Positions 1 through 34,828 of a stretch of DNA of 34,828 bases are shown in pieces. Both the position numbers and the translations under genes were made by a program. The notes under the pieces are model-generated. The model made no database searches. It saw only the letters and a list, made by a program, of their open reading frames with translations, and had not been told where the DNA came from. Source of the DNA: Methanomassiliicoccaceae archaeon (GTDB lineage: Archaea; Thermoplasmatota; Thermoplasmata; Methanomassiliicoccales; Methanomethylophilaceae); assembly GCA_003560875.1 (NCBI GenBank), contig PWJQ01000053.1, forward strand, positions 1-34,828. Direction: 5' to 3'. Every line of letters begins with the position of its first letter. The stretch's first letter is position 1.

Positions 1-857
1 GAGGTGAAGGCGGCGGCATGTAGCACCCTTTGTGATGACTCCAATGCCCCGTACATGACCCAATCGGCACCGGTCATCATCGCCACCGTGACTGCTGCCG
101 TATCAACGTAAGGGAACAGATTCTTACCATCGTCATCCGTCTCTATGAACGGCGGCCATGTCTCGACAGTGTTGTGTAAGGCCATTCCCGCCGGTAGGCC
201 CCATTTCGCTTTGGCGACAGTTAGAGCCCTGAGGGCGGAACCGGCGGATTGGTCGAACGTTGTGGCTGCCAGATCTATGATCGGACGTTTTATGCCGTGT
301 TCCTTCGATATGTCGATAAGCCCTTTACGCAGTAATGTGCCACCGTTGTCCAGGAGATAGATGCGCCCCTTCACAGTCAGATCCCCAGGGTCTAAAGCAT
401 TGATAACCGCCGAGTCCACGCCATGCTCCTGCAGAGCGCTCCATTCCTCAGGAGGGGAGCCGCCATGAAGGCTGTTGTATATCACACGCGAGGATATCCC
501 CATCGATTCGGCCTCTTTCAAAGCCTGTAACTTCACACTGATGTCTGGAGAATCTATAAGGATTGGTCCTGCCGATATATCGGACAACGACGAGAGCAGC
601 CCGTGGACCGCTTTCTCATGATCGAGGTGGGCCATGAATCCATGGCCCTGTTCCAGTTCCCGAGCGGTGTTTTCCGCCCTTGACACCATCTCCTGCAGTT
701 TCTCCATGTCGACCTTGCCCGCCTTCCTATCGACGACGACACTATGGCCCGGATAGAAGACGGAACCTATCATCACCGACGATCGCCTTCCGGGATGGCC
801 TCCGAACATGGTACCGGACACCTCGAAACTTGATTGATCCTTCTGGAATCTGAACAT
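1..857 (-). CDS. MtrH-family methyltransferase (partial, C-terminus beyond window)
   Basis: It reads minus from ATG at 857 through the left edge without a stop: 285 residues of a family usually 300-320 long, so only the last part is missing. The opening MFRFQKDQ, the GGHPG and SVFYPGH segments, the ILIDSPD strand, RVIYNSLHGG and the late MALHNTVETW and GADWVMYG segments line up with tetrahydromethanopterin S-methyltransferase subunit H as I remember it. MtrH moves methyl groups between tetrahydromethanopterin and a corrinoid protein. No other Mtr subunit or corrinoid protein is visible here, so it may be one of the MtrH relatives that serve soluble corrinoid proteins. The start shares one base with the preceding stop (TGATG), implying translational coupling. 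The family call is firm; the substrate is unknown. Confidence 0.85.
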   Translation of the reverse strand, partial: MFRFQKDQSSFEVSGTMFGGHPGRRSSVMIGSVFYPGHSVVVDRKAGKVDMEKLQEMVSRAENTARELEQGHGFMAHLDHEKAVHGLLSSLSDISAGPILIDSPDISVKLQALKEAESMGISSRVIYNSLHGGSPPEEWSALQEHGVDSAVINALDPGDLTVKGRIYLLDNGGTLLRKGLIDISKEHGIKRPIIDLAATTFDQSAGSALRALTVAKAKWGLPAGMALHNTVETWPPFIETDDDGKNLFPYVDTAAVTVAMMTGADWVMYGALESSQRVLHAAAFT

Positions 858-1306
858 CAATACCCTCCTGTAAGATAATCGCGCAATTTCATCGCCAGAG
901 TCATGGAGTCGACCCAACCATCCACGGGATTCAACATGACTCCTTGATCCATATCTATCGTAATGAACGGAGAGCTCGTGGAAAAACTCTCTGCAGCCAT
1001 CGCCATCATACCGGAAACGATACGGTCCGACAGAACATGCATCCCTTTCCCCAATCCCTCACCGTCCTTTCCGATCTCAGAGGAATGGTCGGGTATGGGT
1101 GTTGAATCGAAAGGTGCGTCATGACGTTCGTCCAACTTATTGCGCAATTCGACGAGACGGCCCTGTTCCTGCTGTGTGAATCCATACATCTGACCGTACT
1201 CGATTATCTCGTCAGCCTCCTTTGAGGCTATTGCTACGCTGGAAGCGCCATCATGCAGCTCATAGTCACCGATGATAGTGATCACGGCATCTTCGGTCAT
1301 CTTCAC
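857..1306 (-). CDS. Hypothetical protein in MtrH/GTPase cluster (149 aa)
   Basis: This 149-residue acidic protein is not one I recognise. It starts at GTG 1306, overlapping the previous stop as GTGA; an internal ATG two codons later (1300) is an alternative start. The N-terminal half is charged and probably helical (around EADEIIEYGQ and RLVELRNKL). The middle is rich in Gly, Asp and Ser. The C-terminal half has a methionine-rich helix (IVSGMMAMAAES) and then FITIDMDQG. No signal peptide, membrane segment, cysteine cluster or corrinoid-binding DxHxxG motif is visible. Its place between the G3E GTPase pair and the MtrH-family gene, overlapping at both ends, suggests a partner of that methyltransferase. 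That role is inferred from context only. Confidence 0.8.
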   Translation of the reverse strand: MKMTEDAVITIIGDYELHDGASSVAIASKEADEIIEYGQMYGFTQQEQGRLVELRNKLDERHDAPFDSTPIPDHSSEIGKDGEGLGKGMHVLSDRIVSGMMAMAAESFSTSSPFITIDMDQGVMLNPVDGWVDSMTLAMKLRDYLTGGY

Positions 1307-1734
1307 ACGACCGATTCACAGTAATCGAGTATTATCCGATGGTCTATGGAACGCTCCTTCATGGTCCTCGATATAGCATCCAGGGATATCCTCCGGACTT
1401 CAGGGTCCCATATGCCATGGACGATCACATGGAGCAGGAGTCTGCCCCCTTTGAACCCCTTGTCCTGCAGGAGGTCCTCGACCTCCACACCCGTACGCAT
1501 CGATACCAGGTTGGCCCGGAGCAGACGGTCATCGGGCGTGAGGAGACAACCTTTCACATGGCCTATGAAATCAGCCCCTCCCTCCAGACAGTCCTCTGTG
1601 ACCCGGGTCATGACCGTCCGCAGCAGTTCATCCGCCCCTTTTGAATCGAGGTCTACATTCGTCATCTCCAGATTGACGGCGAACTTCCCCAGCTCGTCCA
1701 TCGATCTGTGCCTGTCCAATTGTGGCTCATTCAT
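1303..1734 (-). CDS. Hypothetical protein overlapping the G3E GTPase gene (143 aa)
   Basis: This is a 143-residue protein of unknown function. The open frame extends further upstream into the GTPase gene, but ATG 1734 overlaps the GTPase stop by eight bases, the normal pattern for a coupled operon, so I chose it. It has regularly spaced charged helices (LLRTVMTRVTEDC, TGVEVEDLLQDKG) and ends YCESVV. Three cysteines (in EDCLEGG, KGCLLT and DYCES) do not form a recognisable metal motif. It ends overlapping the next gene (GTGA). Because it is coupled to a metallochaperone-type GTPase, it could be that GTPase's partner or target; the sequence alone does not show this. Confidence 0.8.
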   Translation of the reverse strand: MNEPQLDRHRSMDELGKFAVNLEMTNVDLDSKGADELLRTVMTRVTEDCLEGGADFIGHVKGCLLTPDDRLLRANLVSMRTGVEVEDLLQDKGFKGGRLLLHVIVHGIWDPEVRRISLDAISRTMKERSIDHRIILDYCESVV

Positions 1735-2401
1735 TCTTACCACCGTACTGCTCTTTGAATATGCCTCCGTCCACTGCATCATAGTAACGGACGGAGTCCT
1801 CACTGACGATGAGGTCGGCGAGGTCGGCCACCCCCTGCCCGGTCCTCCCTGAACCGGACAGTATCCTGACATCGGGGTTCAACTCCCCAATCCTCTCGTG
1901 GCACCAGTCAATCGATTCCTCATCGCATATGTCCACCTTGTTGATGAAGACCAGGTCGGCCTCCTGTATCTGCGTCTCTATCAGACGGCCTACGAACTGC
2001 AGTTGATCGGAGAGAAGGCTGCAGTCGACGAATGTGCAGATGGGGGCGTGCTTTATGTCGATGCCGCTTTTCCTTGTCGCCTCCTCCACGGCCTTCTTCA
2101 GACCCCATGGTATGGCAACGCCTGTCGGTTCAACCAGTATTATGTCCGGCTTGAAGGACAGATAGAGGTTCATGACCGTGGTGCTGAAGGTGCCCTGCAC
2201 CTCGCAGCAGATACATCCTCCGGCGACCTCCTTGACATCCATCCCCTTGGAACGCATGACCTCCTGATCGACATTTATGTGGCCGACATCGTTCACTATC
2301 AACGCCACCTTATTCCCTCTTGATCTGAGTTCAGATGCCATGGCGGTCAGGAAAGTCGTCTTCCCCGAACCTAAAAAACCTGTTACCTGTGCAATCCGCA
2401 A
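1727..2401 (-). CDS. G3E-family GTPase, CobW/COG0523-like, TTG start
   Basis: At 224 residues this is a compact G3E P-loop GTPase. Walker A is GFLGSGKTT (residues 8-16), followed by LIVNDVGHINVD, the CxCC metal-binding motif in GGCICCEV (cysteines at 63, 65 and 66), IILVEPTG and the guanine-specificity motif INKVD. GTPases with CxCC belong to COG0523, relatives of CobW and of zinc chaperones. The C-terminal extension common in CobW is essentially absent. The start is TTG at 2401, supported by a GGTGAGG ribosome site about four bases upstream; no ATG fits the N-terminal strand. Linkage to an MtrH-family gene suggests metal or corrinoid cofactor maturation for a methyltransferase, which is an inference. 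Confidence 0.92.
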   Translation of the reverse strand: MRIAQVTGFLGSGKTTFLTAMASELRSRGNKVALIVNDVGHINVDQEVMRSKGMDVKEVAGGCICCEVQGTFSTTVMNLYLSFKPDIILVEPTGVAIPWGLKKAVEEATRKSGIDIKHAPICTFVDCSLLSDQLQFVGRLIETQIQEADLVFINKVDICDEESIDWCHERIGELNPDVRILSGSGRTGQGVADLADLIVSEDSVRYYDAVDGGIFKEQYGGKNE

Positions 2402-2453
2402 ACGGCCTCACCTGGCCTCATACCGTACTGGATTATAGATAAGTTTAATCATC

Positions 2454-3092
2454 TCAGTCGTTGAATACCAGAAGCATATCGTTCCACGACCTGTACATTC
2501 TCCTGCCGTGGTATCTCTTTTCCTCCTTCCCCTGCAACGACCGTACGAGCGATGCATCGCTGAACAATGCCATCATCTCTTCCGGGTCTTGATAATGGTA
2601 CATGATTCCGTTGCCCCTCAGAAAACTGTGCGGCTCCACCTCCCTGCCCTGGCCGTAGCGCATATCACAACGGTCGAAACCCCTCTGGAATAGCCATCCG
2701 CCAGGGCTGATGCATCTCCTGATCTCTTTGGCAGCCATATCACGGTCGTGTCCGATGAGATGATTCAGCACGTGGACGGCGAGTATACCGTCGAAGAAGG
2801 AATCGGGGAAAGGGAGGTCCCGGACATCGGCCACCATGATGTCGTCATCATCACCGAATCGTTTCATGCAAATCTCCACTGCTGATGGTGAGAAATCTAT
2901 CGCATGGACCTCCGCGCCGGATGCTACAAGCTGTTCCAGTGTCTTGCCGTTGCCGCAACCTAGCTCCAGAATCCTTTGACCCTCGCAGGGCGGGAGGTCG
3001 ATATCGGAGACACCGCGCCAACCCATCGGTTGATTCCGGTAGTGGTCCTCCCACTCAATGGCGGATGGGCGGTGCTGAGGAGTTTCCTCCAT
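2454..3092 (-). CDS. Class I SAM-dependent methyltransferase
   Basis: A 212-residue Rossmann-fold methyltransferase. Motif I is ILELGCGNG (residues 41-49), followed by an acidic strand end in VHAIDFSPSAVEIC, motif DIMVADVRDLPFPDSFFDGILAVHVL and the post-motif CISPGGWLFQRGF, the usual order for methyltransferase domain 11/25 proteins. The substrate cannot be read from sequence. The start at ATG 3092 lies about 28 bases from a TATA-like element, so the message is probably leaderless. It is the first gene of a minus-strand run leading to the GTPase and MtrH-family genes, 52 bases before the TTG start of the GTPase. It may be part of that unit or merely adjacent. Confidence 0.88.
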   Translation of the reverse strand: MEETPQHRPSAIEWEDHYRNQPMGWRGVSDIDLPPCEGQRILELGCGNGKTLEQLVASGAEVHAIDFSPSAVEICMKRFGDDDDIMVADVRDLPFPDSFFDGILAVHVLNHLIGHDRDMAAKEIRRCISPGGWLFQRGFDRCDMRYGQGREVEPHSFLRGNGIMYHYQDPEEMMALFSDASLVRSLQGKEEKRYHGRRMYRSWNDMLLVFND

Positions 3093-3114
3093 AAGGGGGT
3101 GAGTACCGTGAAAT

Positions 3115-3125
3115 CTTATTTATCC
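3115..3125. promoter_or_regulatory. Shared bidirectional TATA box
   Basis: CTTATTTATCC on the plus strand reads GGATAAATAAG on the minus strand. Its centre is about 27 bases from the plus start at 3147 and about 28 from the minus start at 3092, the archaeal TATA-to-transcription-start distance both ways. Both genes would then be leaderless. No second TATA-like element is seen in the 54-base gap. Confidence 0.6.
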
Positions 3126-3146
3126 TCCTGTACACCATGTTGATAC

Positions 3147-3389
3147 ATGGATGAGAAGGGACAAGTCGTCCAACAACTCTGCCGCATTCCCGGAGTGAGT
3201 GAGAAGGCCGCCGAGGGGATGTATCTGCTCGGAATACGATCCATGGATGATCTCAAGGGTAGGGACGGTGACGATATGTACGCCGCTCTCCGCGAAAGAA
3301 AGGATTTCTTCGCGGAACCTTGTATGCAGAAGATGTTGAAGATAGCGGTCGGGATGGCTGACAAGGGCTACGCGGAAAAGTTCAAATGA
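3147..3389 (+). CDS. Helix-hairpin-helix protein, Cdd1 'pathogenicity locus' type (80 aa)
   Basis: An 80-residue protein with a helix-hairpin-helix signature near the N-terminus (CRIPGVSEKAAEGMYLLGI), then SMDDLKGRDGDDMYAALRE and a cysteine (PCMQKML). This matches the small Cdd1-like family as I recall it, although that family often carries more cysteines. Such proteins are thought to bind DNA, but their role is unsettled and the 'pathogenicity locus' name means nothing in an archaeon. It is probably leaderless from the TATA at 3115-3125. Its stop overlaps the ATG of the ACT-metallo-hydrolase gene (ATGA), so the two are likely co-translated. Confidence 0.8.
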   Translation: MDEKGQVVQQLCRIPGVSEKAAEGMYLLGIRSMDDLKGRDGDDMYAALRERKDFFAEPCMQKMLKIAVGMADKGYAEKFK

Positions 3390-4849
3390 GCCCGGGGCCG
3401 CACAGTTTCGTCGCCCGTATGCCCAACGAGCCTGGCGCCCTGCACAAAGCGGCGGCGGTATTGAAGAAGCACAACGGAAACATCGAACGCATCCAGTACG
3501 ACACACGTATCGACCCCAACACCGTATTCTTCGAACTCAGTGCCGAGGAGGACGACCTCCAGGCAGCGTTGGATGAGTTGGATGCCATGGGATATCTCAG
3601 ACGTACCCTTCCTGTACCGGCCTATCTTAAGTTCGACATCACTCTCCCTCATGTACCCGGCGCACTGTTTGATTTCCTGGAGATGATAACCGGTACCGGG
3701 ACTAACATCGCCTACCTCGACTATGACGAGACCGTGCCCCGGTGCGGTCCGCTTAGAGTCGCGGTGGTCATCGACGACGGCAGCCGGGCAAGCAAACTCC
3801 TGGATGGCCTCAAATCGAGTTATCCGTTGGAGATAATCGAACACAGCAGTGTGAACGAGGACCTCGAAAGCACCGTTTTTTACGTTCGCTTCGCGCAAGA
3901 GGTCCGTGCGCTAATCCCCGGCGTGGACGAGGATTTCCTATTGAGTTTCCTGAATGAATCCAATCACATAGCACAAGAGTTGACGCGACGGGGTGAGGAT
4001 CCAAGGAAGGTCCTGAGCAGCATATTGGACTCCGGACGGATGCTGAATGACAGTATCAGACCGGGATGTGCAGATATCAGATCCCTGGATGTCCGTGGGG
4101 GAAAGCTGCATTGCATCCAGTTCCCCTGCGGAGGTAACTCCTATCTGCTCGACATCGGTGCCCGGATAGTGATCGATACCGGTTTCGGGGCATATCGTGA
4201 ACACCTAACGGCGTGCATGAGGGACATCGGCTGGGACCGGGACGCGGTGGATGCCGTACTTATAACCCATGCGGACACCGACCACTGTGGTTCAGCATGG
4301 TCCCTGGGAGCCAAGGTGCACATGTCCCCGCAGGCCTATGACATCGCCTCCCGGTGCGACCGCTCCCATGGCTCGGAGGCGGAGGGAGGTCTGTTGGAGA
4401 CCTTCTACACCCGCATGATCGGACTCTTCTCGAATGCGGATGACACCGGACCGGTAGAACTACTCGATGGCGGTATCGGCTCCATCAACGGATTCGATGT
4501 CCAGGCCGAACTGGACATCTGCGGCGTCAATGTAATCGTCATCAGGGGCCGAGGCGGTCATCAGGAGGGGCAGTTGTTCTTCCTGTTCCCGGAATCACAT
4601 ATGATCTTCACCGGCGACAGCCTGATCAACTTCTCATCCCTGACCGAGGAGAGAAAGGAGTACATGACCCTGGCAAAAGTCCTCATGACCTCGGTTAACG
4701 TGGACAGCTCCAAGGCGAAGGAGGAACGTGACCTCTTGTTGGATCTGATAAGTAAGTGGCAGGATGATAGCGGCGATCCTCTAATCGTATGCCCTGGTCA
4801 TGGAGGGGTCTCGGTACTGAAGGACGACGACTTGATGCCTTGGCCTTAG
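3386..4849 (+). CDS. ACT-ACT-metallo-beta-lactamase fusion protein
   Basis: A 487-residue protein with two ACT-like modules at the N-terminus (about residues 4-75, ARMPNEPGALHKAAAVL; and 78-150, TLPHVPGALFDFLEMI), a helical linker and a metallo-beta-lactamase domain from about 230. The metal motif is HADTDH (His295, Asp297, Asp299, His300), so the second canonical histidine is aspartate. His392 (GGHQEG), Asp411 (TGDS) and His472 (PGHGG) complete the set. ACT modules usually bind amino acids, so an amino-acid-controlled hydrolase is plausible, but the substrate is unknown. It is coupled to the helix-hairpin-helix gene by ATGA and converges with the minus gene, their stop codons overlapping by four bases. 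Confidence 0.85.
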   Translation: MSPGPHSFVARMPNEPGALHKAAAVLKKHNGNIERIQYDTRIDPNTVFFELSAEEDDLQAALDELDAMGYLRRTLPVPAYLKFDITLPHVPGALFDFLEMITGTGTNIAYLDYDETVPRCGPLRVAVVIDDGSRASKLLDGLKSSYPLEIIEHSSVNEDLESTVFYVRFAQEVRALIPGVDEDFLLSFLNESNHIAQELTRRGEDPRKVLSSILDSGRMLNDSIRPGCADIRSLDVRGGKLHCIQFPCGGNSYLLDIGARIVIDTGFGAYREHLTACMRDIGWDRDAVDAVLITHADTDHCGSAWSLGAKVHMSPQAYDIASRCDRSHGSEAEGGLLETFYTRMIGLFSNADDTGPVELLDGGIGSINGFDVQAELDICGVNVIVIRGRGGHQEGQLFFLFPESHMIFTGDSLINFSSLTEERKEYMTLAKVLMTSVNVDSSKAKEERDLLLDLISKWQDDSGDPLIVCPGHGGVSVLKDDDLMPWP

Positions 4850-5325
4850 GCCATTAGACTGCATCCGTGAAGAAGTAGGAAATGTCCGACGGCCATCAAG
4901 GCCCTGGCATGATGGTCATCGACCGCACGGTTCACCACCAGCTCCGTCCTCGGTTCGGACCATGTGGATATGTCCGTCACCTCCATGACGTTGTTCGCAT
5001 CACCGTTGAAGAAGGCGAGCGATGTGTTGGAGCTGTTAAGATATTTTATCACGTAGACGGTACCGTCATCGAACACCAGTTGGGGTTCGAAGGCGTTCAG
5101 CTCGCGGATGGTCGCGAAGGATGCGTCATCGGATGAGATCTCTATCCTCGGCTTGATTAGTCCCTTTCTCCTTATGTTCAACCCCTTGCCGCCGAACACG
5201 CACTCAACTCTCACAGGGTCAAGATTCATCCGGCATAGTTCATTGGTACCCTCGCGGAGTATGAATTCCTCCCCGGCGAGAGTCCAGTGCAGCCGCTTAC
5301 GCACCAGGCCCGAACAGAACGCCAT
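4846..5325 (-). CDS. Hypothetical protein (159 aa)
   Basis: A 159-residue protein I do not recognise. It looks strand-rich, with repeated short beta segments (GEEFILREGTNELC, VRVECVFGGKGLNI, PRIEISSDD, PQLVFDDGTVYVIKYL) and a more helical C-terminus (HARALMAVGHFLLLHGCS). This could be a small beta-barrel of the LURP/tubby-like kind, which is only a guess from the pattern. There is no signal peptide or clear membrane span. The start at ATG 5325 is 25 bases from the centre of a TATA element (5345-5354), so the message is probably leaderless and separate from the symporter upstream. Confidence 0.7.
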   Translation of the reverse strand: MAFCSGLVRKRLHWTLAGEEFILREGTNELCRMNLDPVRVECVFGGKGLNIRRKGLIKPRIEISSDDASFATIRELNAFEPQLVFDDGTVYVIKYLNSSNTSLAFFNGDANNVMEVTDISTWSEPRTELVVNRAVDDHHARALMAVGHFLLLHGCSLMA

Positions 5326-5344
5326 AGGTATTGGTTGGGGATAC

Positions 5345-5354
5345 TTATTTAAAA
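5345..5354 (-). promoter_or_regulatory. TATA box of the 159-aa gene
   Basis: It reads TTTTAAATAA on the minus strand, 25 bases before ATG 5325. It lies directly after the symporter's terminator-like hairpin, so its T-rich start could also be the terminator's U-tract. Confidence 0.6.
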
Positions 5355-5362
5355 AGGTTATT

Positions 5363-5383
5363 GGGCGGGCCTAGAGCCCGCCC
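5363..5383 (-). terminator. Hairpin over the symporter stop codon
   Basis: GGGCGGGC (5363-5370) and GCCCGCCC (5376-5383) form a perfect 8-bp GC stem with a five-base loop that contains the symporter's TAG stop. On the minus strand it is followed within about seven bases by CCTTTTT. This looks like an intrinsic-type terminator. Confidence 0.6.
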
Positions 5384-7002
5384 TTTCTCCGCCCGTACAG
5401 GAAGAACGCCAATAGCACAACGGTGGAGACCGGGAGACCGATCACCAAGGGGTCTATGACGGAATATGGGACCCCGGGCCAGGTGGCTGCAGGGAACAGG
5501 GCGTCCCTCAGGCCGATCTGGTTAGCGTTGTTGGCCTGTATGAACAGCCCCCAGAACAACCATGTCACGGTCCCGGCCACTATGCTCCATTTCGCCGCCC
5601 GGGTGTCCGGTTCCTTGGCGAATAGGACGTGGGTGTAGGCGGGCAACAGGGCAGCGGCCGTCAGTCCCATGAAGACCGCTGTCGACCGGGCTATGATGTT
5701 CGCCGGCATGTAGTAAGTCACTATGACGGTGACCACGATCATGACCATCGTCCCTATACGCGCTGCTCGCATGGACCGGACCAGGTCCTTGTCGTGACCG
5801 TGGAGGACCTCCTCAGCGGTGTGGCTGCCGGAACGGTTGGCGCGGACGTGCCTCCAGATGTCATATCCTGCCGATGCGCCCATGGTGTGCAACAGTGAGC
5901 TCAACGTGCTCATGGCCGCGCATAGCAGCGTGAGAAGGAAGAGGACTATGAACAACTCACCGAACAGGCTACCGCCGAAAATCTCATTGACGAACACCGG
6001 TATTATCATATCAGCGTTCTGACCGACATACTGCATTGACGTCTCACCATAGGTGTTGAAGAAGTAGACGTTGCTGAGCGGTCCGACGGTGTAGGCCGTA
6101 CCGACCACGACCAGTATGAATATGCCACCCACCATGAGAGCACGGTTGAGGGAACGTCCGCTCTCGGCCGTCATGTACCTGACGGCGAGCTGCGGCTGGG
6201 CGAGTGCGCCTATGCCCACGCCCAATAGGAAGGTGGTTACGAAAGTGTACCATAATGGCGAACCGAAAGCCGGGAATGCCGTCCATCCCCTCATTCCGGC
6301 ATCAGACAATGGCTGAGGGACCTGTGGCGACAGGTTCGTAAGGGCCTGATGGGCTTCGACGACACCGCCCAATTCGATGTAAGTGACTGCCAATAGTATC
6401 AACATGCCCAGGAACATGATCCCGCCCTGTAGGGCATCGTTGTACATCACAGCGATGATCCCGCCGTAGGTGACGTAGAGTGTGACGATGATGGCGAGAC
6501 CGAACAGAGCGACGTTGCGGTCAATGTCCAAGGAGGCCACCACGAAGTTGACGCCCCCGAGGAGGACGGCGGCAGAATAGATCGGCATGCCCATAAGGAT
6601 TATCGCCGCGGAGAAGACCTGTATGAAAGGAGAATTGAAAGCCCTGCCGAGGAAGTCAGGGAAGGTCAGGGCGTTGAGGCGTTTACCTATCCGCCTCGTC
6701 CTTTTTCCGAAGACTATGAAGGCGATGATCAGTCCGACGAGGATGTTGAGGGCGACTAACCATATCGTCCCCATCCCCAGCTGGCCCGACACCCCGCCGA
6801 AACCTATGATGGCGGCGGTGCTCAAGAATGTGGCTCCGTATGACAACGCCAGTATCACGGGGTTGATCTTCCGGCCCCCCACCATGAAATCCTCGTTGCG
6901 CAGCGTCTTACGGTAACCGTAGATACCCAGAGCAATCGTCAACGCGAGGTAACCTACGGCCACCACCGCGAAGAGGGCCATGTTGACACCGGCGTCAACC
7001 AT
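5371..7002 (-). CDS. Sodium:solute symporter (SSS family)
   Basis: A 543-residue integral membrane protein with about thirteen hydrophobic helices. It begins NMALFAVVAVGYLALTIALG, followed by the SSS-like segment GYRKTLRNEDFMVGGRKINP, LALSYGATFLSTAAIIGFGG and LYVTYGGIIAVMYNDALQGG, which is typical of the acetate/proline/pantothenate symporter family. It imports a small organic solute with sodium; the substrate cannot be read. ATG 7002 lies inside the end of a 41-codon membrane-protein gene (8-base overlap), so the two are translationally coupled. A hairpin spans its stop codon. Closeness to the aryl-CoA ligases makes aryl acids one possible substrate, but it has its own promoter region. Confidence 0.92.
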   Translation of the reverse strand: MVDAGVNMALFAVVAVGYLALTIALGIYGYRKTLRNEDFMVGGRKINPVILALSYGATFLSTAAIIGFGGVSGQLGMGTIWLVALNILVGLIIAFIVFGKRTRRIGKRLNALTFPDFLGRAFNSPFIQVFSAAIILMGMPIYSAAVLLGGVNFVVASLDIDRNVALFGLAIIVTLYVTYGGIIAVMYNDALQGGIMFLGMLILLAVTYIELGGVVEAHQALTNLSPQVPQPLSDAGMRGWTAFPAFGSPLWYTFVTTFLLGVGIGALAQPQLAVRYMTAESGRSLNRALMVGGIFILVVVGTAYTVGPLSNVYFFNTYGETSMQYVGQNADMIIPVFVNEIFGGSLFGELFIVLFLLTLLCAAMSTLSSLLHTMGASAGYDIWRHVRANRSGSHTAEEVLHGHDKDLVRSMRAARIGTMVMIVVTVIVTYYMPANIIARSTAVFMGLTAAALLPAYTHVLFAKEPDTRAAKWSIVAGTVTWLFWGLFIQANNANQIGLRDALFPAATWPGVPYSVIDPLVIGLPVSTVVLLAFFLYGRRKGGL

Positions 7003-7120
7003 TGATATCGTCCTCCCCGTCGTCGTTGAATTTCAACCATCCATAAATCAAGCAGAACAGGGTCAGACCAATGGCGAAAAGATGGCCTGTCCATATCCAA
7101 GGATCGTCTATACCGAGCAT
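6995..7120 (-). CDS. Small membrane protein, probable symporter accessory subunit (41 aa)
   Basis: This 41-residue protein begins MLGIDDPWIWTG, has one membrane span (LFAIGLTLFCLIYGWL) and ends in an acidic tail (FNDDGEDDING). It starts at ATG 7120 behind a strong purine-rich site (GGGAGGAAGGGGG) and overlaps the symporter start by eight bases. I recall NCBI naming small proteins of this sort before SSS transporters 'symporter small accessory protein'; I could not check. A TATA-like GATAAATAC on the minus strand near 7192-7201 could drive both genes. Confidence 0.8.
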   Translation of the reverse strand: MLGIDDPWIWTGHLFAIGLTLFCLIYGWLKFNDDGEDDING

Positions 7121-7217
7121 CCCCCTTCCTCCCTGTGTCAAATCTTACCATGATATATGCTATCACGGTTCACAGAGGATTGCTTTCTTAGTATTTATCG
7201 TTTAACGGGAATCGTTA

Positions 7218-7640
7218 TCAGACGAGGTCCTTCTTGTCTAATGGTTGGAAACCATCCCCCTTCAGAAGACTGATGGAACGGAGGGCGTCATCGGCCTTGA
7301 GCACGAGTACGGCTCCGTCACCTTTGCGGAAGGCGTAGGCGTAAGCGATATTGACACCGAGTTGGGCGCAGCGTGCAGCCACGCGGTGCAGGCCTCCCGG
7401 GTTGTCCTCGATCGGTAAGGCGATCACGTCGCTGCATGACACGGTGTGCCCGTTGGCCTTGAGGGCGGCATAGGCCTCATCGGTACGGTCGAGTATGAAA
7501 CGGACTATGCCGAAGTTCTCACCCTCGGCTATGCTGAAACCCAGGATGTTTGCTCCCGCCTCACCTATCGTACCGGTGACCTCGGCGAGTCTCCCCACCC
7601 GGTTCTCCACCATGACCGAGAGCTGCTTGACCAGGGTCAC
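7218..7640 (-). CDS. Tandem ACT-domain protein (copy 2)
   Basis: A 140-residue protein made of two ACT modules: LSVMVENRVGRLAEVTGTI (about residues 7-70) and ALPIEDNPGGLHRVAARCA (about 73-135). ACT modules bind small ligands, usually amino acids. The start is GTG 7640, overlapping the ligase stop as GTGA. The same gene order and similar sequence occur in the other cassette at 9990-11716. Proteins of this type sit beside phenylacetate-CoA ligases in many archaea, and some ligases carry the domain fused, so it probably senses aromatic amino acids for the ligase. That role is inferred. Confidence 0.88.
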   Translation of the reverse strand: MTLVKQLSVMVENRVGRLAEVTGTIGEAGANILGFSIAEGENFGIVRFILDRTDEAYAALKANGHTVSCSDVIALPIEDNPGGLHRVAARCAQLGVNIAYAYAFRKGDGAVLVLKADDALRSISLLKGDGFQPLDKKDLV

Positions 7641-8941
7641 ATCATCACCCTCTTGTCTATGACCCTCTTGGCCTTGCCTTCGAAACGGGGGAGGGAACCG
7701 GGCTCCATCAATTGAACGTCGACCTTCACATTGAGCACCTCCTGTAGTGCCTTGGCGACCTTGGACGAGATGCCTCTCAGAGCGAGGATGTCATCGGTGA
7801 AGGCCTTGGGGTCTAACTCCACCTGCACCGACATGTTGTCCATCACTCCGCGGGACTCGATGATCATCATGTATTGCTGGGTGACTTCATCTATCTCACC
7901 CAAAACATGCTCCACCTGGGACGGGAAGACGTTGATGCCGCGTATGATTATCATGTCGTCCACCCTGCCGGTGAGACGCTGCAGCCTCGGATGGGTCCGA
8001 CCGCAGTTGCATTTCTCCCATGTGATCTCACTCAGATCACCTATGCGATATCTTATGATCGGCAGTGCCTCCCGGCGGAGCATGGTGAATACCAACTCTC
8101 CCCGCTCACCGTCACCGACGTGCTCTCCGGTCTCAGGGTCGATTACCTCCACCAGGCAGAGGTCCCCCCATATGTGTATGCCGTCCTGCTCGTGGCATTC
8201 GGTGAAAAGAGGGCCCGAGAGCTCGCTGGCCCCATAGCAGTTCTGGGCCTTTATCCCCATTTTACCCTCTATGTGCCGGCGCATGTTCTCGGACCATGGC
8301 TCGGCACCCAGTATGGCGGCCCTCATACGGGTGTCATTGCGGAAATCCAGACCCATGCCCTCGGCGACTTCGGCCATGTGCACCAGATAAGAAGGGGTGC
8401 AGGCGATGGCAGTGACCTTGAGGTCACGTATCAGATCTATCTGCTTCTTGGTCCCGCCTGTACTGGCGGGAACGGCGGCGGCACCGAGCTTCTCCACACC
8501 GTAGTGCATGCCCAGGCCACCGGAGAAAAGACCGTACCCGTTGCTCACCTGTATCACATCCCTCTTCCCCAGACCGAATGAGGCGAAGCTCCGAGCCAGT
8601 GATTCGGACCAGTTCTCAATGTCGTTGCGGGTGTAACCGACCACGGTGGGCTTGCCGGTGGTCCCAGAGGATACATGGTACCTGATGACGTCCTCCGGCG
8701 GAGCGGTGAACAGTTTGTCAGGGTAGTTGTCCCTGAGGTCTGTCTTGTTCATGGTGGGCAATCTGACGATGTCCTCCAACGAAAGTATGTCCCCTGGTAG
8801 CACTCCTGCCTCACGCATTCGGGAATGGTAGTGTGGTGAGGAATCGTAGAGCCTTGACACGAGCTCCTTGAGTGAGCTCAACTGCATACGCTCGATATCC
8901 TCCCTGCCCATGGTCTCGATGTTTTGGTTCCAGCATTCCAT
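7637..8941 (-). CDS. paaK: Phenylacetate-CoA ligase family protein (copy 2)
   Basis: A 434-residue adenylate-forming ligase. It has the phosphate-binding loop YHVSSGTTGKPTVVGYT, CTPSYLVHMAEVA, the GAEPWSE and CYGASELSGP segments, a YRIGDLSEI motif, a CNCGRTHPRL segment and the hinge region DDMIIIRGINVFPSQVE. The family makes arylacetyl-CoA from arylacetate, ATP and CoA. I start it at ATG 8941 (MECWNQ), which aligns with the other copy; ATG 8947 is an alternative, and GAGG lies just before both. It is coupled to the downstream ACT gene. It is clearly related to copy 1 but diverged throughout, so the duplication is not recent. Phenylacetate, indoleacetate and hydroxyphenylacetate are all possible substrates. 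Confidence 0.93.
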   Translation of the reverse strand: MECWNQNIETMGREDIERMQLSSLKELVSRLYDSSPHYHSRMREAGVLPGDILSLEDIVRLPTMNKTDLRDNYPDKLFTAPPEDVIRYHVSSGTTGKPTVVGYTRNDIENWSESLARSFASFGLGKRDVIQVSNGYGLFSGGLGMHYGVEKLGAAAVPASTGGTKKQIDLIRDLKVTAIACTPSYLVHMAEVAEGMGLDFRNDTRMRAAILGAEPWSENMRRHIEGKMGIKAQNCYGASELSGPLFTECHEQDGIHIWGDLCLVEVIDPETGEHVGDGERGELVFTMLRREALPIIRYRIGDLSEITWEKCNCGRTHPRLQRLTGRVDDMIIIRGINVFPSQVEHVLGEIDEVTQQYMMIIESRGVMDNMSVQVELDPKAFTDDILALRGISSKVAKALQEVLNVKVDVQLMEPGSLPRFEGKAKRVIDKRVMM

Positions 8942-9027
8942 ATGCATTCCTCAAAGAGTGCCGTGATAGGACATGACACGATTTTTGATTGTGTAAGGGA
9001 TGTCCCTATTTGATGATATCTCCGCCC

Positions 9028-9978
9028 TTATCCAGGTAGGGTCAGGCTGCCAGCGACCCTGAGTTTGCCGCCTTCGAGATGCATGATCGTCGCCTTGTCG
9101 CCGGGTAGGTGGATTATCGAGTCGTCGGCCTTCAAGGAAAGCTTCGGAGAACCTTCGCCTGACACCGAGGTGATGCGGCAAGGGACCATCTGCATCCAAT
9201 GGCCGAGATGAATGACCATACCTTCACGCAGGGGAGCCCGCCAGAATCTGCTGACCTCGGCAACGGCCTCGAACTCCTCGACGGACGTGATGCGGGGATC
9301 GTCACTGAGCACATAGCCTCTGTCCAAACGGTCGGAGTCCACACCACGCAGCGCCAGACCCACACGGTCCCCCACGGATGCGGTGTTGAAATCATCATCG
9401 TGTTTCTGTATGGACCTGACGTTTACGGTAAGGTCCAAGGGATGGGCGGTCAGTTTGGCATGTTTCCTTATGGTGCCGTCGCTGACCTTGCCCAGGACTA
9501 CAGTTCCCACTCCTTTCACATTGAAGTGATGGTCCACAGGGACGGAACCGTGCGGCTCCTCCTTCTCCTCGATAGTCAAGGAGGCCTCCAGGAGTGATTC
9601 CCGCAGGGCGATGGGGTCGTCCTCAATGAAGTCGTACCCCTCTGCCACAGTGCCCTGCAGCAAAGGTGAGACCTGATCTTCCTGTATGTATCCCTTCAAA
9701 AGGATGGCGCCTTTGGATACCCCTAAGGTGTCCAGCATCACTATGGCCTCCCCGAAATGATGGTCGACCTTCTCCACCACTATCACAGCCATGTCCGCCA
9801 GTGAGCAGGCGTAGAACAGGGGTGCGAGTTTCTCCGGATACCGGACGGGCTCCGCTATGGTGACCTGGGCCTTACCTTTCTTGAGGTCGTAGAAGGCCAT
9901 GTCGGAGACGCTGCCCTTCTTGGCCAGAGAGGATGAGAAACCTGGCTGGCCTAAAACTGCCACATTGAGATTCGGCAT
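9028..9978 (-). CDS. SelB-like translation-factor homologue (aSelBL type), degenerate GTPase
   Basis: A 316-residue protein with the layout of a shortened translational GTPase: an N-terminal Rossmann-like domain (1-110), then EF-Tu-like beta-barrels (DHHFNVKGVGTVVLGKVSDG; GDRVGLALRGVDSDRLDRGYVL). The GTPase motifs are lost: the P-loop position reads GQPGFSSSL, without GKT, there is no DxxG after the second strand, and NKxD is replaced by LLKGYI. This fits the archaeal SelB-like family (aSelBL) described from several lineages, whose function is unknown to me. It lies 11 bases after the copy-1 ACT gene and 86 before the copy-2 ligase, all minus. The fold call is good; no substrate or RNA partner is visible. 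Confidence 0.8.
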   Translation of the reverse strand: MPNLNVAVLGQPGFSSSLAKKGSVSDMAFYDLKKGKAQVTIAEPVRYPEKLAPLFYACSLADMAVIVVEKVDHHFGEAIVMLDTLGVSKGAILLKGYIQEDQVSPLLQGTVAEGYDFIEDDPIALRESLLEASLTIEEKEEPHGSVPVDHHFNVKGVGTVVLGKVSDGTIRKHAKLTAHPLDLTVNVRSIQKHDDDFNTASVGDRVGLALRGVDSDRLDRGYVLSDDPRITSVEEFEAVAEVSRFWRAPLREGMVIHLGHWMQMVPCRITSVSGEGSPKLSLKADDSIIHLPGDKATIMHLEGGKLRVAGSLTLPG

Positions 9979-9989
9979 CTGCAGTCCGC

Positions 9990-10418
9990 CTACAGGTCCC
10001 CTTCCTGCATCAGCTTAACGCCGCGGTCGGTCAGGGCCTTTATGGCCGACTCGGTGTCATCGACACGTATGAAGAATGTCGCTCCGCCCTTTCCGGAGTA
10101 GGCGTATCCATACTCTATGTTGATACCCTCCTCACCGAGCACAGCCGCCGCCTCGAAGAGCCCTCCGGGGCGGTCCTGCATCGGTATGGCGATGACCTCG
10201 GTCTCCTTCACGATGACGCCGCGTTCCTTGAGCCGGGAATAGGCCCTGTCGGGCTCCCGCACGATGGCTCGGAACACACCGAAGCCGCTGGCCTCGGCGA
10301 TGTTGAAGGCACATATGTCTATGCCCTCCTCACTGAGCATCTTGGCGATCTTGGCGAGCCTTCCAGGTTCGTTGTTCACGAACACGGATATCTGCTTTAT
10401 GATGTGTCTTCGGGGCAT
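9990..10418 (-). CDS. Tandem ACT-domain protein (copy 1)
   Basis: A 142-residue protein with two ACT modules: ISVFVNNEPGRLAKIAKML (about residues 10-72) and AIPMQDRPGGLFEAAAVLG (about 76-138). ATG 10418 shares its A with the ligase stop (TAATG), giving translational coupling. It is a paralogue of the ACT protein at 7218-7640, matching in the FNIAEASGFGVFR region and the VIAIP linker. It is probably an amino-acid-binding regulator of the ligase. The two copies differ in the loops that normally contact the ligand, so they may sense different amino acids. That last point is inference. Confidence 0.88.
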   Translation of the reverse strand: MPRRHIIKQISVFVNNEPGRLAKIAKMLSEEGIDICAFNIAEASGFGVFRAIVREPDRAYSRLKERGVIVKETEVIAIPMQDRPGGLFEAAAVLGEEGINIEYGYAYSGKGGATFFIRVDDTESAIKALTDRGVKLMQEGDL

Positions 10419-11716
10419 TAGAAAACCCTCTTGTCGATGACCCTCTTGGCCTTCCCTTCGAACCGGGGTAGCGAGCCGGGGTCCATCAGCTCTACGTTCA
10501 CGGAGATGTTGAGGTATTTCTTCATATCAGAGTCGATCTTCTTCTTGATTGCCATCATATCGGACATCTTGTCGCTGAAGTGATCGGGGCACAGTTCGGT
10601 CTGAACGGTCATGACGTCCAAGGCTCCTTTCCGATCCAGGATTATCATGAACTGCTCGCCGACCTCGGGGATGTTCATCAAGGTGTGCTCGACCTGTGAC
10701 GGGAAGATGTTGATGCCTCGTATGATCAGCATGTCATCGGTCCTGCCGCTTATCCTTCCTATACGTGCGGAGGTCCTGCCGCATTCGCACTTCTCCTCCA
10801 GGGCGTAGGTCAGATCGCGTATGCGGTAGCGGATCATCGGCATGGCCTCCTTCTTGAGAACCGTTATGACCAACTCACCCTCCTCCCCCTCGGGAACAGG
10901 TTCCTCGGTCTCAGGGTCCAGGATCTCCACGATGGCAACATCTCCCCAAACATGGATGCCGTTGCGTTCCTCGCACTCCGTGAACATCGGGCCGGAGAGT
11001 TCTGAGGTTCCATAGATATCGTAAGCCTGTATGCCCAGAGTCTCCTGTATATGCTGGCGCATGCCTTCCGACCATGGCTCAGCGCCGAGGACGGCCTTCC
11101 TCAATTTGGTGTCGCGCTGGAAATCGATGCCCAGCTTCTTAGCCACCTCGCCCATGTGTATCATGTATGATGGCGTGCAGGCGATGGCAGTGACCTCGAG
11201 GTCTATCATCAGCTCCAACTGTCTCTCGGTGTTGCCGACGCTGGCAGGCAAAACCGTCGCCCCTACACGTTCTGCCCCGTAGTGCAGCCCCAGACCTCCG
11301 GTGAACAGGCCGTAACCATAGGATACCTGGACGACGTCCCCGGTCCCTATGCCTATGGACGTCAGGGCACGGGCTAGGCTATCCGTCCAGAACTCTATGT
11401 CCTGGGCGGTGTAGCCCACAAGCGTTGGTTTGCCGGTGGTGCCCGATGAGACGTGATAACGAACGACCTCGTCGCGGGTTGATGTGAATAACTTGGTAGG
11501 GTAATGGTCCCGAAGGTCCTGCTTGTGCATGAAAGGTAGCTTGCGGATATCCTCGAGGGACTGGATGTCGTCAGGGTGGACACCCTGCTCCTTCATACGG
11601 TCGCGATAGAAGTTGTTGAAACTATAGAGCCGATAAACCAGGGTCTTCAACTCCCTGAACTGATGTCTTTTCAGTTCTTCCTTCGGCATACATTCCATGC
11701 GGGCATTCCAATACAT
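10418..11716 (-). CDS. paaK: Phenylacetate-CoA ligase family protein (copy 1)
   Basis: A 432-residue adenylate-forming ligase with the same motif series as copy 2: YHVSSGTTGKPTLVGYT, CTPSYMIHMGEVA, VLGAEPWSEGM, IYGTSELSGP, YRIRDLTYA, CECGRTSARI and DDMLIIRGINIFPSQVE. The frame is open to ATG 11743, but GGAGGAG lies eight bases before ATG 11716 (MYWNARME), which also aligns with the other ligase, so I chose 11716. It makes arylacetyl-CoA from an aryl acid with ATP and CoA. It is probably the first gene of a five-gene minus-strand run (ligase, ACT, SelB-like, ligase, ACT) driven by a TATA element near 11753-11760. Confidence 0.93.
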   Translation of the reverse strand: MYWNARMECMPKEELKRHQFRELKTLVYRLYSFNNFYRDRMKEQGVHPDDIQSLEDIRKLPFMHKQDLRDHYPTKLFTSTRDEVVRYHVSSGTTGKPTLVGYTAQDIEFWTDSLARALTSIGIGTGDVVQVSYGYGLFTGGLGLHYGAERVGATVLPASVGNTERQLELMIDLEVTAIACTPSYMIHMGEVAKKLGIDFQRDTKLRKAVLGAEPWSEGMRQHIQETLGIQAYDIYGTSELSGPMFTECEERNGIHVWGDVAIVEILDPETEEPVPEGEEGELVITVLKKEAMPMIRYRIRDLTYALEEKCECGRTSARIGRISGRTDDMLIIRGINIFPSQVEHTLMNIPEVGEQFMIILDRKGALDVMTVQTELCPDHFSDKMSDMMAIKKKIDSDMKKYLNISVNVELMDPGSLPRFEGKAKRVIDKRVF

Positions 11717-11743
11717 CAGGTTCTCCTCCGACAGGGATTGCAT

Positions 11744-11813
11744 ATCAATGATATTAAATTAACAGCGGGCAGGGAACACAAACCAGTTATACGGACTAGT
11801 AGATTGGACGGTG
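11744..11813. promoter_or_regulatory. Divergent promoter region
   Basis: On the minus strand AATTTAAT (11753-11760) sits about 40 bases before the ligase ATG at 11716, leaving a short leader with a ribosome site. On the plus strand TTATAC (about 11787-11792) lies about 24 bases before ATG 11814, fitting a leaderless message. No clear palindromic operator is seen. Confidence 0.45.
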
Positions 11814-12437
11814 ATGTTCGACCTTGTGGAGAGGGCCGATATGCTGATGGAGGATTCTAGACTTTACTCCGCAATCCTGGCCGAGGAATCGGGGAGTAAG
11901 GACCCTGCTGCCATGGCGTTCTCCATGATACATAACAAATCCATGATAACCAAGGAGATACTGCAGTTCTATTACCGGCTCTGGTCAGGAGGCGTGCGTA
12001 ATTACGACATCGATGAGGAGGATCTGAGCGCCGAGATCGCCGAGAGATCCGTGTATCTCGGGAAGATGCTCTTCGTCGATGTTCTGAGTACCATAGAGCA
12101 CTCCGCCAAGAAGATCTCCAAACAAGATGGCGTGACTGATGCCCAGATCTCCCTGAGGTCGATAATGGACAAGTCCCTCATCGATGGACGCATGACCTCT
12201 GACCGGCACCGGGAGTGGAACGATATCATAACGATGCGGAACCTCGCGGTCCATGACAATTCCATCTCTGACCGTTCCAAGAAATGCATCATTGGCTCCT
12301 TGACGATATCGATGCGCCCCAACAGGATGATGAAGGGACCTCTGAATACCTTCGTGGAATTGGCGAGGATATCCAACCAATATTATTACGAATGGCTTCG
12401 GTCGCTGCGCGCATCGCGTGACGCTGACACACCCTGA
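11814..12437 (+). CDS. Hypothetical protein with HEPN-like RNxxxH motif (207 aa)
   Basis: This all-alpha-looking protein of 207 residues starts at ATG 11814, with GTG 11811 directly before it as an alternative. A segment near residue 142 (MRNLAVHDN) matches the RNxxxH motif of HEPN-type RNases and nucleotide-binding helical proteins, preceded by a long helix (RHREWNDIITM), which is the usual HEPN position. The N-terminal half is also helical (MFDLVERADMLMEDSRLYSAIL). No partner nucleotidyltransferase or antitoxin gene is adjacent, so the usual toxin-antitoxin arrangement is missing. It ends about 40 bases before the SRP RNA. The HEPN call rests on one motif and helix pattern. Confidence 0.7.
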   Translation: MFDLVERADMLMEDSRLYSAILAEESGSKDPAAMAFSMIHNKSMITKEILQFYYRLWSGGVRNYDIDEEDLSAEIAERSVYLGKMLFVDVLSTIEHSAKKISKQDGVTDAQISLRSIMDKSLIDGRMTSDRHREWNDIITMRNLAVHDNSISDRSKKCIIGSLTISMRPNRMMKGPLNTFVELARISNQYYYEWLRSLRASRDADTP

Positions 12438-12450
12438 GATAAGGAAACGA

Positions 12451-12458
12451 CTAAATAT
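12451..12458 (+). promoter_or_regulatory. TATA box of the SRP RNA gene
   Basis: CTAAATAT, preceded by a purine-rich GGAAACGA that could serve as the BRE, lies about 25 bases upstream of the predicted RNA 5' end at 12479. Confidence 0.65.
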
Positions 12459-12478
12459 CCCTGGGCCTTAGCACCGGA

Positions 12479-12790
12479 TGCTAGGCTTGACCGGGATGTT
12501 CGGCGTATCCTTGTATACCGAAACCGTCGATATGCGGAGGTGACAACGGAGGACGACGTGGCTCGGACCCGGAGGCCCAGTATTGCGACTATGAGGTCCT
12601 GTCCAACGGGGCCGGTGGCAGTGGCTAGGTTCGACCGGAGGGTCGTTACCGCCACTCTAATCGCGGAAACCGGGCGAGGCCCTGACGGGAGCAGCCTTAC
12701 CGTGAACTACCGACGCTCGAGGGGTAGCGGGGCTGAGAAGCGATACGGTCAACCTCCAGGCGAGAGCGCGGCTACCTCCGTGGCCTAGCA
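12479..12790 (+). ncRNA. ffs: Signal recognition particle 7S RNA
   Basis: A GC-rich, non-coding stretch of about 312 bases. Its ends pair perfectly over eight bases (TGCTAGGC at 12479-12486 with GCCTAGCA at 12783-12790), as in archaeal SRP RNA helix 1. Near the 3' side lies the SRP54-binding helix 8: GCGAGG, the CCC/GGG stem (12680-12682 with 12687-12689), a UGAC tetraloop (12683-12686) and the invariant AGCAGCC (12690-12696). The length suits archaeal 7S RNA. SRP RNA binds SRP19 and SRP54 and targets membrane and secreted proteins. The loop is UGAC rather than the common GGAA. Exact ends are inferred from pairing. Confidence 0.93.
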
Positions 12791-12791
12791 C

Positions 12792-13766
12792 TCATCCCTT
12801 TCTTATGCAACCGGTTATCTTGTCCTTACCGAAATCGAAGAGGACCCGCTCCTCATCGCCGTCACGGATGCTGTAGATCCTTCCGTTCTCCACCTTACCG
12901 ACGACAGCACCATCGAGGCCGACTTCGGAGAACAGTTCCATGATCCTTGCCGACGAGGAAGGAGAACAGGTGATGGCGAAACCGCAACCCTGGTAGGAAA
13001 TCAACCATTGGGTGAAATCTATGTCCGCCGGTCGTGGTATCTTAGCGAGGTCCACATGCGCACCTTTGCCACTGGTCTCCAGCAACATACCGAGCGTGCC
13101 TAAGGCACCGGGATTGCTCATGTCCTTGGCCGCGGAGGCGAGCTTCTCCTTGCCTATCTGTCTCATAGTGATTATCTGCCTTCGCACCAGTTCATCATCC
13201 TTTGCCGTGGTCGTATCCCAGGCCAAGGGCAGTTCGGGCGGATAGAAACCGTCGAGGTCCATGACAAAAACGATATCGTCTCCGACCTTGGCTGTGTGGC
13301 TGTATATGACCTCGTCGCAGGGGGCGGTCCCTATTATGGACACATCAATGGCGTTGTAGGCACAGTCGGGATGGGTGTGGCCACCAACGACCGGGACCAT
13401 GAACTTCCTCACCGCCCTCTCCATGCCTTTGAGGACCTGGGTGCATATGCGGTTATCCTTGATCGAAACGATGTCCACCATCGCCAAGGGCATACCGCCC
13501 ATGGCGGCTATGTCGTTAACATTCACCAGGACGGCGAAGTAACCCGCATAATAGGGGTTGGTCTTCATCAGGGATTCCATTATACCATCGGCAGCGAAAA
13601 GGATGCATTCATCCCCATGCTTGATGACTGCGGCGTCCTCTCCCGCCGAGGCTAGGACATCGGAGAAATCCGCGGTAGGGAGATATCCTACCACTTCCTG
13701 GATGGGATGCTTTCGGGTTATGCCCGGGAAGTTCCTCACTGTGCTCACGATTCCATCGATGTCCAT
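12792..13766 (-). CDS. AIR synthase-related protein, methanogenesis marker 2-like
   Basis: From ATG 13766 this is 324 residues of the PurM/AIR-synthase superfamily: GEDAAVIKHGDECILFAADGIME, the VNVNDIAAMGGMPLAMVD motif, VVGGHTHPDCAYNAIDVSIIGTA, NPGALGTLGMLLETSGKGA and a final GKVENGRIYSI. The family binds ATP-like ligands; members include PurM, SelD, ThiL and HypE. Length and the GALGTLGMLLE segment match methanogenesis marker protein 2 as I remember it. A GTG two codons earlier (13772) is possible. The open frame continues upstream, but a TATA at 13791-13800 about 25-29 bases from these starts argues for a leaderless message. Function is unknown; other AIR-synthase-like proteins are the alternative. 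Confidence 0.85.
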   Translation of the reverse strand: MDIDGIVSTVRNFPGITRKHPIQEVVGYLPTADFSDVLASAGEDAAVIKHGDECILFAADGIMESLMKTNPYYAGYFAVLVNVNDIAAMGGMPLAMVDIVSIKDNRICTQVLKGMERAVRKFMVPVVGGHTHPDCAYNAIDVSIIGTAPCDEVIYSHTAKVGDDIVFVMDLDGFYPPELPLAWDTTTAKDDELVRRQIITMRQIGKEKLASAAKDMSNPGALGTLGMLLETSGKGAHVDLAKIPRPADIDFTQWLISYQGCGFAITCSPSSSARIMELFSEVGLDGAVVGKVENGRIYSIRDGDEERVLFDFGKDKITGCIRKG

Positions 13767-13790
13767 GTCCACTTGTAAACAATCCTGTAA

Positions 13791-13800
13791 TAAATATATT
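13791..13800 (-). promoter_or_regulatory. TATA box of the marker-2-like gene
   Basis: It reads AATATATTTA on the minus strand, centred about 23 bases from GTG 13772 and 29 from ATG 13766, so the mRNA should begin at or within a few bases of the start codon. Confidence 0.6.
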
Positions 13801-13806
13801 GTCGAC

Positions 13807-14385
13807 TCAAAGCAGTTTGCTCTGACGGGTGTCGAGCACCAAATGCCTGGATTGTGTGAGTGATGTGGACATTGCCTCCAAGGCACGTGCGTATTCTTCG
13901 ACCGGCATATCCTCGTCCGGCTCATAGGCAACGTCAGCTGCTGGGAACTTCGTCCTCAATCTCTTCGGCATACTGGATCGCAATTCGGCAAGGGTGTTAT
14001 GCTCGACCCTACTGCCTTTGATGATATCCACTCCGGCGAGACGCAACTCCGATTCGAAGACTGGACGCCTGAGCAGTGAATGCAACACTTGCAGTGTTCG
14101 TTTATCAGGGTCGTCGCAGGTCTCCTTGGAGGCCATGTATGCGCGGCTGTAGACGTTGTCATCGTGACTGCTGATCGGAGTGTAGACCTTGGATGGCGGT
14201 ATGTCCTTCTCCTTGACGATCTGCATGTCCGAGAGGGCTCTGAGATAACCGGTGATGATGAGACGGTGTATCTTATAACCTGATTTTTCGAGCTCTTTGG
14301 CCAAGGCGCTGATGGACTTGCCGTCCTTGCCAAGTGCCTCCAGGATGGTCCTTTTGAAGTCCTCCTGCAATAGAAGCTTACTCAT
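13807..14385 (-). CDS. Winged-helix-type DNA-binding protein (192 aa)
   Basis: A 192-residue protein whose N-terminal third looks like a winged helix-turn-helix: DFKRTILEALGKDGKSISALAKELEKSGYKIHRLIITGYLRALSDMQIV, then a basic wing (KEKDIPPSKVY). The middle (TLQVLHSLLRRPVFESELRLAGV) could be a second helical module, and the C-terminus is acidic and charged. I know no named family for it. It sits just upstream of the marker-2-like gene on the same strand, with that gene's TATA at the very end of this one, so it may regulate or be partly co-transcribed with it. A TATA-like CTTTATTATC on the minus strand lies near 14412-14421. Confidence 0.75.
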   Translation of the reverse strand: MSKLLLQEDFKRTILEALGKDGKSISALAKELEKSGYKIHRLIITGYLRALSDMQIVKEKDIPPSKVYTPISSHDDNVYSRAYMASKETCDDPDKRTLQVLHSLLRRPVFESELRLAGVDIIKGSRVEHNTLAELRSSMPKRLRTKFPAADVAYEPDEDMPVEEYARALEAMSTSLTQSRHLVLDTRQSKLL

Positions 14386-14986
14386 TGTATCGAATCTGAT
14401 AACAGATATGATAATAAAGATGTTGCCTTCGACCCATGGTAAACGAACCGCGGTTCAGATAACTGTATGGCCCTATTGACAGGAGCGATGAATGAGATTC
14501 GAATATTTATCAGCTGGAACCTGTCGTTTTTTTCCATATTGAATATAACGAGTATCAAATATTAACCGTCAGTGATGGGCGATATCGTTTCTAGATAAAT
14601 GATATGATCTACGACTATGAGAGTAACGACAGGATCTTAGCAAAAAAGTCTCAGAGATGGCTTGCAGGAAGCAAGGTTATTTCCGAAGCTGTATCGGAGG
14701 TCATCACTCTCGAAGCATATCAACGGCTGCTATTCCGATGTCCCGATATAAACGGAGAAGGTGTCCATGTGTAATTTTACGGCCCCGGCCTACAGAAGAG
14801 GACATGTGAATGTGATCACAGGTGACACTTCACCCAAACATTGGATACGGAAGTCCTTCAGAATCACATCTCAGAATCCCTTCAACGGATATCCCTTTGA
14901 ATCTGATGGAAATCAGAAAGAGTTAAGAGATGACCATATGACTTATCATCATTGATATCGGCAGTGGGCTTACCGTTCGGAGATTG
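14386..14986. other. 601-base stretch without a convincing gene
   Basis: The stretch is visibly more AT-rich than its neighbours, especially 14490-14610. It contains the promoter region of the minus-strand winged-helix gene at its left end and presumably that of the kinase at its right end. Two short plus frames exist (14604-14774 and 14761-14955), overlapping in different frames; neither has a recognisable product. No tRNA, structured RNA or repeat array is evident. Confidence 0.6.
14604..14774 (+). CDS. Possible small ORF (56 aa), unsupported
   Basis: ATG 14604 opens 56 codons beginning MIYDYESNDR and ending NGEGVHV, with charged and hydrophobic residues mixed as in a real small protein. 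There is no clear ribosome site and no recognised family. AT-rich flanks with TATA-like runs could allow a leaderless start. It could equally be chance. Confidence 0.25.
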   Translation: MIYDYESNDRILAKKSQRWLAGSKVISEAVSEVITLEAYQRLLFRCPDINGEGVHV

Positions 14987-16423
14987 ATGATGGAAAATGA
15001 TGGAGAGGAACAGAGGCATGATCGCGTCAAGGGAGTCAATGTACCCTATAGGAGATTGAACCGTCTGCTTTTGCAGGTGTCGAGCAAAAATCTCACGATC
15101 CAGCAGAAGATCATTGCCGTGACCATCGTAACATCCATCATCATAGCATCATCAATCGTCGGTCTGTCAAGCGGGATGAATGTGATATTCCCTCATTTCT
15201 TCTATCTGCCGATAATAATGACCGTGTATTGGTTTCCCAATCGCGGTGTCGCCTTCTCTATCGGGTTAGCAATCCTGTATGTATCGGAATTCTTATTTTT
15301 CGGACTGGTTCTGGAGACGATACCGATGTCCGAATGGATAAACGTCGTGTCACGATCCATAGTGTTCATAACCATCGGGACGGTTCTAACGATGCTCAGA
15401 TGGGAAGCGTTCACCCTCAATAGGATAATCGGCGATAAGGACAAGTTCGTCTTCATGTTCGATAAGGACCTTGGTTATTTCTACTTCTCACCTTCGGCCT
15501 ATGAGATGGTTAGAGCAGCAAACAACGAAGACCATGTCGCGTATGGCATCAGGTCTATCGTCTCCTATGAAGACCGGCAAAGATTCGATGAGGATGAGAG
15601 AAGGGCGCTTAGAGGAGAAAAGTTCGTAGATAAACTTCGGATTACTGACGTCGACTCCCGTCAGAGGACCTACAATTTCTGTTTCATACCTCTGTTGAAT
15701 GGAGAGAAGGCCTATGGCTATGAGGCCATCGCAGAGGATGTGACCGACATCGAGGATTACGAGGTCAGCCTTGAGAAGGCCGTTATGGAGAAGACGACCC
15801 TACTGGCTGAGGTGCATCACCGTGTAAGGAACAATCTGGCATCAATAATCGGCCTTATTAACATGCAGATAAGGGAGACCGACCACCCGGAGGCCCGTAA
15901 GAGCCTCTTGGAATTTGAGTCGAGGTTATTGGCCATATCATCGGTGCATAGTCAGATCTATGAGGGGGACGATATTATCAATATCGATTTTGAAGATCAT
16001 ATGTGTCGTCTCATGGATGATATCCTGGAATCCTCGCCGCAGAAAGACCGTCTCGAAGTTCAAATAGAAGGTAACGGGGTGAGGATCAACCACTGGGCCA
16101 TCATGGACATCAGCACGGTCGTCGCCGAATTGGTCACCAACTCCGTGAAGCACGCTTTCCCCGAAGGAGGGGGAGAGATAGAGGTCAGGCTCGAAAGCCA
16201 AGAGGACAGTTGTATTCTCAGCATATCAGATAATGGCATAGGTCTAGCTCAGGAGTTCGATATCGAGTCACAAGGGCGGCTGGGGCTCAAGATCGTCAGG
16301 AGGATCGTTGAAGATAAGTTCAAGGGGAAGTTGTCATGGAGATTGGAAGGCGGTACTAAGTGGACCATCCGTTTCCCATGCACCGATGATGATTTCAGAA
16401 TTTGCACACGCCGGAAATCATAG
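14987..16423 (+). CDS. Membrane sensor histidine kinase (HisKA_2 type)
   Basis: About 478 residues from ATG 14987; TTG 14984 and ATG 14990 flank it. The N-terminal region has roughly four membrane helices (IIAVTIVTSIIIASSIVGL, FFYLPIIMTVYWF and two further to about residue 145). A PAS-like module follows (FVFMFDKDLGYFYFSPSAYEMV to GYEAIAEDVTDIEDYE). The H-box is LLAEVHHRVRNNLASIIGL (His277/278), the HisKA_2 signature, and the ATPase part has ELVTNSVKHAF (N-box), SDNGIGL (G1) and GGTKWTIRF. It phosphorylates itself and presumably a response regulator, but none lies in the window, so it is an orphan. Archaeal kinases of this type are often acquired from bacteria. Confidence 0.92.
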   Translation: MMENDGEEQRHDRVKGVNVPYRRLNRLLLQVSSKNLTIQQKIIAVTIVTSIIIASSIVGLSSGMNVIFPHFFYLPIIMTVYWFPNRGVAFSIGLAILYVSEFLFFGLVLETIPMSEWINVVSRSIVFITIGTVLTMLRWEAFTLNRIIGDKDKFVFMFDKDLGYFYFSPSAYEMVRAANNEDHVAYGIRSIVSYEDRQRFDEDERRALRGEKFVDKLRITDVDSRQRTYNFCFIPLLNGEKAYGYEAIAEDVTDIEDYEVSLEKAVMEKTTLLAEVHHRVRNNLASIIGLINMQIRETDHPEARKSLLEFESRLLAISSVHSQIYEGDDIINIDFEDHMCRLMDDILESSPQKDRLEVQIEGNGVRINHWAIMDISTVVAELVTNSVKHAFPEGGGEIEVRLESQEDSCILSISDNGIGLAQEFDIESQGRLGLKIVRRIVEDKFKGKLSWRLEGGTKWTIRFPCTDDDFRICTRRKS

Positions 16424-16516
16424 TATTTGTGGCATGGATGCAGTGAAATACGATAAGGACGGTATTGTATTTTTAGGAACGATACGATTGTGAAATGGCG
16501 TCTGGACACGGTACTT

Positions 16517-16547
16517 GATAACAGAACTGATAACATATTGGATAACA
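16517..16547 (+). repeat. Three direct GATAACA repeats at 12-bp period
   Basis: GATAACA occurs at 16517-16523, 16529-16535 and 16541-16547, exactly 12 bp apart, with unrelated five-base spacers. The array lies between the kinase stop and the nrdD promoter, about 130 bp before the nrdD start. It may be a regulator-binding array. Confidence 0.6.
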
Positions 16548-16595
16548 ATATCCAGAATTAACAGTCATAATGATTATCACACTGAGTTCAAAAAT

Positions 16596-16621
16596 CCATT
16601 TATACCTAGGATGTTAAATGG
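16596..16621. promoter_or_regulatory. Inverted repeat over the nrdD TATA region
   Basis: CCATTTA (16596-16602) and TAAATGG (16615-16621) are perfect inverted arms of seven bases, 12 bases apart. The left arm overlaps the TATA-like TTTATACC (16599-16606). A protein bound here would compete with TBP, suggesting an operator for nrdD. The leader after it is about 55 bases and carries GAGGTGGG before the start. Confidence 0.5.
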
Positions 16622-16678
16622 ATTAGTCCCTATGGGAGAGAAAGACTATCACGTTTGATTGATTCGTGAGGTGGGAAT

Positions 16679-18787
16679 ATGATGAGTGTCAAAGAATCCA
16701 TAAAAAAGGGCTCGCAAGGAAAGGGAAGCGAGTCGACAGACCTCACCCTCTTCGTCAGAACCTCGGATGAGGAGTTGAAGAAGTGGGACAAACAGAGGAT
16801 ATACGACGCGCTGATGCGCGAGACGGACATAAGCGAGGATGCGGCCGCGATAGTGGCCACTGAGGTTGACAAGATGGTCTCCAAGATGGAGATCGAGTAC
16901 ATAACCGCCCCGCTGATCAGGGAGATGACGAACGCCAAGCTGATCGAGTACGGCTTGGAGGCGATACGTAAGCAGCATACAAGGCTCGGAGTTCCACTCT
17001 ACGACGCTCGCCAGATCATCATGAACCCTAACAAGGAGAATGCCAACGTACCCCATGGGCCGGAGGCCACGAATCTGACCTTGTCAGAGAACATAAAGAA
17101 AGAGTTCGCCCTTCTCGAGGTCTTCACCCCGGACATTGCCGATGTTCACATGAGCGGAACCGTCCACCTCCACGATCTGGGGATGATCGACAGACCGTAC
17201 TGCAGCGGCCAGTCTATAGAGTACGTCAAGAAATTCGGACTCAACCTGCCCAACGCACTCTCGATAGCTACTCCGGCAAAACATCCCGAAGTGCTCATAG
17301 AGCAGATCATAAAATTCTCCGCCGCCCTACAAGGTCATTACGCAGGAGCGATCGGATGGGATGCGTTCAACACCTTCCTAGCCCCCTATCTGGTGGATGT
17401 CGATGACAAGAGGATGAAGCAGCTTGCTCAGATTCTGATATACGAGTTCGCGCAACAGGCCGTCGCCCGCGGCGGTCAATCCATATTCAGCGACATCAAC
17501 CTTTATTGGGAGACCCCGAAACACTTCGTGGGTGTTCCCGCCATCGGGCCGGGAGGAAAGTTCACAGGAAAGAACTACGAGGATTACGAGACGGAAAGCA
17601 GACGCTTCCTGAACGCGCTCTTCGACGTCTATATAGAGGGCGATGCCCTGGGCAGACCCTTCTTCTTCCCTAAGCCACAGGTCCATATCACAGATCGGTT
17701 CTTCCAGACCGAAGGTCACGAGGAGTTCCTTATCAAGATATCGGATGTGGCCACCGAGAAGGGGAACACGTACTTCGTCTTCGACCGTGGTGACACCGCC
17801 AAGATATCGGAGTGCTGCCGCCTCTCCTTCAAGCTGAACGATGAGGACCTGATGGAGGCGAAGACACCGTGGAAGATGCGGTTCTCCGCCATGCAGAACT
17901 GCACCCTAAACCTCCCACGCATGGCCTACATGGCCAACAGGGACGATGACAAGCTCTTTGAGATCCTCACTCATCACATCGAACTGGCAGCCAAAGCCCA
18001 TTTGCAGAAGAGGGAGTTCATAGCCCACCTGATGAGTCTCAAGAACTACGGACCTCTAGCCCTTCTCGCCATGGACCTCGACGGCGAATCATACTACCGC
18101 ATAGACAAGTCCAGTTTCCTGGTCGGAATGGTCGGCCTGAATGAGTTGGTCCAGTACCACATCGGACAGGAGATGCATAAATCCAAGGAGGCGTTGAAGT
18201 TCGGTTTGAAAGTCATAGCTTACATGAAGAAGGAGGTGGAGAGGATAGGAGAGGAGAATGACATCAAGATGCCCCTCGAGCAGACGCCTGCCGAGAGCAC
18301 CGCCTACCGCTTCGCAAAATTGGACATGAAGGAGTTCCCCCTACAGGCAAGTTCAGTCGTCAAGGGCAGCAAGGCCAATGGCGAGTTGTATTACACGAAC
18401 TCCACCTATCTGAACGTGTCTGCGGATGTTAGCCCCATCGAGCGGACCAGGAAAGAGGGGATGTTCCATCCTCTGATCGAGGCCGGAGCGTTGACGCATG
18501 TGTGGTTGGGAGAGTCCAAACCGCCGGCGGAGAACATAGCCGCCTTCGTGAGGAAGACCTTCTTCAACACCAACAACGCCCAGATAGCCTTCAGTCCGGA
18601 GTTCACCTCCTGTCTGGAATGCGGCAAGACTGCCAGAGGTATAAGGGACAACTGCGGCTATTGCCAGTCCCCGAACGTCGAGGGCATCACCCGCGTCACC
18701 GGCTTCTACTCCAAGATAAGCAGCTGGAATAAGGGCAAGATCGGGGAGCTTCACGACCGGGTCAAAGGTCAGAGCGTCGAGCTCTGA
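16679..18787 (+). CDS. nrdD: Anaerobic (class III) ribonucleoside-triphosphate reductase
   Basis: A 702-residue glycyl-radical enzyme that makes deoxynucleotides from ribonucleoside triphosphates without oxygen. The N-terminal 100 residues (LFVRTSDEELKKWDKQRIYDAL) resemble an ATP-cone. The catalytic barrel includes HMSGTVHLHDLG, ARGGQSIFSDINLYWE and paired Cys379/Cys380 (ISECCRLSF). The C-terminus has a CxxC...CxxC zinc site (CLECG, CGYC) and the radical site RVTGFYS with Gly675. ATG 16679 follows GAGGTGGG. No intein or frameshift is seen. The radical-SAM activase NrdG is not in the window and must lie elsewhere. Possible control sites (inverted repeat, GATAACA array) lie upstream. Confidence 0.96.
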   Translation: MMSVKESIKKGSQGKGSESTDLTLFVRTSDEELKKWDKQRIYDALMRETDISEDAAAIVATEVDKMVSKMEIEYITAPLIREMTNAKLIEYGLEAIRKQHTRLGVPLYDARQIIMNPNKENANVPHGPEATNLTLSENIKKEFALLEVFTPDIADVHMSGTVHLHDLGMIDRPYCSGQSIEYVKKFGLNLPNALSIATPAKHPEVLIEQIIKFSAALQGHYAGAIGWDAFNTFLAPYLVDVDDKRMKQLAQILIYEFAQQAVARGGQSIFSDINLYWETPKHFVGVPAIGPGGKFTGKNYEDYETESRRFLNALFDVYIEGDALGRPFFFPKPQVHITDRFFQTEGHEEFLIKISDVATEKGNTYFVFDRGDTAKISECCRLSFKLNDEDLMEAKTPWKMRFSAMQNCTLNLPRMAYMANRDDDKLFEILTHHIELAAKAHLQKREFIAHLMSLKNYGPLALLAMDLDGESYYRIDKSSFLVGMVGLNELVQYHIGQEMHKSKEALKFGLKVIAYMKKEVERIGEENDIKMPLEQTPAESTAYRFAKLDMKEFPLQASSVVKGSKANGELYYTNSTYLNVSADVSPIERTRKEGMFHPLIEAGALTHVWLGESKPPAENIAAFVRKTFFNTNNAQIAFSPEFTSCLECGKTARGIRDNCGYCQSPNVEGITRVTGFYSKISSWNKGKIGELHDRVKGQSVEL

Positions 18788-18803
18788 CTACAAACAACTT
18801 CCA

Positions 18804-18820
18804 AATCTCTTATTTTTTTA
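18804..18820 (+). terminator. T-tract terminator after nrdD
   Basis: CTCTTATTTTTTTA with a run of seven T at 18813-18819, about 25 bases after the nrdD stop and without a hairpin, is typical of archaeal U-tract termination. It runs into the end of the convergent protease gene. Confidence 0.55.
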
Positions 18821-20368
18821 TAGTCTGGGACCTACGAACTGCCATATTATCATTAACAGTATCAGAAGTGCCATCCATGATGTGATGCTCTGCACCGTCC
18901 TGCGACGCTCTTCTTCATCGGCCTTCCTGTTGACCTTTTTCACAACACTGTCTAAGGAGTCCATGAACAGGAAACCTCCGTCGAGGGGGACTGCGGGCAG
19001 AGCGTTTGTAAGCCCTATCATCAGGTTCATCCAGAATATCCAATAGACCAGGTTTACCATGATCCAAAACGAATCCCCTTGCAGGATCCCGTTGCTTTCG
19101 AACAACCATGTGAGTTCCGATGGCATCGGCGAGAGGCCCAGGAATGGAAGTGCGAGGAAGCGCAGGGAATCCATCACGTAATCCCCGGGAGTCTCCGAAT
19201 TCCTGTATGGCTCCTTGAGGAAACCGAGTACGTTGTCGGGGGTGTTCACGCCCATCCCTGACATGCTGGTCGTCACACCGAGATAACCTTTGGGTAATGG
19301 CCCTTCACCGAGGGTGATGTTGAACGTGCGTGGGTCCCAATTACCGGTCTCTGGATTGTGAGATAGCATCCCCACCGTTATCTCCTGTCCGGGATCAGTC
19401 TCGTCCATCACGGCATTGAAGTCCGCCAGAGAACGTATTGTCACGTTCTCTACAGATTCCACCAACATCCCGGCCCGTACGCCGGATTCATGTGCGGGTT
19501 GACCGGAGAATGCGGATTCTATGAGAACTCCCGATACCATCGACATGTTTCTTTCAACGTCTCTTTGCACGATGGTGATATTGATTATATCACCGGGATC
19601 CGAGCCGTTGAATGCGAAGAAGTCGTTTATGGTCTCGACAGGAGTACCGTCCATACCGATGATGACCATACCCATGCCCATGCCCGCCATGTCCGCAGGT
19701 GATCCTCCGCTGACCGTGACGATGACGGGATTGTCGGCATAGGACGCTTGGACTCCGCCTAGAAGCGAGAATGTTAGGATGACGGCCAGGAGCATGGCGA
19801 GTATGAAGTTCGTGGCCGCCCCCACCGCATAGACGTCGCCCCTCTCCCGCTTTCCGGCCTTGCTCAGCTGCTCCTCGTCCGGTTCGACGAAGGCGCCTAT
19901 AGGGAATACAAGGAAAAGTAAGCCAGTGGTCTTGATGTTCATGTTGTGGACGCGGGTGAGAACCCCGTGCGCCGCCTCATGGATGAATATGCAGACTATG
20001 AGGGCGATTATCCCATAACCGATCGGTATGATCGGATTCAATCCGGGTATGCCGAGAATGTATTGTGGACCCAGTGCACTCTCGCGGGGGATGTTGGAGA
20101 TGAAGGTCATCTGCCATAACAAGAGGCCGGTGATGAATATCATCAGACCGAAAACGATGACCTTGGAGAGTGCGGCATACGCCCTCCAGAACCTTCTCGG
20201 AGCTGCCAGTTTATCCACTAGGACCTTACCCACCTGGGTCTTCACCATTATGGTAGGTCCATAGGGGACTATGCCCCTCCTCTCAGCCGCAGGGTTCCTT
20301 CTTATGAAAACCCAGGCTCCGATATAGAGGGTGACTAGTGACAGAAGTAGCAGCGTTACGATATCCAT
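18818..20368 (-). CDS. Site-2 protease family membrane metalloprotease with PDZ regions
   Basis: A 516-residue membrane zinc protease (M50). Membrane helices occur at residues 2-21, about 68-90 and 113-135. The zinc motif is HEAAH (130-134) inside the third helix group, and LPAVPLDGGF near the C-terminus supplies the third ligand (NPDG-type motif, here VPLDGG). Two PDZ-like stretches lie between (SGGSPADMAGMGMGMVIIGM; HESGVRAGMLVESVENVTI). Such enzymes cut transmembrane segments of regulators or signal peptides. The closest archaeal relatives are uncharacterised as far as I know. It starts 26 bases after the DUF6015-like gene, which is probably in the same transcript. Confidence 0.92.
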   Translation of the reverse strand: MDIVTLLLLSLVTLYIGAWVFIRRNPAAERRGIVPYGPTIMVKTQVGKVLVDKLAAPRRFWRAYAALSKVIVFGLMIFITGLLLWQMTFISNIPRESALGPQYILGIPGLNPIIPIGYGIIALIVCIFIHEAAHGVLTRVHNMNIKTTGLLFLVFPIGAFVEPDEEQLSKAGKRERGDVYAVGAATNFILAMLLAVILTFSLLGGVQASYADNPVIVTVSGGSPADMAGMGMGMVIIGMDGTPVETINDFFAFNGSDPGDIINITIVQRDVERNMSMVSGVLIESAFSGQPAHESGVRAGMLVESVENVTIRSLADFNAVMDETDPGQEITVGMLSHNPETGNWDPRTFNITLGEGPLPKGYLGVTTSMSGMGVNTPDNVLGFLKEPYRNSETPGDYVMDSLRFLALPFLGLSPMPSELTWLFESNGILQGDSFWIMVNLVYWIFWMNLMIGLTNALPAVPLDGGFLFMDSLDSVVKKVNRKADEEERRRTVQSITSWMALLILLMIIWQFVGPRL

Positions 20369-20394
20369 CTAGAACCTTGAACCGGAAGAGACAA

Positions 20395-20784
20395 TTAATG
20401 GTTTCCATCGTCCGAGTCTTCAGAGTGCCTGTTCCAGACGTCGTCGCCCATGTCACCGTAAACCTGCTCGTACTCATCGGTGACCTTCTCGCTCTTACCT
20501 TCCTGATGTGCAAGGCGGTCGATGTGTTCCCCTTTCAGAACCCAATAATGGATCCTCCACAGTTTGCCCTTCTTCAGATTAACCTGTTCCTGGGTGGTGC
20601 TGAGTATGCCCTCCTCCTCTAACATGTAGAATACATCCCTATCCTCAGAGCTGAGAATGTTGTCAATGACCTCGGACTCATAGCCGAAGTAGCTCATGAT
20701 GTATTCCGCAAGGTCGGTGATCTCCTTATCTTGCATACCTTTGCGCCCTAATGTGTTCTTAAGGGCGGCGACAATGTTCTCCAT
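20395..20784 (-). CDS. DUF6015-like archaeal protein (129 aa)
   Basis: From ATG 20784 (MENIVAALKN) this is a 129-residue acidic helical protein: LGRKGMQDKEITDLAEYIMSYFG, EVIDNILSSEDRDVFYMLEEEGIL, then a basic strand part (LKKGKLWRIHYWVLK) and an acidic tail. The order resembles a small winged-helix protein. I think this is the archaeal DUF6015 family, from memory only. The frame extends to 20832, but the first 16 residues look spurious; a TATA-like element near 20810-20820 (GTATATTGAC on the minus strand) suits a leaderless start at 20784. The function is unknown. The site-2 protease follows on the same strand. Confidence 0.75.
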   Translation of the reverse strand: MENIVAALKNTLGRKGMQDKEITDLAEYIMSYFGYESEVIDNILSSEDRDVFYMLEEEGILSTTQEQVNLKKGKLWRIHYWVLKGEHIDRLAHQEGKSEKVTDEYEQVYGDMGDDVWNRHSEDSDDGNH

Positions 20785-20864
20785 TGTTACGAACGTCAAT
20801 ATACGGGCCTCGTAAAGTTGAATGTGCTGCATTCTAATATAATATCGCCCTGATTAATCTGATA

Positions 20865-21521
20865 TCAACGAAATGTAAGAGAAACATGGGCAGGGTTCAT
20901 CGTGATTATGATGCGCTCGGCCCAACTGAGCTTTTTGACCTTGGTGTCGATGTCCTCACCCTCCTTTATCACGGGGTTACGGAAATCAAAGCCTATGAGA
21001 TGTATATCCTTGGCCCCCAGATGACGGGCCATGCATACCGCGCGGTCCCCATCGGTGAAACCTCCGAAGTTGACAACAGCCAGATCGGGACGGGATTGGG
21101 TGGTGATTATCATACGGCAATCGAACCCATCGATGTGAGCCTGTATGAGGTCGTTGTTGTCGCCATGGGCGTGTATGACGGCCACCGCTCCTTGGCGGCA
21201 ACATTCCTTTTGATCCCTTATCACCCCGTCAAGGTCGGTCACCAGTATATCAGGGGTTCTTTGTGCTTCCATGAAGGCGGTGGCGGCCGAGCCTGCGCAT
21301 ATCGATGTGCCTTCGATCTCTTCGAGGTCATCGGGCCTTGCGGCGGCCCCGATGACATTGACCCTGCACCTCATAAGAGGCCTGAGCACATCTGGGTCGA
21401 TGAGGACCTTATTGAGTGTCAAAGACCGTAACAATCTAGCTGAAGCCTCATCATCAATCACCGAATAACCCATTTCTTGGATGATTTGGCTGTAAACCGG
21501 TTCCCACTCCGCGAAATCCAT
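20865..21521 (-). CDS. mptE: MptE-like 6-hydroxymethylpterin diphosphokinase
   Basis: A 218-residue protein of the DUF115/MptE-like family. Visible marks are DILVTDLDGVIRDQ, the VIHAHGDNND motif, TTQSRPDLAVVNFGGFTDGDRAVCMA and LIGFDF. MptE adds diphosphate to 6-hydroxymethyl-dihydropterin on the way to tetrahydromethanopterin or related pterins in archaea. Length agrees with the family. ATG 21521 lies nine bases after the DUF373 stop, so both are one transcript. The pterin role fits an organism with an MtrH-family enzyme; folate-type use is the alternative. Confidence 0.88.
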   Translation of the reverse strand: MDFAEWEPVYSQIIQEMGYSVIDDEASARLLRSLTLNKVLIDPDVLRPLMRCRVNVIGAAARPDDLEEIEGTSICAGSAATAFMEAQRTPDILVTDLDGVIRDQKECCRQGAVAVIHAHGDNNDLIQAHIDGFDCRMIITTQSRPDLAVVNFGGFTDGDRAVCMARHLGAKDIHLIGFDFRNPVIKEGEDIDTKVKKLSWAERIIITMNPAHVSLTFR

Positions 21522-21530
21522 GATCCGCCC

Positions 21531-22658
21531 TCAGATTTCCTGTACATCCGTGTTCTCCTCGATTATGAGGTTGAATGTCGACTGCATTATGCCTGCCAGA
21601 ACTGCGAAGGTGAATCCGAGCATCAACTCGATGACGATCACCAACTCATTGGTCGGTGTGAAACCAAGGGCCAGAGCGAAAATGTCCAGTAGTCCCTGTG
21701 TGATGAATCCCATGGCGAAAAGGGTCAAGGTGGCTATCAAGAAACTGTGTCTTATCTGCTGGGTCTCGAGGTACAGGTCCAGGAATTTTCCGACCTCGTA
21801 TGAAATCAATGCGAATATCCACATCCATAGAACGCCAGTGGCGAACAGTATCATCCTGTACAATCCGCTGGCCTCAGGGACGTCGAGGGCCGAACGGACT
21901 CCGAGGATCAATCCAGCGATGAACAGGACTATCGCGACGGCGGTGAACGGTATCTTCTGATTGCCGCGTCTGACGGCATCACGGAAAGCCTTGTACCAAT
22001 CCTTCATGCGCGGGAGAATCTTATAAGCATAACTCAAGGAGTATATCCCCAGCACAAGGAACAGCGCCCCCATCAACATCCCGGAGACATAACCTATGGA
22101 ACCAGTACTCAGTAGGTTATAGAGGTCGGGTATGATGGAGAACATCCCGATCACCATCAGTATTATACCTAGAGGTATGATGAATCGCTTTCTCTTATCA
22201 TCATCCTGCAGCATCTTCATAATGATGTACAGTGCGCCCTCGACACCAGGGGCCTGTTTGACAAAAACCCGGCGAACGGAATCTATCTTGGCCCGAGATG
22301 ATATTATGGGGTAGATGTACTCGTCCTCGGCTCCATCACTAACGAGTATCACACGGTCTGGCTTTACAGTATCCAGCACGTATTCGAGTTCCTGGGAGAT
22401 CTTGCTGTCGGAACGATAACCGACCTTGGGGTCTCCACAGATGAGGGCGATCTCGACATCGTAACCGTCCCTCTTCATCTCGTCATACATGCTCAAGGCA
22501 GCCAGTATGGTGTTGACATCAGAATCCTCAGGATCCACCAAGGCCAGGGACATGGCGGCTTTCTCGTTAGCATCCCTGCCCACAGCTGGACTCTGTATAT
22601 CGGCCTTTTTACCGAAATCGTCATCACGGTCCACTGCCAGAATCAATGTCCTTCTCAT
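21531..22658 (-). CDS. DUF373 family membrane protein
   Basis: A 375-residue archaeal protein. The soluble N-terminal part (TLILAVDRDDDFGKKA, the DSDVNTILAALSMYDEM segment, VEIALICGDP, PDRVILVSDGAEDEYIYPII) is the hallmark of DUF373. It is followed by about six membrane helices from residue 155 (FIIPLGIILMVIGMFSIIP). Its biochemical role is unknown. It heads the transcript with mptE. The minus-strand ACATTAATAT element near 22685-22695 is a candidate TATA about 30 bases before ATG 22658. No truncation is seen. Confidence 0.9.
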   Translation of the reverse strand: MRRTLILAVDRDDDFGKKADIQSPAVGRDANEKAAMSLALVDPEDSDVNTILAALSMYDEMKRDGYDVEIALICGDPKVGYRSDSKISQELEYVLDTVKPDRVILVSDGAEDEYIYPIISSRAKIDSVRRVFVKQAPGVEGALYIIMKMLQDDDKRKRFIIPLGIILMVIGMFSIIPDLYNLLSTGSIGYVSGMLMGALFLVLGIYSLSYAYKILPRMKDWYKAFRDAVRRGNQKIPFTAVAIVLFIAGLILGVRSALDVPEASGLYRMILFATGVLWMWIFALISYEVGKFLDLYLETQQIRHSFLIATLTLFAMGFITQGLLDIFALALGFTPTNELVIVIELMLGFTFAVLAGIMQSTFNLIIEENTDVQEI

Positions 22659-22789
22659 TCTGTTTCACCAAGTGGTTATGTTCATATTAATGTATTTTGG
22701 CCAGTATCGGTTGTTGACTGGCGGAAGGACAAAGGGTTAATTCACCTTCAGCCTAACCAATCCTCTCTAGCTTAGTCGGAAGTGATTTA

Positions 22790-23428
22790 CTGAAGATTAA
22801 ATGGCATGGTCATTCCTGTTTCGAGATAAAGGACGAGGTCACCATACTGACCGACCCGCATGACGGGAAATCCATAGGCATAAGACCGCCGAGGACCCGG
22901 GCGGACATAATCATGATAAGTCACAACCATTACGACCACAATGCATCGCGTGTGGTCAAAGGTGAACATGTCGAGGTTAATTGTTCCGAGGGGTATCAGG
23001 AGGTCAAAGACGTCGAGATCGAGGGTTTCGAGACCTTCCATGATGAGTTCCAAGGAAGCAAGAGAGGTGAAAACTTCATCTACCGCTTCTCCATGAATGG
23101 CATCAGATATTGTCACCTAGGTGATTTGGGCCATATCCTCGATGATGACATTATCGCCGGTATCGGAGAAGTGGATATACTCTTCATACCCGTCGGAGGT
23201 GTGACGACCATCAACTCCGAACAGGCCAAGGAGGTAATTTCCAAGATCGGCCCCCGCATCGTGATACCGATGCATTACAGGATCAGCGGCCTAGGCCTCG
23301 TACTAGATAATCTGGAGAACTTCCTCAAGGACATACCTGCAGAACTGATCTACATGGTCGGGAACGAGATAGACTTCATACCCGAGGACATGGTCGAAGA
23401 AATGGAATACTGGGTATTCTCTATGTGA
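22790..23428 (+). CDS. Metallo-beta-lactamase fold hydrolase, probable CTG start
   Basis: A 212-residue protein of the UlaG-like metallo-hydrolase group. The family opening KIKWHGHSCFEI is at residues 2-13, the metal motif HNHYDH spans residues 45-50, and GDLGH and PMHYR supply later ligands. ATG 22913 would cut off the first strand and most of the fold, and no ATG, GTG or TTG exists in frame between the stop at 22754-22756 and 22913. CTG 22790 sits exactly where the family's first Met is and has GGAAGTGAT (22778-22786) upstream, so I chose it. ATT 22796 is a weaker alternative. The substrate is unknown. Confidence 0.85.
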   Translation: MKIKWHGHSCFEIKDEVTILTDPHDGKSIGIRPPRTRADIIMISHNHYDHNASRVVKGEHVEVNCSEGYQEVKDVEIEGFETFHDEFQGSKRGENFIYRFSMNGIRYCHLGDLGHILDDDIIAGIGEVDILFIPVGGVTTINSEQAKEVISKIGPRIVIPMHYRISGLGLVLDNLENFLKDIPAELIYMVGNEIDFIPEDMVEEMEYWVFSM

Positions 23429-23437
23429 TGGTCAGGG

Positions 23438-24097
23438 TCAATAAAGATAGAGGGAATCCTCTAACTTACCCAATTCTATAGGCGTACTGATGTTACCCAC
23501 CACCGCTCCCTTGGAGTTGGCGATGACGCATGAACCGACCATCGCGGAGCCGTAGTTGAGAGTTATAGGTGTGAAATCCACTTTCAATGCCTGACTGAGC
23601 TCCGCCATCTCCACGGCGGTGGCCTTAGGATGGCATATGCCGCCCTTGTTGGTCACTTTGCAAGCGGAACCAACGGTGTCCATCCCCGCGACACGTAACC
23701 GAAGGCATTCAAGTCCGAAGAAATCCTCCAGGTCCTCGATGGTCTTCGGTTTCATGTTACGGTTCACAACCAAGCCATGGTCGTTGACCAGGATGTTGTT
23801 CCCGGCGGCGTTCAAACGGTCGTTGATTTTAAAAACGGGGAGGTACTCCTCCAATCGACGTATCTCCGCCGACTCCGCCTGGTTGGTGACCACTATACCA
23901 TGTGAGTTCATGGCCACCAAGGATCCGATGACATGTGATGATGACATCGTGAGCCTCACGGGCTCCACGTCCATGGCCCCCTCTACCGCCTTCGCTAGCT
24001 CAGCGCCGGAATCGGAGGGAAGGAGTGCTATGCTCTCATTGGCGGTTGAATAAACGCCTATGTAGGGATTACCCTCGTAGTTCGAGAGCTTTAGCAT
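23438..24097 (-). CDS. eif6: Translation initiation factor aIF6
   Basis: A 219-residue protein with the five-fold pseudo-repeat of aIF6: repeated short units such as NPYIGVYSTANES, SHGIVVTNQAE, NDHGLVVNRNMKP, NKGGICHPKATAVE and NSKGAVVGNISTPIELG. aIF6 binds the large ribosomal subunit and keeps it from joining the small one. Length is normal. It follows L31e by 12 bases and is the last gene of the S19e-PDCD5-L39e-L31e-aIF6 operon, an arrangement conserved in archaea. Confidence 0.96.
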   Translation of the reverse strand: MLKLSNYEGNPYIGVYSTANESIALLPSDSGAELAKAVEGAMDVEPVRLTMSSSHVIGSLVAMNSHGIVVTNQAESAEIRRLEEYLPVFKINDRLNAAGNNILVNDHGLVVNRNMKPKTIEDLEDFFGLECLRLRVAGMDTVGSACKVTNKGGICHPKATAVEMAELSQALKVDFTPITLNYGSAMVGSCVIANSKGAVVGNISTPIELGKLEDSLYLY

Positions 24098-24109
24098 ACG
24101 TTTACGACC

Positions 24110-24376
24110 TCACTCCCCGGCCAGGGAGACTTCTACCAGACCATCCTCGAAGCGGACGGCCTTGACGGTTATCTTAGCGGGGGGTTTCTGAATTCCACGG
24201 GACCAGATCCTCTCGTTCAGGGCGGTGTCTATCCATATGAGCTCTTGATCGTCGACCTTCATATGACGTGCGATGTACTCCCTGATCTCCTTGATGGCCC
24301 GGTTGGCCCTCTTACTGCGGGGCACGGCCTTCGTATCCCTCAAGGGGATGTTCATAATCCTCTCGTTATCATCCAT
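24110..24376 (-). CDS. rpl31e: Large ribosomal subunit protein L31e
   Basis: An 88-residue L31e. The opening ERIMNIPLRDTKAVPRSKRANRAIKEIREYI and the later WIDTALNERIWSRGIQKPPAKI are diagnostic. It binds near the exit tunnel of the large subunit. I start it at ATG 24376 behind GGAG; GTG 24385 is a longer alternative, but it lies inside the L39e stop region. It comes between L39e and aIF6. Confidence 0.95.
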   Translation of the reverse strand: MDDNERIMNIPLRDTKAVPRSKRANRAIKEIREYIARHMKVDDQELIWIDTALNERIWSRGIQKPPAKITVKAVRFEDGLVEVSLAGE

Positions 24377-24381
24377 CCGAA

Positions 24382-24537
24382 TCACTCCTTGAGGTTGCTG
24401 GTGCGCCAGCTTCTGCGCTTGGGGTGGCGCAGGAAATTCCTGTTGGTCCGAATCATGACCCAGGCAGGCACTCTACGGTTCTGTTTTCCAGCCTTCTTTA
24501 GCCTGGCCTTCATCGCGGGCGGCTTGTTCCTTGTCAT
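24382..24537 (-). CDS. rpl39e: Large ribosomal subunit protein L39e (51 aa)
   Basis: A 51-residue basic protein, [19 protein letters not shown] at the start, with the family's [22 protein letters not shown] tract split over the second half. It lines the peptide exit tunnel. ATG 24537 lies one base after the PDCD5 stop, and its end overlaps the leader of L31e. The length is exactly that of archaeal L39e. Confidence 0.95.
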
Positions 24538-24538
24538 C

Positions 24539-24868
24539 TTACTTCCTCTCGATCTTGATTTCCCTCTGCTGGGGCGTCATCTGCCTGAGTATGTCACGGA
24601 GCATTGAATCGTTGATTAAATCCTTCAATCGGCCCGACTGGGCTAATTGAATGAGCTGATACTCCACTGACTCAGCCAATTCTGGATGGGCCACACGTAC
24701 ATTCGCCAGCCTATCGCGGGCTTCGACTGTGAGCAGCTGTCTGAGTATGTTCTGCTTCTGCAGCTCACGCTGCTTGGCTTGATCCTCGGCCTGAGCGCTC
24801 TGTTGCTGCTGACGCTGCAACTCGGCGGTCCTTCTTTGCCTTATACTTTCAATCTCAGACTCATCCAT
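24539..24868 (-). CDS. PDCD5-family DNA-binding protein
   Basis: A 109-residue protein of the PDCD5/TFAR19 family: a glutamine-rich helical N-terminus ([20 protein letters not shown]), a core ([30 protein letters not shown]) and [17 protein letters not shown], ending in a basic tail. Archaeal members are three-helix proteins that bind DNA; their cellular role is uncertain. Its place between S19e and L39e is a classic archaeal operon order, which supports the call. Confidence 0.95.
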
Positions 24869-24878
24869 ACTAAACCAC

Positions 24879-25307
24879 CTAGGCGTTCATCTCGTCAAAT
24901 ACTTCTTTAGCGGCATTGTCCAGCACGGACATCCCTTTGGAGCTGATGCCACGGCCCTCTTTGTCGGAGGGGGTGAGAAGGCCAGCGGCCTCCAGCTGCA
25001 TCAAGCACTTTCTGGCGATGTTACGGCTGCCCTTTACCGCCTTGTTAGGCTTTGCGCCGCGGTCGGCGAATCCGCCGTATTCCTCGGCGAGGCGGGACGA
25101 GCCCATGGGGCCTTTGACGTAAATCTTCCGCAGAACGGAGGCGGCCCGGGTGTACCACCAGTCTTCCTGGGTAGGGGCCTTCTCGGTATGCCTTCCTGTT
25201 TTGGTGAACTCGGCCCACTCGGGCGGCTCGATGCTCTCTATCTGCTTGAGCTTCTCGGCGGTTTTGAGTATCAATTTCTCAGGAGGGACATCATAGACGG
25301 TGACCAT
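24879..25307 (-). CDS. rps19e: Small ribosomal subunit protein S19e
   Basis: A 142-residue S19e: VTVYDVPPEKLILKTAEKLK, PPEWAEFTKTGRHTEKAPTQ, DWWYTRAASVLRKIYVKGPM, and RNIARKCLMQLEAAGLL. It is a small-subunit head protein needed for its assembly in archaea and eukaryotes. ATG 25307 follows GAGGTC at a normal distance. As the first gene of the operon it probably has a leader of about 50 bases from a TATA-like element centred near 25385. Confidence 0.96.
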   Translation of the reverse strand: MVTVYDVPPEKLILKTAEKLKQIESIEPPEWAEFTKTGRHTEKAPTQEDWWYTRAASVLRKIYVKGPMGSSRLAEEYGGFADRGAKPNKAVKGSRNIARKCLMQLEAAGLLTPSDKEGRGISSKGMSVLDNAAKEVFDEMNA

Positions 25308-25378
25308 ATTATTCGACCTCTATTAACAGTACCCAAACTAAGGCGTTAGGGAGTATTGCTATCTGTGTGAATATTGCA

Positions 25379-25392
25379 CCTATATAAAAGCG
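25379..25392 (-). promoter_or_regulatory. TATA box of the S19e operon
   Basis: The plus strand reads CCTATATAAAAGCG; on the minus strand this is CGCTTTTATATAGG. Its centre is about 78 bases from the S19e start. The core TATATA is palindromic, so it could also fire toward the UbiX-like gene. Confidence 0.5.
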
Positions 25393-25427
25393 TTATGGAG
25401 ATTTCGCCCAGTATGGGTGCGGACCAG

Positions 25428-25437
25428 AAACTTAATC
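25428..25437 (+). promoter_or_regulatory. Candidate TATA of the UbiX-like gene
   Basis: AAACTTAATC lies about 29 bases before GTG 25462, the spacing expected for a leaderless message. It is a weaker match than the TATATAAAA element further upstream. Confidence 0.4.
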
Positions 25438-25461
25438 TATGCAATTGACGAGTTAACCTAC

Positions 25462-26007
25462 GTGAGATTCGTTGTCTGCATAAGCGGCGCATCCGGTAGC
25501 GCCTACGGCCTCCGGCTACTTAAAGAACTGCCCGGCGAGAAGACACTGGTCATGTCACCTACTGCAAAAGGGATCATGGAACATGAATGTGGGATCACCT
25601 ACGATGAGATCAAGGGATTGGCCGACCATTGTTTCGAGGATGATGACCTCAACGCACCAGTGGCCTCGGGAAGCAATCCCGTAGATGCGGTCTTCATCAT
25701 GCCCTGTAGCATGTCCACGGTCTCCAAGATCGCCAATGGCATAGCAGACAATCTCATCACCCGGGTGGCGTCAGTGGCGCTGAAGGAGCGTCGCAAACTT
25801 ATCGTCGTCCCGCGGGAGACGCCGAAGAGCGAGTTCATGCTGGAGAACGAACTCCGTCTGGCCCGGGCAGGGGTGGTGATGCTGGATGCCAGCCCCGCCT
25901 TCTACCACAAACCGGAGAGCCTGGATGACATCATAACATTCATGGTGGGACGCGCTCTGGACCAGGTCGGTGTCCAACACAAACTCTACCGCCGTTGGCG
26001 GGAGTGA
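25462..26007 (+). CDS. ubiX: UbiX-like flavin prenyltransferase
   Basis: A 181-residue flavoprotein starting at GTG 25462 (MRFVVCISGASGSAYG). The SGASG flavin-binding loop at residues 8-12, the PCSMSTVSKIANGIADNLITR core and VVPRETPKSEFMLENELRLARAG are diagnostic of UbiX/Pad1. It prenylates FMN to make the cofactor of UbiD-type decarboxylases. No UbiD gene is in the window; archaea also use UbiD-type decarboxylases in the modified mevalonate (MvaD-independent) isoprenoid route and in other pathways. An upstream in-frame GTG at 25417 would add 15 residues unlike the family. It converges with LeuRS with a two-base gap. Confidence 0.94.
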   Translation: MRFVVCISGASGSAYGLRLLKELPGEKTLVMSPTAKGIMEHECGITYDEIKGLADHCFEDDDLNAPVASGSNPVDAVFIMPCSMSTVSKIANGIADNLITRVASVALKERRKLIVVPRETPKSEFMLENELRLARAGVVMLDASPAFYHKPESLDDIITFMVGRALDQVGVQHKLYRRWRE

Positions 26008-26009
26008 GT

Positions 26010-28880
26010 TCACTCCAAGTATATGGCCGGTCTCAACGGAGCGGCCGCCTTGGCCTTTGATTGCGGATCGTGTATCGATTCGGAATCGGCGTTGTGAACG
26101 GCCACCGTACATCCCAGCTCTGTCTCCAGGAACGACCTCGCCTCTTGTAGTAGAGAAGTCTCGTCCATAGGAGCGGACAACCTCTCCAACTCTGCGGTCG
26201 ATCGCCTCATGGTGTCCTGAGCCGTCTTTTTCGCGAATTCCGAGGCCGCCTTGCCATGGACGCGGATCCTCTCGTCCTGCATGGCGGACTTGGTCAGTGC
26301 GGGGACGCTGAGTGCACCTTCATGAGCCAGTTCGGCAGCCATCTCCGCAATCTTCAACTTCCATTCCGGAGCGGTGTAGAGATGGAGCTTGGCCGGTGCC
26401 ATGCCTGTCACCCTCACGATCTCGTTTATATCCTCGAGGACGTCGCGCAGATAGCTTTCAGCCAATTCGCTGGATGCGTCCGTGCCCGTGGACACAGGAT
26501 AATCGGCGTTGGATATCAGACCCTCGCCGCCGAAGGACTCCCATGCCTCCTCGGCGGAATGGGGGGTGATGGGGCAAATCATCCTCAGCCAGGCGTCGAT
26601 GACAGTGCAAGCGGTGGACCGGCAACGACCACCACGGCGGAGGTACCACCTGATGTCGTTGGGTATGTCGAAATATACGACGTTGGCCAACTGACGTATG
26701 TCGAACGAATCCATATGGGACCTTGTGGCCTGTATATGCCGGGAAAGCCGGGAGAGTATCCAACGGTCGGCTACTCCCTCATCCTCCCCGTCCAAAGTGC
26801 ACAGCTCATCCACCATCCTGAGGACCTTTTCGACCCTTAGACGATAGGATACCACTATGTCCTCATCCCACTCCACATCCGCGAACGGGGATGCCACGTG
26901 GGAGTAATAGAGGCGCAGGGCATCGACGCCGAACTTCTCGGCGGCACCGGGGATGGGTTGCGCCCCGCCCTTTGATTTTGATATCTTGCCCTTCTTTCCG
27001 GTTATGTACCAATTAACGAATATCCCTTGGGGCAGACCGTGATCGGGCATGATTGCCTGGTGGTTGAACAGGAACGCCGGGAAGTGGACCGTCATATGTT
27101 CCTTGCCGCCGAGGTTCAGATCGAGAGGGTACCAGTAAGACACATCGTCTTTGATCCTTCTCAGCACATCCTCGGGGACCCCGGTCTCCTTGGACACCTT
27201 AGCGTAATCCCCTTTGTCGAGTATGACGAGGTCGAAGAAGGACTCGGTCATCTGCTCCGGGACGATCGTTCCATCATTGGCATAGGGGGAGATGATATAA
27301 TAGACTGGATAGAGTGTGGAGTCGGATATGGCCTCGATAATCCAGTTCTCATCGAACGGGAACCTCGTGCCCAACCAGTTCCCCTGTCGGACACATGCGC
27401 GCTCGCGGAACCAATCGAGCACTCCTTGGACGTTGTTGTAATATTCCGAAGGGAAGATGTCCATGCTGCGGCAGTGCTCCTTGGTGCGGGCGGTGAGGTC
27501 GGCGTCACCGTAATCAATGAACCACTGGTCATCGACACGGCGTATCATGACCTGCTTACCACAACGGCAGACGACCTCTTCCGACAGGTCGTAGAACATA
27601 CGTGCCTCTCCTGAGTGGAGCATGTCATCACGCATGCGCAGCTTCGCCTCTTCCACCTTCAGACCCTCGTAGGATCCACAGTTGGAGTTCATCCTACCCT
27701 GGTGGTGACCGTCCTTGTAGACCTGCTTCTTTGCTTCCTGGATCCTCGGGTCCTTACCGTCCTCTATGACGAGGCGGTCGACGATGTCGACAGCGGCACA
27801 GGGGCCGTATCCCTCGATGTCGATGATGGGGATGACCTCGATATCCGCTACGGAGGGATCCATCCCCAGCGACCTCATCCACTCGGGGTCGCGTTGCAGT
27901 TGACGGAGTGCGATAAGGTCGTCGGGTGCGTCTGAGGGCACCGAGGTCACAAGTCCCGTACCCACATTGGGATCGCAGAACAGGGCCGGAAGCACCGGTA
28001 TCTCACGTCGGATCATGGGCGCTTCACACATCTTCCCCAGAAGGTCCCGGCCCGGAATACTCTCCAGTACCTCCACACCGTCTATCTGGTGCACAAGCTT
28101 TCGGGACGCTGGTTCGGAAAGCACCCAAGTCTCGCCGTCCACCTTGACACGGACATATTCAACCTCGGGGTTCACCCAGAAATTCGTCTGACCGTATACG
28201 GTCTCAGGCCTCAACGTGGCAGCGACGAGGAACTCATCCCCGCATCTGAACTTGAGAAGCGTATACTCGTTTATCTCCGCATTGCCGCCTCTCGACAGGT
28301 CAGTCTCAGAGGGGTCCACCGCCACTGGACCGCATTCCACGCAGGCCGGGGCGTAATAGGGTTTCTGTATCAACAATCCCTCATCCTTGAGCTTTCTGAA
28401 CTGCCATTGGATGAAGCGGTTGTAATCGGGACGTATGGATGAAGTGAACCTCCTCCAATCGCAGAGGAACCCGAAGCGTTTCCAGTAGTCGTTAACATAG
28501 ACGTCGTTGAAGAAATCCACGACTCCCTCCGGAGTCTCCAACAAAGCCAGAGATTCCTCGGGGCATCCGTTCCGGAGGAGATAATCGACAGTGTCCGGGT
28601 CCCGGGAAGCGACACGGGAAGCCAGACTTATCGCCCCGTTGCCAGTTGCATGTGTGCCCACCGGGAATAGAACGTTGTGGCCGTCCATACGCTTGAAGCG
28701 GGAGATGGCGTCAACATACGTGTAACCTCTCATGTGACCGACGTGCAGATATCCGGTCACACCAGGATAGGCGAAGATGATCATGAACTTGGGCCGCTCG
28801 TCCACCTCTGATATGTGAAGACCCTCGGCCTGCCATCTACTCTGCCACTTCTCCTCTATTCCCTTGTAACCGGATGCCAT
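26010..28880 (-). CDS. leuS: Leucyl-tRNA synthetase, archaeal type
   Basis: A 956-residue class I synthetase that charges tRNA-Leu. The HIGH motif is HVGH (residues 46-49, YLHVGHMRGYT), the editing domain contains TLRPETVYGQTNFWVNP, PDDLIALRQLQRD follows, and the KMSKS loop is KISKSKGG near residue 632. A zinc-ribbon-like part (YAPACVECGPVAVDPSE; VVCRCGKQVMIRRVDDQWF) is in place, as is a helical anticodon-binding C-terminus. ATG 28880 (MASGYKGIEEKW) is the likely start; ATG 28913 would add 11 residues. Length is normal for archaeal LeuRS. It is transcribed away from the regulator/FtsZ-like cluster. Confidence 0.97.
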   Translation of the reverse strand: MASGYKGIEEKWQSRWQAEGLHISEVDERPKFMIIFAYPGVTGYLHVGHMRGYTYVDAISRFKRMDGHNVLFPVGTHATGNGAISLASRVASRDPDTVDYLLRNGCPEESLALLETPEGVVDFFNDVYVNDYWKRFGFLCDWRRFTSSIRPDYNRFIQWQFRKLKDEGLLIQKPYYAPACVECGPVAVDPSETDLSRGGNAEINEYTLLKFRCGDEFLVAATLRPETVYGQTNFWVNPEVEYVRVKVDGETWVLSEPASRKLVHQIDGVEVLESIPGRDLLGKMCEAPMIRREIPVLPALFCDPNVGTGLVTSVPSDAPDDLIALRQLQRDPEWMRSLGMDPSVADIEVIPIIDIEGYGPCAAVDIVDRLVIEDGKDPRIQEAKKQVYKDGHHQGRMNSNCGSYEGLKVEEAKLRMRDDMLHSGEARMFYDLSEEVVCRCGKQVMIRRVDDQWFIDYGDADLTARTKEHCRSMDIFPSEYYNNVQGVLDWFRERACVRQGNWLGTRFPFDENWIIEAISDSTLYPVYYIISPYANDGTIVPEQMTESFFDLVILDKGDYAKVSKETGVPEDVLRRIKDDVSYWYPLDLNLGGKEHMTVHFPAFLFNHQAIMPDHGLPQGIFVNWYITGKKGKISKSKGGAQPIPGAAEKFGVDALRLYYSHVASPFADVEWDEDIVVSYRLRVEKVLRMVDELCTLDGEDEGVADRWILSRLSRHIQATRSHMDSFDIRQLANVVYFDIPNDIRWYLRRGGRCRSTACTVIDAWLRMICPITPHSAEEAWESFGGEGLISNADYPVSTGTDASSELAESYLRDVLEDINEIVRVTGMAPAKLHLYTAPEWKLKIAEMAAELAHEGALSVPALTKSAMQDERIRVHGKAASEFAKKTAQDTMRRSTAELERLSAPMDETSLLQEARSFLETELGCTVAVHNADSESIHDPQSKAKAAAPLRPAIYLE

Positions 28881-28973
28881 TTTCAAATCCTCTGGAGGTT
28901 TGTTATTCTGCAAGGGGAATTCTTTATTAGATATTTGTGTAAACCAGGAGCGTTGGTCATTCCCTCCCGAGAA

Positions 28974-29070
28974 GTATGACGGGCCAACCTTTTTATCTTC
29001 GTAAAGGAGTGTAAAAATAATATTTTTCTTGCTGGTTGTTTGTCATACTTTGGCAGACATTGTATGACAA
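28974..29070. promoter_or_regulatory. Palindromic operator and half-site before the RHH gene
   Basis: TTGTCATAC (29040-29048) and GTATGACAA (29062-29070) are perfect 9-bp inverted arms 13 bases apart, ending directly before the TATA at 29071. A further GTATGAC half-site lies at 28974-28980. Palindromes of this kind are typical targets of ribbon-helix-helix dimers, and the first gene downstream encodes one. Confidence 0.6.
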
Positions 29071-29081
29071 TTCTTAAATAG
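29071..29081 (+). promoter_or_regulatory. TATA box of the RHH/FtsZ-like cluster
   Basis: TTCTTAAATAG directly follows the right operator arm. Transcription would begin near 29102, so the mRNA would start at the hairpin at 29103-29125. Confidence 0.55.
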
Positions 29082-29102
29082 ACTGTATTGAAATATCATA
29101 TT

Positions 29103-29125
29103 AGGAGCCGCAGAAGGGGGCTCCT
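29103..29125 (+). promoter_or_regulatory. Hairpin at the predicted mRNA 5' end
   Basis: AGGAGCC (29103-29109) pairs with GGCTCCT (29119-29125), seven base pairs with a nine-base loop. It is followed by about 20 bases before the RHH start. Confidence 0.45.
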
Positions 29126-29147
29126 TTCCGTCAAGGATGTGATGTGG

Positions 29148-29501
29148 ATGGATGTTGAGAGGATAACGCTCAGGATGGAACCGGAGGACATCTTCGAAAT
29201 GGATGTGTTCCTGGATGAGAATCCGGAGTTCGCAAACCGCTCACAGCTAATTCGCATCGCGCTCCGGAACTACATGCGAAGGGATGCACAGGAAGAGGAG
29301 TCCAGAGGTGTGGCGATCCAACTCGGAGACCGTTACATGAGAGCTCTAGCAGCTCTCAAGGAGAACGGTTATGCCGATACTGAGGCCGGCGTCGTGGAAC
29401 GCATTGTCGAAAGGACATTGGTTCCCCGCGAGGCCTTGGAGGACGCCGCCAAGAAGGCCTTCTCCGCCTATGACATGTACCCGGAGCTCATAGAGAAATA
29501 A
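29148..29501 (+). CDS. Ribbon-helix-helix (CopG-like) regulator
   Basis: From ATG 29148 a 117-residue protein with a ribbon-helix-helix N-terminus: ERITLRMEPEDIFEMDVFLD (strand and first helix), FANRSQLIRIALRNYMRRD (turn and second helix). The rest (YMRALAALKENGYADTEAGVVERIVERTL) is helical and may form a ligand-binding or dimer region. ATG 29142 is an alternative start; AAGGA at 29133-29137 precedes both. It probably represses its own promoter through the palindrome at 29040-29070. It heads a co-directional trio with a 52-residue protein and an FtsZ-like protein. Confidence 0.85.
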   Translation: MDVERITLRMEPEDIFEMDVFLDENPEFANRSQLIRIALRNYMRRDAQEEESRGVAIQLGDRYMRALAALKENGYADTEAGVVERIVERTLVPREALEDAAKKAFSAYDMYPELIEK

Positions 29502-29532
29502 AGGAGACGGACATATATGGGCTGGCGAGGGA

Positions 29533-29562
29533 AAGGGATGCAGGGGCCTCGGCCCCACCCTT
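29533..29562 (+). other. Structured RNA hairpin A between RHH and 52-aa genes
   Basis: AAGGG (29533-29537) pairs with CCCTT (29558-29562), and GGGGCC (29543-29548) with GGCCCC (29551-29556) inside, leaving the bulge ATGCA on the 5' side. It lies 22 bases before the next start codon and shares the GGGATGCA string with hairpin B. Confidence 0.5.
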
Positions 29563-29583
29563 ACCGGCCTAGGAGCGGGAAAA

Positions 29584-29742
29584 ATGGACAAAGAACTCCT
29601 GGAAAGGCATCAGAAAGCCCTTGAGGCGTTGAGGAGCTGTGCCGAGATGTATGACGATCCGGTAATAGACCAACGCATCACGGAGCTGACTTTGGCCTCC
29701 AAGAAACTAATCGAGTCCGGAATGGATCAGTCCGAAGAATGA
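29584..29742 (+). CDS. Small conserved-looking protein (52 aa)
   Basis: ATG 29584 opens 52 codons: MDKELLERHQKALEALRSCA, then EMYDDPVIDQRITELTLASK and a short acidic end. It looks like two amphipathic helices, an acidic dimer-type fold, with no membrane span. There is no strong ribosome site apart from GGAGCGGG (29572-29579). I know no family for it. Its frame, composition and placement between the regulator and the FtsZ-like gene, with hairpins on both sides, suggest a real gene. It could be a partner of the FtsZ-like protein, by context only. Confidence 0.65.
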   Translation: MDKELLERHQKALEALRSCAEMYDDPVIDQRITELTLASKKLIESGMDQSEE

Positions 29743-29760
29743 TCGCCGACGAAGGCGGAA

Positions 29761-29800
29761 GGGGGCTAGGGATGCACCAGGGTTTCGGCCCTGAGCCCCC
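29761..29800 (+). other. Structured RNA hairpin B before the FtsZ-like gene
   Basis: GGGGGCT (29761-29767) pairs with AGCCCCC (29794-29800), and CAGGG (29778-29782) with CCCTG (29789-29793), loop TTTCGG; AGGGATGCAC bulges on the 5' side. It resembles hairpin A in layout and lies 23 bases before ATG 29824. Confidence 0.5.
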
Positions 29801-29823
29801 GTACGACACAAAGAGGGGATGCA

Positions 29824-30543
29824 ATGGAAGACACAATGGAGAGCAGTATACAGAACTGGACGCTGAACATCGAGCCCAGGGTGGCAGTTGTCGGCGTGGG
29901 AGGAGCTGGATGCTCGATCATAGATCATATTTACTATTCAGGGGCGAACGTTGAGACGATTGCCATAAACACCGACCGTCGCTCCCTCAAGAACGTATCT
30001 GCCAACCGTAAGGTTCTGCTCTGCGACCGGGTCACCAAGGGAGAAGGGGCCAAGGGAGACCACGAACTCGGCAGGTCATGCGCGATAACCCATTCCGAGG
30101 AGATATCGGATGCCCTGCAGGGCCATGACATGGTTTTCATAATCGCCGGCATGGGCGGCGGGACCGGTACCGGGGCGGCACCGGTGATCGCCGAGATATC
30201 CCAGCGTCTGGAGATGATCACTTTCGCCATCGCCATAAACCCATTCAGTTTCGAGAAGTGCAGATGCAGGACCGCCCGCGATGGATTGAGACGTCTGAGG
30301 ACCATGGCACCGATGACCATGGTCATGGAGAACGACCTGTTGCTCGAACAGGCCCCTGACGCCACCATGGATGAGGCCTTCACCATGGCTAGTGCCGGTA
30401 TAAACGAATACATATCAAAGAGTACAAAGAAGGTGACGAACGCCTTCCTGGAACAACTCGCCCTACTGGAGACGGATATGGGCGAACCTTATGGGGAATG
30501 GCCCGCAATGGATACGGATACCATCCGCATTCTCTTCCCATGA
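29824..30543 (+). CDS. FtsZ-like protein, GTPase domain only (239 aa)
   Basis: A tubulin/FtsZ-superfamily protein of 239 residues; FtsZ is normally 350 or more. The nucleotide-binding half is present: VAVVGVGGAGCSIIDHI (residues 20-36), IAINTDRRSL, the GMGGGTGTG signature at 109-117, NPFSFEKCRCRTARDGLRRL and MENDLL. After helix H7-like MDEAFTMASAGINEYI, the catalytic T7 loop (NxDxxD) and the C-terminal domain are missing and replaced by about 45 unrelated residues. It could bind GTP but should not complete hydrolysis across a polymer interface as FtsZ does. It may cap or regulate real FtsZ, or have another role. GGGGATGCA directly precedes the start. Confidence 0.88.
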   Translation: MEDTMESSIQNWTLNIEPRVAVVGVGGAGCSIIDHIYYSGANVETIAINTDRRSLKNVSANRKVLLCDRVTKGEGAKGDHELGRSCAITHSEEISDALQGHDMVFIIAGMGGGTGTGAAPVIAEISQRLEMITFAIAINPFSFEKCRCRTARDGLRRLRTMAPMTMVMENDLLLEQAPDATMDEAFTMASAGINEYISKSTKKVTNAFLEQLALLETDMGEPYGEWPAMDTDTIRILFP

Positions 30544-30572
30544 CCTCCGTAGTTTAGATATGGGGCCGTTCC

Positions 30573-30598
30573 GGGGGGCCTCCACCCCCCTCTTTTTT
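30573..30598 (+). terminator. Intrinsic-type terminator after the FtsZ-like gene
   Basis: GGGGGG (30573-30578) pairs with CCCCCC (30585-30590), loop CCTCCA, followed by TCTTTTTT. It ends the regulator/52-aa/FtsZ-like unit just ahead of the TATA-like GTATTTTTAA (30605-30614) of the next gene. Confidence 0.75.
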
Positions 30599-30637
30599 CA
30601 CACAGTATTTTTAATTCCACCCGATGATTGACGGAGT

Positions 30638-31717
30638 ATGAAGATAGGTGTCATCGTCAATCCCATCGCCGGGATGGGAGGTTCGGTCGGATTGAAAGGC
30701 ACGGACGGTGACGCTCTTGCCAAAGCGCTTGATATGGGAGCCCTACCGGGTTCGGCCGATAAGGCCAGTAGGGCTTTGGCACGGGCCGACCTCAGTGATG
30801 TGGACGTGGTATCCCCTCCAGGCGCAATGGGTTCCGACATCCTGAAACGATTGGACATCCCACATGGTATTCTTCCCATGAAACTTTCCGGTTCAAGAAT
30901 TGACACCGTTGACGCTGCATCATCCATGGGAGATGTCGATCTTCTCCTGTTCTGCGGCGGTGACGGTACCGCCCGTGACATACTCGACGGCAGGTCGGAC
31001 CTGACTGTATTGGGCGTACCAGCCGGAGTGAAGATGCATTCTGGCGTGTTCGCCTCAACGCCTGAGGCTGCGGGCGACATGCTCCAGGCGTTCCTGGAAG
31101 GAAGAACGGAGTCGGACGCGGTGGAGGTAATGGACATCGACGAGGACGCATTCCGCAAAGGGATGTTGAAAGTGGAGTTGCATGGGTACATGAGGTCTCT
31201 TACGGACAGTTCCTTCATGCCCGGATCCAAAGGGCCCTCTGACGGTAGCGATCGTGATCAGAGGGAAGAGATAGGCGAGGGAGTGGCGGCGTCGATGAGG
31301 GCGGGTGCGATGTACCTTATAGGTCCGGGAGCCACAGCCAAGTCCTGCATGGACGTGTTGAACCTAAAACACTCCATTCTCGGAGTGGATGCGGTAATGG
31401 ATCGTCAGCTTGTGGCGACCGATCTTTCATCCGAGGGTATCATGAAAATCCTTGAGACGACCGAGGAGGCTTCCATAGTGATCGGCGTCATCGGTGGACA
31501 GGGATTCATGTTGGGCCGGGGCAACCAACAGTTCACTCCCGAGGTCCTGAAACGTGTCGGAACTAACAACATCATCGTGCTCTGCACCCCCTCCAAACTA
31601 TCGCGGCTGAAGGTGTTGAGGGTGGACAGCGGGGATCCCTCCCTGGACGATGAATTGCGCGGTATGCGCCGGGCGGTCATCGGCTATGGAAGGGAAAGGA
31701 TTGTGAAAGTGGTTTGA
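30638..31717 (+). CDS. ATP-NAD kinase family protein
   Basis: A 359-residue protein of the NAD kinase / AcoX-like family. GVIVNPIAGMGG opens the fold, the kinase signature FCGGDGTARD is at residues 105-114, and GVPAGVKMHSGVFA at 127-140 is the usual next motif. The C-terminal half is a beta-rich domain (AMYLIGPGATAKS, IGVIGGQGFMLGRGNQQ). It may phosphorylate NAD or another cofactor; archaeal long-form members are only partly characterised. ATG 30638 follows GGAG and a TATA-like GTATTTTTAA. It converges with iorB, one base between the stops. Confidence 0.92.
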   Translation: MKIGVIVNPIAGMGGSVGLKGTDGDALAKALDMGALPGSADKASRALARADLSDVDVVSPPGAMGSDILKRLDIPHGILPMKLSGSRIDTVDAASSMGDVDLLLFCGGDGTARDILDGRSDLTVLGVPAGVKMHSGVFASTPEAAGDMLQAFLEGRTESDAVEVMDIDEDAFRKGMLKVELHGYMRSLTDSSFMPGSKGPSDGSDRDQREEIGEGVAASMRAGAMYLIGPGATAKSCMDVLNLKHSILGVDAVMDRQLVATDLSSEGIMKILETTEEASIVIGVIGGQGFMLGRGNQQFTPEVLKRVGTNNIIVLCTPSKLSRLKVLRVDSGDPSLDDELRGMRRAVIGYGRERIVKVV

Positions 31718-31718
31718 T

Positions 31719-32312
31719 TCAGACGGACCTGACGGTCTCATAACCAAGCTGGAAAGCCTTGGCGTTTATCTCCCTGAACCTCTCCGGGACCATATCCAGA
31801 AGAGTCTCCTCCAGAAGATTACGTTCCAGCGGGAAGTCTTCGACACCGGCCACCGCACCTATCAGTGCAGCGTTGGCGGCCACCGCCTTACCGGCCTTAA
31901 TCGCCAACTCGGTGGCGTTGAGGGTGATTAGGCGGTCGGTGACGCTGCGTATGTTGGACACGATATCATTGATGGGAGGATATTCCTCCGCACCCATCGA
32001 TACCTTGACGGGCACGGTCGGTTGCAGGTTCATGAGAATATGGGTGTCCTTGTTGGCCAGGTTCAACATCCGGTAGGTCTCCACCGGCTCAAAACCGAGG
32101 AGGATGTCCGCCTGACCGGTGGCCTCCAAGGGGCTGAGGGCCTCATCCCCGAAACGCAGGGTCGACAATACGCTACCGCCTCTTTGCGCCATCCCATGGA
32201 CCTCGCTCATGGCCAACTTGTGTCCGGCGGCCATTGCCGCATGGCCCAAAACATTGGACGCTAACAGGACTCCCTGGCCGCCGACTCCTGCAATCTGTAC
32301 ACAGTATCTCAT
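31719..32312 (-). CDS. iorB: Indolepyruvate:ferredoxin oxidoreductase, beta subunit
   Basis: A 197-residue gamma-type domain of 2-oxoacid:ferredoxin oxidoreductases: CVQIAGVGGQGVLLASNVLG, MSEVHGMAQRGGSVLSTLRF and DILLGFEPVETYRML are typical of IorB. With IorA it oxidises indolepyruvate and other arylpyruvates to arylacetyl-CoA, reducing ferredoxin. ATG 32312 overlaps the iorA stop (ATGA), so the subunits are co-translated. The frame extends upstream into iorA but the extra part is out of character. Confidence 0.95.
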   Translation of the reverse strand: MRYCVQIAGVGGQGVLLASNVLGHAAMAAGHKLAMSEVHGMAQRGGSVLSTLRFGDEALSPLEATGQADILLGFEPVETYRMLNLANKDTHILMNLQPTVPVKVSMGAEEYPPINDIVSNIRSVTDRLITLNATELAIKAGKAVAANAALIGAVAGVEDFPLERNLLEETLLDMVPERFREINAKAFQLGYETVRSV

Positions 32313-34120
32313 TCCAACACCCCCATGGCCCCTCGGGGGCAAATATCGGCACAGACCCCGCAACCGATGCAGAGGTCGGCATCTATCTTGACATCCTTTC
32401 CATCGCGGTAGAACGCGGTGCAGGCCAGGGCCTCGACGCAATGATAACACTTGACGCATTTTTCCTGATCGACAGCGTAAGTACTTACCTTCAAGACCCT
32501 CCTCTTCTTCAACTCCAAGGGGCAGGGGCCCTGTGACACGATGACGGACATGCCGTCATGCTCCAGCGCGGCCTTGATTGCCTTCTGAGTGGATTTAACG
32601 TCCAGAGGGTCGACGGTGACCACGTACTCCACTCCACAGGCCTTGACCAACGGCTCTATCGCCAGAGCCGGGGTGTCCCTGCCACCGTGGTTGCGACCAG
32701 TGCCTGGGTGGGGTTGGTGACCGGTCATCGCCGTGGTGCGGTTGTCCACTATGACCAATACGAATTTGTGACCGTTGAAGGTCGCGTTCATAAGCGGAGG
32801 CACCCCGGTGTGGAAGAAGGTCGAGTCGCCTATTATGGCCACGACCTTCTGGTCAGTCACCGCGGAGAAACCTCCGGCAGCGCCCACCGAACCGCCCATG
32901 CAGAGCAGGAAATCAGCGGTCTCGAAGGGGGGCTGGATCCCAAGTGTGTAACAGCCTATATCAGAGGAATATATCGCCCCTTCCTTACCGACCGCCTTCT
33001 TCAAGGCATAGAATGTCCCGCGGTGGGGGCAGCCAGCGCAGAGCATGGGAGGACGCGACGGTAGAGCCATCGTAGGTGCTTGGAGAGGCTCTTTGCCCTC
33101 CCTAACGGGTACCACACCGACCTTGGATATCACATCCGGGCTGTATTCAAATGCACGAGGCATGTGACCAGTGCGCTTACCGAATATCGGTGTGCTGATG
33201 CCATTCTGTCTAGCTACACGGAGCACTTGGTCCTCTAGGAAGGGTTCGAGCTCCTCCACAATGACGACCAGGTCCTTGTCACGGATGAAATACGCAACAA
33301 GTTCCTCAGGCAAGGGGTTGGACATCCCCAATTTCAGGATGGAGACGTCCTCCATCCACTCCTTGGCGTAGGTGTATGAGACTCCGGAGGTTATGACGCC
33401 TACCTGCCCATCACCCTCGATTGTGTTGTAAGGTGAAGATTCGGATATCCTGAGGGCCGCCTCGTTCCTCTCCAACAGCTTCAGGCGGTTCATGCGTGCG
33501 AAGGCGGGTATGTTCACGAAGCGACAGGCATCCTTGACGAACTTGCCTTTCGTAGGCTCCCTCTCCGGTTTTGTATTCTCTATGACGCCGCGAGCGTGGT
33601 TCACACGTGTCGTGGTACGGAAGAACACCGGTGAACCAAGTTCCTCAGAGACCTTGAAGGCCTCCTTCAGCATCTCCTTGGCCTCGGCCGGCGTGGCGGG
33701 TTCGAACATCGGCAAAAGTGACAGAGTGGAATAATAACGGTTGTCCTGTTCGTTCTGCGAGCTGTGGCATGAAGGGTCGTCAGCGGTCAGTATTACCATT
33801 CCACCGTCAACGCCGGAGTACGCCAACGTCATTATCGGATCAGCGGCGACGTTCACACCGACATGTTTCATGAAGGCGAATGATCTGACACCCGCCGCAG
33901 CCGCTGCCGCGGCAGCCTCGAGTGCCACCTTCTCGTTGGTGGAGAACTCGAAGTAGACGCCTGCCTTCTGACCGATCTTCTGCAAGGTGTTACCTATCTC
34001 AGAGGAGGGCGTCCCAGGGTATGTGGAAGCGAAAGCCACTCCTGCCTCTATGCAACCTCTCACTATGGCCTCATTGCCTAGGACCAGGAGTTTGCCGGAA
34101 TCGTCCAGTAATCTTTCCAT
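32309..34120 (-). CDS. iorA: Indolepyruvate:ferredoxin oxidoreductase, alpha subunit
   Basis: A 603-residue alpha subunit. The N-terminal pyrimidine-binding part has STYPGTPSSEIG and SFAFMKHVGVNVAADPIMT. The thiamine-diphosphate part has PPMLCAGCPHRG, GDSTFFHTGVPPLMNATF and VIVDNRTTAMTGHQPHPG. The C-terminal ferredoxin domain has CVKCYHCVEALAC and CIGCGVCADICP; the first set has a longer last spacing than the standard four-cysteine pattern, as is usual in IorA. I start it at ATG 34120 because GGAGG sits eight bases before it; ATG 34135 is longer. It feeds arylacetyl-CoA, which the two PaaK-type ligases also make. Confidence 0.96.
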   Translation of the reverse strand: MERLLDDSGKLLVLGNEAIVRGCIEAGVAFASTYPGTPSSEIGNTLQKIGQKAGVYFEFSTNEKVALEAAAAAAAAGVRSFAFMKHVGVNVAADPIMTLAYSGVDGGMVILTADDPSCHSSQNEQDNRYYSTLSLLPMFEPATPAEAKEMLKEAFKVSEELGSPVFFRTTTRVNHARGVIENTKPEREPTKGKFVKDACRFVNIPAFARMNRLKLLERNEAALRISESSPYNTIEGDGQVGVITSGVSYTYAKEWMEDVSILKLGMSNPLPEELVAYFIRDKDLVVIVEELEPFLEDQVLRVARQNGISTPIFGKRTGHMPRAFEYSPDVISKVGVVPVREGKEPLQAPTMALPSRPPMLCAGCPHRGTFYALKKAVGKEGAIYSSDIGCYTLGIQPPFETADFLLCMGGSVGAAGGFSAVTDQKVVAIIGDSTFFHTGVPPLMNATFNGHKFVLVIVDNRTTAMTGHQPHPGTGRNHGGRDTPALAIEPLVKACGVEYVVTVDPLDVKSTQKAIKAALEHDGMSVIVSQGPCPLELKKRRVLKVSTYAVDQEKCVKCYHCVEALACTAFYRDGKDVKIDADLCIGCGVCADICPRGAMGVLE

Positions 34121-34279
34121 AATCAATTCCTCCATGCTAGCGAGGGGCCGGCACCATCATCGATGACCGTGTCAACGTTTCGCATTCTAACGGGTAAGTA
34201 ACTTCCTGATTAAAGCGTTTACTAGGCTAACCGTGGGCAAGTTTTATGAGAGGTCATGTTCTAGGGAGGTCCGAAGACC

Positions 34280-34726
34280 ATGGCCAAGACATTCCATTAC
34301 ATCCGTGTCAGAGTGATGTGCAACGCCACCGAGGACGAAGACCTTCTGGCGCAGACCATGGAACTCCTCTGCGACCCAGATAAGGTGGAGGTCAGCGAGG
34401 GAGAGGGGCATCACGGCAACCGACTATTGATGTTCGAGGCCGAGTTGAAGAGTGGTAAGGACCACAAAGGGCTGTTCACCGTCCTCGGCGTTGATGCCAT
34501 CAAGGCCATCCTGGAAGAGTTGAATGAGAGGATGGACGAGGAGAACGGCTTCTACCTCCGTTTCGACAAGCAGAGAGCGGTGCAGGGTGTTTGGGAACTC
34601 GCCCGCCACGGTGACGTATTCATGGTCAACGGCAAGGTCGAGACCCATCCTGTGGACCGGGACGCGGCCCTCATCAAGATGCAGGAGTTCCTGACTACTC
34701 TGATGGGCAATGATAAACTTGATTAA
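34280..34726 (+). CDS. COG1325-like RNA-binding protein (exosome-linked)
   Basis: A 148-residue archaeal protein: FHYIRVRVMCNATEDEDLLA, EVSEGEGHHGNRLLMFEAEL, FYLRFDKQRAVQG, and a helical end. This matches the dsRBD-like COG1325 family ('exosome subunit') as I recall it, whose members bind RNA but whose cellular role is not settled. ATG 34280 has GGGAGG upstream, and the TATA-like GTTTTATG near 34241-34248 suits a short leader. It sits 24 bases before a tRNA-Leu. Confidence 0.82.
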   Translation: MAKTFHYIRVRVMCNATEDEDLLAQTMELLCDPDKVEVSEGEGHHGNRLLMFEAELKSGKDHKGLFTVLGVDAIKAILEELNERMDEENGFYLRFDKQRAVQGVWELARHGDVFMVNGKVETHPVDRDAALIKMQEFLTTLMGNDKLD

Positions 34727-34750
34727 TCAGAATGCTTTGTGCGACGATAA

Positions 34751-34828
34751 GCGGGGGTAGCCAAGCCTGGCCAACGGCGCAGGACTTAGGATCCTGTCCT
34801 TAGTGGTCCGAGGGTTCAAATCCCTTCC
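34751..34828 (+). tRNA. tRNA-Leu(UAG), 3' end beyond window
   Basis: GCGGGGG acceptor arm, TAGCC...GGC D-arm, anticodon stem CAGGA/TCCTG around loop CTTAGGA with anticodon TAG, a long class II variable arm and the GGTTCAAAT T-arm. The T-arm is complete but the 3' acceptor strand is cut by the edge. It decodes CUA and related leucine codons, the substrate of the LeuRS at 26010-28880. Confidence 0.93.

Follow-up and report, generated by a model that had tools for sequence, protein, structure and literature searches.

A short G3E GTPase gene and its partner P143 beside an MtrA remnant and MtrH in a Methanomassiliicoccales archaeon: candidate helpers of a soluble corrinoid methyltransferase

The window, that is the whole stretch of DNA analysed here, is one complete contig of 34,828 bp (G000:C11). 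It belongs to a source genome (G000) of 1.05 Mb which is 81% complete and contains mcrA. The isolate names of the nearest publicly named relatives (CSSed10_308, CSBr16_145, CSBr16_211 and T1Sed10_112) refer to what we take to be soda lakes, so that the window organism is most likely a soda-lake methanogen. The features considered here lie at one end of the contig:

3..857, minus strand: MtrH-like methyltransferase, frame open at the contig end (PF02007, E 3e-57)
857..1306, minus strand: P149, 149 aa, by homology to intact MtrA-like proteins a remnant of MtrA (MtrA1) with the corrinoid-binding domain gone
1226..1228, minus strand: deletion junction at which 315 bp (105 codons) of the relative G106 are absent, in frame (DNA alignment)
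1303..1734, minus strand: P143, 143 aa, partner of the short G3E GTPase (48-sequence alignment, AF2 model, synteny)
1727..2401, minus strand: short COG0523-type G3E GTPase, 224 aa, single-domain, TTG start (PF02492, 134 bits)
2402..2453, minus strand: 52-bp gap that separates the GTPase gene from the gene upstream, containing AT-rich TTAAACTTATCTATAA and GGTGAGG (sequence read directly)
2454..3092, minus strand: SAM-dependent class I methyltransferase, directly upstream of the GTPase gene (PF08241, E 6e-23)

The original prediction of four overlapping genes is borne out. The GTPase and P143 frames overlap by 8 nt, P143 and P149 by 4 nt provided that a GTG start is used, and P149 and MtrH by 1 nt (TGATG); an alternative ATG start of P149, conserved in relatives, lies 2 nt past the P143 stop. 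The order of GTPase, P143, P149 or MtrA, and MtrH recurs in four more genomes of the genus (G105, G106, G107 and G108) and is therefore not a chance product of one assembly. The 52-bp gap is partly conserved in G106 and G107, and its elements TTAAACTTATCTATAA and GGTGAGG are a possible promoter and a possible ribosome site, respectively, both putative. The SAM-dependent methyltransferase has a weak match, at 50 bits below the cut-off, to the corrinoid protein-associated methyltransferase family NF043040, and also precedes the GTPase and P143 genes in termite-gut relatives without MtrA and MtrH. Since the window is a whole contig, the MtrH frame stops short where the contig ends, and the genes to its left are unreadable. 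In G105 to G108, where these left-hand genes could be read, MtrH is followed by a receiver-only response regulator and then hisD, the latter named by its sequence.

Identification of the methyltransferase as MtrH-like stands, with 194.4 bits against a PF02007 cut-off of 22.8 and coverage of profile positions 1-281 of 299; about 12 C-terminal residues are missing at the contig end. Among structures, it matches MtrH of PDB entry 9qtp (E 2e-41) and MtgA (6sj8, E 3e-29). It stays under the cut-offs of both equivalogs, with 198.2 bits against 271.4 for TIGR01114 of the Mtr complex, a score slightly lowered by the missing residues, and 133.8 bits against 550 for the MtgA equivalog NF047990. In a comparison of 147 genomes of the order, which are incomplete MAGs, 41 have MtrA and 42 have MtrH, and these are the same genomes. 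MtrE (PF04206) was found in 0/147, with positive controls in Methanocaldococcus jannaschii and Methanosarcina acetivorans, and Mch likewise in 0/147, with working positive controls. A full Mtr operon to the left of MtrH is thus rejected, both from the neighbours in G105 to G108 and from the MtrE count. The earlier view that MtrH stands here without any corrinoid subunit is not supported, since P149 is the remnant of one.

Pairs of mtrA and mtrH without mtrB-G are known from Methanomassiliicoccales of the 'Lake Pavin' clade (PMC6147122) and, through a 2024 survey of the order, from environmental clades (PMC10804542), and methyl-tetrahydrofolate (methyl-THF) has been proposed as the carrier for the Lake Pavin clade (Speth and Orphan, 2018, PMC6147122). 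In our comparison MTHFR occurs in 34/42 genomes with MtrH and 14/105 without it. Counted by genus the difference is 14/16 against 6/14 (p 0.02), and at genus level within one family (f1) it is not significant (p 0.5); the association is largely phylogenetic. At the level of genomes, the presence of MTHFR and the absence of Mch lend support, short of proof, to methyl-THF as the carrier used by MtrH.

P149 on its own has no match in Pfam or NCBIfam, and as sole query over genome contigs it retrieved no relative. A whole-genome search, however, located the last 124 residues of P149 in 41 of the 147 genomes; they almost always lie immediately upstream of MtrH and mostly belong to frames of about 260 aa. 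In most of the roughly 40 genomes with the pair, the gene at this position encodes an intact MtrA of about 260 aa. Those orthologues that were scanned belong to PF04208 (MtrA; E 1e-35 to 1e-48) and possess the GHxxG histidine region, and the cobalamin domain of the relatives' intact MtrA matches PDB entry 5laa (E 1e-32). In G106, MtrA1 reaches 127.5 bits against a cut-off of 25 and keeps EFGHYPGDA. P149 is homologous to residues ~138-262 of these proteins and consists of their first ~27 residues joined to their C-terminal extension; the window protein gives no PF04208 match and lacks the cobalamin domain and axial histidine. Judged by its sequence, P149 is an MtrA remnant and not a working MtrA. 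The homology to MtrA directly upstream of MtrH rules out an unrelated family. Of the two small proteins originally thought to be without a family, P149 hence has one, and this known family is related to the methyltransferase system rather than foreign to it.

Alignment of the DNA with that of G106 places the window deletion between SSVAIA and KEADEII, where the greater part of the cobalamin domain is lost and, with it, the GHYPG histidine region. In G107, 546 bp (182 codons) of MtrA1 are gone, again in frame and from nearly the same left point, and only about the last 50 residues are retained. G105 has an MtrA1 of full length which is degenerate and very divergent (branch 1.75), its GHxPGDA pattern having been lost (GHFQARA). 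In a tree of the GTPase, P143, MtrH and MtrA2, G106 and G107 are sisters (97/96 support) with G000 outside; since the deletions differ although G106 and G107 are sisters, the losses in G000 and G107 are most simply independent. Both deleted versions retain the C-terminal motif (NPVDG, LRDYLTGGY).

A second MtrA gene, MtrA2, lies at an unrelated locus of the source genome (G000:C16, 8213-9004) with its GREDGHYPGDA region intact. Such a second MtrA is present wherever MtrA1 is damaged (G000, G105 and G107) and also in G106. It retains the histidine region and shows dN/dS values of 0.09-0.18. In the MtrA tree it falls together with the sequences from G011 and G014, members of another family, at 100/100 support, which rules out a recent duplication of MtrA1. 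The B12-binding part of MtrA1 was probably lost because this second gene took over.

Besides the deletion, the window remnant has lost a nearly invariant Asp (EYDP to EYGQ) and a further three codons, and its AF2 model is poor (pLDDT 54.9), with no stable fold predicted. Against G106, dN/dS is 0.25 for the remnant, 0.04 for the GTPase and P143, 0.09 for MtrH (0.05-0.09 against G107 and G106) and 0.10 for MtrA2, rough values all, as dS is about 1 or more and near saturation. Relative-rate counts give the remnant an 11:1 excess of changes (p 0.006) with G108 as outgroup and a non-significant 5:2 with G118, so that this excess depends on the outgroup. For the corrinoid domain of the G105 MtrA1 the counts are 29:9 (p 0.002). 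Counts for the GTPase and P143 are balanced, without acceleration, and MtrH in G000 is somewhat accelerated (25:10). We read this pattern of substitutions as relaxed constraint on MtrA1 since the arrival of MtrA2.

Could the truncated gene be an error of assembly, the organism itself possessing an intact MtrA1? The contig is metagenome-assembled, 34.8 kb long, and ends 860 bp from the gene. Misassembly is nevertheless unlikely because the breakpoints share no word longer than 7 nt in intact relatives; moreover, the reading frame is kept across the junction, another in-frame deletion of different extent occurs in a related MAG, and substitutions in the remnant are accelerated as well. Another alternative is a functional P149. 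The C-terminal extension of MtrA could now be a stand-alone partner of MtrH, as a dock or scaffold, having shed a corrinoid domain that was no longer needed with the cobalamin provided by MtrA2 or another corrinoid protein. A dN/dS of 0.25 is below the neutral value of 1, so some remnant function is possible, and the open frames in G000 and G107 and the C-terminal motif left in both point the same way. The remnant nevertheless evolves faster than all its neighbours, and shows the relative-rate excess with G108 as outgroup; the Asp and three further codons are gone, no stable fold is predicted, and in G107 the protein is down to its last ~50 residues. We consider such a role unlikely. If translation of mtrH is coupled to the upstream frame through the TGATG junction, this would account for the restriction to in-frame losses.

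The GTPase carries the motifs of the COG0523/G3E family (Walker A GFLGSGKTT, CxCC GGCICCE, and NKVD), as originally proposed for the CxCC motif. Its best PDB relative is YjiA (E 2.8e-14), with the alignment confined to residues 3-178. Most COG0523 members have a CobW_C domain (PF07683) on the same chain; none was found on the 224-aa GTPase chain or in the source genome. Instead, the next gene encodes P143, a protein without a Pfam, NCBIfam or PDB sequence match (a PDB hit to TAF6 at E 0.23 is due to chance only), and in this sense the original description of a protein without known family holds for P143. Its partner is nonetheless consistent: 68/69 members of the P143 family lie directly behind a short single-domain G3E gene, the sole exception being placed at a locus edge. 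The family occurs in 82 of the 147 genomes, in several paralogous groups. All 25 matches in a phylum sample of 341 genomes fall inside this order, with none outside it among the genomes drawn from the phylum, and a search of genome contigs gave 55 loci with titles that are Methanomassiliicoccales-type or less specific. P143 is therefore an uncharacterised, order-restricted family. Invariant residues in the 48-sequence alignment include C49, H59, H102, H106 and D110, and the AF2 model (pLDDT 91.6, pTM 0.85) predicts a ferredoxin-like alpha/beta fold.

In a Foldseek comparison YjiA is the top match of the P143 model by probability (0.98-0.99), with weak E-values above 1e-3 (4e-3 for YjiA), a TM of 0.39 and the aligned region not reported. 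Together with the pairing, this moderately favours a split COG0523 chaperone in which the GTPase is encoded by one gene and a C-terminal-type domain, P143, by the next. P143 might instead be a client-specific adaptor or a metal- or cobamide-binding protein of separate origin that works with the GTPase. Its lack of any Pfam or PDB sequence match, its own invariant set of Cys, His and Asp, and an HHalign probability of 0.2% against CobW_C (from a weak three-sequence profile of YjiA, YeiR and one member of the order) are in keeping with this, as is the weakness of matches to a fold as common as the ferredoxin-like one. Yet the near-constant pairing with single-domain G3E genes and the rank of YjiA speak for a detached domain, and the order of secondary-structure elements resembles that of the C-terminal half of YjiA, as we read its sequence. 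About 40% of COG0523 members have a His-rich stretch, and such tails occur in 12/69 P143 relatives, with none in the window proteins. His-rich stretches are a described COG0523 trait (PMC2770081). A separate origin is, in sum, plausible at somewhat below even odds. Apparent fusions of the two genes in long frames of G071, G009 and G114 are N-terminal read-through only.

The pair also occurs in genomes without MtrA and MtrH, and is thus not specific to MtrH. It is found in clusters with a B12-binding protein, a UroD/MtaA-like protein, a 106-aa protein, a hydantoinase-like ASKHA protein and DUF1638 (the source genome's own counterpart is locus L197), and at three loci (L156, L164 and L172) it lies near MtrA and MtrH with a RACo-type activator and two UroD genes. 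That COG0523 genes are linked to corrinoid methyltransferases has been on record since 2009 (PMC2770081). The suggestion of a metal- or corrinoid-loading role fits these neighbours well. The client might also be another metal site, for instance Zn in methyltransferases of the UroD type or Ni in CODH/ACS. Zn is handled by some COG0523 proteins and required by enzymes of the MtaA type (PMC2770081), and UroD genes often lie nearby. In the window genus, however, the neighbours are mtrA and mtrH, not UroD. We regard another metal site as possible but doubtful.

Our preferred reading, to which we assign a probability of about 60%, is that of a soluble MtrA-MtrH operon with a two-gene GTPase helper, in which the operon's own MtrA has been gutted and MtrA2 probably serves in trans. 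MtrH would exchange methyl groups between N5-methyl-THF and the cobalt of an MtrA-type corrinoid protein, which a UroD/MtaA-like enzyme would connect to coenzyme M. The GTPase and P143 may act jointly, like the two halves of a COG0523 protein, in loading or maintaining the cobalt or cobamide (or metal) site of corrinoid methyltransferases. The intact MtrA2 would most likely be the partner of MtrH, and the P149 remnant would be held in frame by translational coupling to mtrH. Methyl flow toward methane and into biosynthesis are both compatible with the genes present. Some observations count against this reading: G106 has MtrA2 and yet an intact MtrA1; MtrA2 belongs to a different clade from MtrA1, and its pairing with this MtrH is putative; and G000 also has a UroD/G3E-P143/ASKHA-type cluster (C18), the relatives' version of which includes an MtbC-like corrinoid protein. 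A wider proposal is more tentative, and we give it somewhat less than an even chance: across the order, the GTPase and P143 would be a split COG0523-type cobamide or metal machine with paralogous pairs for each client (MtrA-MtrH, MtbC-like/UroD and RACo-linked), and in one genus the client domain of MtrA would have been excised repeatedly, its place being taken in trans by an MtrA from a different clade.

In the open-licence papers searched, no description was found of P143 as an obligate second gene of the GTPase, of the four-gene operon, or of MtrA corrinoid domains excised more than once in genomes that have a second MtrA. Both the P143 family and the recurrent domain loss appear to be new. 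The means by which methylotrophic methanogens supply their corrinoid proteins with cobamide or metal and maintain them are poorly understood, and the GTPase and P143 constitute a concrete two-protein test system. The repeated loss of the corrinoid domain beside a preserved MtrH is, in turn, a natural experiment on the corrinoid partner of MtrH without the Mtr complex.

Several known systems resemble parts of this locus. Escherichia coli YjiA (1nij, 4ixm) aligns with the GTPase domain and is matched by the P143 model, but is one 318-aa protein of two domains rather than two genes, and no sequence similarity of P143 to its C-terminal half was detected. COG0523 subfamily 13 of Methanosarcina, near mtaABC and ramM, likewise has CxCC G3E genes beside corrinoid methyltransferases and activators (PMC2770081), whereas the window GTPase has one domain only and the P143-family protein behind it is encoded by a gene of its own. 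The Na+-pumping Mtr complex MtrA-H (5laa, 8q3v, 9qtp) shares MtrH and, in the relatives, the cobalamin domain of MtrA; unlike in that complex, MtrE and Mch are absent from the order genomes compared, and the order's MtrA has a C-terminal extension of about 120 residues where the complex has a membrane anchor. The methylcorrinoid:tetrahydrofolate methyltransferase MtgA (6sj8) is also of the MtrH family, dispenses with a membrane complex and uses THF, but it belongs to a glycine betaine system and not to MtrA, and the window MtrH scores 134 against the 550 bits of its equivalog. The soluble MtrA-MtrH of the Lake Pavin and environmental clades similarly lacks mtrB-G, has the C-terminal extension of MtrA and has a proposed specificity for N5-methyl-THF. 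In contrast to it, the MtrA of the window operon is without its corrinoid domain, a second MtrA of another clade is encoded elsewhere, and the gene run includes the GTPase-P143 pair and the SAM-dependent methyltransferase.

Besides the operon of G3E GTPase, P143 (the 143-aa family), MtrA-remnant and MtrH genes, the window carries the following genes:

2454-3092, minus strand, SAM methyltransferase upstream of the GTPase gene, weakly matching 'corrinoid protein-associated methyltransferase CpaM'
3386-4849, plus strand, 487-aa protein with two ACT-like domains and a metallo-beta-lactamase domain (PF01842, PF00753)
4846-5325, minus strand, 159-aa protein
7637-8947 and 10418-11743, minus strand, two phenylacetate-CoA-ligase-like genes

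The ACT-lactamase gene is kept beside the operon across the genus, as is the 159-aa protein, which has no Pfam match and lies between this gene and that of a sodium:solute symporter. Each of the two ligase-like genes has a gene for a small ACT-like protein behind it, and both lie upstream of that symporter; the ligase-like and ACT-like names were read from the sequence.

The methyltransferase-G3E-P143 gene order is also found in termite-gut genomes without MtrAH (L146-L152). Distant G3E-P143 pairs (L227-L236) occur, for example, at G005:C3, G135:C1, G023:C1 and, in the window's own genome, G000:C68. They are mostly flanked by enolase-like and topoisomerase-like genes, both so named from sequence; several have His-rich C-terminal tails, and one (G023, L231) has a RACo-type activator directly downstream.

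In the corrinoid-protein/UroD cluster, a Cys-rich protein of ~106 aa without a Pfam match (L184 6457-6777; L197 9442-9762) is encoded between P143 and the ASKHA protein; the own-genome copy carries CPDCGFEFSMMYARTIACQGC.

A second, intact MtrA lies at G000:C16:8213-9004 (L081), with no MtrH alongside. Other members of its clade are in G011 and G014, and it was therefore possibly acquired horizontally.
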